From contig NZ_FWXX01000004.1 of the NCBI RefSeq assembly GCF_900176475.1, forward strand, positions 124,001 to 188,000: a DNA stretch of 64,000 nt, given 5' to 3'. This DNA comes from Tropicibacter naphthalenivorans. Its GTDB lineage: Bacteria > Pseudomonadota > Alphaproteobacteria > Rhodobacterales > Rhodobacteraceae. The notes below the pieces were generated by a model, which was given only the letters and a program-made list of their open reading frames with translations, searched no databases and was not told the origin of the DNA. Of this stretch, positions 1 to 64,000 are shown in pieces (position 1 is the stretch's first letter; each line of letters begins with the position of its first letter). The translations under genes and the position numbers were made by a program.

Positions 1-1
1 G

Positions 2-652
2 ACTTCGGACTATTTCCGCGACCTGCATACCTCGCACGGTGTCGACATCCGCGAAGGCGTGGGCCTGTCGAAGCTGACCGGCGAGGGCGCGGTGACTGGC
101 GCGGAACTGGCCGATGGCACCACGCTGGAGGTGGATTTCGTCATCGTCGGCGTCGGCATCACCCCGACGTCCGGTCTGGCCGAGGCGGCGGGGCTGGAGC
201 TGGACAACGGCATTGCGGTGAACGCCCAGTGCCAGACCTCTGATCCGTCGATCTGGGCGGCGGGCGACTGCGCAAGCTTTGTCCACAACGGCACCCGGAT
301 GCGTCTGGAAAGCGTTGGCAACGCCATCGACATGGGCGAATTGGTCGCCGACAACATCATGGGCGCGGGCCGCGATTACGTCGCCAAGCCGTGGTTCTGG
401 TCCGACCAATACGACACCAAGCTGCAGATCGCCGGGCTGAATGCCGGCTACGACAAAATCGTCACGCGCAAGGGCGCAGGCGACGAGGTGTCGTTCTGGT
501 ACTACGCGGGCGACAAACTGCTGGCGGTGGACGCGATGAACGACAGCCGTGCCTACATGGTCGGCAAGCGCTTGATCGAAGGCGGAAAATCCCCGGCGGC
601 AGAGGCCGTGGCGGATGCCTCGACCGACCTCAAGGCGCTGCTGAAAGCGTGA
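2..652 (+). CDS. FAD-dependent ferredoxin reductase-type oxidoreductase, C-terminal part (5' end outside window)
   Basis: The frame is open from base 2, so the N-terminal FAD domain lies before the window; 216 residues are visible. The visible part has the end of an NAD-binding domain (VIVGVGITPT) and then the second FAD contact WAAGDCA. It ends with the C-terminal dimerisation-type domain containing PWFWSDQY, which is typical of putidaredoxin/rhodocoxin-type ferredoxin reductases that pass electrons from NAD(P)H to a ferredoxin. The physiological partner is unknown because no ferredoxin or P450 gene is in view. The stop codon overlaps the rsmD start (GTGA), so the two genes are probably translationally coupled. 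Confidence 0.85.
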   Translation, partial: TSDYFRDLHTSHGVDIREGVGLSKLTGEGAVTGAELADGTTLEVDFVIVGVGITPTSGLAEAAGLELDNGIAVNAQCQTSDPSIWAAGDCASFVHNGTRMRLESVGNAIDMGELVADNIMGAGRDYVAKPWFWSDQYDTKLQIAGLNAGYDKIVTRKGAGDEVSFWYYAGDKLLAVDAMNDSRAYMVGKRLIEGGKSPAAEAVADASTDLKALLKA

Positions 653-1206
653 GGATCATCGCCGGAGACTTTCGCGGGCGTCGGTTGACGCCCGTGGGCA
701 AGGGGGACGCGGGCGCGCACCTGCGTCCCACCACCGACCGCGTGCGCGAGAGCCTGTTCAACATGCTGGCGGGCGGGCGCTTTGGCGAGCCGTTCGAAGA
801 CGCGCAGGTGCTGGACCTGTTCGCCGGAACGGGGGCTTTGGGCCTAGAGGCGCTGTCGCGCGGGGCGGCGCATGTGACCTTGGTGGAAAATGGCCGCGTC
901 GGGGCCAAGCTGATCCGCGCCAACATTGCCCTGCTGGGCTGCGGCGACCGGGCGCGCATGCTGGGCGCGGATGCCACCCGCCTGCCCGCCGCGGGCACCC
1001 CTTGTTCGCTGGTTTTCCTTGATCCTCCGTATGGCAAGGATCTGGGCGCGCGCGCCTTGGACGCCGCCCACAAAGGCGGCTGGATCGCCCCCGGCGCGCT
1101 GATCGTCTGGGAGGAAAACGCCCCCCAGCCCGCGCCCGAGGGCTTTGTCCCGCTGGACACCAAGCGCTACGGCGACACCACCGTCACGCTGCTAGAGGCG
1201 CGGTAA
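649..1206 (+). CDS. rsmD: 16S rRNA (guanine(966)-N2)-methyltransferase RsmD
   Basis: This 185-residue SAM-dependent methyltransferase modifies G966 of 16S rRNA during small-subunit assembly. The start is the GTG that overlaps the upstream stop, giving the family N-terminus MRIIAGDFRGRRL. The conserved LRPTTDRVRESLFNML lies at about residues 25-40, the SAM-binding glycine motif LFAGTGALGLEAL at 57-69, and the catalytic DPPY at 125-128. Length matches the family. It is cotranscribed with the reductase upstream and faces the converging hydrolase gene across a 1-base gap. The frame stays open far upstream, but that extension only shadows the reductase. Confidence 0.93.
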   Translation: MRIIAGDFRGRRLTPVGKGDAGAHLRPTTDRVRESLFNMLAGGRFGEPFEDAQVLDLFAGTGALGLEALSRGAAHVTLVENGRVGAKLIRANIALLGCGDRARMLGADATRLPAAGTPCSLVFLDPPYGKDLGARALDAAHKGGWIAPGALIVWEENAPQPAPEGFVPLDTKRYGDTTVTLLEAR

Positions 1207-1207
1207 G

Positions 1208-2176
1208 TTACCACTGCCACATGGCCGGGACGAACTGATAGGCCTCGCCCTCTTTGCGCACGTGGCCGACGCCGGGGAACGGGAAGTGATAGCCCAGAAC
1301 GGCCATCCGATCCGTCGCCGCCATGTCCAGCAAGCGCTTGCGGGTGGCGACGGTTACATCGCCGTCCATGTCAAAACCGTTGAACCACTCGGGCCGCGCA
1401 AAGCTCATGTAGGCGTGGCTCATGCTGTCGCCGAGCGCGAGCAACTGCTGGCCCTCGCTTTCGACGATGATCGACATGTGACCCGGCGTGTGGCCCGGCG
1501 TGTCGATGACGCGAATGCCCGGCGCGATTTCCTGCTCGTCCGCCATCAGCGTCCACTCGGCCCCGTCCACGTTCAGCGAGTTCACCGCGCCCACGACGAA
1601 CTGCTGCATCTCGGCGGGCACGTTCGAGGCCAGCCCGTCCTGCGTCCAAAAAGCGTGCTCTGCCCCGCCGATGAAATACTGCGCATCCGGCAGGATCGCC
1701 TCGTCGAAATCGTCGCGAATGCCCCAGATGTGGTCAGGGTGGGCGTGGGTGATCACCACATGTGTGATCTCGGCCCCGTCGATGCCTGCGCTGGCGAGGT
1801 TGTCCATCAGACTGCCCGCCGTGGGCAAAAAGCGCGAGCCAGAGCCCACATCGACCAACACCTTGGCGTCCCCAAGTTCGATCACGATGTGGTTGGTGTG
1901 GCTGTAGTTGGTGTCCGGCGACAGGAAATAGCTGGTCAGAAAAGCCTGCACCTCGGCGGAATCGGCGTTGACCCCAAGGCCGCTGACCGGGGTTTCCAGA
2001 TGGCCGTCCGAGACGATGGTCAGCTTGGCCTGCCCCAGCGTGAAAGAGAAATGCGACGGGTTGCTCGCGCTCGGCGCGCCCAAGGTCTGCGCACGGGCGG
2101 CAACCGGCAAAGCCAGCGCAGGTGCGGCGGCAGCCATCGAGAAAATCTCGCGGCGGGTGGGTTTGAAGATGGTCAT
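1208..2176 (-). CDS. MBL-fold metallo-hydrolase with Tat signal peptide
   Basis: A 322-residue metallo-beta-lactamase-fold hydrolase. The N-terminus has a twin-arginine signal (TRREIF, then a hydrophobic run ending AARAQ near residue 30), so it is predicted to be exported folded. The metal motif THAHPDH is at residues 143-149 and a second ligand block, DTPGHTPGH, is further on. The substrate cannot be set from sequence; lactonase-like or other hydrolase roles fit the fold. The start was moved to the ATG at 2174-2176 because GGGAGG sits five bases before it, while a longer frame begins without a ribosome site. It is divergent from the TRAP receptor gene across 279 bp. Confidence 0.82.
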   Translation of the reverse strand: MTIFKPTRREIFSMAAAAPALALPVAARAQTLGAPSASNPSHFSFTLGQAKLTIVSDGHLETPVSGLGVNADSAEVQAFLTSYFLSPDTNYSHTNHIVIELGDAKVLVDVGSGSRFLPTAGSLMDNLASAGIDGAEITHVVITHAHPDHIWGIRDDFDEAILPDAQYFIGGAEHAFWTQDGLASNVPAEMQQFVVGAVNSLNVDGAEWTLMADEQEIAPGIRVIDTPGHTPGHMSIIVESEGQQLLALGDSMSHAYMSFARPEWFNGFDMDGDVTVATRKRLLDMAATDRMAVLGYHFPFPGVGHVRKEGEAYQFVPAMWQW

Positions 2177-2455
2177 TTGGCCTCCCTGAAATTCAAGCAT
2201 TCGCATGAGAAGATATCACTGCAGGGGCGCATTTCCACGATTCCTTGCGTCAAATCCGCAGGTTTCCCGGCCAGAGAAAAACACCCGCCAATTCCCACCC
2301 GCCGGGTGAAAATTCATTTTTATCAAATGGTTAAATCCCAAATTTTAGCGTATTGCGACGCATTGGCTGTTGCGCTGGATTTGCCTTGGGCTTATTTCAG
2401 CGTCGTCGCCGCGATGCAGCAACGCCCGCGGCACCATCAGTAAGGAGATCGCCAA

Positions 2456-3496
2456 ATGACGATCAAGACCGCAGCTTTCACCCTTATGGCGGGCCTCATG
2501 GCCAGCACTGCGATGGCCCAAGAGGTCACTTTGCGCTTTCAGCACTTTGTGTCGCCCCAGTCGGCCAACCCCAAATACTTCATCGAGCCTTGGGCCGAAA
2601 AGATCGAGGCCGAGTCCGGCGGTCGCATCAAGGTTGAGATCTATCCCTTTATGCAGCTGGGCGGCACCGCGCCGGAACAGTTCGACCTGATCCAGGACGG
2701 CGTGATCGACGGCGGTTGGGTGATCCCCGGCTATCAGGCGGGGCGTTTCCCGGAAACCGAGGCGCTGGAACTGCCCTTTATGGTGACCAAATCCGCCGAG
2801 GAAGCCAGCCGCGTGGCCTGGGAATTCACCCAGAAGTACCTGACCGACGACTTTGAGAACGTCCACCTGATCGCCGCGCACATGCACGGCCGCGGCTTGG
2901 TGCACAAGAAAGGCCCGGCGGTCGATGATCTGACCGACTTCGAAGGCCTCAAGCTGCGCGGCCCCTCGCGCCCGGCGACCCTGCTGCTGGAGAAACTCGG
3001 CGCGATGCCCATCGGGATGCCGGTGCCGCAGTTCACCGAAAGCCTGTCCAAGGGCGTCGTCGATGGCGGCGTGATTACGTGGGAGATGTCGCCGTCGCTG
3101 AAGCTGGACGAGCTGACCGACAGCCACACGGATGTGGCGGGGGACTACTCGCTGTACAACCTGTTCTTCATCTGGGCGATGAACAAGGACGTGTACGAGA
3201 GCCTGCCGGACGACCTGCGCGCGGTGATCGACGCGAACTCGGGTCTGGAAACCTCGGCCTGGGCGGGGCGTGCGCATGACTTGGGCGACGCGGACGGCAA
3301 GGCGGTGATGATCGCGGCGGGCAACGAGGTAGCAGAAATGTCGCCCGAGATGACCGAAGTGATCAAGGCCAAGGGTGATGAGGTGATCGCCGACTGGATC
3401 GCCGACATGGACGCCAAGGGCCTGCCCGGCGCGCAGATGGTCAAGGACGCCCGCGCACTGGTCGAGGCCAACAAGGGCGCGCAGCCCGAGGGCTGA
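2456..3496 (+). CDS. dctP: TRAP transporter solute-binding protein, DctP family
   Basis: A 346-residue periplasmic receptor. A signal peptide ends at about MASTAMA-Q (residue 22), followed by the DctP fold, which delivers carboxylate-type ligands to a TRAP membrane pair. AAGGAG stands eight bases before the ATG. No dctQ or dctM membrane genes are next to it: a strong terminator follows at once and the next gene is map on the other strand. The receptor must therefore use membrane subunits encoded elsewhere. The ligand is unknown. The preceding 279 bp are AT-rich at 2310-2350 and probably hold divergent promoters, but no clear box was found. Confidence 0.88.
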   Translation: MTIKTAAFTLMAGLMASTAMAQEVTLRFQHFVSPQSANPKYFIEPWAEKIEAESGGRIKVEIYPFMQLGGTAPEQFDLIQDGVIDGGWVIPGYQAGRFPETEALELPFMVTKSAEEASRVAWEFTQKYLTDDFENVHLIAAHMHGRGLVHKKGPAVDDLTDFEGLKLRGPSRPATLLLEKLGAMPIGMPVPQFTESLSKGVVDGGVITWEMSPSLKLDELTDSHTDVAGDYSLYNLFFIWAMNKDVYESLPDDLRAVIDANSGLETSAWAGRAHDLGDADGKAVMIAAGNEVAEMSPEMTEVIKAKGDEVIADWIADMDAKGLPGAQMVKDARALVEANKGAQPEG

Positions 3497-3514
3497 TACG
3501 CCAAGCGGATACGG

Positions 3515-3560
3515 CAAGATAAAAGGGCGTGCGGAGAAATCCACACGCCCTTTTATCTTG
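3515..3560. terminator. Strong terminator, probably bidirectional
   Basis: A perfect 17-bp inverted repeat: CAAGATAAAAGGGCGTG at 3515-3531 pairs with its exact complement at 3544-3560 around a 12-base spacer. The outer arms are A/T-rich, so a U-run follows the G/C stem in either direction. It closes dctP and could also stop reading from map on the opposite strand. Confidence 0.85.
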
Positions 3561-3561
3561 C

Positions 3562-3627
3562 GGGGCCCAAATCTCTTGCAAGAGATTTGCAAATTCCTTC
3601 GCTAAGGAATTTGCCCCCGTGCCCCTG
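3562..3627. repeat. Three-way-junction dispersed repeat, copy 1
   Basis: Two adjacent hairpins lie inside a G/C clamp. Hairpin 1 has arms AAATCTCTT (3569-3577) and AAGAGATTT (3580-3588). After a GC linker, hairpin 2 has arms AAATTCCTT (3591-3599) and AAGGAATTT (3604-3612). The flanks GGGG and CCCCC can pair, and the copy ends GTGCCCCTG as copy 3 does. It lies between the dctP terminator and the end of map. Confidence 0.8.
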
Positions 3628-3632
3628 AGACG

Positions 3633-4445
3633 TCAGCTTTTGTAGGTCGGGTGGAACAGGCCAGCCGGAGACAACGTAAAGATATCGCAGCCGTCGGCCG
3701 TCACCCCGATGGAATGCTCGAACTGCGCCGACAGGGATTTGTCGCGCGTCACCGCTGTCCAGTCGTCCGCCAGCACCTTGGTTTCCGGGCGGCCCACGTT
3801 GACCATTGGCTCGATGGTAAAGAACATGCCTTCTTCCAGCACTGGCCCTGTCCTTGCGCGCCCGTAATGCAGCACGTTCGGCGGCGCGTGGAACACCCGA
3901 CCCAGACCGTGGCCGCAAAAGTCACGCACCACCGACATGCGCTGCGCTTCAACGTAGGTCTGGATCGCGTGGCCGATGTCGCCAAAGGTGTTGCCGGGTT
4001 TGACCGCCTCAATGCCCAGCATCAGCGCGTCATGCGTGACTTGGATCAGGCGCTCTGCCTTGCGCGGCAGCTTGCCCGCCACGTACATCCGCGAGGTATC
4101 GCCGTACCAACCATCCACGATCACCGTCACGTCGATGTTCAGGATATCGCCGTCTTTGAGCTTTTTGTCGCCGGGAATGCCGTGGCAGACCACATGGTTC
4201 ACCGAGATACAGGACGCGTGCTGATAGCCCTTGTAGCCGATGGTCGCGGAAATCGCCCCCGCGTCGTTCACCCGGTTGCGGATAAAGTCATCAATCGCGC
4301 CCGTCGTCTGGCCGACAAAGACATGCTCTGCCACCTCGTCGAGGATCTGCGCGGCCAGCTCGCCCGCCTTGTGCATCCCGGCGAAATCGCCGTCTTCATA
4401 AATCCGGATCCCTTCGCGGGTCACTCGGCCGCCATCTGCACTCAC
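3633..4445 (-). CDS. map: Type I methionine aminopeptidase
   Basis: A 270-residue cytosolic enzyme that removes the initiator methionine from new proteins. The metal ligands are visible: the two aspartates in DVTVIVDGWYGDTS, His in CGHGLGRVFH, Glu in FTIEPMVN and Glu in FEHSIGV. Length is normal for the bacterial type I form. It is transcribed alone, divergent from the mechanosensitive channel gene across about 134 bp. The three-way-junction repeat copy 1 and the dctP terminator follow its stop codon. Confidence 0.96.
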   Translation of the reverse strand: MSADGGRVTREGIRIYEDGDFAGMHKAGELAAQILDEVAEHVFVGQTTGAIDDFIRNRVNDAGAISATIGYKGYQHASCISVNHVVCHGIPGDKKLKDGDILNIDVTVIVDGWYGDTSRMYVAGKLPRKAERLIQVTHDALMLGIEAVKPGNTFGDIGHAIQTYVEAQRMSVVRDFCGHGLGRVFHAPPNVLHYGRARTGPVLEEGMFFTIEPMVNVGRPETKVLADDWTAVTRDKSLSAQFEHSIGVTADGCDIFTLSPAGLFHPTYKS

Positions 4446-4579
4446 GTTACGCTCCGTCCTTGGTTTGCGGGTTATGTAACGCCTTACCTTGGCTTTTGCC
4501 AGACCACCCTGCGCCGCAAGCCGGGAACTTTGGTCCTCTGCAGGGCGTTTTGATCAAAACAAGACCGGAGACAGGACAG

Positions 4580-5506
4580 ATGGAGCAGCTGACGCAGCTG
4601 ATGAACACCGAAATTTACAACGGCAAATCTCTGTCGGATTTGCTGACGCTGGAATTCCTCGCGCAGATCCTTGGCAATGTGGTGGCAGCCATTGTCATCC
4701 TGCTGGTCGGCTGGATGATCGCCAATTGGACGCGCCGCCGCATCCAGACCCTTGGCGAAAACCACGCGCGCTTCGACACCACGCTGTTCCACTTTCTTGG
4801 AAATGCCGCGCGCTACGTGGTGCTGGCCTTTACCGCGCTTTTCGTGCTGAACACCTTTGGCGTGCAGACCACGTCGATTGTTGCGGCCATCGGCGCCGCC
4901 GGTCTGGCTGTCGGCCTAGCCCTACAAGGGACCCTGTCCAACGTCGCTGCCGGTGTGATGATCGTGGTGTTTCGCCCCATCAAGATCGGCGATTTCGTCG
5001 AGGTCGCGGGCGAGATGGGCACCGTCAAGGACATCACCCTGAACACTACGGAACTGGCCTCGCTCAGCAACGTGCAAGTGATTATCCCCAACGCCCAAGT
5101 CTGGGGCAACGTGATCGAAAATTACTCGGTTTATCCGACCCGCCGCGCCGAGTGGACCTTTGGCGTGGGCTATGGTGCGAACCTGAAAACCGCCGAAGAG
5201 ACCATCCGCCAGACCATCATGGCCGATCCCCGCTCGCTGTCCGAGCCTGCGCCGTTCATCCAAGTGAACGGTCTGGGCGACAGCTCGGTGGATTTCCTCG
5301 TGCGGGTCTGGGTCGAGAGCGCCGATTACTTCCAATACCAAGCCGACATGAAACGCGCGGTCAAAGAGGCGCTGGACGCCGCCGGGGTCGACATTCCCTT
5401 TCCGACGCGCACTTTGGTCATGGACGATGGCGATGCGCCGAGCCCCTCTGATCCAAACCCGAAAACGGACAATCGCGGGCTGGATGGCGACGAAGAGGCC
5501 GCCTGA
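4580..5506 (+). CDS. Small-conductance mechanosensitive channel (MscS family)
   Basis: A 308-residue inner-membrane channel that would release solutes on hypo-osmotic shock. It has about three N-terminal transmembrane segments. The pore-lining helix region is AAIGAAGLAVGLALQGTLSNVAAG and the beta domain follows (IGDFVEVAGEMGTVKDI, then the VIIPNAQVWG motif). The start was set at the ATG at 4580, preceded by GGAGACAGGACAG, because the 40 in-frame residues before it do not look like channel sequence. The last 25 residues form an acidic, Pro/Ser/Asp-rich tail (DDGDAPSPSDPN) that is probably disordered. Confidence 0.9.
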   Translation: MEQLTQLMNTEIYNGKSLSDLLTLEFLAQILGNVVAAIVILLVGWMIANWTRRRIQTLGENHARFDTTLFHFLGNAARYVVLAFTALFVLNTFGVQTTSIVAAIGAAGLAVGLALQGTLSNVAAGVMIVVFRPIKIGDFVEVAGEMGTVKDITLNTTELASLSNVQVIIPNAQVWGNVIENYSVYPTRRAEWTFGVGYGANLKTAEETIRQTIMADPRSLSEPAPFIQVNGLGDSSVDFLVRVWVESADYFQYQADMKRAVKEALDAAGVDIPFPTRTLVMDDGDAPSPSDPNPKTDNRGLDGDEEAA

Positions 5507-5568
5507 CCCACCGCTTTCCTTTGGGCTGCGAGGCGCGTACACCTGCGCCAACAGCCCGGAGGTCCCCC

Positions 5569-6228
5569 ATGTCGTTTCTCACCCTCGTCCGCCACGGCCA
5601 AGCCAACTCGACCGCACGCGATGAGGGCGGCTATGACAAGCTGAGCGATCTGGGCTGGCAGCAGGCGCGCTGGCTGGGCGACTACTTTCGCAGCGCAGGC
5701 GACCGCTACGCCCGCGTCTACACCGGCACCCTGCGCCGCCACATCGAGACCGCCGAGGCGATCAACCCCGATTGCACCCAAGCGCCGGTGCAGGACGCGC
5801 GCCTGAACGAGATGTCCTACTTTGACCTCGCCCACGCGCTGGAACAACAGCACGGCATCCCGATCCCGCAGGACCGCGAAGGCTTTGTCAGCCACCTGCC
5901 GGTGCTGTTCGGACACTGGCACGATGGCAAGATCGAGAACCCGCCTGAGAGTTTCCAGGCCTTTGAAACCCGCGTGCGCGATGCTCTGACAGAGATCGCA
6001 GCAGGCGACGGGCGGGCGCTGATCGTGACCTCCGGCGGGTTGATCGGCATGGCCATGCGCATCGTGATGGGGCTGGACCTGACGGCGATGGCGCACGCCT
6101 GCCTCGCGATTGAGAACAGCTCAGTCCACCGGGTTCAGCCCTTGCCCACCGGGCTGGCGCTGACACAATTCAACGCCCTGCCGCACCTTGATACGCCGGA
6201 CCGGCAGCACGCCCGCAGCCACCTGTGA
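5569..6228 (+). CDS. Histidine phosphatase family protein
   Basis: A 219-residue phosphoglycerate-mutase-like phosphatase. The RHG motif LVRHGQAN, holding the phospho-accepting His, is at residues 6-13 and is followed by the typical TGTLRRHIETA. The second histidine expected in the fold is not in the canonical GHG context that I can point to, so the substrate is unassigned. The start follows a clear GGAGG at 5558-5562; the upstream in-frame extension was rejected. Repeat copy 2 begins on the base after the stop codon, so it probably lies in the mRNA 3' end. Confidence 0.82.
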   Translation: MSFLTLVRHGQANSTARDEGGYDKLSDLGWQQARWLGDYFRSAGDRYARVYTGTLRRHIETAEAINPDCTQAPVQDARLNEMSYFDLAHALEQQHGIPIPQDREGFVSHLPVLFGHWHDGKIENPPESFQAFETRVRDALTEIAAGDGRALIVTSGGLIGMAMRIVMGLDLTAMAHACLAIENSSVHRVQPLPTGLALTQFNALPHLDTPDRQHARSHL

Positions 6229-6281
6229 GGGCCAAATTCCTTCCAAGGAATTTGCAAAAGTCTTGAAAGACTTTTGGTCCC
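6229..6281. repeat. Three-way-junction dispersed repeat, copy 2
   Basis: It starts directly after the phosphatase stop codon. The outer clamp is GGGCC (6229-6233) with GGTCCC (6276-6281). Hairpin 1 is AAATTCCTT (6234-6242) with AAGGAATTT (6245-6253). Hairpin 2 is AAAAGTCTT (6256-6264) with AAGACTTTT (6267-6275). The stem sequences differ from copies 1 and 3, but pairing is kept. Confidence 0.82.
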
Positions 6282-6345
6282 GCGGGTGGCCCCCTTGCAC
6301 TTTGACCGCAGCGGCGCGACAGTCCGCCCAAGTGCAGGAGACCAC

Positions 6346-7392
6346 ATGACACATCTTTGGATCAGAGCCGAAAGCCGCCCCAACGAAGAGCGCGTCGGCA
6401 TCACCCCCGACGGCGTCCGCGCCGCCATCGCCAAGGGCATCCACGTCACCCTTGAGGACAGCCCGACCCGCGTCATCCCGTCCGAAGACTTCGTCGCCGC
6501 AGGTGCCACCCTCGCCGAGGAAGGCAGCTGGCCGGACGCCCCGCGCGATGCCATCATCTTTGGCCTCAAGGAACTGCCCGACGACGGCACGCCCCTGCCC
6601 CATCGCCACATTATGTTCGGCCACGCCTACAAGGGCCAAGAGGCCGGGCAGCGCCTGCTCGCGCGCTTTGGAGCTGGGGGCGGCGCGCTTTATGACCTTG
6701 AGTACCTCACCGACGCCGCTGGCCGCCGCGTCGCTGCGTTTGGCTATTGGGCGGGCTTTGCCGGGGCGGCGGTGTCGATCCTCGCCTGGGCGGCCCAGCA
6801 GCGCGATCAGGTCTGCCCCGCCGTCACCACTTGGCCGAATTCCGAAGCCATGCTGACCGACCTGCGCGCGGCGCTCGGCGGCAAACGCCCCAAGGACGCG
6901 CTGGTGATCGGCGCTTTGGGCCGGGTCGGCACCGGCGCGTCGGACCTTTGCGCCGCGCTCGACATTCCGGTCACCAAGTGGGACATGGCCGAAACCGCGC
7001 ACGGCGGCCCCTTTCCCGAAGTTCTGACGCACGATCTGTTCTTCAACTGCATCCTCGCGCGCCCCGGCTGCCCGGTCTTTGTGCCCGCGGACGCCACCAC
7101 CGCCCAACGCGATCTGACCGTCATCGGCGACATCGCCTGCGATCCGCAGTCGGATTTCTCGCCCATCAAGGTCTATGACCGCGAAACCGACTGGCAGTCC
7201 CCCGTCACCCGCGCCCATGACGCGCCGCCCCTGGACGTTATGGCCATCGACAACCTGCCCTCGCTGCTGCCGCTCGAATCCTCTCAGGATTTCGCCCAGC
7301 AACTGCTGCCCCACCTGCTGACGCTGACCGCCATCGAGGACGGCGTCTGGGGCCGCGCCTTTGCCACCTACCAAGACCACAAGAAAGGCTGA
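6346..7392 (+). CDS. Saccharopine dehydrogenase, L-lysine-type (LYS1-like)
   Basis: A 348-residue oxidoreductase of the alanine dehydrogenase/saccharopine dehydrogenase fold (WIRAESRPNEERVGITPDGV at the N-terminus). The dinucleotide-binding segment LVIGALGRVGTGAS is near residue 186. It interconverts lysine plus 2-oxoglutarate with saccharopine. The start is the ATG at 6346 after CAGGAG; the longer frame runs back into the repeat. The second saccharopine dehydrogenase starts four bases after its stop, so the two form one operon. The pair is most simply read as the saccharopine route of lysine breakdown. Confidence 0.88.
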   Translation: MTHLWIRAESRPNEERVGITPDGVRAAIAKGIHVTLEDSPTRVIPSEDFVAAGATLAEEGSWPDAPRDAIIFGLKELPDDGTPLPHRHIMFGHAYKGQEAGQRLLARFGAGGGALYDLEYLTDAAGRRVAAFGYWAGFAGAAVSILAWAAQQRDQVCPAVTTWPNSEAMLTDLRAALGGKRPKDALVIGALGRVGTGASDLCAALDIPVTKWDMAETAHGGPFPEVLTHDLFFNCILARPGCPVFVPADATTAQRDLTVIGDIACDPQSDFSPIKVYDRETDWQSPVTRAHDAPPLDVMAIDNLPSLLPLESSQDFAQQLLPHLLTLTAIEDGVWGRAFATYQDHKKG

Positions 7393-7396
7393 TCCC

Positions 7397-8527
7397 ATGA
7401 CAATCCACTGGTGCGGCACCGGCCTGTCTTCGATCCCTGGCCTGCGTCGCCTGATCGAAAACGGCCATCAGGTCACCGTCTGGAACCGGACCACCGAAAA
7501 GGCGCGCGCCGCCGTTGGCGATCTGACGGACGACATCCACGCCTTTTCGCCCGAGGCGCTCGCCGCCAAGGTCCAGCCCGAGGATATCATCGTCTCGATG
7601 CTGCCCGGCGACTGGCACGTCGACTTGGCCGAGCTTGCCATCGCCAAGGGCGCGCATTTCGTCTCGTCCTCTTATATCGCGCCGGAAATGCGCGCGCTGG
7701 ATGCCAAGGCCAAAGAGGCCGGCGCGCGGCTGGTCAACGAGGTCGGCCTCGACCCCGGTATCGACCACCTGATGGCGCACGCCTTGGTGGCCGATTACAA
7801 GGCGTCGCCCGCCTTCGACAAGGGCAACGCGGTCAGTTTCCTGTCCTACTGCGGCGGCGTGCCGAAAGAGGCGAATGCCTTTCGCTACAAGTTCTCTTGG
7901 GCGCCGGTCGGCGTGCTCAAGGCGCTGCGCTCTCCGTCGAAATCCATCAAGCATTTCACCGAGCTCAACGTCTCGCGGCCTTGGGACGCGCTGTCGCGCT
8001 ATGACGCGCCGCTGCCTACGCCTGAGAGCTTCGAGGTCTATCCCAACCGCGAATCGCTGCCCTTCATGGCGGAGTATGGGTTCGGAAAAGACTGGAAGGT
8101 CAAGGACTTCGTCCGTGGCACCCTGCGTCTAAACGGCTGGGCCGAGGCGTGGAAGGACATCTTTGCCGAGGCGCCCAGCGCCAGCGACGAACGGCTGCAA
8201 GAGATCGCGGATGAGCTGCTGGCCGACAACGCCTACGCCCCCGGCGAGCCCGACCGCGTGGTTCTGTGCGTCGACCTCAAGGCCGAGGCCGAGGGCGAAA
8301 CCGTCTGGCACAAGACCTACGTTATGGACGCTTGGGGCGACGCGCGCGGCACCGCCATGGCGCGGCTGGTGTCGGTTCCGGTGTCGCTCGCGGTCGAGGC
8401 TGTGCTGAACCGCGAGATCGCACCGGGCGTGCACGCCGCCCCGTCCGACCCCAAGCTGGTCACCCGCTGGCTGGACGAGGTGCAGACCTTGGCGCAACAT
8501 CTGATGGTGGTGGACCAATGCGCCTGA
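7397..8527 (+). CDS. Saccharopine dehydrogenase, glutamate-forming type (LYS9-like)
   Basis: A 376-residue saccharopine reductase-family protein. The N-terminal Rossmann segment CGTGLSSIPGLRRLI is at residue 6 onward, and the family signature NEVGLDPGIDHLMAH is near residue 115. It is predicted to act on saccharopine together with the preceding enzyme, giving glutamate and 2-aminoadipate semialdehyde in the cytosol. It lies four bases after the LYS1-like gene and its last ten bases overlap the next gene, so all three are probably one transcript. Confidence 0.88.
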   Translation: MTIHWCGTGLSSIPGLRRLIENGHQVTVWNRTTEKARAAVGDLTDDIHAFSPEALAAKVQPEDIIVSMLPGDWHVDLAELAIAKGAHFVSSSYIAPEMRALDAKAKEAGARLVNEVGLDPGIDHLMAHALVADYKASPAFDKGNAVSFLSYCGGVPKEANAFRYKFSWAPVGVLKALRSPSKSIKHFTELNVSRPWDALSRYDAPLPTPESFEVYPNRESLPFMAEYGFGKDWKVKDFVRGTLRLNGWAEAWKDIFAEAPSASDERLQEIADELLADNAYAPGEPDRVVLCVDLKAEAEGETVWHKTYVMDAWGDARGTAMARLVSVPVSLAVEAVLNREIAPGVHAAPSDPKLVTRWLDEVQTLAQHLMVVDQCA

Positions 8528-8961
8528 TCGCGGCGCTTTGCCTGCTGGCCGCCCCTGCGGTGGCCTCTGAGGTCTGTCACCCGATCGTCGCGACCCAAGG
8601 CTGGCAAACGGTCGAGTTCCCGGCGGGCCTTGTCCAAGGCATCCGCTCCGAAGGGTTCTGGACCGTCCTTGACGGCACCCTTGGCCCCGCGGGCACCAAC
8701 GGCCACACCGGCACGCTGGCGGCGGACCTCAACCCGGACAACCACCCTCGTATCGACGAGGACGCAGGTCACGGCGCATTGCTGGTGCGCATCCCGCTGG
8801 CGCAAGAGCGCGTCATGACGTGGAAAACCCTGACTGGCTTTGTCACCAACGCCGGGGCGTTCAACATGAACCTCGGCGCGCTCCATTTCCGCATCAACGA
8901 AGCGGACAGCCATCTGGCCGACAACGCCGGTCAGATCAACGTCTGTTTCACCTACGACTAA
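8518..8961 (+). CDS. Small secreted protein of unknown function, third gene of the saccharopine operon
   Basis: A 147-residue protein with a clear signal peptide (MRLIAALCLLAAPAVAS). The mature part is probably beta-rich, with two cysteines (one near the N-terminus, one in the last six residues) that could form a disulfide in the periplasm. I do not recognise a family. The start overlaps the end of the LYS9-like gene by ten bases, which implies coupled translation, but a periplasmic protein has no obvious part in lysine catabolism. Its stop is three bases from the converging CoA-transferase stop. Confidence 0.7.
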   Translation: MRLIAALCLLAAPAVASEVCHPIVATQGWQTVEFPAGLVQGIRSEGFWTVLDGTLGPAGTNGHTGTLAADLNPDNHPRIDEDAGHGALLVRIPLAQERVMTWKTLTGFVTNAGAFNMNLGALHFRINEADSHLADNAGQINVCFTYD

Positions 8962-8964
8962 GCG

Positions 8965-10095
8965 TTACTCGGGCGTGTCCGCGCCCAGACGCGGCGCGGG
9001 TCGGTCCAGCACCAGATCCGCGTCCGAGAACTTGATCGGGCTGCGGATGCCGGGGATGCCGCCGGGGGCGATCTGCATCCCGCGCGCCACCACCTGAGGA
9101 TCGGCAAAGACTTCGGCCATGTCGTTGATCGGCCCGGCGGGCACGCCCTGCGCCTCGCAGGCGGCCAGCAGATCGGCCTTGGTAAAGCGCGCCGTGGCCT
9201 CGGCCAGCCGCGCGGTCATCGCTTCGCGGTTGGCAATCCGGTCGGCGTTGGTCAGGAATTGCGGGGCGTGGGCCATGTCATCCAACCCCAGCAGGCCGCA
9301 AAGCCGCTGGTACTGCGCGTCGTTCCCGGTGGCGATGATGATATGCCCGTCGGCGCAGTCAAACACCTGATACGGCGTCAAATTCGGGTGATAGTTCCCC
9401 GTGCGCCCCGGCGGCGTCCCGGTGCTGAGATAGTTCAAGCCTTGGTTCGCCATGGCCGCCACGGCACAATCAAGCAAGGCCATGTCCACGTGCTGCCCCT
9501 TGCCCGTGCGGTCGCGTTGGTGCAGCGCCGCGAGGATGCCGGTCACGGAATAGAGCCCGGTGAACAGATCGGTGATCGCAACGCCTGCGCGCTGCGGCTG
9601 GCCGTCCGGGTCGCCGGTGATCGACATAAAGCCGCTCATGCCTTGGATGATATAATCGTAACCGGCGCGGTGTGCATAAGGCCCATCCTGCCCAAAGCCC
9701 GTGATCGAACAATAGATCAGGCGGGGGTTCACCGCCGATAGACTGTCGTAATCCAGCCCGTATTTGCGCAGGCCCCCGACCTTGAAATTCTCGATCAGGA
9801 TATCGGCCTCGGCTACCAGATCGCGCAGCCGCGCCTGTCCCTCTGGCGAGGCGATGTCCACCACCTCAGAGCGTTTGCCGCGATTGCACGAATGGAAATA
9901 GGCGGCAGTGCGTTCGCCTTCATCCTCAATAAACGGAGGCCCCCACTGGCGCGTATCATCGCCAGTGCGGGCCTCGATTTTCAGAACATCCGCGCCCAGA
10001 TCGGACAGGGTCTGGCCAGCCCAGGGGCCCGCCAGAATCCGTGCCAATTCAATGACCTTTACCCCTTCGAGCGGGCCGCGCGGAGCCGATGTCAT
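8965..10095 (-). CDS. CaiB/BaiF family CoA-transferase
   Basis: A 376-residue class III CoA-transferase, moving CoA between carboxylic acids in the cytosol. The N-terminus GVKVIELARILAGPWAGQ and the GADVLKIE segment are typical. The catalytic aspartate expected for the family is D176 in GVAITDLFTGLY. Substrates cannot be set from sequence. The start codon overlaps the stop of the DsbA-like gene (ATGA), so the two are translationally coupled despite unrelated functions. Confidence 0.9.
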   Translation of the reverse strand: MTSAPRGPLEGVKVIELARILAGPWAGQTLSDLGADVLKIEARTGDDTRQWGPPFIEDEGERTAAYFHSCNRGKRSEVVDIASPEGQARLRDLVAEADILIENFKVGGLRKYGLDYDSLSAVNPRLIYCSITGFGQDGPYAHRAGYDYIIQGMSGFMSITGDPDGQPQRAGVAITDLFTGLYSVTGILAALHQRDRTGKGQHVDMALLDCAVAAMANQGLNYLSTGTPPGRTGNYHPNLTPYQVFDCADGHIIIATGNDAQYQRLCGLLGLDDMAHAPQFLTNADRIANREAMTARLAEATARFTKADLLAACEAQGVPAGPINDMAEVFADPQVVARGMQIAPGGIPGIRSPIKFSDADLVLDRPAPRLGADTPE

Positions 10096-10793
10096 TCAGC
10101 CGCTGCCAGCTGTTCATCCAGGTAAGCCGAGAAGTCGGCGTAGTTCATGTTCGACACTTTCTCGCCGTTGATGATGAACGACGGGGTCGAGTCGATGCCA
10201 TGCTCTTCGGCGTTTTCCTTGTACCAGCCGACCAGCGCGCGCAGTTTGCCGCCGTCGGTCAGACAGGCGTCCAGCTGCTCGTTGCCCAGACCGGCGAGGC
10301 GGCCCACCTTGCGCAGCTCATCGGCAATCGCCGCCTCAGAGCCCGCACGCGCCCAAGTGCCTTGGGTCTTGAACAACATGTCGGTGATGCCAAAGAACCG
10401 GTTGGTGTCGTCGCCGCAGCGCGCGATCATCGAGCCCCACATGCCGAACTTGTCGAAATAGACCTCGCGGTAGACGAATTTCACCTTGCCGGTGTCGATG
10501 TAGTTCGCCTTGACGTCCTTGAACACGTTCTCGTGGAAGGTGGCGCAATGCGGGCACGTGTATGACGCGTATTCGATCACGGTGACCGGCGCGTCTTCGG
10601 CGCCCAGAACCATGTCCTGAACGACATATTCCTCTGCCTCTTCGGCGGCAGGCGCAGAGGCTTCTTGCGCATTGGCGGCCATGGGCAGGGTGAACTCGGG
10701 GCCAGCGACCTGCCCCTGTTCCTGCCCATAGAACCACGCGCCCCCGGCGATCACGGCCAGCGCCAGCGCGCCTGCGGTCGATGTCATCTTCAT
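10092..10793 (-). CDS. DsbA-family thiol-disulfide oxidoreductase
   Basis: A 233-residue exported thioredoxin-fold protein. The N-terminus is hydrophobic (AGALALAVIAGGAWFYG), either a signal anchor or a long signal peptide. An Ala/Glu-rich linker follows, then the thioredoxin domain with active site CPHC at residues 80-83 (SYTCPHCATFHE) and the cis-proline in DSTPSFIING. It would introduce or isomerise disulfides in the periplasm. It overlaps the CoA-transferase by four bases and follows the DUF721 gene by about 37 bases, so all three may be cotranscribed. Confidence 0.88.
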   Translation of the reverse strand: MKMTSTAGALALAVIAGGAWFYGQEQGQVAGPEFTLPMAANAQEASAPAAEEAEEYVVQDMVLGAEDAPVTVIEYASYTCPHCATFHENVFKDVKANYIDTGKVKFVYREVYFDKFGMWGSMIARCGDDTNRFFGITDMLFKTQGTWARAGSEAAIADELRKVGRLAGLGNEQLDACLTDGGKLRALVGWYKENAEEHGIDSTPSFIINGEKVSNMNYADFSAYLDEQLAAAE

Positions 10794-10830
10794 GCGATAA
10801 GCCTCTTGTTTCAGTGTTCTGCGGCGGGGA

Positions 10831-11340
10831 TCAGCCCCGGTTGCCTTTAGTTATGACGTTTGTCGCCAGCCGTTCAAGGGCGGCGCGCAAAGCCGGATCG
10901 CCCACACCGTCCGCGACTTCGGCGGCGCGCGCCTTGACCTCGGCGGGCGGCTCGGCGGTTTGCGGTTTCTTGCGATGCTGAAAATCCACCTGCCCTTCGG
11001 CAAAGCCGGTGGCGGCAGTCTGCGTCACCCGCACGCGCGTGATGGCGTTGTAGCCATAGACCGCGTTGATCTTGGCGCGAATTTCCTCGGCCCGCATCTG
11101 CACCAAGGGCGCGTTCGCCCCGGTGGTCAGCAGCGCCAGCGTCGCGCCAAAGCCGCCGCGCCCATAAGACACCTCGACGGGCCGCGTCATGGCGGCAATG
11201 TCCGGTCCTGCGATCTCATCCCAGTGGGTCAGGACACGGCTTTGGGAAAAGCCACGGCTTTCCGACGCGTTCCGGATCTTGCTTTCCAGGAACTTGGACG
11301 TCGGCTTGAAGCCATATGTGCTTGTGCTGCGCTTCGACAT
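10831..11340 (-). CDS. DUF721 domain-containing protein
   Basis: A 169-residue basic cytosolic protein. The DUF721 core (SRVLTHWDEIAGPDIAAMTRPVEV, then a beta-rich segment ending INAVYGYNAITRVRVTQT) resembles the DciA family, which loads the replicative helicase in many bacteria; that role here is inference. The start was placed at MSKRSTST (11338-11340), nine bases after GAGAGGG. A 27-residue longer version has no support. It is divergent from mutY and starts 84 bp from it. Confidence 0.8.
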   Translation of the reverse strand: MSKRSTSTYGFKPTSKFLESKIRNASESRGFSQSRVLTHWDEIAGPDIAAMTRPVEVSYGRGGFGATLALLTTGANAPLVQMRAEEIRAKINAVYGYNAITRVRVTQTAATGFAEGQVDFQHRKKPQTAEPPAEVKARAAEVADGVGDPALRAALERLATNVITKGNRG

Positions 11341-11423
11341 GGGTTGAATCCCTCTCTTGCGCCCTATTCTAGTGGCTGCGACACGGGGCAACCAGCCCCC
11401 TTGAACCACACGGAGCCTCACCC

Positions 11424-12476
11424 TTGCGTGAAATCGCCCAAGCCGCCGACCTGCTTGACTGGTACGACCGCCATGCCCGCGTGTTGCCGTGGCGCACGCC
11501 GCCCGCTGAACGGCTGGCGGGGGTTGCGCCCGATCCCTACCGGGTGTGGCTGTCCGAGATCATGTTGCAGCAGACGACCGTCGCGGCGGTCAAAGACTAT
11601 TTCCTTGCCTTTACATCGCGTTGGCCCACGGTTGCCGATCTGGCGGGGGCCGAGGATGCCGACGTGATGGCCGCCTGGGCGGGGCTTGGGTACTACGCGC
11701 GGGCGCGCAACCTGCTGAAATGCGCGCGGGTGGTGACGAGTGAACACGGCGGCGTGTTCCCGCGCGATCACGCGACCTTGCTGAGCTTGCCGGGGGTTGG
11801 GCCGTACACGGCGGCGGCCATTTCGGCGATTGCCTATGACGACCCGCAAACGGTGCTGGATGGCAATGTCGAGCGGGTGATGGCGCGTTTGCATGACGAG
11901 CATACGCCCTTGCCCGCCGCCAAGCCCGTGTTGACCGACTACGCCGCAGCCCTGACACCGGATCAGCGGCCCGGAGATTATGCGCAGGCTGTGATGGACC
12001 TCGGGGCGACGATCTGCACGCCCAAGCGTCCGGCCTGCGGGTTGTGTCCCTGGCGGCCTGCTTGCGCTGCGTGGCACAATGGCACCGCCGCCGAACTGCC
12101 GAAAAAGTCGCCCAAGAAACGCAAACCCACCCGGCAGGGGATTGCTTATCTGGCGCGGCGGGTCGATGGCGCGTGGCTGCTGGAACGTCGCCCGGATCAA
12201 GGGCTGCTGGGTGGAATGCTGGGCTGGCCGGGGTCGGACTGGGCCGAAACACCGCCCGTCGAGGCGCCGCCGATCCGCGCCGAATGGAAGACCCTGCCCG
12301 CCGAGGCCCGCCACACCTTTACCCATTTCCACCTGATCCTGACGGTGAAAACCGCGCTTGTCCCGATGGAGCGGGTGCCGGATCGGGGCGAATTCGTGCC
12401 TTTGGAAGAGTTCTCGCCCTCCGATCTGCCAACGGTGATGCGCAAGGCCTTTGACCTGACGCGCGGCGGGGCGTGA
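11424..12476 (+). CDS. mutY: A/G-specific adenine glycosylase MutY
   Basis: A 350-residue base-excision repair enzyme that removes adenine opposite 8-oxoguanine. The catalytic Glu lies in WLSEIMLQQTT, the helix-hairpin-helix is LPGVGPYTAAA, and the catalytic Asp lies in VLDGNVERV. The [4Fe-4S] ligands follow the exact C-x6-C-x2-C-x5-C pattern near residues 198-214. A NUDIX-like C-terminal domain recognises the oxidised base. Translation appears to begin at a TTG (11424), eight bases after GGAG; no better start is in frame. Confidence 0.95.
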   Translation: MREIAQAADLLDWYDRHARVLPWRTPPAERLAGVAPDPYRVWLSEIMLQQTTVAAVKDYFLAFTSRWPTVADLAGAEDADVMAAWAGLGYYARARNLLKCARVVTSEHGGVFPRDHATLLSLPGVGPYTAAAISAIAYDDPQTVLDGNVERVMARLHDEHTPLPAAKPVLTDYAAALTPDQRPGDYAQAVMDLGATICTPKRPACGLCPWRPACAAWHNGTAAELPKKSPKKRKPTRQGIAYLARRVDGAWLLERRPDQGLLGGMLGWPGSDWAETPPVEAPPIRAEWKTLPAEARHTFTHFHLILTVKTALVPMERVPDRGEFVPLEEFSPSDLPTVMRKAFDLTRGGA

Positions 12477-12592
12477 CGATTTGAGCGCAATTTGCCGCGA
12501 AATCACCGCGATTTGACCTCGCGCAAAGCAAAAGACCGCCGCTTGATCCGAGTAGTGGGGTATAAAAGACGAGTAAACTTCGGAGCAGTCCC

Positions 12593-13741
12593 ATGACTTC
12601 CTCGGCCCCCATCCCCCCGGCCAAGGTCGCGCGGTTCACCGCCGCTTTGCCCTTTGGCCTGTCGTTTGTCCTGATCCCGCTGGTGTGGATCGGCGCGATC
12701 TATGGCGGGTTTTGGGTGCTGCTGGCGCCGCTGTGCGCTTGGTATTTGTTCACGGCGATCGACGTGGCAGTGGGGCTGAACACCGGCGACGCCGACCTGA
12801 ACACCACCGAAGACCAGCTGTTCTGGTACAAGCTGCTGACGCAAATCTGGGTGCCGCTGCAATTCGTGGCGCTGTTCGGGCTGCTGTTTTACGTCTCGCG
12901 CGCCGGGCACCTGAACGGCTGGGAAAAGTTCGGAGTGATGTTCGGGACGGGTGTGATGACCGGGACCGTGGGCATCGTGTTCTCGCACGAGTTGCTGCAC
13001 CAAAGGAACCGGTTCGAGCGCGCTTTGGGCGATCTGCTGCTGGCGATGGTGCTCTATTCGCATTTCCGGTCGGAACACCTGCTGGTGCATCACCGCTATG
13101 TCGGCACGCCGCGCGACCCGGTGACGGCGCGCTACAACGAAGGCTTTCACCGCTTTTACCCGCGTGTGCTGCGCGAATGCTGGCACTCGGCGTTCAAAGC
13201 AGAGGCTGAGATGCTGGGCCGCAAGGGCTTGCCTTGGTACAGCCGCCGCAACCCGTTCTGGCTGTACTGGGGGCTGCAACTGGGGATGCTGGTGCTGGCT
13301 TTGGTGGTCGGCGGCTGGGAAGGTGTGCTGCTGTTTGTGGTGCAGGCCGGGGTGGCGATCTGGCAGCTGGAGGTGGTGAACTACGTCGAACACTACGGGC
13401 TGACGCGCAAACATCTGGGCAACGGCAAGTACGAACACGTGATGCCGCGCCACAGCTGGAACGCCGCGCATAAGGCGACAAACTGGTTGATGATCAACCT
13501 GCAACGGCACTCTGACCACCACTACAAGCCCGACCGGCGCTTTCCCCTGTTGCAGAATTACTCCGAGGATGAGGCCCCGCAGCTGCCCTATGGCTATCCG
13601 CTGATGGCCATGGCCGCGATGATCCCGCCGGTGTGGCGACGGATCATGAACCCCAAGGTGCGCCATTGGCGGCAGATGTACTATCCCGAGATCACCGATT
13701 GGAGCGCCTATAACAAAGCGCGCAATCCGTTGCCGCGGTGA
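12593..13741 (+). CDS. alkB: Alkane 1-monooxygenase (AlkB-type membrane di-iron hydroxylase)
   Basis: A 382-residue integral membrane protein with about six hydrophobic segments. The histidine boxes of the family are present: HELLHQ, EHLLVHHRYVGTPRDP and LQRHSDHH. Such enzymes hydroxylate the terminal carbon of n-alkanes using rubredoxin as electron donor. No rubredoxin or rubredoxin reductase gene is nearby. The start ATG follows CGGAGCAGTCCC. Repeat copy 3 begins on the base after the stop codon. Related membrane desaturases or hydroxylases cannot be fully excluded, but the EH-HH and LQRHSDHH boxes favour AlkB. Confidence 0.88.
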   Translation: MTSSAPIPPAKVARFTAALPFGLSFVLIPLVWIGAIYGGFWVLLAPLCAWYLFTAIDVAVGLNTGDADLNTTEDQLFWYKLLTQIWVPLQFVALFGLLFYVSRAGHLNGWEKFGVMFGTGVMTGTVGIVFSHELLHQRNRFERALGDLLLAMVLYSHFRSEHLLVHHRYVGTPRDPVTARYNEGFHRFYPRVLRECWHSAFKAEAEMLGRKGLPWYSRRNPFWLYWGLQLGMLVLALVVGGWEGVLLFVVQAGVAIWQLEVVNYVEHYGLTRKHLGNGKYEHVMPRHSWNAAHKATNWLMINLQRHSDHHYKPDRRFPLLQNYSEDEAPQLPYGYPLMAMAAMIPPVWRRIMNPKVRHWRQMYYPEITDWSAYNKARNPLPR

Positions 13742-13800
13742 GGGACCAAATTCCTTCTGAAAAAGGAATTTGCAAATTTCTTACTTAAGAAATTTGGCCC
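13742..13800. repeat. Three-way-junction dispersed repeat, copy 3
   Basis: It begins directly after the alkB stop codon. The outer clamp is GGGACC (13742-13747) with GGCCC (13796-13800). Hairpin 1 is AAATTCCTT (13748-13756) with AAGGAATTT (13763-13771). Hairpin 2 is AAATTTCTT (13774-13782) with AAGAAATTT (13787-13795). It is followed by GTGCCCCTG, as in copy 1. Confidence 0.82.
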
Positions 13801-13887
13801 GTGCCCCTGCGCGCTCTTGTCGGGTGACAAGGGCGGCGCATCGGTCTAGAACCCCCGCAAAATTGGACATTTGACAGAGGATTCCCC

Positions 13888-14808
13888 ATGACCATTCAGG
13901 TTTTCGGCCACAAGTCCCCCGACACCGATTCCACCGGCAGCCCGATCATCTGGGCTTGGTATCTCAACGAGATCAAAGGCACCGCGGCCAAGCCCGTCCT
14001 GCTGGGCGAGCCGAACACCGAAGCGGCCTTCATGCTGACCCACTGGGGTCTGGACAAGCCCGAGATCATCGGCACCGTCGAAGCTGGCGCGCCGGTTGTC
14101 ATCGTTGACACCAACAACCCTGCCGAGCTGCCCGCTGACATCAACGCCGCGGACATTCAGGCGATCATCGACCACCACAAGCTGGTGGGCGGCTTGGAAA
14201 CCAAAGGCCCGATCGACATCACCATCCGCCCGCTGGCCTGCACCGCGACCATCATGATCGACCTGATGGGCGACGACGCGGAAAAGATGCCGCGTGAGAT
14301 CAAGGGCGCGGCGCTGTCCTGCATCCTGTCCGACACGCTGGAGTTCCGCTCGCCCACGACCACCGCGCATGACAAGGCTGTCGCCGAAAAGCTGGCCGCT
14401 GATCTGGGTGTGAACCTGGGCGAGTACGCCTCGGCGATGTTCGAAGCCAAGTCCGACATTTCGGAATTCTCGGACGCCGAGCTGATCCGCATGGACAGCA
14501 AGGAATACGAAGTGGACGGCACCAAGTTCCGCGTGTCCGTTCTGGAGACCACCGCGCCCAAGCTGGTGCTGGACCGCAAGGACAGCCTGATGGCGTCCAT
14601 GGTGGACGTCGCCAAGGAAGATGGCGTGGATCAGGTTCTGCTGTTCGCCGTGGACATCCTGAACGAAGAGGCGACCCTGCTGGTGCCAAACGATCTGGTG
14701 AAGGGCGTTGCCGAGAAGAGCTTTGGCGCGTCGGTGTCTGGTGACACGGTTGTGCTGCCGGGGATCATGTCCCGCAAGAAGCAGATCATTCCGAACCTGA
14801 AGGTCTGA
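13888..14808 (+). CDS. ppaC: Manganese-dependent inorganic pyrophosphatase (family II)
   Basis: A 306-residue cytosolic enzyme that splits pyrophosphate to phosphate. It has the DHH-type motifs of family II: FGHKSPDTDSTGS at the N-terminus, VDTNN, and the DHH motif IIDHHKLVGG. The C-terminal DHHA2 domain ends with MSRKKQIIP, which holds the substrate-binding SRKKQ. GAGG precedes the ATG. Family II enzymes are Mn-dependent; whether this links to the Mn/Zn importer in this window is only a suggestion. Confidence 0.94.
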   Translation: MTIQVFGHKSPDTDSTGSPIIWAWYLNEIKGTAAKPVLLGEPNTEAAFMLTHWGLDKPEIIGTVEAGAPVVIVDTNNPAELPADINAADIQAIIDHHKLVGGLETKGPIDITIRPLACTATIMIDLMGDDAEKMPREIKGAALSCILSDTLEFRSPTTTAHDKAVAEKLAADLGVNLGEYASAMFEAKSDISEFSDAELIRMDSKEYEVDGTKFRVSVLETTAPKLVLDRKDSLMASMVDVAKEDGVDQVLLFAVDILNEEATLLVPNDLVKGVAEKSFGASVSGDTVVLPGIMSRKKQIIPNLKV

Positions 14809-14827
14809 CTGGGCCTTGGGGCTGGGC

Positions 14828-14940
14828 GGGGGCGCTGCCCCCGTAGCCATCTGTCATTTGTCGTGCTTTGCACGACGGGGGCGCTGCCCCCGTAGCCATC
14901 TGTCATTTGTCGTGCTTTGCACGACGGGGGCGCTGCCCCC
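14828..14940. repeat. Tandem 49-bp direct repeat of paired hairpins
   Basis: Two identical 49-bp units (14828-14876 and 14877-14925) are followed by a partial third (14926-14940). Each unit holds a G/C hairpin (GGGGGC-GCT-GCCCCC) and a second hairpin (GTCGTGC-TTT-GCACGAC). The block lies between the converging ppaC and sfsA genes and runs into one CTTCTTCTCTT-type repeat on its right. It may help stop transcription from both sides. Confidence 0.85.
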
Positions 14941-14948
14941 GGACCCCC

Positions 14949-14974
14949 GGGATATTTTGGAAGAGAAGAAGATG
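14949..14974 (-). repeat. CTTCTTCTCTT/AAATATCC dispersed repeat, copy a
   Basis: On the minus strand the block reads CTTCTTCTCTTCC-AAAATATCC and then CGGGGG, leading into the GGGGGCAGCGCCCCC hairpin of the neighbouring tandem repeat. The same arrangement is seen at 26777. It is intergenic between ppaC and sfsA. Confidence 0.75.
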
Positions 14975-15003
14975 AGGGTCGGCGCGTTTGCGGCGGCCTT
15001 TTT

Positions 15004-15708
15004 CTATGGGGCGAAGGGGAGTTGCTCGCCCAAGCAGATGCCTTGGGGGGAGATTTGACAGGCGAAGGCGAGGACTTGGACGCCTTGGGCGTGGGCCTGA
15101 TCGAAGGCAGCGGCGTATTTGGGATCCAGGTCGCGAGCGAGGGTCACGTTTGTGCAATCGGTGCGCTGGACGAGGTAGAGCATCACGGCGCGGTGGCCTT
15201 GGGCCGCCATGTTCGCCAGTTCGCCGAGGTGTTTGGCGCCGCGGGCGGTGACGCTGTCGGGGAATTCCGCGAGGCCATGGGTGCGCGAGAGGGTCACGGA
15301 TTTGACCTCGACGTAGCAGTCGGGGCGGTTTTCGGCTGTCAGCAGAAAGTCGATGCGGCTGTTTTCGCCGTATTTCACCTCTGGGCGGGTGGTATCGTAG
15401 CCTTGCAGGCCGGGAACCTGGCCGGAGGTCAGCGCGTCCTTGAGCATCCGGTTGGCCGCACCGGTGTCGACGCCGGTGAAGTGCCCGCCGGGGTGTTCCA
15501 CCAGCCGCCATGCGTATTTCAGCTTGCGCTTGGGGTCATCGTTGGGTTCAAGCCAGACGCGCAGGCCGTCGTCCTTGAGGCCCAGCATCGAGCCGGGGTT
15601 GGCCACATGGGCGGTGACTTCGCGCCCATCTTCGAGGCGGCAATCGGCCAGAAAGCGTTTGTAGCGTCGCAAAAGCGTGGCGGGGATCAGGTCACATTGA
15701 AAGCGCAT
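15004..15708 (-). CDS. sfsA: DNA/RNA nuclease SfsA
   Basis: A 234-residue SfsA-family protein, first named as a sugar-fermentation stimulator and since assigned as a nuclease. The N-terminal OB-like part (LIPATLLRRYKRFLADCRLEDG, VTAHVANPGSM) is followed by the restriction-enzyme-like core: SRIDFLLTA with its aspartate and CYVEVKSVTL with the E-x-K pair. The start was set at the ATG at 15706-15708 (the adjacent ATG at 15709-15711 is possible). No good ribosome site is visible, and a further 41 in-frame codons overlap the next gene's leader. It is divergent from the CinA-like gene across 49 bp. Confidence 0.92.
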   Translation of the reverse strand: MRFQCDLIPATLLRRYKRFLADCRLEDGREVTAHVANPGSMLGLKDDGLRVWLEPNDDPKRKLKYAWRLVEHPGGHFTGVDTGAANRMLKDALTSGQVPGLQGYDTTRPEVKYGENSRIDFLLTAENRPDCYVEVKSVTLSRTHGLAEFPDSVTARGAKHLGELANMAAQGHRAVMLYLVQRTDCTNVTLARDLDPKYAAAFDQAHAQGVQVLAFACQISPQGICLGEQLPFAP

Positions 15709-15757
15709 CATCCGGGGCCTATACCCTTGGTCAAGACCCGCGCCAAGGAGGCCCACC

Positions 15758-16483
15758 ATGTCCAACCCCACCGCTGCCATGCTCGTGATCGGAGACGAGA
15801 TCCTGTCCGGGCGCACCCGTGACGCCAACATGCACTACCTCGCGCAAGAGTTTACCAAGCATGGCGTCGACCTGCGCGAAGTGCGGGTGGTCTCGGACGA
15901 TCGGGCAGCGATTGTGGATGCGCTGAACGCCTTGCGCAGCGCCTATGACGTGGTGGTGACCAGCGGCGGCATCGGGCCAACCCATGACGACATCACCGCC
16001 GATTGCGTGGCCGAAGCCTTTGGCGCGCATATCGACGTGCGGGACGACGCCTATGCCTTGCTGGACGCGCATTACAAGTCGCAGGGGAAGGAGTTCAACA
16101 CCGCCCGCCAGCGGATGGCGCGTATCCCCGATGGGGCGACGCTGATCGACAACCCGGTGAGCATTGCGCCCGGCTTTACCATGGAGAACGTCCATGTGAT
16201 GGCCGGCGTGCCGAGCGTGTTTCAGGCCATGGTCGCGAGCGTCTTGCCGACCTTGACCGGCGGCGCGCCCTTGTTGTCGCAGACCCTGCGGGTGCAGCGC
16301 GGCGAGGGCGACATTGCCGAGCCCTTGGGGCAGTTCGCACGCGATTACAGTGACTTGCAGGTGGGCTCCTACCCCTATCAGCAGGACGGCGTGTATGGCT
16401 CCAACGTGGTGGTGCGCGGGGCCGACGCGGCGCGGCTGGACGCGGCCATGGTGGCGCTGCGCGCGCTCTTTCCCGAGGCGTAA
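15758..16483 (+). CDS. CinA-like molybdopterin-binding-domain protein
   Basis: A 241-residue protein equivalent to the N-terminal (COG1058) half of CinA, without the nicotinamide-nucleotide amidase domain. The MoaB/MogA-type fold is marked by AMLVIGDEILSGRTRDAN near the start and VVVTSGGIGPTHDDITAD at about residues 65-82. Its reaction is not established; pyridine-nucleotide recycling is the usual suggestion. AAGGAGG stands seven bases before the ATG. The GNAT gene follows after four bases, so this is the first gene of a four-gene run. Confidence 0.88.
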   Translation: MSNPTAAMLVIGDEILSGRTRDANMHYLAQEFTKHGVDLREVRVVSDDRAAIVDALNALRSAYDVVVTSGGIGPTHDDITADCVAEAFGAHIDVRDDAYALLDAHYKSQGKEFNTARQRMARIPDGATLIDNPVSIAPGFTMENVHVMAGVPSVFQAMVASVLPTLTGGAPLLSQTLRVQRGEGDIAEPLGQFARDYSDLQVGSYPYQQDGVYGSNVVVRGADAARLDAAMVALRALFPEA

Positions 16484-16487
16484 CCCC

Positions 16488-17234
16488 GTGGCCCTGTCCC
16501 CCGACGCGAACCGATTGCTGGCGACATTGGACGCCACATGGCCCGCCGCCGCCAAGGTCGAGGCCGGCCCCTGGACTTTGCGCGAAGGGCGCGGGGGCGG
16601 AAGCCGCGTTTCTGCTGCGACGATCCGCGGCCCGTGGCGGCCCGAAGACATCGCCGCCGCCGAGAAATCCATGCGCCTCATGGGGCAGCAGCCTTTGTTC
16701 ATGATCCGGCCCGGCGAAATGGCCCTAGACCGCGAACTGGCGGCTTTGGGCTATGAAAAGCGCGACGTGACCAACCTGTGGGTTTGCCCGATCGAGACGC
16801 TGACCGACCGCAAGGTGCCTTTGGTGACGGCCTTTACCATTTGGGAACCTTTGGCGATCATGCTGGAGCTGTGGACGCAGGGCGGCATCGGAGAGGAACG
16901 CCGCGCCGTGATGGACCGCTGCGCCCTGCCCAAGACTGGCCTCTTTGGGCGGGTGAGCGACAAACCGGCGGGCACTGGCTTTGCCGCGGTGCATGACGGC
17001 ATCGCCATGGTCCACGCCCTGCTGATCGCAGAGGCACACCGGGGCAAGGGTCTGGGCGGCTGGATGATGCGCGCCGCTGCCTTTTGGGCGCAGCGCAAGG
17101 GTGCCCTGTGGATGAGCCTTGCCGCCACCGAAAGTAACGTTGCGGCGAGCGCGCTCTACTCGGCCTTGCGGATGGAGATCGTCGGGCAGTACCATTACCG
17201 CATTCTCAACGACGCAGAAGGTGACGACCCATGA
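16488..17234 (+). CDS. GNAT family N-acetyltransferase
   Basis: A 248-residue protein whose C-terminal half carries the GNAT acetyl-CoA site: HALLIAEAHRGKGLGGWMMRAAAFWA, containing the R/Q-x-x-G-x-G loop. An N-terminal half with weak similarity to a second acetyltransferase fold precedes it. The substrate is unknown. The start is a GTG four bases after the CinA-like stop; longer in-frame sequence would lie inside that gene. Its stop overlaps the next gene (ATGA). Confidence 0.85.
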   Translation: MALSPDANRLLATLDATWPAAAKVEAGPWTLREGRGGGSRVSAATIRGPWRPEDIAAAEKSMRLMGQQPLFMIRPGEMALDRELAALGYEKRDVTNLWVCPIETLTDRKVPLVTAFTIWEPLAIMLELWTQGGIGEERRAVMDRCALPKTGLFGRVSDKPAGTGFAAVHDGIAMVHALLIAEAHRGKGLGGWMMRAAAFWAQRKGALWMSLAATESNVAASALYSALRMEIVGQYHYRILNDAEGDDP

Positions 17235-17800
17235 CCGACACGGCCCCCACGGCGCTGAACCTGCCCATGGTCGACCCGCTGCCCGAGGCGACGCAAAAGT
17301 ACTTTGACATCTGTCAGGACAAGCTGGGGATGATCCCCAACGTGCTGCGCGCCTACGCGTTCGACATCGAAAAGCTCAATGTTTTCACGGCGATGTACAA
17401 CGACCTGATGCTGGCGAACAGCGGTCTGACCAAGCTGGAACGCGAGATGATCGCCGTCGTGGTGTCCTCTATCAACAAGTGTTTCTACTGCCTGACTGCC
17501 CATGGCGCGGCGGTGCGCGAGCTGTCGGGCGACCCCAAGCTGGGCGAAATGCTGGTGATGAACTGGCGGGTGGCCGATCTGAACCACCGCCAGCGCGCCA
17601 TGCTGGCCTTTGCCGAAAAAATGACCGTCGAGTCGTCGAAAATCGCCGAATACGACCGCGAGAGCCTGCGCGACGCGGGCTTTTCCGACCGCGACATCTG
17701 GGACATCGCCAATGTGGCGGGGTTCTTTAACATGACCAACCGGGTGGCCTCGGCCACGGATATGCGCCCGAATGATGAGTATCACGCGCAGGCCCGCTAA
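17231..17800 (+). CDS. Carboxymuconolactone decarboxylase/AhpD-type peroxidase-related protein
   Basis: A 189-residue all-helical protein with the AhpD-type redox site: Glu in LEREMIAV, then NKCFYCLTAHG, giving E...C-x-x-C-x-x-x-H. Proteins of this type reduce peroxides through the vicinal cysteines. The physiological electron donor is not evident here. It overlaps the GNAT gene by four bases and the OmpA-like gene by 29 bases, so all are read together. Confidence 0.88.
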   Translation: MTDTAPTALNLPMVDPLPEATQKYFDICQDKLGMIPNVLRAYAFDIEKLNVFTAMYNDLMLANSGLTKLEREMIAVVVSSINKCFYCLTAHGAAVRELSGDPKLGEMLVMNWRVADLNHRQRAMLAFAEKMTVESSKIAEYDRESLRDAGFSDRDIWDIANVAGFFNMTNRVASATDMRPNDEYHAQAR

Positions 17801-18719
17801 GCCCTTGCGTTTGTTCAGCCTTCTCGCCGCTCTGGCGCTGCCCGTGGCGGCGCTGGCGCAGGATTTCTCGCTGCCTTCGGGGGCAGTGCGCAGCTATGAC
17901 GCGGTGCGCGATCCCGGCGTTTACCGCCTGCCCACCGGCCCGTGGACCAAGGACGCGGGCCTGCCCACCGAACAATTCGAAGGCCGCATCAGCGTCGAGG
18001 CATGGCGCCTGTCCGGCACCAGCCAGACACCCTTTCAGCTGGCCAAACCGCTGCGCGACACGCTTGAGGACGCCGGGTACGAGATCCTGTTGGATTGCCG
18101 CGCCTTTGCCTGCGGCGGGTTTGACTTTCGCTTTGCCACGCTGGTGCTGCCCGCGCCCGAGATGTTCGTGGACCTGACCGACTACCACTTTGTCGCCGCG
18201 CGCAAGGACGGCGGCGCGGTGTCGATCCTGACCAGCCGCGACGACGTCAAAAGCTACCTGCAAATCATCCGCGCCGGGGCTGCCCCCAAAGGCCAGACCA
18301 AACCCGACGCCGCGCCCTTGCCCACCGTGGCCCCCACCGATCTGGGCGACGTGGCCAAGGGGTTGGAGCTGACCGGCCATGCGGTGCTGAACGATGTGGT
18401 CTTCCCCTCTGGTTCGACCCAGCTGGGGGACGGCGCGATTGGCTCGCTCGACGCCATCGCTGACTATCTGCTGCGCACCCCGGACCGGACGGTGATGTTC
18501 GTCGGGCACACCGACGCCACCGGCTCGCTGGATGCCAACAAGGCGGTCTCGCTGAAACGTGCGCAGGCCGCTGTCGATTACCTGCGCCGCAAAGGCGTGC
18601 CTGCCGCCCAGATCAGCGCCCAAGGCGCAGGCTACCTCGCCCCTATCGCCTCGAACCTGACCGAAGAGGGGCGCAGGGCCAACCGCCGCGTTGAGGCGGT
18701 CCTTCTCCCCGCGCGGTGA
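17772..18719 (+). CDS. OmpA-family outer membrane/peptidoglycan-binding protein
   Basis: A 315-residue protein with a signal peptide (LRLFSLLAALALPVAALAQ). About 190 residues of unassigned periplasmic sequence with two cysteines (DCRAFACGG) follow, then a C-terminal OmpA domain that binds peptidoglycan (FPSGSTQLG, VMFVGHTDATGSLDANKAVSLKRAQ, GRRANRRVE). No beta-barrel is apparent, so it is probably periplasmic rather than a porin. The start ATG (17772, or 17775) lies inside the AhpD-like gene. A dispersed repeat begins directly after its stop. Confidence 0.85.
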   Translation: MMSITRRPAKPLRLFSLLAALALPVAALAQDFSLPSGAVRSYDAVRDPGVYRLPTGPWTKDAGLPTEQFEGRISVEAWRLSGTSQTPFQLAKPLRDTLEDAGYEILLDCRAFACGGFDFRFATLVLPAPEMFVDLTDYHFVAARKDGGAVSILTSRDDVKSYLQIIRAGAAPKGQTKPDAAPLPTVAPTDLGDVAKGLELTGHAVLNDVVFPSGSTQLGDGAIGSLDAIADYLLRTPDRTVMFVGHTDATGSLDANKAVSLKRAQAAVDYLRRKGVPAAQISAQGAGYLAPIASNLTEEGRRANRRVEAVLLPAR

Positions 18720-18766
18720 ATGCGGGATGGCGGGCGGGGCGATGTTCCGCAGGAACGAGCGCCGTA
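18720..18766 (+). repeat. AATGCGGGATGG...GAGCGCCGTA dispersed repeat, single copy
   Basis: It starts on the base after the OmpA-like stop codon. It reads AATGCGGGATGG, then CGGGCGGGGCGATG, then a 12-base palindromic linker (TTCCGCAGGAAC), then GAGCGCCGTA. The same modules recur twice at 20656-20757 as an inverted pair. Confidence 0.75.
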
Positions 18767-18784
18767 ACGCCTTACCGTAAAACG

Positions 18785-18810
18785 AAAAAACCTCGGGCCG
18801 AAACCCGAGG
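18785..18810 (-). terminator. Terminator of the LysR gene
   Basis: Read on the minus strand, CCTCGGG (18804-18810) and its complement (18791-18797) form a seven-base-pair stem around six bases, followed by a run of six T (18785-18790). It lies 79 bp after the LysR stop codon. Confidence 0.85.
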
Positions 18811-18888
18811 AGAAATAAGTTGGCCTGTGTTCATCTCAGGCTGGGGAAGAACAAGGGTGTCGGGGGCAGCCAAGCGCCCCCAATCATC

Positions 18889-19794
18889 TCACCACTGCTG
18901 CGGGCCTTTTTCGGCAAAGGCATGCACCAGGAAATCAATGAAGGCGCGGACCTTGGGCTGGGTGAACCGGCCCGGCGGGTAGACCGCGTAGACGCCTTGG
19001 GTTTCCAGCGGCAGATCGGGGATCGCATCCTCGACCAGGCCCGCTTCCATCGCGTCATGATACAGATAAGACGGCAGGTAGGCGATGCCGAGCCCCGCGA
19101 TACAGGCGTTCAGCAGCGACTGGCCATCGTTCACCGTCAGCCAGCCCGCGGTGCGCACCTGACGCTTTTCACCGGACGGCGCGGTCAGCTTCCACACGTT
19201 GCCCGAGGCTTGGTTCGAGTAATGCAGCAGCTTGTGTTCGTTCAGATCGTCGATCCGCTGGGGTCGCCCGAATTTCTCGAAATAGGACGGCGCGGCGATC
19301 ATCCGCTTGGTCGTCTCGGTCAGCTTGCGGGCGCGCAGGGTGCTGTCTTCCAACTCCCCGATGCGCACGGCCATGTCAAAGCCCTCAGAGATCAGTTCGA
19401 CGTAGCGGTTGTTCAGCACCATGTTGACGGTGATGTCCGGGAATTCCGCGAGGAACTCACCCAGCACCGGGCTTAGGTGGTTGACGCCAAAGTCCGTCGC
19501 CACCGAGATCCGCAACAGCCCCGAGGGCGCGCTTTGCATCGAAGTCACCAGCGCGTCGGCCTCTCCGGCGTCGTTCAAGACGCGGCGGGCGCGGTCGTAA
19601 TAGGCAAGGCCAATTTCCGTAGGCGAGACGCGGCGCGTGGTCCGGTTCAGCAGACGGGCCCCAAGGCGCGCCTCAAGGCTGGACACGTGCTTGGAGACGG
19701 CGGATTTGGAGATCCCCATCTTCTTCGCGGCATCGGTGAACCCACCTTGGTCCACCACGGTCGCAAAGGCCTCCATTTCAGTCAGACGATCCAT
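18889..19794 (-). CDS. LysR-family transcriptional regulator
   Basis: A 301-residue regulator. The N-terminal winged helix-turn-helix covers about residues 1-60 (MEAFATVVDQGGFTDAAKKMGISKSAVSKHVSSLE). The periplasmic-binding-protein-like effector domain begins near residue 90. It resembles the CrgA/AaeR branch, but the inducer and target are unknown. No divergent partner gene is close: 214 bp separate its start from the end of the DJ-1 gene on the same strand, so it may have its own promoter there. Confidence 0.92.
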   Translation of the reverse strand: MDRLTEMEAFATVVDQGGFTDAAKKMGISKSAVSKHVSSLEARLGARLLNRTTRRVSPTEIGLAYYDRARRVLNDAGEADALVTSMQSAPSGLLRISVATDFGVNHLSPVLGEFLAEFPDITVNMVLNNRYVELISEGFDMAVRIGELEDSTLRARKLTETTKRMIAAPSYFEKFGRPQRIDDLNEHKLLHYSNQASGNVWKLTAPSGEKRQVRTAGWLTVNDGQSLLNACIAGLGIAYLPSYLYHDAMEAGLVEDAIPDLPLETQGVYAVYPPGRFTQPKVRAFIDFLVHAFAEKGPQQW

Positions 19795-20008
19795 CTACGT
19801 CTCCATCACTCGTTCAAATCCGTTGTGATGGTTATCGCGGCGGTTTGCGGCGCAACTGAGGCAGTGCAGCGACAATTCAGGGGAATCGCCCTTGGCTGTC
19901 GGACAGGCGGAAACAGGGAAACGATGGGTCTTGGTCCGGGAAACACCCGGTTGGACCCACACAGCGCGCCGCACGGGGCGACGCGCAATGGGGTTTCTGG
20001 ATCGAGCG

Positions 20009-20569
20009 TCAGGCCGCCTGTCGCTGGTGGTGCCCCTCTTCGATCTCTTCGACGATCTTGGACACAAACGCCTTGAGGTCGCTGGGATTGCGGCTGGTGA
20101 TGATGCCTTGGTCCGCGACGACCTCTTGGTCCTTCCACACCCCGCCGGCGTTCTTCACGTCGGTTTTGATCGAATGAAAAGAGGTCATCTCGCGGCCCGC
20201 GACGATCCCCGCCTCGATCAAGACCCAAGGGGCGTGGCAGACAGCGGCGATGACCTTGCCTTGATCGTGAAAGGCTTTGACGAGGGTCAGGACATCCTTT
20301 TCGACACGCAGAAGGTCCGGATTGATCTGGCCGCCGGGGATCACGAGCGCGTCGTAGTCCTCCGGGGTGGCGTCAGCGATCTTGAGATCGGCAGAGGCAT
20401 CGCGCCCCCAGTCCGAGCCCTCCCAGCCTTTGATGGCATTGCCGTCAAGCGTGGCCACATGCACGGTGGCGTCCTTGACGCGCAGTTGATCGCGGGGAAA
20501 TTCCAGTTCGGATTGTTCGAACCCGTTGGTGGCGATGATCAGGATTTTGGCGGACTGAATGGCTGTCAT
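20009..20569 (-). CDS. DJ-1/PfpI family protein (YhbO-like)
   Basis: A 186-residue class I glutamine-amidotransferase-like protein. The conserved Glu is in ATNGFEQSELEFP, and the nucleophile elbow AVCHAPW carries the catalytic cysteine followed by His. Members act as stress-response deglycase or glyoxalase-like enzymes, and their exact activity is disputed. AGGAGCC lies close to the ATG. The 194 bp upstream hold the large inverted repeat at 20656-20757. Confidence 0.9.
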   Translation of the reverse strand: MTAIQSAKILIIATNGFEQSELEFPRDQLRVKDATVHVATLDGNAIKGWEGSDWGRDASADLKIADATPEDYDALVIPGGQINPDLLRVEKDVLTLVKAFHDQGKVIAAVCHAPWVLIEAGIVAGREMTSFHSIKTDVKNAGGVWKDQEVVADQGIITSRNPSDLKAFVSKIVEEIEEGHHQRQAA

Positions 20570-20655
20570 GAGAGGCTCCTTTTAGCTGATGGGCTGAGGT
20601 TCAGCCCTCTTGACCCATCAACGCGCGCTCTGTCCTTTCGTTCCTGCAGATGATG

Positions 20656-20757
20656 GTACGGCGCTCGGCTCTGCCATCGCCCCGCCCACCATCCCGCATT
20701 CCTCGCGATGCTGATGGGACGGTGGGCGGGGCGAATTCCGCAGGAAGAGCGCCGTAC
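20656..20757. repeat. Inverted pair of the AATGCGGGATGG...GAGCGCCGTA repeat
   Basis: Two copies of the element at 18720 face each other. The left arm runs from GTACGGCGCTC (20656-20666) through CGCCCCGCCCACC (20678-20690) to CCCGCATT (about 20700). The right arm holds GGTGGGCGGGGCG (20721-20733), the linker TTCCGCAGGAA, and GAGCGCCGTAC (20747-20757). The outer 11 bp and inner 13 bp are perfect complements, so the region could form a large cruciform. It lies between the fadH end and the DJ-1 start. Confidence 0.8.
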
Positions 20758-20763
20758 AGCGGC

Positions 20764-22839
<2,076 letters not shown>

Positions 22840-22882
22840 TCACCACGAAACGTCACGTCAGAAACGGCGCGCAACAGACGCG

Positions 22883-24427
22883 TCACGCCACCTTGGAGGG
22901 CGCGCCATCCCGCGCGTCTTCGGTCTGGAACGCGCCCATGCGCCCGGTCAGATCACGCGCCGCGCGTGCGATCCGGTCCGCCATGGCTGCGAGTTCTTCG
23001 GACATGGCGGCGGCGGACTGGGTGTTGCCATCAAACGCCGCGATGGTGCTGTTCAACTGGTCCAGCGCCGCCGTCTGCTGGGCACTCTGCTCGGAAATCT
23101 CGGCGTTGAAGGCGCTGGTTTTGTGCACCGCCGCGCGAATTTCTTCGAGTGAGGAGATGGCCGCCGAGACCAGTTCGACGCCTTCGTTCACGCGGACTTC
23201 ACTTTCGACGATCAAATCGCGAATGCCGCTGGCGGCGCTGGCCGTCTTTTGCGCCAGCTGCTGCACTTCGGACGCGACCACGGCAAACCCCTTGCCCGAA
23301 ACCCCGGCGCGCGACGCCTCGACGCCCGCATTCAGAGCCAGCAGGTTAGTCTGGAACGAGATGTCGTCGATCAGGTCGATGATGCGCGCGATCTCGCCCG
23401 AAGACGCCTCGATGCCGCGCATGGCCTCCATGGCTTTGCCGGTGATCTCACGACTTTTCTCGGCACGCGAATTGGCCCCATTGGCCGCCTCAGAGGCGTC
23501 GCTGGCCTTTTTGGCGGTGCTGCGGATCGTCTCGGTCATCTGGTTGAAGGTTGTGGTCGTCTCGGTGATTTCATGCGCCTGACGTTCCGTGCGGGTCGAC
23601 AGGTCGTTGGTCGCCCCCGAAAGCGCCGTCGCCTCGCTGTCGAAGGTCCGCGCGGTGTCCGCCGTTTCGGCAATTGCGCCGCGCAGGGTCGAAACGGCGA
23701 TGTTGAAATCAGCGCGCATTTCTTCGAATTCCGGTTCCAGCTCACGGTTGATGGCGCAGGTCAAATCACCGTCCGCCAAGCGGCGCAACCGGTCGCTGAG
23801 CAGGCTCATAACTTCGGATGCACTGCTTTCGGCGGCCTCGGCCTTGGCCCGTGCTTGCGAGGCAAGTTCGGCCTGACGGCTCTGCTCCTCGGCGGCTTCA
23901 TTGACCTGGCCCAGAACCTCATTCCGGTTGGCGATGATCACCGCCAGCGTGCCAGTTTCAAAAACCACCACGACCGCGTGCAACGCCGTGCGGATCACAT
24001 CCGTCCAAAGATCCGTCGTCGGGTAGACAAGCAGCGGAAAGAAAACGGTCAGCGCCACGTGGTGCACCGCCGTCAGCCCGGCCGACCACAACAGCAGGCT
24101 TTGTCGCCCCAGCATGGACACAACCGCCAGCTGGACAAAGAACAGCATGTGCATGTCGATCTGCCAGAACTGCCCAGATGCGGCCGCCGTGATCAACATG
24201 GGCAGGCCGACCAAAACCGCGACCAGCGTCAAATCGGCTACAAATGACTTTAATCGCACGGCCAAGAGAGCAATCCCCAGCATCACGCCGCTGGCAACCA
24301 CCGTTATAACCACCGAATTCCCTGCACCCCACGCAACCAAAGCCGGCACCGGCGTCAACATGAAGACGTTCAGCAAGGCAAGGTCACGCGCGTCTCTTTT
24401 GATCAGCGTCTTGAGGAAATTCATCAT
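22883..24427 (-). CDS. Methyl-accepting chemotaxis protein with polytopic membrane sensor domain
   Basis: A 514-residue chemoreceptor. Residues 1 to about 185 contain roughly six hydrophobic segments instead of the usual two helices with a periplasmic domain. They include several histidines (IDMHMLFF, LTAVHHVAL). A HAMP-like segment (LSDRLRRLADGDLTCAI) follows, then the signalling domain whose hairpin tip carries DDISFQTNLLALNAGVEASRAG. The start was set at the first of two adjacent ATGs (24425-24427) after GGAG. No che genes are nearby. The signal is unknown; sensing within or at the membrane is implied. Confidence 0.88.
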   Translation of the reverse strand: MMNFLKTLIKRDARDLALLNVFMLTPVPALVAWGAGNSVVITVVASGVMLGIALLAVRLKSFVADLTLVAVLVGLPMLITAAASGQFWQIDMHMLFFVQLAVVSMLGRQSLLLWSAGLTAVHHVALTVFFPLLVYPTTDLWTDVIRTALHAVVVVFETGTLAVIIANRNEVLGQVNEAAEEQSRQAELASQARAKAEAAESSASEVMSLLSDRLRRLADGDLTCAINRELEPEFEEMRADFNIAVSTLRGAIAETADTARTFDSEATALSGATNDLSTRTERQAHEITETTTTFNQMTETIRSTAKKASDASEAANGANSRAEKSREITGKAMEAMRGIEASSGEIARIIDLIDDISFQTNLLALNAGVEASRAGVSGKGFAVVASEVQQLAQKTASAASGIRDLIVESEVRVNEGVELVSAAISSLEEIRAAVHKTSAFNAEISEQSAQQTAALDQLNSTIAAFDGNTQSAAAMSEELAAMADRIARAARDLTGRMGAFQTEDARDGAPSKVA

Positions 24428-24544
24428 GGTCGTCAGCTCCGGCACTACGTGTGCCCGTAGAAAATGTGTGGCACACATGTCGAAGGTCTAAGACCCATCG
24501 TTTTCTACTTCTTTAAAATCCCATCACATGCGTAGATTTTTCAT

Positions 24545-24569
24545 GAAAAAACCGGGGGACATCCCCCGG
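24545..24569 (-). terminator. Terminator of the msrBA operon
   Basis: On the minus strand CCGGGGG (complement of 24563-24569) pairs with 24552-24558 around four bases and is followed by a run of T (complement of the A-run ending at 24551). It lies 14 bp past the msrA stop. Confidence 0.85.
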
Positions 24570-24583
24570 CTTTATCGGCTTGC

Positions 24584-25087
24584 TCATTCGGCGGCGCGGC
24601 GCGGCAAAACCCAGTCCGCCCGTGGGAAGTGGCAGGTGTAACCCGCTGGGAACCTTTGCAAATAATCCTGATGCTCTGGCTCCGCCTCCCAGAAATCACC
24701 GACCGGCTCCAGCTCTGTCACGACCTTTCCGGGCCAGTTTCCAGACGCTTCGACATCTGCAATTGTATCAATCGCCACTTGCCTTTGCGCCTCATCGACA
24801 TAATAGATCGCCGACCGGTAGGACATGCCGATGTCATTCCCCTGCCGGTTCACCGTGGTCGGATCGTGGATCTGAAAGAACACCTCCAGCAGCCGCCGAT
24901 AGCTGATCTTGCTCGGATCAAAGATGATCTCGATGCCTTCGGCGTGGGTGCCATGGTTGCGATAGGTCGCGTTCGGCACGTCGCCGCCGGTATAGCCGAC
25001 ACGGGTCGAAATCACGCCAGGCAACTTGCGGATCAGCTCTTGCATCCCCCAAAAGCATCCCCCGGCCAGAACCGCACGTTCGCTCAT
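24584..25087 (-). CDS. msrA: Peptide-methionine (S)-S-oxide reductase MsrA
   Basis: A 167-residue repair enzyme that reduces the S form of methionine sulfoxide. The catalytic cysteine is in the family motif GGCFWG at residues 9-14, followed by VGYTGG and the Tyr/Asp-containing [19 protein letters not shown] second cysteine (YTCHF) near the C-terminus could resolve the disulfide. The start overlaps the msrB stop (ATGA), so both stereoisomers of the damage are handled by one operon, closed by the terminator after msrA. Confidence 0.95.
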
Positions 25088-25533
25088 GTCACATCCTCCA
25101 CCTGGTCCAGATAGGCACCATAACCCTCTGACTCCATGTCCTCTTTAGCGATGAACCGCAGCGACGCCGAGTTGATGCAGTACCGCAACCCACCACGATC
25201 CTGCGGCCCGTCCGGGAAAACGTGCCCAAGGTGGCTATCCCCGTGGCGCGAGCGGACCTCGGTGCGGATCATCCCGTGCGTGGTGTCGCGCAGCTCGACG
25301 ATATTGTCCGGCTCAATGGGTTTGACAAAGCTCGGCCAGCCGCAGCCCGATTCGTATTTCGCGGCGCTGGCGAACAGCGGCTCGCCGGAAACCACGTCCA
25401 CATACAGGCCCGCCGCCTTGTTATCGAGGTACTCGCCCGTGCCGGGCCGCTCTGTGCCGGACTCTTGCGTCACATGGTACTGCTCAGGCGTCAGGCTGTG
25501 GATAACTTCCGGTCTTCGTTCGTATTTTGCCAT
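25084..25533 (-). CDS. msrB: Peptide-methionine (R)-S-oxide reductase MsrB
   Basis: A 149-residue enzyme reducing the R form of methionine sulfoxide. SGCGWPSF and the catalytic [11 protein letters not shown] are present. The two CxxC zinc pairs found in many MsrB proteins are missing: the position before PLFAS reads VVSGEPLF. This is therefore a zinc-free type. AGGAGGG precedes the ATG at 25531-25533; a 24-codon upstream extension is not credible. It is the first gene of the msrBA operon. Confidence 0.94.
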
Positions 25534-25726
25534 TTTGGCCCTCCTGTCTTGCGCGTGAATCAATAGATGGGGCCGTTGCGCAAAAAACAAAGCCCGGCGA
25601 CACATCGCTCACATTGGCGCGCGCGGGCCTTGCGGGAAAGGGGGCTGCCCCCCTAAGTAACGCCTGAGTGACAATTTCTTTCTCCCAAGGATCGAAGGCC
25701 GTCGCTCCGGGCGCTGGGATGGCAGC

Positions 25727-26767
25727 CTAGCGCCCGTCAAGACGGCCCACAGCCCAGCTTGCGGCATCGCTCACCGCCGCGTCAGGATCATCGGCCAAGG
25801 CCTGGACGGCGGGGCGCAAACCCATGTCTCCAGAGTTTCCAATCGCATAACAGACGTTGCGGACGAACCTATCCCGCCCGATCCGCTTGATCGGCGAGCC
25901 GCTGAACAGCGCGCGAAACCCTGCGTCGTCCAAAGCGGCCAGCTCTGCCAGCCTCGGCCCGATCAATTCGGGCCGCGCGTGGTATTTCACCTCTGCCGCC
26001 ATCTGGGCGAACTTGTTCCACGGGCAGGCCGCCAGACAATCGTCACAGCCGTAAATCCGGTTGCCCAGACCTGCGCGCAGATCCTCGGGCACCGGGCCGG
26101 AATGCTCGATCGTCAAATAGGAAATGCAGCGCCGCGCATCCAATTGATAGGGCGCAGGAAACGCCCCCGTTGGGCAAGCATCCAGACAGGCCCGGCACGA
26201 CCCGCAATGGTCGCGCTCTGCCCCGTCCACCGGCAACTCAACAGTCGTAAAGATCGCCCCCAGAAAGAACCAAGACCCAAGCTCCCGGCTCACCAAGTTC
26301 GTATGCTTGCCCTGCCAGCCCAGACCCGCCGCCTGCCCCAAGGGCTTTTCCATCACCGGCGCGGTATCGACGAACACCTTGATCTGCGTCTCGGGCCCGG
26401 CGGCGTCAATCAGCCACCGCCCAAGCCGCTTCAACCGCTTCTTCACCACGTCATGGTAATCGCGGTTCTGCGCATAGACCGAAATCGCCCCACGATCGCC
26501 CTGCCCCACAACCGCCATCGGATCATGCGCCTGACCATAGCTCTCGGCCAGCATGATTACCGATCGCGCCTCGGGCCACAGCACATCCGGGGCGCCGCGC
26601 CAGTGCATCCGCTCGGCCATCCACGCCATCTGCCCATGCCGCTCCTGCTCAACAAAGGCCGCCAAGCGCGCGGCCACCTGCGGTACATCCGATGGCCGAC
26701 ACACCCGGCACGCCGAAAACCCCACGGCCTGCGCCTCCGCCTTCAATCGTGCCGCAAGCCCCTCCAC
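25727..26767 (-). CDS. queG: Epoxyqueuosine reductase QueG
   Basis: A 346-residue cobalamin- and iron-sulfur-dependent enzyme for the last step of queuosine synthesis in tRNA. The two [4Fe-4S] motifs are clear: [16 protein letters not shown] and [11 protein letters not shown]. The C-terminal 60 residues resemble HEAT repeats, as in family members. It follows the glutathione transferase gene on the same strand, with repeat copy b between them. About 190 bp without a recognised gene separate it from msrB; they hold only a G/C hairpin near 25641-25654. Confidence 0.94.
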
Positions 26768-26776
26768 CGCGCCCTC

Positions 26777-26833
26777 ATCTTCTTCTCTTTAAAAATATCC
26801 CGGGGAGCGCGAGGGGCAGCGCCCCTCGCCCTT
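26777..26833 (+). repeat. CTTCTTCTCTTT/AAATATCC dispersed repeat, copy b, with G/C hairpin
   Basis: CTTCTTCTCTTT, AAAAATATCC and CGGGG occupy 26779-26805. GCGAGGGGC-AGC-GCCCCTCGC follows as a nine-base-pair hairpin. It fills the gap between the GST stop and the queG start. Confidence 0.78.
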
Positions 26834-26836
26834 TCC

Positions 26837-27502
26837 TTAAAAATCCAAATCCGCGTAATGCGCCGGCGGCGGGAACCCCGGCACCTGATCGGCCAAAATC
26901 GACCGGAACGCCGGCCGCGACTTGATCTTGGCGTACCAATCCTTGACCACCTCGGACCGGTTCCAATCCACGTCCGAAATATAATCCAACGACGACAAAT
27001 GCGCCGCAGCGGCGAAATCCGCCAAGGTCATCGTGTCCCCCGCCAGCCAGCGGCGGTGATCCAGCAACCACGCCAGGTAATCGAGGTGATACTTGATCGC
27101 CTTGGCCCCCGATTTCACGTTGCCGCTGTCGGGAAAGCCCAGCTTCATCACCTTCTTGTTCACCCGCTCATACAGCAGCTTGGACGTCACCTCGTTGTGG
27201 AACTTGTCGTCGAACCACCCCACCAGACGCCGCACCTCGTAGCGCGCATCCGCAGAGCGCGGCATCAGCGACGGCTCGGGGTATTTCTCTTCGATCCACT
27301 CGCAGATCGCCGCAGACTCGGCCATGGTCTTGCCGTCGATGCGCAGGATCGGCACCTTGGCGGCAGGGTTGCGGCGCAAAAACTCGGGATCTTTCTCCCA
27401 GTAGCGTTCCTCGACCAACTCGACCTCGATCTTCTTTTCGGCGAGGCTCAGACGCACCTTGCGGCAGAACGGAGACAACGGAACGTGGTAAAGCTTGGCC
27501 AT
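26837..27502 (-). CDS. Glutathione S-transferase family protein
   Basis: A 221-residue protein. The N-terminal thioredoxin-like domain (MAKLYHVPLSPFCRKVRLSLAEKK) has a CxxK-type start of helix 1, with SPFC at the usual catalytic position. The glutathione-contact segment NPAAKVPIL and the E-S pair in MAESAAICEWIEE follow. The C-terminal domain is helical. Detoxification or stress roles are typical, and the substrate is unknown. The start was chosen at the ATG giving the canonical thioredoxin-fold N-terminus; the much longer frame is spurious. Confidence 0.9.
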   Translation of the reverse strand: MAKLYHVPLSPFCRKVRLSLAEKKIEVELVEERYWEKDPEFLRRNPAAKVPILRIDGKTMAESAAICEWIEEKYPEPSLMPRSADARYEVRRLVGWFDDKFHNEVTSKLLYERVNKKVMKLGFPDSGNVKSGAKAIKYHLDYLAWLLDHRRWLAGDTMTLADFAAAAHLSSLDYISDVDWNRSEVVKDWYAKIKSRPAFRSILADQVPGFPPPAHYADLDF

Positions 27503-27596
27503 GGAAATCCCAGAGGTTGGCGGAAAACACCTCTCTGATACAGGCGTTTGCCCGGAGGTTTCAAGCGCTGCCGCCGGGACCGGCAGGCTCATGCCT

Positions 27597-28319
27597 TTAC
27601 TCGAAACAATCCGCGCGCCCGTCTGCCTTGATCGTCGCGGCCCCGTCCATGATCCCGCGCGCGCGCCGGTCCAAAAAGGCCGAGGGCCGCGCCGCGTTGC
27701 GTTTCTTGGGTGAGGGCAAGACAGCCGCAAGCAGCGCCGCCTGCCGCGCCGACAGCGCCTCTGGGCCTTTGCCGAAATAGTGGCGCGCCGCGGCCTCGAC
27801 GCCGAACACGCCCTCGTCGAATTCGGCAATGTTCAGGTATACCTCTAGGATGCGGCGCTTGGACCAGACCGCCTCGACCGCCGGGGTGATCACCGCCTCC
27901 AGCGCCTTGCGGACATAGCTGCGGTCCTGCCAGAGGTAGACGTTCTTGACGACCTGCTGGGAAATGGTGCTGCCGCCGCGTTCGGCCCCGCCTTCGATGG
28001 CGGCGCGGATGGCGCTCATGTCAAAGCCCCAGTGGGTGCAGTAGTTGGCATCCTCTGCGGCCACGACCGAGCGCAGCATCACCGGGGCAATGTCATCCAC
28101 GTCGACCCAGTGCTGGTCGACCGGACGGCCCAGCCGCTGGCTTTCGGACCACATGGTGTGCGTCGTGGGCGGGTTCAGCCCCGCGTAGATCACCACCGCC
28201 GCCAAGATCAGCCCCGCCATCAGCACCCCCACCCGCAGCGCCTGTTTCAAAAGCCACCGTCCGGGGCGGATGTCGCGCTTGGCCCGCTTGGTGGTCTTCT
28301 TCGTTGGTTTCTTTGCCAT
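27597..28319 (-). CDS. mtgA: Monofunctional biosynthetic peptidoglycan transglycosylase MtgA
   Basis: A 240-residue inner-membrane enzyme that polymerises lipid II into glycan strands. A Lys/Arg-rich cytoplasmic start is followed by one membrane helix (about residues 28-47). The glycosyltransferase family 51 motifs are VVAAEDANYCTHWGFD, with the catalytic Glu, and GGSTISQQVVKNVYLW. The second motif is usually GASTISQQ, so here Gly replaces Ala. The gene stands alone, with 94 bp before GST and a 321-bp gap to gltB. Confidence 0.93.
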   Translation of the reverse strand: MAKKPTKKTTKRAKRDIRPGRWLLKQALRVGVLMAGLILAAVVIYAGLNPPTTHTMWSESQRLGRPVDQHWVDVDDIAPVMLRSVVAAEDANYCTHWGFDMSAIRAAIEGGAERGGSTISQQVVKNVYLWQDRSYVRKALEAVITPAVEAVWSKRRILEVYLNIAEFDEGVFGVEAAARHYFGKGPEALSARQAALLAAVLPSPKKRNAARPSAFLDRRARGIMDGAATIKADGRADCFE

Positions 28320-28640
28320 AGGTGTTTTCTACACGTCCCGCGCGAATGCGCGACAGAAAAATGGCGGAGCCGCCAAAGGCCGCCCCGCCGTTACCGCAAA
28401 CCGGGTAGTTCTAGTCAACGTGTGCACTCGCTAAGACCCAAAATAGAACCTGTTACGAACAATCCCTTTATGCCCGCGAAATTGGTTCCGGCTGCGGTGG
28501 GAATGTGGCGGAAATAAGGTGATTTACGCAGCGTCAGGTTGCATTCACCCCGCCACGCATCCCTGGCCGCGAATATTTCTACCCAGAAATGAAAAAGCCC
28601 GGAGTTTCCTCCGGGCCTCTTCTCATGCGTGTATCGGGGA
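28320..28640. other. Intergenic region between mtgA and gltB
   Basis: These 321 bp hold a short hairpin near the mtgA start (TGGCGG-AG-CCGCCA, about 28360-28375) and the gltB terminator at the far end. The middle (about 28390-28560) is less GC-rich than the genes and probably contains the mtgA promoter. No open frame or recognised RNA gene was found in it. Confidence 0.5.
28592..28616 (-). terminator. Terminator of the gltDB operon
   Basis: On the minus strand the eight-base-pair stem (28609-28616 with 28597-28604, core GCCCGGAG) around TTTC is followed by a run of five T (28592-28596). It lies 25 bp after the gltB stop. Confidence 0.88.
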
Positions 28641-31600
28641 TTATTCCGCCGGAACGGCCAGATCTTCCTCGATTCCCAGCGGGTGCGGGATCTTGTCCAG
28701 CATTTCCTTGGGGCAGACCTGAACAAAGTTGTCCTTCTCCAGATCCCAGTTTTGCAAGATCGTTTCCGCCTTGCGAGAGCGGGTCTCTGCCGCGTGGTTC
28801 TCGATCAGCTCTTTCAGCTGCGCTTCCCACTCGGGGGTGGTGACTTTGCAGGTCACCAGACCTTCCATGTTCATCATGTCGGGCGCGGTGCCTTCGGGGT
28901 CGTACAGATAGGCCATACCGCCCGTCATGCCCGCACCAAAGTTGGCACCGATCCCGCCAAGGATCACCGCGACGCCGCCGGTCATGTATTCACAACCGTT
29001 GGAGCCACAGCCCTCGACCACGACCTTGGCACCGGAGTTACGGACCGCGAAACGCTCGCCCGCTTTACCGGCGGCATAGAGGTAACCGTCGGTCGCACCG
29101 TACAGGACAGTGTTGCCGATGATGGTGTTCTCGGACGCCTCAAGCGGCGAGACCAGCGGCGGACGCACCACGATGGTACCACCCGACAGACCCTTGCCCA
29201 CGTAGTCGTTGGCATCGCCGGACACTTCGAGTTTCAGGCCCGGAGCGGCGAACGCGCCGAGGGACTGGCCCGCAGAGCCGGTCAGCTTGACGTGCAGGTG
29301 GTCGGGCTGAAGCGCGTTGCGCATCCCGAACTTGCGCACGATGTGCGACGAGGTGCGCGTGCCCACGGTGCGGTGCGTGTTCATCACCGCGTAGGACAGC
29401 TGCATCTTTTCACCGTCCTGCAAGAAGCGCGCGGCGTCCTGCACGATTTCGGCGTCCAGCGTGTCACGCACCGGGTTGCGCGGGCGGTTCAGGTCGTACT
29501 TGATCTTGTCCGAGCCATCCACGCGGATCAGCAGCGGGTTCAGATCGAGATCGTCCAGATGCTCTGCACCCCGGCTGACCTGGCTCAGCAGGTCGGCACG
29601 GCCAATGACCTCTTCGAGCGACCGCGCGCCGATGGACGCGAGGATCTCGCGCACTTCTTGCGCGTAGAAGGTGATCAGGTTCACGACCTTGTCGGCGTTG
29701 CCGGTGAACTTGCCGCGCAGCGCTTCGTCCTGGGTACACACGCCCACCGGGCAGGTGTTCGACTGGCACTGGCGGACCATGATGCAGCCCATGGCGATCA
29801 GCGCAGCGGTGCCGATGCCGTACTCTTCGGCGCCCATCATCGCGGCCATGACAATGTCACGACCGGTCCGCAGACCACCGTCGGTGCGCAGCAACACGCG
29901 CGAACGCAGGTTGTTCATCGCCAGAACCTGATGCGCTTCGGTCAGACCCATTTCCCACGGCAGGCCGCAGTACTTGATCGAGGTCGCGGGCGACGCGCCG
30001 GTGCCACCGTTGTGACCCGAAATCAGGATCACGTCGGCTTCGGCCTTGGCCACACCAGCGGCGATGGTGCCAACGCCCGAAGACGCCACCAGTTTCACCG
30101 TGACCTTCACCGTCGGGTTGATCTGCTTGAGGTCGTAGATCAGCTGCGCGAGGTCTTCGATCGAGTAGATGTCGTGGTGCGGCGGCGGCGAGATCAGCGT
30201 CACACCCTTGGTCGAGTGGCGCAGACGCGCGATCAGGTCGGTGACCTTCATGCCGGGCAGCTGACCACCCTCGCCGGGCTTGGCGCCCTGTGCGACCTTG
30301 ATCTCCAGCTCTTCGCAGTGGTTCAGGTACTCGGCGGTGACGCCGAAACGACCGGATGCCACCTGCTTGATCTTGGCGGACGGGTTGTCGCCGTTCGGCT
30401 CGGGCACAAAGTGTGCCGGATCTTCGCCACCCTCACCAGAGTCCGACTTCGCGCCGATGCGGTTCATGGCGACGTTCAGGGTCTTGTGCGCCTCGGGCGA
30501 CAGCGCCCCCAGCGACATCCCCGGCGTCACGAAACGCTTGCGGATCGAGGTGATGGATTCGACTTCTTCGATCGGGATCGCCTCGCCCAGCGGCTTGATC
30601 GCCAAAAGGTCACGCAGATGGATCGGCGGGTTCGCCTGCATCGCGTTCGAATACTGCTTCCACAGCTCAAAGGACGCGCGGTCACAGGCGGCCTGCATCA
30701 GGTGCATGTTCTGCGCACCCCATGCGTGGGTCTCGCCGGATTTGCGCGACTTGTAGAAGCCACCGATGGGCAGCACGTCGCGCCCCCCCTTGAAGCCAAG
30801 GGCGTGGACCTCTTCGGCCTTTTTCTGGATGCCGGACACGCCGATGCCAGAAATACGGCTGATCATGCCGGGGAAGTACTCGGCGCACATGGCGCGCGAC
30901 AGGCCCACGGCCTCAAAGTTCAGACCACCGCGATAGGAGGAAATCACCGAGATGCCCATCTTGGACATGATTTTCAGCAGGCCCTGGTCGATGGCTTCGC
31001 GATAGCGGGCCACGGCCTCGGTCAGGGACAGGTCCAGCAGGCCGCGCTCGATGCGGTCCGCCAGGCTGTCCTCGGCGAGGTAGGCGTTGACCACGGTCGC
31101 ACCGGCACCGATCAGCACCGCAAAGTAATGCGGGTCGATACATTCCGCCGAGCGCACGTTGATCGAGCAGAAGGTCCGCAGACCCTTGCGCGTCAGGTGC
31201 GAGTGCACGGCCGAGGTCGCGAGGATCATCGGCATGGCGACCTTGTCCTCGGACACGGTTTCATCGGTCAGGATGATGTGACCTGCGCCAGAGCGCACGG
31301 CGTCTTCGGCTTCGGCACGGATGCGGGCCAGACCGTCACGCAGCGCGCCAGCGCCACCGCTGAAGGTACAGTCGATGGTGGTGCAGGGCGCGTTGAAGTG
31401 CTTGCACAGCTCTTCGAACTGGGCGTTGCCGACAAAGGGGCTGTCCAGCACGAGGATCTCGGTCTGGCTGCTGCTTTCGTCCAGCACGTTCTTGAGGTTG
31501 CCGAACCGCGTCTTGAGCGACATCACGCGGTATTCGCGCAAACTGTCGATCGGCGGGTTGGTCACCTGGCTGAAGTTCTGGCGGAAGTAGTGCGACAGCG

Positions 31601-33185
31601 GGCGATACTTTTTCGACAGAACGGCGGACGGCGTGTCGTCGCCCATAGAGGCCAGCGTTTCCTTGGCGTCCTCGGCCATGGGCGCGAGGATCTGCTCCAG
31701 CTCTTCCATGGTGTAACCAGCGGCGATCTGACGGCGGCGCAGCTCTGCCCCCTCAAAGACCGGCTTTTCGGTCACGGCGGCCAGCTCTTCGTCCAGCTCG
31801 TTGATCTTGCCGACCCAGTCACCGAAAGGCTGCGACGCGGCCAGCGCGTCCTTGATTTCGGTGTCGTGGTAGAGCTTGCCCTCTTTCATGTCGACGGCGA
31901 TCATCTGACCCGGGCCAAGCGCGCCTTTTTCACGGGCGGTGGCTTCGTCGGTCGGGACCATGCCGATTTCCGACCCCGCGATCAGCAGGTCGTCGCCGGT
32001 CACGACATAGCGCATCGGGCGCAGGCCGTTGCGGTCAAGACCGCCGCAAACCCAGCGGCCATCGGTCATCGCCAGGGCGGCGGGGCCGTCCCACGGCTCC
32101 ATAACCGAGTTGCAGTAGGAATACATGTCGCGCCAGCTTTGCGGCAGCTCCACCGCCTGCTTGGACCAGCTTTCCGGCACCAACATGGTTTTCGCCATGG
32201 GCGCGTTGCGGCCCGCGCGAACCAGCACCTCGAACACGCCGTCCAGCGCCGCCGAGTCGGACGCGCCGTTCGGGATGATCGGCTTGATGTCCTCGGCCAG
32301 CTCGCCAAACGCGCTGGAGGCCATGCGGATCTCGTGCGACTTCATCCAGTTGACGTTGCCCTTGAGCGTGTTGATCTCACCGTTGTGGGCCAACATGCGG
32401 AAGGGCTGCGCCAGCCACCACTGCGGGAAAGTGTTGGTCGAGTAACGCTGGTGGTAGATTGCGAAAGCGGACTCAAAGCGCTCGTCTTGCAGGTCGGGGT
32501 AGAATTCCGACACCTGCTCGGCCAGCATCATGCCCTTGTAAATGATCGAGCGGCAGGACAACGAGGCGATGTACAGACCACCCACGCCGCCGATGCCAGC
32601 CGCGCCAGCCGCCTTTTCGATGCGGCGACGGATGACATACAGCTCGCGCTCAAAGGTCTCTTCGTCCACACCCTTGGAGTTCGAGATCAGGATCTGCTCG
32701 ATTTCCGGACGGGTCGCGTTGGCCTTTTCGCCAAGGCAGGCAACGCTGACCGGCACGTGACGCCAGCCGTAGATGTAATAGCCCATGCGCAGAACTTCGG
32801 ATTCCACGATGGTCCGGCACGCTTCCTGAGCGCCGTGATCGGTGCGCGGCAGGAACACCTGACCCACAGCGATCAGCTCGTTCTTGCGCGGGGTGTGGCC
32901 GGTGCGCTCGATCTGGTCATAGAAGAAGGGAACGGGGATCTGCACGTGGATGCCCGCGCCGTCGCCGGTCTTGCCGTCAGCGTCCACAGCACCACGGTGC
33001 CAGATGGCCTTGAGCGCGGTGATCCCCGCCTCGACGACCTTGCGCGAGGGCTTGCCGTTCAGGTTGACCACAAGGCCAACACCGCAGGACGAGTGCTCTT
33101 CGCTCTCGTGGTACATGCCGTTTTCCGACATCCATGCGCGCTTGGCTTCTTCCTCGCGGACCCAGGCTTCATCATATTTGGTCAT
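28641..33185 (-). CDS. gltB: Glutamate synthase (NADPH) large subunit
   Basis: A 1514-residue subunit that makes two glutamates from glutamine and 2-oxoglutarate. The N-terminal glutaminase domain has its nucleophile at Cys34 (HSSCGVGLV), so the first 33 residues are a propeptide removed on maturation. The central domain and the FMN-binding synthase domain (GEGGEDPAHF, LISPPPHHDIYSIEDLAQLI, ISGHNGGTGASPATSIK) follow. The [3Fe-4S] ligands are in CIMVRQCQSNTCPVGVC, and a GXGXG beta-helix ends the protein. It is transcribed after gltD with 121 bp between, which contain short G/C hairpins. Confidence 0.97.
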   Translation of the reverse strand: MTKYDEAWVREEEAKRAWMSENGMYHESEEHSSCGVGLVVNLNGKPSRKVVEAGITALKAIWHRGAVDADGKTGDGAGIHVQIPVPFFYDQIERTGHTPRKNELIAVGQVFLPRTDHGAQEACRTIVESEVLRMGYYIYGWRHVPVSVACLGEKANATRPEIEQILISNSKGVDEETFERELYVIRRRIEKAAGAAGIGGVGGLYIASLSCRSIIYKGMMLAEQVSEFYPDLQDERFESAFAIYHQRYSTNTFPQWWLAQPFRMLAHNGEINTLKGNVNWMKSHEIRMASSAFGELAEDIKPIIPNGASDSAALDGVFEVLVRAGRNAPMAKTMLVPESWSKQAVELPQSWRDMYSYCNSVMEPWDGPAALAMTDGRWVCGGLDRNGLRPMRYVVTGDDLLIAGSEIGMVPTDEATAREKGALGPGQMIAVDMKEGKLYHDTEIKDALAASQPFGDWVGKINELDEELAAVTEKPVFEGAELRRRQIAAGYTMEELEQILAPMAEDAKETLASMGDDTPSAVLSKKYRPLSHYFRQNFSQVTNPPIDSLREYRVMSLKTRFGNLKNVLDESSSQTEILVLDSPFVGNAQFEELCKHFNAPCTTIDCTFSGGAGALRDGLARIRAEAEDAVRSGAGHIILTDETVSEDKVAMPMILATSAVHSHLTRKGLRTFCSINVRSAECIDPHYFAVLIGAGATVVNAYLAEDSLADRIERGLLDLSLTEAVARYREAIDQGLLKIMSKMGISVISSYRGGLNFEAVGLSRAMCAEYFPGMISRISGIGVSGIQKKAEEVHALGFKGGRDVLPIGGFYKSRKSGETHAWGAQNMHLMQAACDRASFELWKQYSNAMQANPPIHLRDLLAIKPLGEAIPIEEVESITSIRKRFVTPGMSLGALSPEAHKTLNVAMNRIGAKSDSGEGGEDPAHFVPEPNGDNPSAKIKQVASGRFGVTAEYLNHCEELEIKVAQGAKPGEGGQLPGMKVTDLIARLRHSTKGVTLISPPPHHDIYSIEDLAQLIYDLKQINPTVKVTVKLVASSGVGTIAAGVAKAEADVILISGHNGGTGASPATSIKYCGLPWEMGLTEAHQVLAMNNLRSRVLLRTDGGLRTGRDIVMAAMMGAEEYGIGTAALIAMGCIMVRQCQSNTCPVGVCTQDEALRGKFTGNADKVVNLITFYAQEVREILASIGARSLEEVIGRADLLSQVSRGAEHLDDLDLNPLLIRVDGSDKIKYDLNRPRNPVRDTLDAEIVQDAARFLQDGEKMQLSYAVMNTHRTVGTRTSSHIVRKFGMRNALQPDHLHVKLTGSAGQSLGAFAAPGLKLEVSGDANDYVGKGLSGGTIVVRPPLVSPLEASENTIIGNTVLYGATDGYLYAAGKAGERFAVRNSGAKVVVEGCGSNGCEYMTGGVAVILGGIGANFGAGMTGGMAYLYDPEGTAPDMMNMEGLVTCKVTTPEWEAQLKELIENHAAETRSRKAETILQNWDLEKDNFVQVCPKEMLDKIPHPLGIEEDLAVPAE

Positions 33186-33306
33186 GGCTTATTTCCTCCA
33201 TGAAGGGCCACGCAGCGTGGCCGTGAATTCGGTAGGGGGCCGGTGGGCGGCCCCTGAAATGGGGTAAGGACCGGGGGGGGCGAGGCACCCTGCCCCGCCG
33301 TTCAGG

Positions 33307-34746
33307 TCACTCGGCAGCGACAGCCGCCTTGGCGTTCAGATCGGCCAGAACCGCATCGGCGCAGTCGCGCCCGTCGCGGATCGCCCAGACCACCAAGGAC
33401 GCACCGCGCACGATGTCGCCCACGGCGTAGACGCCCGGCAAAGCGGTGCGGCCGGTGGTGAACTCGGCCTTGACGGTGCCCCAACGGGTCACTTCCAGCT
33501 CGGGCGCACCCCAGAGGGTCTGAAGCTCTTCGGGCTCAAAGCCCAGAGCCTTGACCACCAGATCGGCGGGCTCATCGTAGTCAGAGCCTTCGATCAGCTC
33601 GGGCGACTGACGGCCCGAGGCGTCCGGCGCGCCAAGGCGCATCTTTTGCACGGTCACAGCCGACACAACGTCGCCGCCCTTGAAGCCCGCCGGCGCGGTC
33701 AGCCACTCGAACTGCACGCCTTCTTCCTCGGCGTTCTGGGTTTCACGCTGCGAGCCCGGCATGTTGGCACGGTCACGGCGGTACAGACATTTGACGCTTT
33801 CGGCACCCTGACGGATCGCGGTGCGCACGCAGTCCATGGCGGTGTCGCCGCCGCCGATCACGACGACCTTCTTGCCCTTGGCGTTCAGCTCGCCGCTGTC
33901 ATACTCGGCCACGGTGTCGCCAAAGTTCGCCACGCGGTTGGACGCGGTGAGATAGTCGATCGCCTTGACGATGCCCTTGGCACCCGCGCCGGGGCCACGC
34001 AGATCGCGGGACTTGTACACGCCGGTGGCGATGATCACCGCGTCATGCTGGTTGCGGATGTCCTCAAAGGACATGTCCGCGCCGACACTGCAGTTATAGA
34101 CAAAGCGCACGCCGCCCTCTTCGAGCTGCTGGATGCGGCGCATGACCACGTCCTTCTCCAGCTTGAAGCCGGGGATGCCGTAAGTCAGCAGGCCGCCGCC
34201 ACGGTCGTAGCGGTCATATACGGTGACCTGAACGCCAGCACGGCGCAGCATGTCCGCCGCCGCCAAGCCGCCGGGGCCCGCGCCAATGATGCCAACGCTC
34301 TCGGTGCGCTCTTGCGCGGGGGATGCGGGCTTGACCCAGCCGTTTTCCCAAGCGGTGTCGGTGATGTACTTTTCCACCGAGCCGATGGTCACGGTGCCGT
34401 GGCCGGACTGTTCGATCACACAGTTGCCTTCGCACAGACGGTCCTGCGGGCAGATGCGGCCGCAAATCTCGGGGAAAGTGTTGGTCGACTGCGAGATCGC
34501 ATAGGCCTCTTCCAGACGGCCCGTCGCGGTCAGGCGCAGCCAATCAGGGATGTTGTTGTGCAGCGGGCAATGCGATTGGCAATAGGGCACGCCACACTGG
34601 CTGCACCGGCTGGCCTGCTCGGCCGCTTTTTGCGCTGCGAATTCTGCATAGATCTCGTCGAAATCTTCTTTGCGGACGGTGGCGTCGCGCTTTTCGGGCA
34701 TCTGCCGGTCGACTTTGACAAACTTGAGCATCGGCTGCTTGGCCAT
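33307..34746 (-). CDS. gltD: Glutamate synthase (NADPH) small subunit
   Basis: A 479-residue flavoprotein that takes electrons from NADPH and passes them to GltB. The N-terminal cysteine motifs for two [4Fe-4S] clusters are visible (CSQCGVPYCQSHCP and CGRICPQDRLCEGNC). The FAD site VGIIGAGPGGLAAADML and the NADPH site VVVIGGGDTAMDCVRTA follow. It is the first gene of the gltDB operon. Its promoter should lie in the 224-bp divergent region shared with uppP, where CTGAC and GTCAG (34822-34846) form a short inverted repeat of unknown meaning. Confidence 0.97.
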   Translation of the reverse strand: MAKQPMLKFVKVDRQMPEKRDATVRKEDFDEIYAEFAAQKAAEQASRCSQCGVPYCQSHCPLHNNIPDWLRLTATGRLEEAYAISQSTNTFPEICGRICPQDRLCEGNCVIEQSGHGTVTIGSVEKYITDTAWENGWVKPASPAQERTESVGIIGAGPGGLAAADMLRRAGVQVTVYDRYDRGGGLLTYGIPGFKLEKDVVMRRIQQLEEGGVRFVYNCSVGADMSFEDIRNQHDAVIIATGVYKSRDLRGPGAGAKGIVKAIDYLTASNRVANFGDTVAEYDSGELNAKGKKVVVIGGGDTAMDCVRTAIRQGAESVKCLYRRDRANMPGSQRETQNAEEEGVQFEWLTAPAGFKGGDVVSAVTVQKMRLGAPDASGRQSPELIEGSDYDEPADLVVKALGFEPEELQTLWGAPELEVTRWGTVKAEFTTGRTALPGVYAVGDIVRGASLVVWAIRDGRDCADAVLADLNAKAAVAAE

Positions 34747-34970
34747 GGTCCCTGCCTTCTGAATGCATTTCGGGTTGAGGGCTAGTTACACAAAGCCAAA
34801 AGGGAATAAAAGTCAAAAATACTGACCTATATTCAGAATAAGTCAGCCTTTGCGCCTTAAATTCCGCTGCGCCGCCGCAATTTTAAGTCACGATCCGGAC
34901 CTATTTTAGCGCTTTCATCAAGGAAACAAGGGTTTATACCAAGCAGGGTATTCGCCAAGGACGTTACCAC

Positions 34971-35774
34971 ATGCCATTTGCCCAGTTACTGATTCTTGCC
35001 CTGATTCAGGGAATTACAGAGTTTCTGCCTATTTCTTCATCAGGACACCTGATTCTCCTGCCGAATCTGACCAGCATGGAGGACCAAGGGCAAGTCATTG
35101 ACGTGGCCGTGCACGTGGGCACGCTGTTCGCGGTAATCCTGTATTTCTGGTCCGACGTGAAAATGGCCGCGCTCGGAACCCTGCGCATGGCCACGGGCAA
35201 GATCGACACGCCGGGCGCAAAGCTCGCCTTCCTGCTGCTGATCGCCACGATCCCGGTGATCCTGTTCGGCCTCGCGCTGAAACTGACCGGGCTCGACGAC
35301 ATGCTGCGGTCCACGGCGGTGATCGGCTGGACAATGCTGGGGTTTGGGCTGGTGCTGTACTGGACCGACACGCGCGGCGCGGAACTCTACGAAGACCGCA
35401 ACTGGTCGCTCAAGGACTCCATCTATATGGGCATCGCCCAAGCCATCGCGCTGATCCCTGGCACCTCTCGGTCCGGAATCACCATCACCGCCGCGCGCCA
35501 CCTCGGCTACAAACGTCAGGACGCCGCGAAACTGTCGATGCTCATGTCGATCCCGACAATCATCGCCTCGGGAACCCTGCTCGGTCTTGAGGTCGCTTCC
35601 ACCGCAGACGCCGCCGCCGCCAAGGATGGTGCCATCGCCGCCGCCCTCGCTTTTGTCTCAGCCCTGCTTGCCCTCACGCTGATGATGCGCCTGCTCCGCT
35701 CGGTCAGCTTCACACCCTACGTGATCTACCGCGTGATCCTCGGCGCGATCCTGCTGTACATCGCCTACAGCTGA
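34971..35774 (+). CDS. uppP: Undecaprenyl-diphosphate phosphatase UppP/BacA
   Basis: A 267-residue polytopic membrane enzyme that recycles the lipid carrier for cell-wall and surface-polymer synthesis. Both signature blocks are present: ALIQGITEFLPISSSGHLIL at the N-terminus, with the catalytic Glu, and ALIPGTSRSGITITAAR near residue 165. Hydrophobic segments fill the rest. It is divergent from gltD. Repeat copy c begins directly after its stop. Confidence 0.96.
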   Translation: MPFAQLLILALIQGITEFLPISSSGHLILLPNLTSMEDQGQVIDVAVHVGTLFAVILYFWSDVKMAALGTLRMATGKIDTPGAKLAFLLLIATIPVILFGLALKLTGLDDMLRSTAVIGWTMLGFGLVLYWTDTRGAELYEDRNWSLKDSIYMGIAQAIALIPGTSRSGITITAARHLGYKRQDAAKLSMLMSIPTIIASGTLLGLEVASTADAAAAKDGAIAAALAFVSALLALTLMMRLLRSVSFTPYVIYRVILGAILLYIAYS

Positions 35775-35831
35775 CTTCTTCTCTTTATAAATATCCTGGG
35801 GGAGGCCGCAGGCCGGGGGCAAGGCCCCCTC
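35775..35831 (+). repeat. CTTCTTCTCTTT/AAATATCC dispersed repeat, copy c, with G/C hairpin
   Basis: CTTCTTCTCTTT, ATAAATATCC and TGGGGG start on the base after the uppP stop codon. A GGGGGC-AAG-GCCCCC hairpin follows at 35815-35829. Confidence 0.77.
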
Positions 35832-35874
35832 CATCCCTACGTGGCGCACCTGCGGTGAGACGGCAACGCCCCCC

Positions 35875-35896
35875 AAAATTATTAACCAATAATTTT
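35875..35896. repeat. A/T hairpin flanked by C-runs
   Basis: AAAATTATT (35875-35883) pairs with AATAATTTT (35888-35896) around AACC, with runs of C on both sides. In design it resembles one half of the three-way-junction repeat. It lies 19 bp beyond the rlmH stop and may act as its terminator. Confidence 0.55.
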
Positions 35897-35915
35897 GCCC
35901 CACCCAGACGCCAGC

Positions 35916-36386
35916 TTACGCCCGGTGATACGGCGTCCCCGCAAGGATCGAGGCCGCGCGGTACAGCTGTTCCGCGACCATTACCCGGACCAGCATGTGC
36001 GGCCAGACCATCTTGCCAAACGACAGCAGGAAATCCGCCTCGGCGCGCAGGCTCGGGTCAATCCCGTCCGCGCCGCCAATCACCAGCGCCAGATCCTGAC
36101 AGCCGGTATCGCGCCAGCGCGCCATGCGCTCGGAAAACTCCGGCGACGTCACCACGGCCCCGCGCTCATCCAGGCAGCACAGAACCGCACCGGTCGGCAA
36201 CGCCTTGCGCAACAAGGCCGCCTCTGCCGCCATGCCGCCACCCTTTTTATCCTCGACCTCCAACACGGACACAGGCCCAAGCCCATGGGCCCGGCCGGTT
36301 TTGTCGAACCGTTTCAGATAGTCGTCGACCAGCTCGCGCTCGGGGCCCTTGCGCAAGCGGCCCACCACGCAAAGATGGACGCGCAT
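35916..36386 (-). CDS. rlmH: 23S rRNA (pseudouridine(1915)-N3)-methyltransferase RlmH
   Basis: A 156-residue SPOUT-class methyltransferase that modifies pseudouridine 1915 in the decoding-side loop of 23S rRNA. Visible marks are CLDERGAVVTSPEFSERM, the knot-forming LALVIGGADGIDPSLRAEAD with the SAM loop, and the C-terminal VRVMVAEQLYRAASILAGTPYHR. It follows rsfS after three bases on the same strand, a pairing that is common in bacteria and groups two ribosome-maturation factors. Confidence 0.96.
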   Translation of the reverse strand: MRVHLCVVGRLRKGPERELVDDYLKRFDKTGRAHGLGPVSVLEVEDKKGGGMAAEAALLRKALPTGAVLCCLDERGAVVTSPEFSERMARWRDTGCQDLALVIGGADGIDPSLRAEADFLLSFGKMVWPHMLVRVMVAEQLYRAASILAGTPYHRA

Positions 36387-36389
36387 GAC

Positions 36390-36794
36390 TTACGCCTGCG
36401 CCCCCGGTGCGCTTGGCACCCACATCTTTTCAAGCTGGTAGAACTCGCGCACTTCGGGACGGAACACATGCAGGACCACGTCGCCCGAGTCGATCAAGAC
36501 CCAGTCGCCGGTTTCCTTGCCTTCCATCTTGCACAGCACGCCCAGCTTTTGCTTGAGCTCTTCGGACACTTTCTCCGAGATTGCTGCGACCTGACGCGAC
36601 GACCGGCCCGAGCAGATCACCATGTGATCACACACGGCAGATTTACCGCGCAGATCAATCTGCACGACATCCTCGGCCTTGTTGTCAGAGAGGGTTTCCA
36701 GAACCAGCGCGAGGATCTCGGCGCTGGTCACCTGATTTTGGGTCACGCCCGGCATGGGCTGCCCCCGCTCAGCGGCAGATGCCGCGTTTGCCAT
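36390..36794 (-). CDS. rsfS: Ribosome silencing factor RsfS
   Basis: Up to 134 residues. The protein binds large-subunit protein uL14 and blocks subunit joining when nutrients are scarce. The core EDVVQIDLRGKSAVCDHMVICSGRSSRQVAAI and the C-terminal GDVVLHVFRPEVREFYQLEKMW are typical. The start is uncertain: ATG at 36792-36794, ATG at 36753-36755 or GTG just after it. The only strong AGGAGG nearby (36812-36817) serves an ATG in a different frame, which opens a 21-codon upstream frame ending inside this gene. Confidence 0.93.
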   Translation of the reverse strand: MANAASAAERGQPMPGVTQNQVTSAEILALVLETLSDNKAEDVVQIDLRGKSAVCDHMVICSGRSSRQVAAISEKVSEELKQKLGVLCKMEGKETGDWVLIDSGDVVLHVFRPEVREFYQLEKMWVPSAPGAQA

Positions 36795-36808
36795 CGAAGA
36801 CAGGACAT
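36743..36808 (-). CDS. Possible 21-residue leader frame overlapping the rsfS start
   Basis: The ATG at 36806-36808 follows AGGAGGACA directly. It reads MSCLRWQTRHLPLSGG and five more codons before TGA at 36743-36745, ten bases downstream of the internal ATG of rsfS. Such a frame could couple or limit rsfS translation. A plain alternative is that the ribosome site serves rsfS from a distance, or that an indel separates it from the true start. No peptide family is recognised. Confidence 0.35.
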   Translation of the reverse strand: MSCLRWQTRHLPLSGGSPCRA

Positions 36809-36964
36809 TGTCCTCCTATGAGTCACGCGCCGAACCACGCCCCGACGCAAAGCGATACCCTGAATATAGCACCGGATTCGTTAAATCTCAATAATCTGGC
36901 GATTCCATCGGGTGAGCCACGCGCTTTGCCGCTGTTTTAACAGACTGTAAACCCCCTTTTCGCC

Positions 36965-39301
36965 TCACGCACCGTAGGGCACCCAGACGGTTTTGACCTC
37001 GGTCGCGGCCTCCAGGAACGCGCGGCCTTCGCCCGCTGCCCCCATCCAGTCGCGCACCAAACCGTTGTTGACCCAAGTGCGTTTCAGCACGCCCGCTGCC
37101 TCGCGTTCGATCAGCCCCGAGACATCCGACGAAGAGAAGGACCAGACCGCATCCACGTCCATATGGCTCGCCAGCGGCCCCGCCAGATCGCCGTGATCGC
37201 CGGTCAGGATATTGACCACCCCGCCGGGAACGTCAGAGGTTTCAAGCACTTGATAGAAATCCGTGGCCACCAAGGGAAAGGCCTCGGACGCCGCCAGAAC
37301 CACCCGGTTCCCCATGGCAATCGCCGGGGCCATCACCGACACCAAGCCCAGCAAAGGCAAGGCGTCCGGGCACAGCGCGCCAATCACCCCGCAGGGTTCG
37401 CGCAAGGCCACCGCCAGGCCGCGCACCGGGGCCTGCGCCACCCGCCCGTCGAACTTGTCGGCCCAAGCGCCATAGCTGAACAGGCGCGAGACCGCCGCAT
37501 CCACCTCGGCCTTGCCGCCGGTGCCGCCGGTCATCCGGTCGATGCTTGCGGCAAACTCCTCGGCCCGCGCCGACAGGTTTTCCGCGATGTAGTACAAGAC
37601 TTGCGCCCGCAAATGCGCGCTCGCCCCGGCCCAAGCCTTGGCCCCACGCGCCGCCTCAACCGCGTTGCGGATGTCCTTGCGGCTGGCCAAGGGCGCCTGC
37701 CCCAGCAGTTTGCCGTCCTTGTCATAGATACCCCGCGCATAGCCGCTGTCGGGACGCGCCTGCTTGCCGCCGATATACAGCTTGGCGGTGCGGTCCACCG
37801 GCTGCGGCTCGGCGCTATCGCCGGCAAAACCCTGCACCGGCACCAGCTTTTCCGCCACTTTGGCAGGTTTGACATAGGCCATCAGCCCCTCGGGACCGCC
37901 TTCGCGCCCAAAGCCGCTCTCGCGCACCCCACCAAAGGGCGCTGCGGCGTCGAACATATTGGTGCCATTGACCCAAACCACCCCGGCGGCCAGCTTGGGG
38001 GCCACATCCAGCGCGGTGTTGATGTTCTCGGACCAGACGCTTGCGGCCAGGCCATAGCGCGTGTTGTTCGCCATCTCGACCGCCTCGGCAGGCGTGCGGA
38101 AGGTGCTCGACACCAACACCGGGCCAAAGATTTCCTCCTGCATCAGGGCATCCGCCGGCGACAGGCCAGAAATCAGCACCGGCGGGTAGAAACAGCCCTC
38201 GGGCATGTCACACGCCGCGCGATAGACCTCTCCGCCCGCGCCATCCACCAACGCCGCAATGCGCGCGCGCTGCACCGGATCGACAATCGCGCCAACGTCA
38301 ATGCACTTGTCCAAGGGGTTGCCCACGCGCAGCTTGTCCATCCGCGCCCGCAAGCGTTTCAGGAAATCCTCGGCGATGCCTTCTTGCACCAGCAGGCGCG
38401 AGCCCGCACAGCACACCTGCCCCTGATTGAACCAGATCGCATCGACCAAGCCTTCGACGGCGCTGTCGATGTCGGCATCCTCGAACACGATATACGGGCT
38501 CTTGCCCCCCAGCTCGAGCGTCAGGCCAATGCCCCGCCCCGCCGTCGCCTGCCGGATACGCCGCCCCACCTCTGTCGAGCCGGTAAAGGCGATCTTGTCG
38601 ACCTCGGCGGCGACGATCATCTCACCCACCGCGCCATCGCCAGTGACGATGTTCACCACCCCCTTGGGCAAGCCCGCCTGACGGCAAATGTCGGCAAACA
38701 GCAGCGCGGTCAGCGGCGTCCACTCGGCGGGTTTCAGGACCACCGTGTTGCCCATGGCCAGCGCGGGCGCGACCTTCCACGCCAGCATCAGCAGCGGGAA
38801 GTTCCACGGGATGATCTGCCCGCAAACGCCCTGCGCCACTATCCCCGGCAGCTCAGCATCCATCAGCTGCGCTTGGCCAGCGTGATGGTAAAAATGCCGC
38901 TGCGCCAAGGGGATGTCGATGTCGCGGCTCTCGCGGATCGGCTTGCCGTTGTCCAGCGTTTCCAGCACCGCGAACAGCCGCCCGTGCTTTTGCAACAGCC
39001 GCGCCAAGGCATAGAGGAACCGCGCACGGCCCGCCCCGCCAAGGGCTTCCCACCCCGGCTGCGCCGCCCGCGCCGCCGCAACGGCCCGCGCCACATCTTC
39101 GGCGGTGGCCTGCGTCACCTCGGCCAAAACCTCGCCCGTGGCCGGGTTGCGCGTCTCGAACACCGCGCCGGGCGCATCAAACGCCCCGTCGATAAAGCAC
39201 CCGAACCGCGCGCCTTGATCGGTGATCCACGCCAAGGCATCCCCGGCACTCTCCGGCGCAGGCCCGTATTCCATGGTCTCGAAAATATCCTTGACGCTCA
39301 T
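36965..39301 (-). CDS. ALDH16-type two-domain aldehyde dehydrogenase
   Basis: A 778-residue protein with two aldehyde dehydrogenase domains. Domain 1 (to about residue 510) is complete: Asn167 in IPWNFPL, the general base Glu263 in LELGGKSPY and the nucleophile Cys at 297-298 in NQGQVCCAG. Domain 2 (about 520-778) keeps the fold but shows no catalytic Cys or Glu motif and looks like a pseudo-enzyme domain. This is the ALDH16 layout, known structurally from the related genus Loktanella. Next to deoC it would oxidise the acetaldehyde released from deoxyribose 5-phosphate. The start at 39301 overlaps the upstream gene (ATGA). Confidence 0.9.
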
Positions 39302-39591
39302 CCCATCGTCCCCAACCAGAGGTAAATCACGTAGCCCAGCCAGCCAAAGGCCAAGGCCCAAATCCCATACATCACCCGCGCGCTGCGCCCGTACAGGGCC
39401 ACATAGCCTTGCAGCCCCTCGGGCACCTCGGCGGGCGGCTCAAACCCCGGCTCCTCGCCGATCATCCGCTGCAACCGCGTCGGCAAATCCCGTACCGCCC
39501 GTTTCAGCTTGCGCCGCCGCCAGCCGCGCCCGCCCAGAAACAGAGCAAAAAACACCCCCAGCAGCAAAACAATCGGATTGTCCTGCATCAT
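39298..39591 (-). CDS. Small two-helix membrane protein of the deoC-ALDH16 operon
   Basis: A 97-residue protein with an N-terminal hydrophobic segment (NPIVLLLGVFFALFLGG). A basic stretch (RRRKLKRAVRDLPTRL) and a short soluble part follow, then a C-terminal membrane segment (YGIWALAFGWLGYVIYLWLG). I do not recognise a family. It lies between deoC and the aldehyde dehydrogenase, and its stop overlaps the latter's start by four bases. The start is one of two adjacent ATGs (39589-39591 or 39586-39588); a longer frame would run through repeat copy d. Confidence 0.7.
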   Translation of the reverse strand: MMQDNPIVLLLGVFFALFLGGRGWRRRKLKRAVRDLPTRLQRMIGEEPGFEPPAEVPEGLQGYVALYGRSARVMYGIWALAFGWLGYVIYLWLGTMG

Positions 39592-39605
39592 GCGCGCGCC
39601 CCCTG

Positions 39606-39627
39606 CTTCTTCTCTTTGTAAATATCC
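39606..39627 (+). repeat. CTTCTTCTCTTT/AAATATCC dispersed repeat, copy d (no hairpin)
   Basis: CTTCTTCTCTTT, GTAAATATCC. This copy ends without the G/C hairpin that follows the other three. It lies in the 47-bp gap between the end of deoC and the small membrane protein. Confidence 0.72.
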
Positions 39628-39638
39628 AAAAGCCCGGC

Positions 39639-40628
39639 TCAGCCCATCGCATGACGCCAAGAGGCAGAATACGCCCCCGTCACGTGATGCTCCAACTGCC
39701 GCTCGATATCACCCAAGAGCGACGACGCGCCAAAGCGGAACAGATCAGGCCGCAGCCAGCGATCCCCCAGCTCTTCCTTGATCAAAGACAGATAAACCGC
39801 CGCGTCCTTGGCCTTGGAAATCCCGCCCGCAGGCTTGTAGCCGACGCGATAGCCCGTGCGCTCATGGTACTCGCGGATCGCGCGGATCATCACCAGCGAC
39901 ACCGGCAGCGTGGCATTGACGCTTTCCTTGCCCGTCGAGGTCTTGATGAAATCCGCCCCTGCCATCATGCACACAAGCGATGCGCGCGCGACATTCTGCA
40001 AGGTTCCAAGCTCGCCAGTCGCGAGGATCGCCTTGACGTGCGCCTCGCCGCAGGCGGCGCGAAAGGCCTTCATCTCGTCGTACAAGCCCTGCCAATCGCC
40101 GGTCAGCACCTTGCGCCGGGAAATCACGATGTCGATCTCTTGCGCACCGGCCTTGACGCTTTCCTCGATTTCGGCGACGCGCAGGTGAAAGGGCGATAGC
40201 CCCGCCGGAAAGCCCGTGGACACCGCCGCCACCGGGATGCCCGACCCCTCCAGAGCCCCCACCGCAGGCGCGATCATGTCGTGGTAGACGCAGACCGCCC
40301 CCACCGTCAGATCCGGCAGCCCCAAAGCGTCCAGAATATCGGCGCGCACCGGCTGGCGCGCCTTGGCACACAGACGCGCGACGCGCCCCGCCGTGTCGTC
40401 CCCCGCCAAAGTCGTCAGGTCGATGCAGGACACCGCCCGCGCCAGCCACGCCGCCTGATAGTCCTTTTTCACGCTGCGCCGCCCCGGCAAACTCGCCGCC
40501 CGCCGTTCAATCGCGGATCGGTTCGCCCGCGCGCGCATCACCCAGTCCATGTCCAGCGCCATCCCCGGATTGCGGGCGTCATGCACCTGCGGCAGGTGCG
40601 GGGTCTGGATGGTCGTGGCGGTCTGCAT
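39639..40628 (-). CDS. deoC: Deoxyribose-phosphate aldolase
   Basis: A 329-residue class I aldolase that splits 2-deoxyribose 5-phosphate into glyceraldehyde 3-phosphate and acetaldehyde. The Schiff-base lysine is in GADFIKTSTGK, the second active-site lysine in VGYKPAGGIS, and the aspartate in CIDLTTL. It is the longer DeoC type, with about 65 extra N-terminal residues compared with the E. coli class. It heads a likely operon with the small membrane protein and ALDH16, so both products of nucleoside sugar breakdown are handled together. Confidence 0.95.
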   Translation of the reverse strand: MQTATTIQTPHLPQVHDARNPGMALDMDWVMRARANRSAIERRAASLPGRRSVKKDYQAAWLARAVSCIDLTTLAGDDTAGRVARLCAKARQPVRADILDALGLPDLTVGAVCVYHDMIAPAVGALEGSGIPVAAVSTGFPAGLSPFHLRVAEIEESVKAGAQEIDIVISRRKVLTGDWQGLYDEMKAFRAACGEAHVKAILATGELGTLQNVARASLVCMMAGADFIKTSTGKESVNATLPVSLVMIRAIREYHERTGYRVGYKPAGGISKAKDAAVYLSLIKEELGDRWLRPDLFRFGASSLLGDIERQLEHHVTGAYSASWRHAMG

Positions 40629-40691
40629 GGCAACGGCTCCCTTGATCAGAGCGCCAAGGTCGCACCAACATCGCGCAGAGGCAAGCCTGTC

Positions 40692-41369
40692 CTAGCGTAC
40701 CCGGTTCGACAGCCAGCGCAGAATGGGGTTCTTTTGCGGGCGCAGCAGCTCCAGATGCAAAATCCGCGCGCGCGGCTGGTCGGAATAGATCAGCTCGGAC
40801 GCCTCATATAGGCGTTTGTTGAACTGCGGCGGGAAGACGTAGAACTGAATGTCCGACATCCACAACAGCTCTCGGAAGGTCACCTGATCGACGCGGAAGC
40901 CCGCCTCGACAAAGGCGCGGCTCCAATCGCGGAAGAAATCGAACACCCGATCCGAAGACCGGTACAGCAGCACGCCGCAGTTGATCTCGGGGAAGGTTTC
41001 GGGGACGTCGTATTTCCAGCGCTTGTTATGGCGCGGGCGATGCCACAGCTGCACATGCGCGCCGCAGATCTCGAACTTTTGCAGCAGGTCAAACAGGCTG
41101 CCCAGATCGTCGCGGACGATGGTGTCATTGTCCATGTACAGCGTTTCGTCAAAGGGTGTGTCGGGCAGCAGGTCGACCTTGGGGCGGGCCAGCCCATCGG
41201 GGATAAAGAACGCCTGATCAAAGCCAGAGGTGTCGTCGCCTTCGTGGCACCAGATCGCCGTACCCAATTCGGGGTTCGAGGCCTTGACGCTGGCGGCGGA
41301 TCGGCGGGCCACATCCACATGCGCCTTGCCCCATGCAATATACAGAACGCCGCGTTTCAAAGCTGTCAT
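40692..41369 (-). CDS. Glycosyltransferase-like protein (GT-A fold)
   Basis: A 225-residue cytosolic protein without signal or membrane segment. The N-terminus MTALKRGVLYIAWGKAHVD resembles the first strand of a nucleotide-sugar fold. A D-x-D-type metal motif lies at residues 80-82 (LYMDNDTIVRD), followed by a helical part with CGAHVQLWHRP and EINCGVLLYRSS, as in nucleotide-diphospho-sugar transferases. Donor and acceptor are unknown, and no polysaccharide cluster is nearby. The start was placed at 41369 for this N-terminus; a frame 43 codons longer has no support. It is divergent from the metal importer. Confidence 0.72.
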   Translation of the reverse strand: MTALKRGVLYIAWGKAHVDVARRSAASVKASNPELGTAIWCHEGDDTSGFDQAFFIPDGLARPKVDLLPDTPFDETLYMDNDTIVRDDLGSLFDLLQKFEICGAHVQLWHRPRHNKRWKYDVPETFPEINCGVLLYRSSDRVFDFFRDWSRAFVEAGFRVDQVTFRELLWMSDIQFYVFPPQFNKRLYEASELIYSDQPRARILHLELLRPQKNPILRWLSNRVR

Positions 41370-41466
41370 AAGCCACCTATCCCGTGTCGTTTTGGGCGTA
41401 CAGCAGGCAAACCGCCAAGTAAATAAGCCAAGCGGCGGATTTAAATGCGAATGGCTCGCAACTGGC

Positions 41467-41495
41467 TTGACTTTCTTGCGACTCGTTCTCAATTT
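41467..41495 (+). promoter_or_regulatory. Putative promoter with metal-regulator box before the Mn/Zn importer
   Basis: TTGACT (41467-41472) is followed after 17 bases by CAATTT, a weak -10. The imperfect palindrome TTGCGACTCGTTCTCAA (41476-41492; TTGCGA faces TCTCAA with five of six bases matching) fills the spacer. That position suits a Fur/Mur-type repressor, but the regulator is inferred. Confidence 0.4.
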
Positions 41496-41518
41496 CATCA
41501 GGGAAAGGATTTTGCCTC

Positions 41519-42484
41519 ATGCTGTCTCGTCGCGCCCTGCTTGGGCCTTTGCTGGTTGCCCCCTGTGCCGCGCCCTTTGCGGCCCCTGTGGCGGTGCACG
41601 CGCAGGCGCCGCTGAACGTGGTCGCCACCACGGGGATGATCGCCGATGCGGTGCGCAATATCGCCGGGGACTTGGCGCAGGTGACCGCGCTGATGGGGCC
41701 CGGCGTCGATCCGCACAGCTACCGTCAGACCCGCTCGGACATTGCGGCGATGACCCGCGCCGATCTGGTGCTGTGGAACGGTCTCTATCTCGAAGCGCAG
41801 CTCGAAGAGTTCCTGCACACCCTCGCCCGCCGCGTGCCCGTGGTGGCCGTGGGCGACAGCGCCCCGAGCGATTACCTGCTGCGCCATGCCGAATATCAGG
41901 GCCGCCCCGACCCGCATCTGTGGATGGCCCCGCGCCTGTGGCGCTACGTGGTCGAAGGTATCCGCGACGCCCTGCACGCCCAGCGCCCCGAAGCCGCCTT
42001 TACCGCGCAGGCGGCCGCGTACCTCGCGCAGGTTCAGGCGGTTGACGACTACGCCCGCGCGGTCCTGACCACCGTGCCCGAAAGCGCCCGCGTGCTGGTC
42101 ACCGCCCATGATGCCTTTGGTTATTTCGGGCGCGACTACGGGTTCGAGGTGCTGGGTGTGCAGGGCATTTCCACCCAGTCCGAGGCCGGCCTTAGCCGCA
42201 TTGCCGAACTGGTCGACACGCTGGTGCAGCGACAGATCAGGGCGGTGTTCGTGGAAAGCTCTGTCTCGGATCGCAACCTGCGCGCGCTGATCGAAGGGGC
42301 CGCCGCCCAAGGCCATACCGTCCAGATCGGTGGCGAGCTGTTTTCCGACGCCATGGGCACACCCGGAACGTATGAGGGCACCTATCTGGGGATGATCGAC
42401 CACAACGCCACGACCATCGCCCGCGCCCTTGGCGGCACCGCGCCGGAAACCGGCATGGCGGGCAAGCTGCGGGGCGGCGCATGA
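41519..42484 (+). CDS. Manganese/zinc ABC transporter substrate-binding protein
   Basis: A 321-residue periplasmic receptor of the metal-binding (ZnuA/SitA/MntA) class. It has a signal peptide with a twin-arginine-like start (LSRRALLGPLL) ending at about HAQA. Ligands expected for the family are visible: the histidines in DPHSY and DPHLW, Glu in FVESSVSDR and Asp in GMIDHN. The His-rich loop typical of zinc-only receptors is missing, which with two permease genes favours manganese (SitABCD-like). Its stop overlaps the ATPase start (ATGA). Confidence 0.9.
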   Translation: MLSRRALLGPLLVAPCAAPFAAPVAVHAQAPLNVVATTGMIADAVRNIAGDLAQVTALMGPGVDPHSYRQTRSDIAAMTRADLVLWNGLYLEAQLEEFLHTLARRVPVVAVGDSAPSDYLLRHAEYQGRPDPHLWMAPRLWRYVVEGIRDALHAQRPEAAFTAQAAAYLAQVQAVDDYARAVLTTVPESARVLVTAHDAFGYFGRDYGFEVLGVQGISTQSEAGLSRIAELVDTLVQRQIRAVFVESSVSDRNLRALIEGAAAQGHTVQIGGELFSDAMGTPGTYEGTYLGMIDHNATTIARALGGTAPETGMAGKLRGGA

Positions 42485-43227
42485 GCCCGCGCGATCTGAA
42501 CGACGCAGGCCTGTCGCCGCTCGCGGTGCGCGGGTTGACCGTCGCCTATGGCGCGCAGCCGGTCTTGCAAGGCGTTGATATGACGACGGTTCCGGGGGCC
42601 ATGACGGCGATCATCGGGCCGAATGGCGCGGGCAAATCCACCCTGCTCAAGGCGTGCCTTGGCGTGGTCAAGCCCCTGTCCGGGCAGGTGAGCGCCTGGG
42701 GCCAGCCAACCTCGCGCCAACGCGACCGGATCGCCTATGTGCCGCAGCGCGCTTCGGTCGATTGGGACTTTCCGACGCGGGTGATCGACGTGGTTCTGAT
42801 GGGGATGTACCGCCAGCTGGGCCTGCTGGGCCGGGTCCGGGCGCGGCATTTTAAGCAGGCTCAGGACTGCTTGACCCGTGTGGGAATGCAAGACTTTGCG
42901 GATCGCCAGATCGGCCAGCTTTCCGGCGGCCAGCAGCAGCGGGTGTTCCTCGCACGGGCCTTGGCGCAAGAGGCCGATCTATACCTGTTGGACGAACCCT
43001 TTGCCGGGGTGGATGCCGCCACCGAAAGCGCGATCATCGCCGTCCTGCATGGCCTGCGCGATGCGGGCAAGACGGTGGTCGCGGTGCATCACGACCTGTC
43101 CACCGTGCCCGCCTATTTCGACCGAGTGTTCCTGATCAACCGCACCGCGCAGGCCGAAGGGCCGGTGGACGTCGCCTTTACCCCCGAAACGCTACAGGCC
43201 ACCTACGGCGGGCGCGTGCATGTTTGA
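42481..43227 (+). CDS. Manganese/zinc ABC transporter ATP-binding protein
   Basis: A 248-residue ATPase subunit that powers metal import. Walker A is GPNGAGKST, the signature is LSGGQQQR, and Walker B is LYLLDEPFAGVD, followed by the switch histidine in VAVHHD. It starts inside the receptor stop codon and overlaps the first permease by eight bases, so the four transporter genes are translated as a coupled block. Confidence 0.95.
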   Translation: MSPRDLNDAGLSPLAVRGLTVAYGAQPVLQGVDMTTVPGAMTAIIGPNGAGKSTLLKACLGVVKPLSGQVSAWGQPTSRQRDRIAYVPQRASVDWDFPTRVIDVVLMGMYRQLGLLGRVRARHFKQAQDCLTRVGMQDFADRQIGQLSGGQQQRVFLARALAQEADLYLLDEPFAGVDAATESAIIAVLHGLRDAGKTVVAVHHDLSTVPAYFDRVFLINRTAQAEGPVDVAFTPETLQATYGGRVHV

Positions 43228-44134
43228 GGCACTGACGCTGCAATTGGGCTACAACGCGACGCTTGTAACCTTGGGGGCGGCGGCCTTGGGCGTGGCGGCG
43301 GGGGTCGTCGGAGCCTTTCTGAACTTTCGCAAACGCGCGCTGATGTCCGACGCGATCAGCCACGCGACCTTGCCGGGGTTGGCCTTGGCGTTCCTGTTGA
43401 TGGTGTCTTTGGGCGGCGAAGGGCGATCCCTGCCCGGTTTGATGCTGGGCTCGGCGGTTTCGGCGGGCCTTGGCCTGTGGGTCGTATCATGGCTGACCAC
43501 GCGCACCCGCCTGCCCCAAGACGCGGCGATCGGCGCGGTATTGTCGGTGTTCTTTGGCTTTGGCGTCGTCTTGATGACGGTGATCCAGACGCTGTCGGCG
43601 GGTCGCCAAGCGGGGCTCGAAGGCTTCCTTCTGGGCTCCACCGCCGGGATGCTGCGCAGCGACGCGTTGACCATCGCCGCCGGAGGAGTTGCCGTTTTAC
43701 TGGCCGCCTTGGCGCTGCGCCGCCCGCTGCTGATGACCGCCTTTGACGCCGGATACGCCCGCCAGCGCGGCATCGACACCAACCGGATGGACGGGGCGCT
43801 GATGGCCTTGGTGCTGGCGGTGACGGTGGTGGGGCTGAAAATCGTCGGCCTCGTGCTGATCGTCGCCTTGTTGATTATTCCCCCGGTCGCGGCGCGGTTC
43901 TGGTCGGACAACGCCGCGCGGGTGATCGCCCTGTCCGGCGGAATCGGCGGGGTGTCCGGCTACGCAGGCGCGGCAATTTCCGCCAGCGCGCCGGGGCTGC
44001 CCACCGGGCCGTTGATCGTCCTGACCAGCGCCGCGGTGTTCACGCTGTCCATGCTGTTTGCCCCGACCCGAGGTGTCATCGCCGGGGCGTTGCGCCACCT
44101 AAAAATGCGGCGCGCACTGCAAAGGGGGGCGTGA
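43220..44134 (+). CDS. Manganese/zinc ABC transporter permease, first subunit
   Basis: A 304-residue ABC-3 family membrane protein with about eight hydrophobic segments. The cytoplasmic-loop motif for the ATPase is FLNFRKRALMSDAISHATLPGLALAF, and the conserved VVGLKIVGLVLIVALLIIPPVAAR lies near the C-terminus. It starts eight bases inside the ATPase gene. Its stop TGA shares a base with the start of the second permease. Confidence 0.93.
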   Translation: MFEALTLQLGYNATLVTLGAAALGVAAGVVGAFLNFRKRALMSDAISHATLPGLALAFLLMVSLGGEGRSLPGLMLGSAVSAGLGLWVVSWLTTRTRLPQDAAIGAVLSVFFGFGVVLMTVIQTLSAGRQAGLEGFLLGSTAGMLRSDALTIAAGGVAVLLAALALRRPLLMTAFDAGYARQRGIDTNRMDGALMALVLAVTVVGLKIVGLVLIVALLIIPPVAARFWSDNAARVIALSGGIGGVSGYAGAAISASAPGLPTGPLIVLTSAAVFTLSMLFAPTRGVIAGALRHLKMRRALQRGA

Positions 44135-45039
44135 TGGGCGCAGAATTTGTCATGCTGTCCCTGCCGCCAATGGTGATCGGAGCTTTGGCCGCGATGGCCT
44201 GCGCCTTGCCGGGGAATTTCCTGTTGCTCCGGCGCGAAGCCCTGATCGGTGACGCCATTTCCCACGTGGTCCTGCCGGGGATCGTCGTGGCCTTTTTGCT
44301 GACCGGCATGGTGGCCACCGGGCCGATGATGCTGGGTGCGGCGGGGGCGGCGCTGCTGGCCGCCGTACTGATCGCCACCATCCGCCGCTTTGGCGGGGTC
44401 GAGCCGGGGGCCGCCATGGGCGTCGTGTTCACCACGATGTTCGCGGGCGGCGTGCTGCTGCTGGAGCAGAGCAACACCGCCTCGGTGCATCTGGACGTGG
44501 AACACGCGCTTTATGGCAACCTCGAAAGCCTGATCTGGATCGACGCGGTGGGCTGGGGATCGCTGCTGGACCCGCGTGCGCTGGCCGGTCTGCCGCCGGA
44601 ACTGCCGCGTATGGCGGTGACCTTTGCCGTGGTCGCGGTGCTGACGGCGCTGCTGTGGCGGCCGCTGAAACTGTCGACCTTTGACGCGGGCTTTGCCCAA
44701 AGCCTCGGCCTGCCGACCGGAGCCATCGGCCTTGGCGTGACGCTGGCGGCGGCGCTCTGCGCGGTGGCGGCCTTTGACGCGGTGGGCTCGATCATCGTGA
44801 TCGCCATGTTCATCTGCCCGCCCGCCGCCGCGCGCCTGATGACCAATCGGCTGGAACGGCAAGTCGCCTGGTCGCTGGCCTTTGCGCTGGCCTCTGCCGT
44901 GCTGGGCTATGTGCTGGCGGGCTACGGGCCGCTGTGGCTGGGCGCGCCCGCGTCAGTGTCGGCGGCGGGGATGATCGCCACGGTGTCGGGGATGATCCTC
45001 GCGTTGGCCGCTGTGTTCGCCCCTCACCGCAAAGCGTAA
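44134..45039 (+). CDS. Manganese/zinc ABC transporter permease, second subunit
   Basis: A 301-residue ABC-3 family permease. The same coupling motif recurs as LLLRREALIGDAISHVVLPGIVVAF, and the C-terminal block reads AAFDAVGSIIVIAMFICPPAAARLM. Two different permeases in one operon suggest a heterodimeric channel, as in SitCD. The ATG at 44134 sits after a run of six G; a GTG one codon earlier is also in frame. It ends 48 bp before dnaE2. Confidence 0.93.
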   Translation: MGAEFVMLSLPPMVIGALAAMACALPGNFLLLRREALIGDAISHVVLPGIVVAFLLTGMVATGPMMLGAAGAALLAAVLIATIRRFGGVEPGAAMGVVFTTMFAGGVLLLEQSNTASVHLDVEHALYGNLESLIWIDAVGWGSLLDPRALAGLPPELPRMAVTFAVVAVLTALLWRPLKLSTFDAGFAQSLGLPTGAIGLGVTLAAALCAVAAFDAVGSIIVIAMFICPPAAARLMTNRLERQVAWSLAFALASAVLGYVLAGYGPLWLGAPASVSAAGMIATVSGMILALAAVFAPHRKA

Positions 45040-45059
45040 ACCACAAAAGACTCCACCCG

Positions 45060-45074
45060 GAACGAAACGTGAAC
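45060..45074 (+). promoter_or_regulatory. LexA (SOS) box before dnaE2
   Basis: GAAC (45060-45063), seven bases, GAAC (45071-45074). This is exactly the alphaproteobacterial LexA target (GTTC-N7-GTTC, same-strand form GAAC-N7-GAAC). It ends 13 bases before the dnaE2 ATG, where LexA would block transcription until DNA damage. Confidence 0.85.
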
Positions 45075-45087
45075 TAAACTGCGCAGC

Positions 45088-48045
45088 ATGTTCGCCGAGC
45101 TCTGCATCACCTCCAACTTTACCTTCCTCACCGGGGCGTCCCACCCCGAGGAATACATGGAGCGTGCGGCCCTCGCAGGCCTGTCCGCCATCGCCATCGC
45201 CGATGTGAACAGCGTCGCGGGGATCGTGCGCGCCTACGCCCAGGCCAAGGAGATCAGCCACCAGATCGCCGAGCGGGCGGCGGCGCAACAAGACGGCCCC
45301 ATCGGCCCGCCCTCGCCCTTTCCGCCGCGCCCCGGCCTGCATGTGACCAACCTGCCCCGGCTGATCCCCGCCGCAAGACTGGTCCTGCGCGAAGGGATCG
45401 AGGCCACGGCGCTGGCCGCCACGCGTCAAGGCTGGGCCACCCTCTGCCGCCTGCTGTCCACAGGTCGCCTGCGCGCACCTAAAGGCGGCTGCGATCTGGG
45501 CCTGTCCGACCTGCCGGACGACTTGAGCGGGCTGATCTTGATCCTCCACCCGCCGCACCACGCGCAGACCTCTCCGCCCGGCGCGGACGGGTGGCCCAAG
45601 CTTGCGGAACGGGTGACGCGCCGCCTCCCCGAGGCATGTTACCTCGCCCTTGCCCCGCGCTACGACGGGCTGGACGCGCAGCGCTTTGACGCCCACGCCG
45701 CGCTGGCCAAGCAGCTCAACCTGCCCACCATCGCCACCGCCGCGCCAATCATGCACCACGGACGCCGCCGCCGCATTGCCGACGTGCTGACCGCCATCCG
45801 GCTGGGCCGCCGGGTCGACGCCTTGGGGCGGGCGGCGCTGGCCAATGCCGAACAGCGCCTGCGCTCGGAACCCGAGATGCGCCGCCTGCTCGGCCCGCAC
45901 GGCGAGGCCATCGACCGCGCCGCCGCGCTGGCGGACAGGTGCACCTTTGACCTTGGCGATCTGCGCTACGAATACCCCTCGGAAATCAGCGGCGATGAGA
46001 CCCCGTCAGACCGCCTGTCCCGCCTCGCCCACGAAGGCCTGAACTGGCGCTACCCCCAAGGCGCGCCGGACCGGGTGCGCGCCATGCTGGCCCATGAGCT
46101 ACACCTCATCGCCAAGCTCAAATACGAGCCGTATTTCCTGACCGTGCGCGACATTGTCGCCTTTGCCCGCGACCGGGGGATCCTCTGCCAGGGGCGCGGC
46201 TCTGCGGCCAACTCGATCACCTGCTACTGCCTTGGCGTCACCAGCGTCAGCCCGGAAATCGGCACCATGGTGTTCGAACGCTTTGTCTCGGAGGCGCGGG
46301 ACGAGCCGCCCGACATCGACGTCGATTTCGAACACGAACGGCGCGAAGAGGTCATCCAGCACATCTACGAACGCTACGGTCGGCACCGCGCGGGCCTGTG
46401 CGCCACCGTCATCCACTACCGGGGCAAGCGCGCCATCCGCGAGGTCGGCACCGCCATGGGCCTGTCGCGCGACACCATCGGCGCGCTGTCCAGCCAGCTT
46501 TGGGGGTTCCTGTCCTCGGACGCCTTGCAACCCGCGCGCCTGCGCGAAATCGGGCTGGACCCGGACGACCGCCGCCTGCAACTGACCCTTGATATCGTCA
46601 ACGAAATCATCGGCTTCCCGCGCCATCTGTCGCAGCACGTGGGCGGGTTCATCATCACCGAAGGCCGTCTGGACGAACTGGTGCCCGTGGAAAACGCGAC
46701 GATGGAAGGCCGCACCGTCATCTGTTGGGACAAGGACGACATCGACACGCTGGGCATTCTCAAGGTCGACATCCTCAGCCTTGGGATGCTGACCTGTATC
46801 CGCAAGGCCTTTGACCTGATTGCCATGCACAAGGGGCCGCGCCACACGCTGGCCACCCTGCCGCCCGAAGACCCCAAGGTCTATCAAATGCTGTCCCGCG
46901 CCGACAGCGTCGGGGTGTTTCAGGTGGAGAGCCGCGCGCAGATGAACTTCCTGCCGCGGATGCGGCCCCGCTGTTTCTATGATCTGGTGATCGAGGTCGC
47001 GATCATCCGCCCCGGCCCGATCCAGGGCGACATGGTCCACCCCTACATCCGCCGCCGCAACGGCGAGGAAAAGGTCGAATTCCCCTCGGACGAGCTGGGC
47101 GAGGTCTTGGCCAAGACGCTCGGCGTGCCGCTGTTCCAGGAGCAGGCCATGCAGATCGCCATCATCGGCGCGGGCTTTACCCCGACCGAGGCCGACCGCC
47201 TGCGCCGCAGCCTTGCGACCTTTAAAAAACACGGCAACGTGTCGGAATTCCGCGACCGGTTCCTGTCGGGGATGCGCCGCAACGGCTATGATCTGGACTT
47301 TGCCGAACGCTGTTTCAGCCAGATCGAAGGCTTTGGCAGCTACGGTTTCCCCGAAAGCCACGCCGCCAGCTTTGCCCTGCTGGTCTATGCCTCGGCTTGG
47401 CTGAAATGCCACGAGCCGGGGATCTTTGCCTGCGCGCTGCTGAACTCTCAGCCCATGGGGTTCTACGCCCCGGCGCAAATCGTGCGGGATGCGCGCGAAC
47501 ATGGCGTCACCGTCCGGCCCATTTGCATCAACGCCAGCTACTGGGACAACGCCATGGAGCCGGACGGGCGCGGCGGGCTGGCGCTGCGGCTGGGGTTCCG
47601 CCAGATCAAGGGCCTGTCCGAGGATGACGCCGCCTGGATCACCGCCGCGCGCGGCAACGGCTATGGCTCGGTGCGCGATGTCTGGCGGCGCGCCGGGGTG
47701 GCTCCGCATCTGCTGGCGCGACTGGCCGAGGCGGATGTCTTTGCCGACTTGGGGATGACCCGCCGCGAAGCCCTGTGGGAGGCCAAGGCGCTGACCAAAG
47801 GCCCGGAGCTGCCGCTCTTCGCGCAGGACATTGACGGCGAGGCGATCTTTGAGCCCGCCGCCCATCTGCCCGCCATGACCGAGGGGCAGGAAATCGTCGA
47901 AGACTACGTCGCCATGCGGCTGACCCTGCGCCGCCATCCGGTCGCGCTGTTGCGGCATATCCTGACCCCACCCGAAGCCTATGGCCCGCGCCCTCTGGAC
48001 AGCCCGCCCCGCATGGGTCATCCCTCTGACAAGACAGGGAGCTGA
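45088..48045 (+). CDS. dnaE2: Error-prone DNA polymerase DnaE2, shortened at the C-terminus
   Basis: A 985-residue translesion polymerase of the C-family. The PHP domain (FAELCITSNFTFLTGASHPEE) leads, and the palm with the catalytic aspartates PDIDVDFEHERREEV lies near residue 410. LCQGRGSAANSITCY, the FGSYGFPESHAASFALLVY block and an HhH region follow. Typical family members run on for roughly 100 residues more with an OB-fold domain. Here the protein stops after LRRHPVALLRHILTPPEAYG and an unrelated 19-residue tail. No imuA or imuB is nearby. A LexA box precedes it. The next gene starts two bases after its stop. Confidence 0.9.
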   Translation: MFAELCITSNFTFLTGASHPEEYMERAALAGLSAIAIADVNSVAGIVRAYAQAKEISHQIAERAAAQQDGPIGPPSPFPPRPGLHVTNLPRLIPAARLVLREGIEATALAATRQGWATLCRLLSTGRLRAPKGGCDLGLSDLPDDLSGLILILHPPHHAQTSPPGADGWPKLAERVTRRLPEACYLALAPRYDGLDAQRFDAHAALAKQLNLPTIATAAPIMHHGRRRRIADVLTAIRLGRRVDALGRAALANAEQRLRSEPEMRRLLGPHGEAIDRAAALADRCTFDLGDLRYEYPSEISGDETPSDRLSRLAHEGLNWRYPQGAPDRVRAMLAHELHLIAKLKYEPYFLTVRDIVAFARDRGILCQGRGSAANSITCYCLGVTSVSPEIGTMVFERFVSEARDEPPDIDVDFEHERREEVIQHIYERYGRHRAGLCATVIHYRGKRAIREVGTAMGLSRDTIGALSSQLWGFLSSDALQPARLREIGLDPDDRRLQLTLDIVNEIIGFPRHLSQHVGGFIITEGRLDELVPVENATMEGRTVICWDKDDIDTLGILKVDILSLGMLTCIRKAFDLIAMHKGPRHTLATLPPEDPKVYQMLSRADSVGVFQVESRAQMNFLPRMRPRCFYDLVIEVAIIRPGPIQGDMVHPYIRRRNGEEKVEFPSDELGEVLAKTLGVPLFQEQAMQIAIIGAGFTPTEADRLRRSLATFKKHGNVSEFRDRFLSGMRRNGYDLDFAERCFSQIEGFGSYGFPESHAASFALLVYASAWLKCHEPGIFACALLNSQPMGFYAPAQIVRDAREHGVTVRPICINASYWDNAMEPDGRGGLALRLGFRQIKGLSEDDAAWITAARGNGYGSVRDVWRRAGVAPHLLARLAEADVFADLGMTRREALWEAKALTKGPELPLFAQDIDGEAIFEPAAHLPAMTEGQEIVEDYVAMRLTLRRHPVALLRHILTPPEAYGPRPLDSPPRMGHPSDKTGS

Positions 48046-48047
48046 CC

Positions 48048-48581
48048 ATGGCCGATGGGACCTTTGCCGTTCTGCTGATGTTGCTGGGCTGGAGCGATAT
48101 GAGCGACAATTACTGCGACACAGCCGGGGGCTGCTGGGCGCCGTCGGACCGCCCCGCGCAGCTCATGCTGTCGCAGGGCGAGGTGATCCGCCGCCGCGCC
48201 CATGTGGCGAACGAAAGCTATGTGCGCTACGATCTGGGCACGCAGGTCGGCCCCTTTGGGCAGGCGGCGGGCTTTTCCGCCGGCGAAGAGGGCGAGCTTT
48301 GGGCCGGCTATGGCCTGACCTACACCATGCGCATGGGCGCGTTCTACGCCGAGCTGCACCTGATGCCGGGGCTGTACCTGGACAACGGCGGCTTTGACAT
48401 GGGCGGGCTGCTAGAGTTCCGATCCGGGCTGGAACTGGGACTGGAAAGCGCCGATGGCTGGCGCGTCGGGCTGGCCTATGACCACCGATCAAACGGCGGG
48501 ATATTCGAGGCCAACCCCGGCAAGGAAACGCTGCAAGTGCGCTTTGGCGCGCCCGCAGCGGTGCCCTTGCCTGCGGACTAG
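48048..48581 (+). CDS. PagL-like acyloxyacyl hydrolase (lipid A 3-O-deacylase family)
   Basis: A 177-residue protein. The C-terminal DHRSNGGIFEANPGKE gives His146, Ser148 and Glu160, the same spacing as the His-Ser-Glu catalytic triad of PagL lipid A deacylase. The alternating glycine/aromatic pattern (YLRY-like strands, MPGLYLDNGGFDMGG) suits a small outer-membrane beta-barrel. The N-terminus (FAVLLMLLGWSDMS) is hydrophobic but not a textbook signal peptide. AGGGAG in the end of dnaE2 is its ribosome site and the gap is two bases, so it probably shares the SOS-controlled transcript. Confidence 0.8.
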   Translation: MADGTFAVLLMLLGWSDMSDNYCDTAGGCWAPSDRPAQLMLSQGEVIRRRAHVANESYVRYDLGTQVGPFGQAAGFSAGEEGELWAGYGLTYTMRMGAFYAELHLMPGLYLDNGGFDMGGLLEFRSGLELGLESADGWRVGLAYDHRSNGGIFEANPGKETLQVRFGAPAAVPLPAD

Positions 48582-48585
48582 CGGA

Positions 48586-49260
48586 TCAACTGAAATCCTC
48601 GGTGATGATCTGCGCCTCGGGGACGCCTGCGGCTTCGAGCAGCTTGGGCATCGCCTCGACCATCGGATCGGGGCCGCAGACATAGCAGACGTCCTGCCCC
48701 GGCGTGATCACCTGTTTCAGCGTCTTCACCCCGATCTGGTCGCTGGCATAGGGGCTGCCCGGCTGATCCGTCACGATCCAGCGCGTGTCCAGCCCCGTCA
48801 TCGCCTCGAACTGATCCTTGAGGATGATGTCGCGGTCGGTCTGGTTGGAAAACAGCAGGGTGTTGCCTGCAAGGTTGCCTTTGGCGGCCAGCTTGGCCCG
48901 CAGGATCGAGATGAAGGGCGTCACGCCTGCGCCCCCGGCGATAAAGACGCCGTCGCCTTCGTCGTGGATCGCGCCCCACGGGTCCTTGATCGTGACGGTG
49001 TCGCCGGGGGTCAGGGCGGCAATGCGTTTGGTCACGCCATCATGCTCGGGGTAGGATTTGATGACGAACTCTAGGCTGTCATCGCCCGGCAGCGAGGTAA
49101 AGGTAAAGGGGCGGTATTCGTCGCGCCAGCCGTCCTGATCCAGCGCCAGATCGGTGGCTTGGCCGGGGGTGAACTCGAACCCCTCGGGGCGGTCGAACAC
49201 CAGATGATAGGTGTCGTGGGTGACGGGTTCGATGGTTTGCAGCGTCAAAGTATGGGTCAT
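48586..49260 (-). CDS. FAD-binding oxidoreductase, ferredoxin-NADP reductase-like
   Basis: A 224-residue single-chain reductase without an attached ferredoxin domain. The FAD site is YRPFTFTS near residue 49. The NAD(P)-binding loop GGAGVTPFISILR lies near residue 110, and VCYVCGPDPM comes close to the C-terminus. It would transfer electrons between a pyridine nucleotide and a carrier protein. The partner is not evident. It is transcribed against the dnaE2 operon and lies 33 bp after the DedA gene. Confidence 0.88.
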   Translation of the reverse strand: MTHTLTLQTIEPVTHDTYHLVFDRPEGFEFTPGQATDLALDQDGWRDEYRPFTFTSLPGDDSLEFVIKSYPEHDGVTKRIAALTPGDTVTIKDPWGAIHDEGDGVFIAGGAGVTPFISILRAKLAAKGNLAGNTLLFSNQTDRDIILKDQFEAMTGLDTRWIVTDQPGSPYASDQIGVKTLKQVITPGQDVCYVCGPDPMVEAMPKLLEAAGVPEAQIITEDFS

Positions 49261-49293
49261 GGGGCGTCTCCTTTGGTCAGGAAACGCGCGGGC

Positions 49294-49905
49294 CTAACGC
49301 CTTGTTCCGCCGTGATGCGGATGCACCCGTCGGTGAAAGATCAACCAGCCGAGCCAAACCGCCATCGCCCCCGCCGCGAGGAACCCCGCCACGTTGGAGG
49401 CGATCTGCGCCACCTCGGCGATTTGCCCCGCAAAGGCGAACCCCAGCCCCACGTAAAGCGTCACCCAGACGGTTTCGCCCGAGATACTGCCGATGGTGAA
49501 ATGCCGCCACGGCAGGTCCGTCGCGCCGCCGACAAAGTTCACATAGGGCCCCAGCGGGCTGAACAGCCAGCGCGTCAGGAACACGGTGGACACGCCGCGC
49601 CGGTGCAGCATGGCTTCGGCCCTGAGGATGGTCTCGGCGGCCTTTTTGCGGCGCTTGAGACGCTGCACCAGCGGCGCGCCACCCTTGGCACCGATGGCAT
49701 AGCCGGTCTGGTCCCCCACAACCGCCCCGCCCCACGCCGCACCGACCGAAGCCATCAGGCTCAGCTCGCCCGCTGCGGCAAAGGCCCCCGCCGCCAGCAT
49801 GATGAGCGAGGACGGCATGGGCAATGCGAGGCAGGAAAAGAACGTCGCCACAAGGACGATCCACGCACCGTAATGCGGCACCATGGCCAGCAGCGTGTCG
49901 GTCAT
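49294..49905 (-). CDS. DedA family membrane protein
   Basis: A 203-residue inner-membrane protein of the DedA/VTT family, members of which act as lipid or C55-carrier scramblases. Family marks are FFSCLALPMPSSLIML near the N-terminus, GDQTGYAIGAKGG, and the central FLTRWLFSPLGPYVNFVGG with its conserved Arg and Pro. Four to five hydrophobic segments are visible. Its start overlaps the stop of the upstream small membrane protein by four bases. Confidence 0.9.
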   Translation of the reverse strand: MTDTLLAMVPHYGAWIVLVATFFSCLALPMPSSLIMLAAGAFAAAGELSLMASVGAAWGGAVVGDQTGYAIGAKGGAPLVQRLKRRKKAAETILRAEAMLHRRGVSTVFLTRWLFSPLGPYVNFVGGATDLPWRHFTIGSISGETVWVTLYVGLGFAFAGQIAEVAQIASNVAGFLAAGAMAVWLGWLIFHRRVHPHHGGTRR

Positions 49906-50261
49906 TCCGGCGCGGCCTCTGGGTGGGTGGCGCGATAGTCAGCGATGGCGGTCTCGATGCGGGCGATCAGCTCTGGCGTGGTGATCCCCAGCCGTTCTGC
50001 GACCTCGTCCAGCGTCTCGCGACGCTCACCGGGGCGTGGGCCGACGACCTCTAGCATCATCTCCTTGGGGACATGCCACGTATGCGCCACGTAGCCGGGC
50101 GTCATCCAGTTGGCGATGGGCGGATCGGTCGGGCGCGGCGGGTGGTGCAGCGCGATCAAGACCAGCTTGGCCCCAAAGAACAGGCAGAACAGCACCGTCA
50201 GCGCAAACGCCCCTGCTAGCAAAGGCTTGTCCTGCATCCGATCCTTGAGACGGCGGGGCAT
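49902..50261 (-). CDS. Small single-span membrane protein, unknown function
   Basis: A 119-residue protein with a basic start (MPRRLKDRMQDK) and one membrane helix (LLAGAFALTVLFCLFFGAKLVLIAL). The soluble part has a conserved-looking core (MTPGYVAHTWHVPKEMMLEVVG) and a helix-turn-helix-like C-terminal segment (TLDEVAERLGITTPELIARIE). I do not recognise a named family. It overlaps the DedA gene (ATGA) and follows the lipoprotein gene by three bases, so it belongs to the run fabI-lipoprotein-this-dedA. Confidence 0.65.
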   Translation of the reverse strand: MPRRLKDRMQDKPLLAGAFALTVLFCLFFGAKLVLIALHHPPRPTDPPIANWMTPGYVAHTWHVPKEMMLEVVGPRPGERRETLDEVAERLGITTPELIARIETAIADYRATHPEAAPE

Positions 50262-50264
50262 GGG

Positions 50265-50591
50265 TTACTCGGCCGGGGCTGCGTAGGTGCACAGCGTCAG
50301 GTGACCGTCCGTGGCGCGGGTCAACTGACCCTGCCGGAACACCGCGTGGACGTATTCCGTCTTGTCGCCAACGTCATAGGCGTAGCTGGCGCAGGCCTCG
50401 TCGAAATCGTTCGGGTTGCGTTCATACCCGGCGTCAAAGCCAAGGGCCACGTCGGCCTCGGCCTTGGTCACGCCGGTGTGCAGCTTGGCCGCGATGCCGC
50501 GCCCGGTGTTGCGCGGCTCTTGGACCGTGCCCGCCTGCATACAGGCCGACAGCGCCAGTGCCGCCGAAATCGTAAACCCCAACCGCACCAT
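50265..50591 (-). CDS. Small lipoprotein, possibly BamE/SmpA-like
   Basis: A 108-residue protein with a lipobox signal (FTISAALALSAC; the cysteine would be lipid-modified) and three further cysteines, two of which may pair. The mature part (KLHTGVTKAEADVALGFDAG, then YAYDVGDKTEYVHAVFRQGQL) recalls the small BamE/SmpA fold, but this is a weak impression. The start was set at MVRLGF (50591), after AGGG; five extra codons upstream are possible. It follows fabI on the same strand after 18 bases. Confidence 0.62.
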   Translation of the reverse strand: MVRLGFTISAALALSACMQAGTVQEPRNTGRGIAAKLHTGVTKAEADVALGFDAGYERNPNDFDEACASYAYDVGDKTEYVHAVFRQGQLTRATDGHLTLCTYAAPAE

Positions 50592-50609
50592 CGCTATCCC
50601 TCGCACACT

Positions 50610-51401
50610 TTACAGGTTTTCGTTCTGCGGCATCCCCAGAACGTGGAAGCCACCGTCCACTCTTACCACTTCGCCGGTCGTGCAGCTACCCGCGTCGGAA
50701 ATCAGCCAGACGGCGGTGCCGCCCACAGCCTCAAGGCTCGCGTTCGAGCGCAGCGGCGCGTTCATGTCGGTGTGCTTGTAGGTCTTGCGCGCACCGCCAA
50801 TGGCCGCCCCTGCCAGCGTCTTCATCGGGCCGGGGCTGATGGCGTTGACGCGGATGCCGTCGGGGCCCAGATCGTTCGCGAGATAGCGGGTCGTTGCCTC
50901 GAGCGCCGCCTTGGCAACCCCCATGACGTTGTAGTTGGGCGTCACGCGGGTCGAGCCCATGTAGGTCAGCGTCAGCAGGGTGCCGCCGTTGTCCTTCATC
51001 AGGGGATAGGCCCGGCGCGCCACCTCGATAAAGGAATAGGCCGAGATATCCATCGAGTTCTTGAAGTTCGCGCGGCTGGTGTTCAGGAACCTCCCCGTCA
51101 GCTCGGACTTGTCCGAATAGGCGATGGCGTGGATCACGAAATCAAGGCTGTCCCAGCGCTGCGACAGCTGGTCAAACGCCGCGTCCAGCGACGCGTCGTC
51201 GGTCACGTCCACGTCGACCATAAAGTCGCTGCCAACGCTTTCCGCCAGCGGCTGCAACCGCTTGCCAAAGGCTTCGCCCTGATAGGTGAAGGCCAGCTCG
51301 GCCCCCGCCTCGGCGCAAGCCTTGGCAATGCCCCAGGCGATCGACCGCTCGTTCGCCACACCCATGACAAGCCCGCGCTTGCCCTTCAGATCAATGCTCA
51401 T
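50610..51401 (-). CDS. fabI: Enoyl-[acyl-carrier-protein] reductase (NADH) FabI
   Basis: A 263-residue short-chain dehydrogenase fold enzyme that completes each fatty acid elongation cycle. Visible marks are the FabI-type nucleotide loop GVANERSIAWGIA (in place of TGxxxGIG), the HAIAYSDK segment, the catalytic Tyr and Lys in YNVMGVAK and the SPGPMKTLAG loop. It lies 16 bases after fabB, with which it is cotranscribed. Confidence 0.96.
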   Translation of the reverse strand: MSIDLKGKRGLVMGVANERSIAWGIAKACAEAGAELAFTYQGEAFGKRLQPLAESVGSDFMVDVDVTDDASLDAAFDQLSQRWDSLDFVIHAIAYSDKSELTGRFLNTSRANFKNSMDISAYSFIEVARRAYPLMKDNGGTLLTLTYMGSTRVTPNYNVMGVAKAALEATTRYLANDLGPDGIRVNAISPGPMKTLAGAAIGGARKTYKHTDMNAPLRSNASLEAVGGTAVWLISDAGSCTTGEVVRVDGGFHVLGMPQNENL

Positions 51402-51417
51402 CCACCCGCCTCGCGCG

Positions 51418-52647
<1,230 letters not shown>

Positions 52648-52694
52648 GTGGCCTCCATTCCCGTTTGGTTGAGGGCTGTTTAGGCCATGAAGGC

Positions 52695-52746
52695 GGGGTG
52701 GCGCAAGGTGTGCACACGCAATGTCACCTGAACCTTGCGCTACCCC
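52695..52746. repeat. Long stem-loop at the fabB-proximal edge of the inserted segment
   Basis: GGGGTGGCGCAAGGT (52695-52709) pairs with ACCTTGCGCTACCCC (52732-52746) over 15 positions with one G-T wobble, around a 22-base loop. No T-run follows in either direction. It sits 48 bp before the fabB start and five bases after the end of the small regulator gene. It could be a factor-assisted terminator, a regulatory leader of fabB, or an insertion boundary. Confidence 0.6.
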
Positions 52747-52751
52747 ATAGG

Positions 52752-53153
52752 CTATCGTTTGATCCTAAGAACGACAGCCTCTGTATCGACGCCAAGAGAC
52801 CGAGCAATTAATTGCTTGTGCAGACCGAGGATCTCGTCCTCATCCCATTCATCCTCACCGAAGTCGATTTCATTAATTTCGCCGAGCGCGGCCTGACCGA
52901 TTTCTTTTACATGCACCCAATACTCGAACCGGCTTTCCTGACCACGACGGCCAACCCAGAACCGACCCAACTCAAGTTCTTCCAAACGCTTCAGCAAGCC
53001 GATAATTTCTCTCCGGTCCGCTTGGCATTCTTTCTCCAAGCGTGAAACTTTGGTTTCTGCGATCCTATTCGTGTATCCCTTCATCAGATTAAAAACATCT
53101 TCAGCACAGGAAAATTCTTTCTTGGTTTTCCTCAAAGCCTTGATAACAGACAT
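52752..53153 (-). CDS. Small helical, probable winged-helix DNA-binding protein
   Basis: A 133-residue charged protein, visibly less GC-rich than its neighbours. The first half ([30 protein letters not shown]) followed by a hairpin ([15 protein letters not shown]) suggests a winged helix-turn-helix; the acidic C-terminal part ([15 protein letters not shown]) may mediate contacts. I cannot name a family. The promoter carries an inverted repeat consistent with self-regulation. No toxin-like partner is next to it. Atypical composition and location point to acquisition. Confidence 0.65.
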
Positions 53154-53166
53154 CTCTCACCTTTGT

Positions 53167-53204
53167 ATCATAGAAAAATTATAGAGCTATGATGAGACAG
53201 TCAA
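53167..53204 (-). promoter_or_regulatory. Promoter and inverted-repeat operator of the small regulator gene
   Basis: On the minus strand TTGACT (53199-53204) and TATAAT (53178-53183) are 15 bases apart. ATCATAG (53167-53173) and CTATGAT (53187-53193) are perfect inverted arms, centred 20 bp apart, that bracket the -10. The start codon is 14 bases beyond. The layout fits repression by a dimer, possibly the encoded protein itself. Confidence 0.6.
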
Positions 53205-53296
53205 AGCCTTGTGTCAATACGTCTATTTTTGCTTTAGGTGCAAACAGCCCCAGCATTGCTGCCGAGGCCGTCCGTGTTTCAAACCCTCGGAAAGGC

Positions 53297-55177
53297 TCAG
53301 CCGATCACGGCACCGTCTTCGCGCCAGACCGCCACGATCGAAGAGCGCGGCTTGCCTGCGTTGTCGGGCCACTGGCCGCCGGGGTGCTGCACACCCACAA
53401 AGGCCACCTTGCGGTCCGCCGACCAGCACAGGCCGGTCACTTCGGCGCCGTTCGGCACGGTCATAAAGCGAGCGATCTCGCCGGTGTCGGTGTTGCCCAC
53501 CAACATCTGGTTGTTGCCCATCCCGACAAAATCGCCTTCGTTCTTGTAGTCGCCGTCGGTCTGGATCCACAGCATCCCGTCGGACGAGAACGCCATGCCA
53601 TCGGGCGAGTTGAACATGTTGCCGGCGTTGACGTTGTCAGAGCCCGCATAGGCGTTGTCGTAGATCGTCGGGTTGCCCGCCATCACGTACAGATCCCAGG
53701 CAAAGCCGTCCGCCGCGTGGTTGCCGCCGTTCGGCGTCCAGCGGGCGATCTGACCGAACTTGTTGGTCTCACGCGGGTTGACTGCGTTGACCGAGGTGTC
53801 GTCGCCGCCAGCGTTCGGCTTGACGCCGCGGTTCTTGTTGTTGGTCAGCGCCACGTAGGCCTCGACCTTGGTCGGGTTGGCCGCGACCCACTCGGGGCGG
53901 TCCATGGTGGTGCCGCCGACAGCAGAGGCCGCCATACGGGTAAAGGCGAGGATTTCCGCCAGCTCCATGCCGGTGGTCGCCGGGGTCAGCGGCAGCCATT
54001 CGCCGGTCTGGTCGTCGCTGAACTTGGCCACATACAGCGTGCCGTCGTTCAGCAGGTCGCCGCCGTTGGTGCCCTCTTCCCAGACGCCGTTCGAGACAAA
54101 GCGATACAGGTACTCGCCGCGCTCATCGTCGCCCATGTAGACCACGATGCGACCATCAGAGGCCTGCACCATCTCGGCGTTTTCATGCTTGAAACGGCCC
54201 AGGGCGGTGCGCTTGATCGGGGTGCTGCCGGGGTTCGCCGGGTCGATCTCGGTCACGAAACCGTGGCGGTGCGGCTCGTTCGGTTCTGCCGAGATGTCAT
54301 AGCGGGTGTCGAACTTTTCATAGGCGTAGCGGCCTTCGCCGCCGATGCCGTAGCGCTTGTAGCCTTCGCCCTCGGGCATTTCGCCGGTGGCGCCAAAGTA
54401 GCCGTTAAAGTTCTCTTCGCAGGTCAGGTAGGTGTCCCACAGGGTCTTGCCCGAGCCACAGTTGTTCATGGTGCCCTTGACGGTGCGCCCCTCGGGGTCG
54501 GCATTCGTCTGAACCAGCGCGTGACCGGCCAGCGGGCCTTGCAGCTCCATCACGGTCTCATGGGTGATGCGGCGGTTGTAGGGGCTGTCCTTGACCACCT
54601 CAAAGCCGTTTTCGCCCTCTGCGATCTCCATGACGGTGACGCCTTGCAGGTTCTTGAGCAGGCGGACCTCGTCGGCGGTCTGCGGCACACCTTCGGAGGC
54701 GGCCGGCAGGTTGATCTTGGGGTTCACGTATTCCGAGTTCACGGCGATCAGCTGCTTGCCGTCGACTTCGAACAGCTCCATGCCGTCGGTGTTCTCGCCA
54801 AAGACCTTGTCGGACATTTCGACCGAAACGCCGGTCTCGGGGTCATAGGCGCCATCGGCCTCGGACCACAGCGCGTCCCCCCAGCGCACCAGCACCTTGT
54901 GGGCATAGCCCTCGGGAACGTGGATGGCGTGGTCGGTGGCGATGTCGATCGGCTTGAAGGCAAAGCCAGCGCCCTCGGCGCGCGCTGCGGTGGTCGAAGA
55001 CATCAGCCCCGCACCAAAGACCGTCGCCGCCGAGCCAAAGGCCAGCGCACCGCCCAGAAAGCCGCGACGCGACACGGCGCGTTCGACCACGGCGTCGAAT
55101 TGGTTGGAGGTCGGGCGCGGATCGCGGGCTTCGTCGAAATCGTCCCAGGACAGGTCGATCAGGGTCTTGTCGGCCAT
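53297..55177 (-). CDS. PhoX-family alkaline phosphatase with Tat signal
   Basis: A 626-residue secreted phosphatase that frees phosphate from organic esters and uses calcium and iron. A twin-arginine signal (VSRRGFLGGALAFGSAATVF) begins near residue 35, as usual for this family. The metal-site region CGSGKTLWDTYLTCEENFNGYFG lies near residue 240, followed by GRFKHENAEM and the propeller repeats ending SPDGMAFSSDGMLWIQTDGD. Length and order are normal. A weak Pho-box-like sequence lies about 100 bp upstream. It sits between fabB and fabA in a segment with atypical neighbours. Confidence 0.9.
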   Translation of the reverse strand: MADKTLIDLSWDDFDEARDPRPTSNQFDAVVERAVSRRGFLGGALAFGSAATVFGAGLMSSTTAARAEGAGFAFKPIDIATDHAIHVPEGYAHKVLVRWGDALWSEADGAYDPETGVSVEMSDKVFGENTDGMELFEVDGKQLIAVNSEYVNPKINLPAASEGVPQTADEVRLLKNLQGVTVMEIAEGENGFEVVKDSPYNRRITHETVMELQGPLAGHALVQTNADPEGRTVKGTMNNCGSGKTLWDTYLTCEENFNGYFGATGEMPEGEGYKRYGIGGEGRYAYEKFDTRYDISAEPNEPHRHGFVTEIDPANPGSTPIKRTALGRFKHENAEMVQASDGRIVVYMGDDERGEYLYRFVSNGVWEEGTNGGDLLNDGTLYVAKFSDDQTGEWLPLTPATTGMELAEILAFTRMAASAVGGTTMDRPEWVAANPTKVEAYVALTNNKNRGVKPNAGGDDTSVNAVNPRETNKFGQIARWTPNGGNHAADGFAWDLYVMAGNPTIYDNAYAGSDNVNAGNMFNSPDGMAFSSDGMLWIQTDGDYKNEGDFVGMGNNQMLVGNTDTGEIARFMTVPNGAEVTGLCWSADRKVAFVGVQHPGGQWPDNAGKPRSSIVAVWREDGAVIG

Positions 55178-55275
55178 AGCTTTGTCTCACTTTGCTAGAT
55201 GCGTCAGGACGCGGGCATCGGGCCCACGGCTGGGGACGATCTAGAGAGAGGCCATGACGGAAATGTATCGCTGAG

Positions 55276-55293
55276 ATTAAGGTTTTGTGACGG
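55276..55293 (-). promoter_or_regulatory. Weak Pho-box-like sequence upstream of the PhoX gene
   Basis: On the minus strand CCGTCAC-AAAA-CCTTAAT has the spacing of the PhoB target (two seven-base repeats, four bases apart). The first repeat matches well (five of seven) and the second poorly (four of seven). Confidence 0.3.
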
Positions 55294-55441
55294 TGAGGTG
55301 AGAGGGCAGCCGCACATGAAAAGAAAGAGGGCAGAAGGTAGCAAGCGTTTTGACAGAGGCTTGAACAAAACCGACAGTTGTGCTGTGCTGCCTTTAATTT
55401 CGCCCGACCAAACTTTTCTCAAATTTCGAAAGGCTAATCCC

Positions 55442-56059
55442 ATGAAAATTATTCTGGCCTCCATTCTTGCCTTATTCGCAACTACAACGCTGCCCGCCGC
55501 ACAGGAATTTGGCGAGAAATCCATCACCGATACCTTCAATATATCGGATGAAGTCCGCCTGCGTCTCCTGTGCTCTGCAGCAAAGGACGAGGGCCTTTCA
55601 GACGAAGTCGAAAGCGTGGCACAAACCATAACCTCCGCCCTACCGGGTATGGCGCAGACCTTTCTGCTCAAGGCCTTGGACGAAGCGGTCATCGTCTCTC
55701 CTGGCGAAGGATTTTGCGCGGTGATCGCCAGCAAAGGCGGTGCTTTTCTGCCCGCTTCTGCCTTGACGGCCGGGTCGATCTACTCCTCTGCCGTTAAAGG
55801 CGGAAAGATCTCGGCCACGGAAACCGACAGCAAAGCCTGCAACCTGATCGACAAGACTGGGATCTGCTGGGAGGAGGTCAAAGCCGGAAACGACGAATTG
55901 GACGGCGTAGTTGGATGTTTCGAAGCTAAACTGGACGGCAATATCCTGTCCGTCGCCGTGGCCCGCGAGGATATTGCTGATACTGTCGGCTTGACTGGAA
56001 AACTTGGACAGTCTGCAGAAACCTGCGCCGAGCGCGGGCTGGGCCTGCGCGCGCAATGA
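55442..56059 (+). CDS. Secreted protein with six cysteines, unknown function
   Basis: A 205-residue protein with a signal peptide (MKIILASILALFATTTLPAAQ). The mature part has six cysteines (44, 92, 133, 142, 159, 195), enough for three disulfides, which suits a periplasmic or extracellular site. I do not recognise a family. The gene and the 240 bp before it are less GC-rich than the surroundings. It runs against fabA and is closed by a shared terminator. The start is the ATG that opens the signal peptide, after GAAAGG. Confidence 0.7.
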   Translation: MKIILASILALFATTTLPAAQEFGEKSITDTFNISDEVRLRLLCSAAKDEGLSDEVESVAQTITSALPGMAQTFLLKALDEAVIVSPGEGFCAVIASKGGAFLPASALTAGSIYSSAVKGGKISATETDSKACNLIDKTGICWEEVKAGNDELDGVVGCFEAKLDGNILSVAVAREDIADTVGLTGKLGQSAETCAERGLGLRAQ

Positions 56060-56064
56060 AATAA

Positions 56065-56094
56065 AAAGGGCGGCCCCCATTGGCACCGCCCTTT
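56065..56094. terminator. Bidirectional terminator between the cysteine-rich protein gene and fabA
   Basis: AAAGGGCGG (56065-56073) pairs with CCGCCCTTT (56086-56094) around 12 bases, with A/T ends on both sides. It separates two converging genes. Confidence 0.8.
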
Positions 56095-56116
56095 CCAAAA
56101 GCTGGCCTGAAAAGCC

Positions 56117-56626
56117 TCAGCTCTCGCTCAGCGCGACCTTCATGTCCTTGACCTGATAGATCACCTCGCCGTCGGCCTCGACGATGCCGTCGGCCACACC
56201 CATGGTCAGGCGGCGGGTCTGGATCGCCTTGGTAAAGTCGATCTTATAGGTCAGCATCTTGCGGTCCGGGCGCACCATGCCGGTCAGTTTGACCTCACCC
56301 ACGCCCAGCGCATAGCCGCGCCCCTGCCAGCCGCGCCAGCCAAGGTTAAAGCCGGTCAGCTGCCACAGCCCATCCAGCCCCAGACAGCCGGGCATGATCG
56401 GGTTGCCGGGGAAGTGGCAGTCAAAGAACCACAGGTCCGGGGTGATGTCGAACTCTGCGATCACGTGGCCCTTGCCATGCGCGCCGCCATCGCCCGAAAT
56501 ATCGGTGATGCGGTCCATCATCAGCATGGGCGGCGCGGGCAGCTGGGCGTTGCCCGGCCCGAACAGCTCGCCTTGTGCGCATTTCAGCAGGTCTTCCTTG
56601 GTGAAGCTGGTCGGATAGTCGGCCAT
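56117..56626 (-). CDS. fabA: 3-hydroxydecanoyl-[acyl-carrier-protein] dehydratase/isomerase FabA
   Basis: A 169-residue hot-dog-fold enzyme that introduces the double bond for unsaturated fatty acid synthesis. The active-site His is in [23 protein letters not shown], and the Asp follows in the same block. In alphaproteobacteria such as Sinorhizobium the order irr-fabA-fabB-fabI is contiguous. Here fabB and fabI are displaced by 3.5 kb, so fabA probably has its own terminator. Confidence 0.97.
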
Positions 56627-56824
56627 ACGCGTGATGCCCCTTTGTGCTATGGTTCTACAGGTTGTGCGTTGACAGCCCGTCTAGCACCCGCCCCGCGCGG
56701 CTTGCAAGTGTACTCGCACCGGCTGCGCCACCGCAAAACCCCGCGAAACACGGGCAAATCCAATTGAAATCACCCCGAATGGCGCTTTATATAGCATATG
56801 GAAGAGGATTTGGGCGGAGAGCAA

Positions 56825-57244
56825 ATGTCCGAGGCAATCGAACGTGGCAAGACTTGGCTGGGTCGCAGCGACCTGCGCCCGACACGTCAGCGCGTGGCGC
56901 TGGCGGCTTTGCTGGTGGGCGATGGACAGAACCGACATGTCACCGCAGAAAGCCTGTTTGCCGCTGCCAAGGACCGGGGGGAGCCGGTGTCGCTGGCGAC
57001 CGTCTACAACACGCTTAAGGCGTTTTGCGATGCGGGCCTGATGCAGGAAATCACCGTGGACGGGTCAAAGAGCTACTTTGACACCAACACCCACGACCAC
57101 CCGCATTTCTTCTGGGAAGACGACAGCAAGCTGACCGACGCCCCCGCCGAGCAGTTGGAAATCATCCGCATTCCCGACGCGCCCGAAGGGGCAGAGATCG
57201 CCTCTGTTGACGTTGTGATCCGCCTGCGCCGCAAGGCCCAGTAA
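56825..57244 (+). CDS. irr: Iron response regulator Irr (Fur family)
   Basis: A 139-residue Fur-superfamily repressor that in alphaproteobacteria senses haem and controls iron and haem genes. The winged helix (LRPTRQRVALAALLV, VSLATVYNTLKAFCDAGLMQEI) and the dimer domain with histidine cluster HDHPHFFWED mark it. The start is MSEAIER after GGAGAG; an ATG nine codons earlier is also in frame. It is divergent from fabA across about 200 bp. Confidence 0.93.
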   Translation: MSEAIERGKTWLGRSDLRPTRQRVALAALLVGDGQNRHVTAESLFAAAKDRGEPVSLATVYNTLKAFCDAGLMQEITVDGSKSYFDTNTHDHPHFFWEDDSKLTDAPAEQLEIIRIPDAPEGAEIASVDVVIRLRRKAQ

Positions 57245-57253
57245 CGCGCCCCG

Positions 57254-58351
57254 CTAGATCGTGATTTCCTGACCGGCACGCCAGACGCGGCGCAGCTGGT
57301 ACGTTTCATCCAGCCAGACAAAATCCGCAGGCGCGCCAGCGTCCAACCTGCCCCCACGCCCGATCACCGCGCCGGGGGCGCCGGTGACCATGTGCAGGGC
57401 GCGCGCCTCGGGCACGCCGATGGACAGCAGGTTGCGCACCGCCGTCGCCAAGTCCAGATCGGCCCCGGCGAGCGTCCCGTCATCAAGGGTCAGGCGCCCC
57501 TCGTGTCGGGCGACGCGCCGCCCGTCCAAGTGGAACGCGCGCGCGTCGCTGCCTGCCACGGCCATGGCGTCGCTGACCGCGAACAGCCCCTCCGGTTTGG
57601 CGGCAAGCGCGGCCTTCAGGCTAAGCGCGTCGACGTGGATCAAGTCCGCGATCACCCCGGCGCGCAGGGCGGGCGTGGCCAACGCAGCCCCTACAAGGCC
57701 CGGCGTGCGGCCGCCCATCTGGCTCATGGCGTTGAACAGATGCGTCACGCAGGTGGCCCCCGCAGCTTGGGCGGCAAGCGCCTGCGCCCCGGTACAGTCG
57801 GAATGCCCAAGCGAGACCAGCGCCCCCGCCTGCACCAGCGCCGCGATCTGATCGGGCGTGACGACCTCTGGCGCGACGGTCACCTTGAGGACGGGCAAGC
57901 GCTGCGCCGCATCACAGAGCATCGCGAGATCTTCGAGGTCCATCGGACGGACATAGGCGGCGGTGTGCGCGCCCTTGCGGGACAGCGCCAGATGCGGCCC
58001 CTCAAGGTGCAGTCCCGCGATGCCGGGGATATCGGCGCTGGCCACGGCCTCGATCGCCTGCGCCACGACCTCTCGCGGGGCGGTGATCAGCGTCGGCAGG
58101 ATCGTCGTCGCCCCAAGGCGCGCGTGGGCCTGCGCCATTCGCCCCAAGGTCTCCGCCGTGGGCGCGTCGTTGAACATCACCCCGTCGCCGCCGTTCACCT
58201 GCAGGTCGACGAAACCGGGCATCAAGATGCCGCCGTCCAAGACCACCTCGGCGCCCCCTGCCCCGCCAAAGCGGCCCTGCGTCACGGTGACCGGGCCATC
58301 TGTGAGCCGCACCCCGTCAAAGACCCGCGCGCCGGTTACCTTCAGTCCCAT
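57254..58351 (-). CDS. nagA: N-acetylglucosamine-6-phosphate deacetylase
   Basis: A 365-residue amidohydrolase that converts GlcNAc 6-phosphate to glucosamine 6-phosphate. Family marks are GFVDLQVNGGDGVMFND, the metal Glu in GLHLEGPHLA, His in VSLGHSDCTG and THLFNAMSQMGGR, and the catalytic Asp in FAVSDAM. It overlaps the end of the kinase gene by ten bases, so phosphorylation and deacetylation are coupled. The start at 58351 (GAAGG upstream) gives the normal N-terminus; the longer frame only shadows the kinase. Confidence 0.94.
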   Translation of the reverse strand: MGLKVTGARVFDGVRLTDGPVTVTQGRFGGAGGAEVVLDGGILMPGFVDLQVNGGDGVMFNDAPTAETLGRMAQAHARLGATTILPTLITAPREVVAQAIEAVASADIPGIAGLHLEGPHLALSRKGAHTAAYVRPMDLEDLAMLCDAAQRLPVLKVTVAPEVVTPDQIAALVQAGALVSLGHSDCTGAQALAAQAAGATCVTHLFNAMSQMGGRTPGLVGAALATPALRAGVIADLIHVDALSLKAALAAKPEGLFAVSDAMAVAGSDARAFHLDGRRVARHEGRLTLDDGTLAGADLDLATAVRNLLSIGVPEARALHMVTGAPGAVIGRGGRLDAGAPADFVWLDETYQLRRVWRAGQEITI

Positions 58352-59211
58352 CCTTGCCATCCTTCTGCGACCCGCTGCGCGAGGATCAACGCGCCGCTGG
58401 GGGCTGTGCTTTGCGCCGGGATGATCCCCGCACGCATGTTTTCCGGCAGATAGAGCGCATAGACCGCGCCCAGCCCGCCGGTCAGGCAGATCGGCTGGCC
58501 CGGCGACCACCCGAGGGCTGTCAGCCCCTCCGCGATATAGGCGGCCCCGCGCCGCAAAAGCGCCTCGGACGCGCGGTCGCCCTGTGCGCCGACAATCTCG
58601 GGCGCAAGCGTCGCAAAATCGCGCGGGGACGCCCCGGCGGCAAAGCCTGTCACCCCGGCGAACTCGCCATACTTGCCCCGCAGTTCGGCCAGCAAAGGAC
58701 TGTCCGCCTCTAGCCCCTGATGCGCACGCAGAGCCATGGCCAAGGCTTCGCGCCCCAGCCACGCGCCGGATGCCTCATCGCCCAACGCGAGACCATAGCC
58801 GCCAATGCACCGCTGCGCGCCCGCCACTTGCCGCGCCAGGAAAGAGCCGGTGCCGATCACCGCTACGCAGCCGTCGCCCTCGCCCAAAGCGTCCACGACC
58901 GAGGCGCGCGTGTCCTCTTCGACCACCGCCTTTGGCCAGCCCAAGGCCGCGCGAAAGCGATCCGCCATGGCGCGATCCGTCACCCCGGCCAAGCCCAGAA
59001 ACGCAGGGGCGTCCCACAGGGCAGCCTCGTCACAGCCCGCGGCCTGCGCCAAAGCCGCCACCACCGCGCGCACGGCCCGCACCGCCCCGTCAAAGTCAGA
59101 GGTTACATTCGCCCCGGCGACCTGCGCATCGACCCGCCTGCCCTGCCACAGCAGCGCGCCCCGGCAGCTCGTCCCGCCGCCGTCAATGCCAATCACCAGC
59201 CCTCGCTGCAT
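58342..59211 (-). CDS. N-acetylglucosamine kinase-like protein (BadF/BadG family)
   Basis: A 289-residue ASKHA-fold kinase. The N-terminal phosphate loop is GIDGGGTSCRGAL, the central loop is AVIGTGSFLARQ, and the adenosine loop is CLTGGLGAVYALYL. Beside nagA it most likely phosphorylates N-acetylglucosamine, perhaps from cell-wall turnover or chitin. The start was set at MQRGLVIG (59209-59211), six residues before the loop; an ATG seven codons upstream (59232) is possible. No sugar transporter or regulator gene is adjacent. Confidence 0.85.
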   Translation of the reverse strand: MQRGLVIGIDGGGTSCRGALLWQGRRVDAQVAGANVTSDFDGAVRAVRAVVAALAQAAGCDEAALWDAPAFLGLAGVTDRAMADRFRAALGWPKAVVEEDTRASVVDALGEGDGCVAVIGTGSFLARQVAGAQRCIGGYGLALGDEASGAWLGREALAMALRAHQGLEADSPLLAELRGKYGEFAGVTGFAAGASPRDFATLAPEIVGAQGDRASEALLRRGAAYIAEGLTALGWSPGQPICLTGGLGAVYALYLPENMRAGIIPAQSTAPSGALILAQRVAEGWQGWD

Positions 59212-59360
59212 TTTTCCCGCCAACATTGTCATGCGCCGCCACGCGTCTTAGCTATGTTAAGTGTTTGTAACCCAAGGCCACCTCAGTTTACCACACACCG
59301 AACACTCAGACACCACCAACCCGCCCAAGGGTTGTCAAATTGTTCAATCATATCATCCGC

Positions 59361-60092
59361 ATGACCGAAGCCTTGGAACATATTCCCACCGAGCCACCGC
59401 TAGAGATAAAGCTCTGGCGCGGCACGTCGGACAAGCTGGTGGTGGTCTTTAGCGGCGTCGGTGAGACCGCCGCAGAACCGCCCGACATCGAGTTCTTTCG
59501 CTCTGCCACCGAGGACAAGCAAAACAACGCTCTGTTCGTCAGCGACCATGACCGCACCTGGCTGAACGGTGACGGCATGGCCGAGCAGATCGTCGACGCC
59601 ATCGACCAAGCCCAAGCCGACACCGGCGCGCGCGAATTACACCTGATGGGCAATTCCATGGGCGGCACCATGGCGCTGCTGCTCAAGGACAAGGTGCCCG
59701 CCAAGACGGTGCTGTCGCTGACGCCGCAGTATTCGGTCGACCCAGAGATCATCCCCGAGGAAACCCGCTGGATGCGGTTTCGCAATCACATCAAGACCTT
59801 TCGCTATCGCGAGATCTTTTTGCGCAAGACGCCGGGACAAGAGGTGTTCATCGTGCACGGCGGCACCGAGGACGAATTGCGCCACGCCGAACGCTTTGAT
59901 GCGGTGGACGGGGTCAAGCATTTCATCCTACCTGATTACAACCACAAGCTCAGCCAGCGTCTTAAGCGCAAGGGCCAGCTGGACGCGCTGATCAGCGCCG
60001 CGCTGAACGGGCAGCCGGTTCGGTTCCGGCGCCTGATCGAACGCCACGGCGGCATGTTCATAAGGCGGTTCCGGGACAAAGCGGCGGCCTGA
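59361..60092 (+). CDS. Alpha/beta-hydrolase-fold protein of unknown function
   Basis: A 243-residue protein. The nucleophile elbow [10 protein letters not shown] contains the serine, the oxyanion region is [14 protein letters not shown], and HGGTEDE and PDYNHKLSQ are candidate sites for the acid and histidine. A basic C-terminal tail ([21 protein letters not shown]) ends it. The substrate is unknown. Neither possible start (ATG 59361, or TTG 59340 with AAGGG upstream) has a strong ribosome site. It ends 24 bp before the tRNA gene on the opposite strand. Confidence 0.75.
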
Positions 60093-60115
60093 CGGCGCTG
60101 TTCTTGGCAAATCGC

Positions 60116-60201
60116 TGGTACCCGCGACCGGACTCGAACCGGTACGACCTTTCGGTCTGGAGATTTTAAGTCTCCTGTGTCTACCATTCCACCACGCGGG
60201 C
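60116..60201 (-). tRNA. tRNA-Leu (anticodon UAA)
   Basis: An 86-base gene including an encoded CCA end. The acceptor arms GCCCGCG and CGCGGGT pair with one G-U. The anticodon loop CTTAAAA sits in a GGAGA/TCTCC stem, giving UAA, which reads UUA. The long variable arm (GACCGAAAGGTC) and the T loop GGTTCGAGTCC are typical of class II tRNA-Leu. Confidence 0.95.
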
Positions 60202-60280
60202 CAGCGCGCGCAAAATAGCAAGGGTTCCGCCGGGGGAAAGGGCTTTTTTCGCCCCCGCGCAATTTCCGCGCGATTGGCCG

Positions 60281-60757
60281 TCAGGTGACTTCGGCAAAAC
60301 CCGCCTCTTTGACCGCTTCCATCGCCACAAAGGTCGAGGTCGAGGACACCCCCGGCAGGGTCGACACTTTTTCCGCCAGAACGCGCCGATAGCTGGGCAT
60401 ATCGGCGGTGCGCACCTTGAGCAGATAGTCAAAGTTCCCGGCGATCAGGTGGGCTTGCTCGATCTCGGGGATGGTCGACAGGGCGGCGTTGAACTTGGCC
60501 AGCGTCGCCTCGCGCGTGTCCACCATCCGCACCTCGACAAAGGCGACATGGTCCAGCCCCAGCCGGATCGGGTCCAGCATGGCGCGGTAGCCTTTGATGA
60601 CCCCCTCGTCTTCCAGACGGCGCAGGCGCGCTTGGGTCGGGGATTTGGACAGGCCGATGCGTTTGGCCAGCTCGGTGATCGAAATCCGCCCGTCCCCGGC
60701 CAGTTCGGTCAGAATCGCCCGGTCGAAACGGTCAAGGTCAGACTGGTCGCTTTGCAT
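60281..60757 (-). CDS. putR: Lrp/AsnC-family regulator, probable proline dehydrogenase activator PutR
   Basis: A 158-residue leucine-responsive-type regulator. The N-terminal helix-turn-helix is [31 protein letters not shown], and the RAM ligand-binding domain includes [15 protein letters not shown]. In alphaproteobacteria a gene of this type divergent from putA activates it when proline is present. That arrangement holds here, with a 110-bp intergenic region. The start at 60757 is preceded by GAGGGG; five codons more are possible. Confidence 0.9.
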
Positions 60758-60867
60758 CGCACTACCCCTCAAATGAAGTCACTTTGATAACAATATGGGG
60801 CACAAGCGGTCAATCCGCCCGGGCGAACCGCAGTACACTGGGACAAATCCCCCAGAGGTTCACCCCC

Positions 60868-63800
60868 ATGCCCAAAGACACCATGCCTGATCTTCGCGCA
60901 CAAATCGACGCTTTGACCTATGCAGACGAGGCGGAGGCACTTAGCCGCCTGCGCGACGCCGCCAATTTGACGCCAAAGGCGCGCGCCCAGATCAGCGCCA
61001 AGGCGGCGCAGTTGGTGCGCGATATTCGCGGCAGCACCCGCCCCGGCCTGATGGAGGTGTTCCTTGCGGAATACGGCCTGTCCACCGACGAAGGCATCGC
61101 GCTGATGTGTCTGGCAGAGGCGCTGCTGCGCGTGCCCGACGCCGCGACGATTGACGCCCTGATCGAGGACAAGATCGCGCCCTCCGACTGGGGCAAGCAC
61201 ATGGGGCATTCGACCTCGCCCCTCGTGAACGCCTCGACCTGGGCCTTGATGCTGACCGGCAAGGTGCTGGAGGATCATAAGCCCGGCCCGGTGGGCCACC
61301 TGCGCGGCGCGATCAAACGTCTGGGTGAGCCGGTGATCCGCACCGCCGTTGCCCGCGCCATGAAGGAAATGGGCGCGCAGTTTGTCTTGGGCGAGACCAT
61401 TGACGCCGCTATGACCCGCGGCTCGCGGATGGAGGCGCGCGGCTACACCTACAGCTACGACATGCTGGGCGAAGCCGCCCGCACCGAAGCTGACGCCCGC
61501 CGCTATCACCTGTCCTATTCGCAGGCGATCACGGCGATTGCCCGCGCGGCCAAATCGCCGGACATCCGCGACAACCCCGGCATCTCGGTCAAGCTCTCGG
61601 CCTTGCACCCGCGCTATGACGATCTGCAAGGGCAGGACGCCATCGACGCGCTTGTGCCGCGCCTGTCCAGCCTCTGCGGTCTGGCGAAAAGCGCCGGGAT
61701 CGGGCTGAACATCGACGCCGAAGAGGCGGATCGTCTGTCCCTGTCGCTGGACATCATCGAGGCCACGCTATCCAGCCCGACCTTGCGCGGGTGGGACGGG
61801 TTCGGCGTGGTGGTGCAGGCCTATGGCCAGCGCGCCGGCAAGGTGATCGACTGGCTCTATGCCTTGGCCGACCGCTTGGATCGGCGGATCATGGTCCGGC
61901 TGGTCAAGGGCGCCTATTGGGACGCCGAGATCAAGCGCGCGCAGGTCGCTGGGGTCGCGGGTTTCCCGGTGTTCACCTCCAAGGGCGCCACCGACGTCAG
62001 CTATATCGCCAACGCGCGCAAGCTGCTGTCGATGACCGACCGGATTTACCCGCAGTTCGCCACGCATAACGCCCATACGGTCGCCGCGATCCTGCATATA
62101 GCTCAGGACAAAAATGCCTTTGAGTTCCAGCGCTTGCATGGGATGGGTGAGACCTTACATGATCTGGTGCACAGCGCCGAAGGCACCCGCTGCCGCATCT
62201 ACGCGCCGGTGGGGGCGCACCGCGATTTGCTGGCCTATCTGGTGCGCCGCCTGCTGGAGAATGGCGCGAACTCGTCCTTCGTGAACCAGATCGTCGATGA
62301 GGATGTCCCGCCAGAGGTGGTGGCCGCCGATCCGTTTGAGACCGCCGCGCCGGGGAGCCTGACCGACGGCCCCGCGCTGTTCGCCCCCGAGCGGGTGAAT
62401 TCGCGCGGGTTCGACCTGCGCCACCGTCCGACCTTGGCCGCGATCAACGAGGCACGCGGGCGGTTCAACACGCACCAATGGCAGGCAGAGCCTTTGACCC
62501 GCTCGGACCTTGCCACCCCACCCGAAGCGGTCCTGAACCCCGCCCGCCCCGACGACATCGTGGGCCACGTGGCTTGGGCGACACCGGATACTGTGGCCGA
62601 GGCCGCTCGTCAGGCGCGGACGTGGCAAGCCCCCGCCGCCACCCGCGCCGAGGTCTTGAACCGCGCCGCCGACCTTTACGAGGCGCATTACGGCGAGCTT
62701 TTCGCCCTGCTGCACCGCGAGGCGGGCAAGTCCTTGCCGGATGCGGTGGCCGAATTGCGCGAGGCGGTGGATTTCCTGCGCTACTACGCCGCCCGCGCCG
62801 AAGGGGCCGCGCCCGTGGGGGTCTTTGCCTGCATCTCGCCGTGGAACTTCCCGCTGGCGATTTTCACCGGGCAGATCGCGGCGGCTCTGGCGGCGGGCAA
62901 CGCGACGTTGGCCAAACCCGCCGAGCAGACGCCGCTGGTCGCCTATCGCGCCGCGCAGCTGCTGCACGAGGCGGGCGTGCCGCGTGACGCGCTCCACCTG
63001 TTGCCCGGCGCGGGCGACGTGGGCGCGGCGCTGACCCGGCAGCCGCAGGTGGGGGGCGTGGCCTTTACCGGCTCGACCGAGACGGCGCAGATCATCCACC
63101 GCAGCATTGCCGACCATCTCGCCCCCGGGACGCCCTTTATCGCCGAGACCGGCGGGCTGAACGCGATGATCGTCGACAGCACCGCCCTGCCCGAGCAAGC
63201 CGTCCAAGCCATCGTCGAAAGCGCCTTTCAATCGGCGGGGCAGCGGTGCTCGGCCCTGCGGTGTCTGTACGTCCAAGAGGACATCGCGCCCGAGTTCCTG
63301 ACCATGCTGACCGGCGCGATGGACACGCTGGTGATGGGCGATCCGTGGCAGGTGGCCAGCGATCTTGGCCCTGTCATCGACGCCGAGGCCAAGGCCGGGA
63401 TCATGGCGCATATTGCCGCCGCCGGGCACCGCGTGCTGAAAACCTATGACGTGCCGGACGCGGGGCATTTTGTGCCGCCGACGCTGATCAAGGTGGGCGG
63501 GATTGCGGATCTCGGGCGTGAGATCTTCGGCCCGGTGCTGCATGTGGCGACCTATAAGGCGCAGGAACTGGACCGGGTGATCGAGGCGATCAATGCCACG
63601 GGATACGGGCTGACCTTTGGGCTGATGACGCGGATCGACGACCGGGTGCAGCATGTGACCGAGCGGGTCCACGCGGGCAACATCTATGTCAACCGCAACC
63701 AAATCGGCGCGATTGTCGGCAGCCAGCCCTTCGGCGGCGAAGGCCTGTCGGGCACCGGGCCCAAGGCGGGCGGGCCGCAGTATCTGGACCGGTTCCGCGC

Positions 63801-64000
63801 GCATCCCGCGCCGATGGAAGGCACGGCGTTTGACGGCGAAATGGGGCTGGAGGCATTGCAGAGCGCTTTGGCGCAGACCGCCAAGGGCGATCCGATCCGT
63901 CAGGATTTGCCCGGCCCCACCGGCGAGGCGAACCAGCTGACGACGCTCCCCCGCCCACCGGTCCTGTGCCTTGGGCCGGGGATTGATGTCGCCCGCGCGC
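60868..64000 (+). CDS. putA: Bifunctional proline dehydrogenase / glutamate semialdehyde dehydrogenase PutA (3' end outside window)
   Basis: 1044 codons are visible. The proline dehydrogenase barrel covers about residues 130-430 ([63 protein letters not shown]). The aldehyde dehydrogenase domain follows from about 520: [25 protein letters not shown] with the base Glu, and [13 protein letters not shown] with the nucleophile Cys. There is no N-terminal ribbon-helix-helix, so it is not a self-repressing PutA, consistent with control by the divergent putR. AGAGG precedes the ATG. The C-terminal part lies beyond the window. Confidence 0.95.

Follow-up and report, generated by a model that had tools for sequence, protein, structure and literature searches.

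The dnaE2 gene in the stretch of the Tropicibacter naphthalenivorans genome analysed here (the window, 64,000 nucleotides in all) forms a real, LexA-boxed pair with a gene for a PagL-like protein, in which a roving and often rRNA-borne PagL gene appears to have landed behind an SOS promoter, separately from an older shortening of the polymerase; we give this reading a probability of roughly 0.78. A PagL gene would have settled directly behind dnaE2, making the pair, and it belongs to a Rhodobacteraceae PagL family of varied genomic locations, represented in many genomes by an open reading frame (ORF) inside helix 25 of 23S rRNA. In the window species, pagL is most likely read through from dnaE2 and translated by coupling, and because it would be read through together with a LexA-repressed gene, DNA damage would be expected to raise PagL. 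Co-expression of dnaE2 and pagL is probable; an old pathway joining the SOS response to lipid A is not shown.

SOS control of dnaE2 and its junction with pagL

The dnaE2 gene occupies positions 45088-48045 of the forward strand (ATG at 45088, TGA at 48043-48045) and encodes an error-prone DNA polymerase of 985 aa. A LexA-type operator, GAACGAAACGTGAAC, lies on the same strand at 45060-45074, 13 nt before the start codon, which agrees with the exact GAAC-N7-GAAC claimed for this site in the original prediction. As a bare motif, GAAC-N7-GAAC is of unremarkable frequency in the window, with 3 matches against 1.55 expected, and 19 of 100 shuffles reach 3. The position and conservation of the box at short dnaE2 genes (described below) are not due to chance: GAAC-N7-GAA(C/T) is found no more than 120 nt upstream of 50 of 59 such genes (0.25 expected from plain shuffles), and the exact GAAC-N7-GAAC upstream of 15 of these 59 (0.135 expected). 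An upstream box is present at 1 of 19 full-length dnaE2 genes, most of which are inner genes of operons. In many relatives, the second half of the box is continuous with a -10 element resembling TATAAT (e.g. GAATATAAT). A conserved GAAC-N7-GAAC-type operator at the promoter, as expected of a LexA regulon member, is found at dnaE2, and because this operator is conserved among relatives, dnaE2 is very probably repressed by LexA through its promoter box. SOS control of dnaE2, also proposed originally, is thereby well supported at the sequence level.

The pagL-like gene (48048-48581, forward strand, 177 aa; identified by PF09411 and by a fold match) lies between dnaE2 and a gene for an FAD/NAD oxidoreductase. 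Its ATG at 48048 follows the dnaE2 stop codon on the same strand after a gap of 2 nt, and a probable ribosome-binding site read from the sequence, AGGGAG (48036-48041, forward strand), falls within the last dnaE2 codons, both as first described. Co-transcription of pagL with dnaE2 is the simplest reading of such a gap, and the most likely one, while a pagL promoter could lie inside dnaE2. A promoter and terminator scan of 44900-48700 returned nothing, yet says little, since the promoter of dnaE2 itself was also missed.

A probable lipid A 3-O-deacylase

The identification of the second gene as PagL-like holds well, with the window protein matching PF09411 at 47.1 bits (cut-off 23) and the same profile matching all 47 members of the PagL family (E <= 0.001). 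Across the 47 aligned rows His146, Ser148 and Glu160 are invariant, and their spacing (His, +2, +14) is that of P. aeruginosa PagL. The predicted model (pLDDT 93.5) comprises an N-terminal helix and 8 long strands, as in an 8-strand outer-membrane barrel, and its top Foldseek match is PagL itself (2erv, E 6.4e-6). The protein is like known PagL lipid A 3-O-deacylases in profile, barrel fold and catalytic spacing, but unlike them in its low identity to 2erv (18%) and in its start, MADG, where the basic residues usual in a signal peptide are missing, although a helix is predicted at residues 5-22. It also differs in genomic seat, lying behind dnaE2 in the window and inside 23S rRNA in many relatives. 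With fold and catalytic residues kept, lipid A 3-O-deacylation is its probable activity.

pagL within helix 25 of 23S rRNA

While a single PagL protein query confirmed no relative, an alignment query found 123 loci, of which the best 80 were taken and named. An intact, same-strand pagL stands in place of the helix 25 loop of the 23S rRNA gene in 25 distinct genomes. Species with a 23S-borne copy include Maliponia aquimaris, Roseivivax halotolerans and Poseidonocella pacifica. Inspection of 23S genes, covering 54 of the 75 PagL-positive genomes, found such copies in 16 of the 54, and they make up 18 of the 80 named loci (the best 80 of 123); the insertion site is identical in those 16 genomes and 18 loci (E. 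coli 536/551). One genome (G341) carries pagL in all three of the 23S genes found.

These copies are bounded by an inverted repeat of about 20 bp, in which 445 of 500 cells hold standard pairs over 25 rows, a count lowered by one retained row (L346) whose 3' arm was misplaced by the fuzzy search. Compensatory changes occur at 5 of the 20 pairs and position 9 is never paired, row kinship being uncontrolled in this comparison. A repeat search with a 6-base seed ranked the stem of this intervening sequence (IVS) first in 5 of 5 loci, at 86-95% complementarity, and also reported longer, weaker pairs in two of the five; with a 9-base seed, the stem was missed in 3 of 3 loci. When the two arms are folded together, pairing between them exceeds that of shuffled arms at 17 of 18 loci; L300 falls below (26 vs 30.5 pairs).

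In their helix 25 site, their long bounding stem and their sense orientation within the rRNA transcript, the relatives' pagL copies resemble known 23S rRNA intervening sequences (which occur at helices 25, 45 and 9, some with S23p ORFs). They are unlike these in that the ORF encodes an outer-membrane enzyme rather than S23p, and the window copy differs further in lying outside 23S. In our literature searches we met no earlier description of a pagL gene carried within rRNA.

It is possible, and we suggest it tentatively, that marine Rhodobacteraceae express pagL from the helix 25 loop, the intervening RNA being translated once cutting at the stem has released it, which would tie deacylation to ribosome synthesis, and that the gene also leaves rRNA and has twice come to lie behind an SOS-controlled dnaE2. 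That the 23S-borne gene is instead a passive, untranslated passenger of the helix-25 intervening sequence seems unlikely to us, although there is a precedent in Coxiella, where part of one account (PMC4990558) describes an IVS ORF thought to be unexpressed, excision removing its Shine-Dalgarno region. Against a passenger, none of the 25 genomes in which both rRNA flanks are present has an interrupted pagL frame (170-178 aa, open throughout), its His/Ser/Glu residues are invariant, a Shine-Dalgarno-like sequence is present at most copies (judged by eye), and the median dN/dS is 0.17 (calculated on 132 of 153 pairs, those in which dS is finite, many dS values being high). On this comparison of sequences, the 23S-borne ORFs are under purifying selection.

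If PagL is produced from the segment cut out of pre-23S rRNA, an outer-membrane enzyme would be encoded within a ribosomal RNA gene, a place where annotation pipelines are expected rarely to seek coding genes, and growth rate and lipid A editing would be coupled. The move behind dnaE2 would then rewire membrane remodelling to DNA damage, and the copies in the window and in Poseidonocella (see below) would serve as natural experiments, placing the same enzyme under the SOS response.

Origin and movement of the pagL family

There is no 23S sequence at the window pagL locus, and the assembly of the window genome yielded none of its own 23S genes. Neither the window pagL nor 61 of the 62 other non-23S copies among the 80 named loci (the best 80 of 123) is flanked by the IVS inverted repeat; the remaining copy, L342, shows a weak match with 4 mismatches on one side only. 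For the window pagL, nothing therefore shows a direct origin from 23S. We also considered pagL as a mobile element with helix-25 stem ends and make no such claim, as the stem is missing around 62 of 63 non-23S copies, the window included. Placing the in-23S label on the PagL tree takes 11 changes, while well-supported branches force 1 alone, so that the tree fixes neither the number nor the direction of moves. A search of plasmids returned four distant Sulfitobacter records.

Adjacency of dnaE2 and pagL among relatives

Among 78 dnaE2 loci, pagL adjoins dnaE2 in one, that of the window, so the SOS-lipid A link raised by the original prediction shows no conservation across these loci. The comparison of adjacency in related genomes that it proposed gave a mixed outcome, negative for the congener Tropicibacter alexandrii (the one congeneric species compared) and the other 57 short-DnaE2 loci examined, and positive for a single recurrence in Poseidonocella sedimentorum. 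The T. alexandrii pagL is preceded, after a gap of 3 nt, by an ABC-2 permease gene (PF01061), and the dnaE2 of this species sits on a different contig. Working from pagL, adjacency to dnaE2 was found in none of 33 other loci, none of a set of 39, and was missing from 79 of the 80 named loci (again the best 80 of 123), these three sets overlapping and 15 of the 62 named non-23S loci showing less than 1.5 kb of upstream sequence. Among the close relatives examined, the window species is thus alone in having the pair.

The P. sedimentorum pair is an independent second case in a distant relative, comprising an exact box (GAACAAAGCGGGAAC), imuB, a full-length dnaE2 and, after 115 nt and on the same strand, pagL. 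This recurrence hints at selection rather than accident, and keeps alive the functional idea of an SOS-lipid A link, in which PagL induction would be useful during DNA damage (e.g. in vesicle release) and the gene placed there more than once. The chance of a second pair would be, on a rough estimate, about 1% (62 named non-23S loci x 0.6/3600 genes), the catalytic residues of PagL are intact, and in Salmonella LPS remodelling has been tied to vesicle formation, with lipid A deacylation proposed as the cause (PMC4958258). We nevertheless regard a selected link as improbable, given the missing adjacency in 77 of 78 dnaE2 loci and in the pagL sets above, and the fact that the P. sedimentorum gap opens with CCCCGCAAACCGGGG, a possible hairpin, judged by eye, that could part the two genes. 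That the arrangement is an accident of gene order, with pagL constitutive or under its own promoter and SOS irrelevant, would suit the very different upstream frame lengths and gaps of non-23S copies, but we consider this improbable because the 2-nt gap and the ribosome site inside dnaE2 make independent transcription in the window less likely, the empty promoter scan being uninformative here. For a Salipiger mucosus pagL, the LexA-type box seen at a distance of 3 kb on the upstream side was set aside, as it lies at an IS605-type transposase gene.

A short DnaE2 clade with mostly unlinked mutasome genes

The polymerase was originally described as shortened, and so it proves: the window DnaE2 matches NF004225 at 1196 bits (cut-off 939) with an alignment that stops at position 938 of 1047, and it carries the PHP-Pol3-HhH core (PF02811, PF07733, PF17657, PF14579) without the ...SRDFH C-terminus of its full-length relatives. 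A profile search gave no match to the OB domain PF01336, which is present in a full-length relative. A C-terminal OB domain is near-universal in DnaE2/ImuC polymerases. Part of PMC3919608 mentions "several" DnaE2 proteins without OB, giving no taxon there, and for this reason we keep the name DnaE2.

The 78 DnaE2 proteins compared are split by one branch (support 99) into 59 short and 19 full-length members, the latter hand-picked from a list rather than sampled at random; the placement of the two most divergent short members (L138, L139) is unsure, the program warning of long branches. A tblastn search with the OB domain alone matched 0 of 59 short loci, flanks included, and 18 of 19 full-length loci, the remaining one being truncated where its contig ends (counts rest on this query, as one still including the pre-OB linker gave false matches in short loci). 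Loss of the OB domain looks like one old event common to a large Rhodobacteraceae clade. The short DnaE2 is a clade-wide trait independent of pagL, and the shortening would be both separate from and older than the arrival of pagL.

In this clade, the cassette also appears to have been split into separately LexA-boxed genes, the arrangement being seen in sequence and the direction of change conjectural. Its members share with the imuA-imuB-dnaE2 (ImuC) SOS mutasome cassette the three proteins, the LexA-type boxes and the error-prone DnaE2, but differ in that DnaE2 lacks OB and the three genes are mostly unlinked, nearly all inspected copies having a LexA-type box of their own (29 of 30 imuB loci, one of the 30, L186, ending at a contig edge, and 15 of 15 imuA loci). 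The window genome has imuB, imuA and dnaE2 at separate locations (C8, C11 and C16) and not in one operon. No imuB is present in the flank examined at 2 of the 19 full-length loci (L137, L142), and unlinking is therefore not confined to the short clade; a split imuA'-imuB/dnaE2 arrangement is also described for mycobacteria in a passage of PMC6511836. A whole clade combining an OB-less DnaE2 with individually boxed imuA, imuB and dnaE2 provides a test of which mutasome parts are dispensable.

The dnaE2-pagL locus and its rarity

Two structural elements of the original prediction were borne out: an exact LexA-type box, GAACGAAACGTGAAC (45060-45074), precedes dnaE2 (45088-48045, 985 aa), and pagL (48048-48581, 177 aa) begins 2 nt past the end of dnaE2 on the same strand, both reading frames being intact. 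Upstream lie ZnuABC-type metal transporter genes (41519-45039; PF01297, PF00005, PF00950), which end 48 nt before dnaE2 and keep the same order before dnaE2 in Tropicibacter alexandrii (L081) and at locus L082, and downstream of pagL an FAD/NAD oxidoreductase gene runs in the opposite direction; none of the genes downstream of the window dnaE2 was found at the L081 or L082 loci. Searching the window genome (4.45 Mb, 32 contigs) for DnaE2 returned, besides this dnaE2, a single polymerase III alpha of 30% identity that is presumably DnaE1.

PF09411 matches the window PagL and all 46 relatives tested, and His146, Ser148 and Glu160 are invariant across the 47 sequences. In the predicted model (pLDDT 93.5, 47-row alignment) eight long strands follow a helix at the N terminus, and its best match among solved structures is PagL 2erv (E 6.4e-6, 18% identity). 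The protein would be exported and possess deacylase activity, and we are unsure whether export proceeds via a standard signal peptide.

The adjacency that the original prediction interpreted as tying lipid A editing to the SOS response is rare among relatives: pagL is absent from 77 of 78 dnaE2 loci compared, the window being the single exception. This set comprised near-complete relatives at ≥68% identity, three more divergent short forms, the congener T. alexandrii and 19 hand-picked full-length loci, from a survey of 149 sampled family genomes, 129 of which matched the window DnaE2 at E ≤ 1e-100. In T. alexandrii, the sole congener compared, pagL (72% identical) and dnaE2 lie on different contigs, and an ABC-2 permease gene ends 3 nt before pagL. 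Searches from pagL gave a similar picture, dnaE2 being found at 0/33 other pagL loci (one of which begins at a contig edge) and 0/39 further or re-fetched ones. Among the best 80 of 123 PagL-family loci from an alignment query (15 of the 62 outside 23S rRNA showing <1.5 kb upstream), dnaE2 occurs once, in Poseidonocella sedimentorum, where L386:4666-10215 carries on one strand a box (GAACAAAGCGGGAAC), imuB, full-length dnaE2, a gap of 115 nt and pagL. This pair is independent of that in the window, because it involves a different DnaE2 group and a different gap. The probability of a second dnaE2-pagL case arising by chance is roughly estimated at ~1%, and only the P. sedimentorum case speaks for a selected link between the SOS response and pagL.

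PagL reading frames within 23S rRNA

More surprising, in our assessment, than the dnaE2-pagL pair itself is the occurrence of PagL ORFs inside 23S rRNA. When the window PagL was searched against 394 family genomes, 75 matched at E ≤ 1e-10, one of which (G341) holds three copies of identical score. At several loci the Rfam 23S rRNA model extends across pagL and treats the ORF as a single large insertion. In 54 of the 75 genomes the locus was compared with the insert-free T. alexandrii 23S (2821 nt): 16 have the ORF in place of reference positions 559-571, flanked left and right by aligned rRNA; beyond these, G025 and G373 show the 3' rRNA flank only, at a contig end or gap. Among the best 80 of 123 loci, 18 have pagL in 23S at identical bases, and with nine genomes common to both sets this gives 25 distinct Rhodobacteraceae-type genomes (L195:3046-6456; L300, L304, L320, L334, L336, L337, L343, L347, L348, L350, L358, L359 and others). 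The site falls between nt 536 and 551 of E. coli 23S, which we take to be the loop of helix 25.

PMC2801512 gives helix 25 as a known site of intervening sequences (IVSs), and PMC4990558 describes ORFs in IVSs for S23p; whereas those known ORFs encode S23p, the Rhodobacteraceae ones encode PagL. We found no description of a PagL ORF in 23S rRNA, or of a dnaE2-pagL operon, in the titles and abstract openings of the open-licence papers that our searches listed.

A ~20-bp inverted repeat (GACTGGACTCTAATGACAAT... / ...ATTGTCATTAGTGTCCAGTC) bounds the insertion, and a single T-T mismatch in it is conserved. Across the 25 genomes, 445 of 500 cells are standard pairs (position 12 is paired in just 17/25), and 5 of the 20 pairs covary, with changes on both sides. 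Those ORFs with both flanks encode 170-178 aa in the sense of the rRNA, most having a Shine-Dalgarno-like sequence as judged by eye. The 18 from the best-80 set show a median dN/dS of 0.17 (dS being finite in 132 of the 153 pairs) and pN/pS ≤0.50 throughout. In G341 all three 23S genes found carry the ORF, so its ribosomes, we infer, must derive from such transcripts.

Eleven more loci of the best-80 set (L303, L307, L311, L312, L315, L317, L324, L354, L356, L361, L374), including those of Marivita and Pseudooceanicola spongiae, have 5S or 23S within a few kb and pagL outside it. Rhodobacteraceae-like 23S with PagL occurs in L304, titled Enemella evansiae (an actinobacterium), and L299 (Flavobacteriales UBA2669); the L304 genome has two dnaE2 of the Rhodobacteraceae full-length kind. 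The names or bins of both records look wrong.

Possible movement of pagL

When 81 PagL proteins are placed on a tree, 11 changes are required to explain the in-23S label, against a shuffled mean of 16.5; well-supported branches by themselves require just one. The window copy groups with that of T. alexandrii, both lying outside 23S. No 23S genes were found in the assembly of the window genome, and the IVS arm, at ≤1 mismatch, is absent from this genome and from that of T. alexandrii. On the simplest account, dnaE2 was already under SOS control when a PagL gene, drawn from a roving and often rRNA-borne family, came to rest behind it. LexA would repress dnaE2, and read-through into pagL, together with translational coupling, would extend that control to the second gene. 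At L344:1436-5022, an IS605-type transposase gene (PF01385) sits 1.7 kb away from one of the two pagL copies of Salipiger mucosus and might offer the gene a means of moving.

Short DnaE2 and the dispersed mutasome

The original prediction was right to call the window DnaE2 shortened, as it lacks both the C-terminal OB domain and the SRDFH end, but this trait is common to a clade, with 59 short proteins on one branch. SRDFH ends none of these 59 (window included) versus 16/19 full-length proteins, and an OB-only query matched 18/19 full-length loci (the missing one ends at a contig edge) and 0/59 short loci, flanks included. Most short proteins end shortly past ...RLTLRAHPVALLRxxLTP, while a few continue into a longer unrelated tail. 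In the FastTree tree of all 78, which carried a long-branch warning for L138 and L139, the short proteins form one side of a single branch (support 99); with the OB domain taken as ancestral, this points to one old loss. Three OB-less proteins (L099, L101, L104) end in HPR-VR-F, resembling the full-length tail by eye; this may be a remnant of that tail, in which case the domain may have been lost through internal deletion. Several DnaE2 without OB domain and CTD are reported in PMC3919608, the text consulted not naming a Rhodobacteraceae clade.

Full-length dnaE2 loci have imuB in the fetched flank in 17/19 cases and imuA, by simple tblastn, in 14/19, with neither at L137 and L142. In short-clade loci (L081-L139, L161-L190, L200-L214) the OB-less dnaE2, imuB and imuA are mostly unlinked: ImuB occurs in 59/59 genomes searched, within the fetched dnaE2 flank in only 7/59, and ImuA-like genes lie at yet other places (best E 1e-16 to 1e-39; in G144 the ImuA search gave a RecA-like match only). 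In the window genome imuA is on C11, imuB on C8 and dnaE2 on C16, each with a box. A third Y-family polymerase gene there (G000:C32:1551-1988, L159; ORF of 456 aa, PF00817 and PF11799) starts without an exact LexA box. Nearly all copies of the dispersed genes inspected in the short clade have their own LexA-type box. Exact GAAC-N7-GAAC lies ≤170 nt before imuB in 29/30 loci and at imuA in 15/15 inspected, and GAAC-N7-GAA[C/T] precedes 50 of 59 short dnaE2 genes; GAAT second halves often merge into a TATAAT-like sequence, which would place part of the operator over the -10 element.
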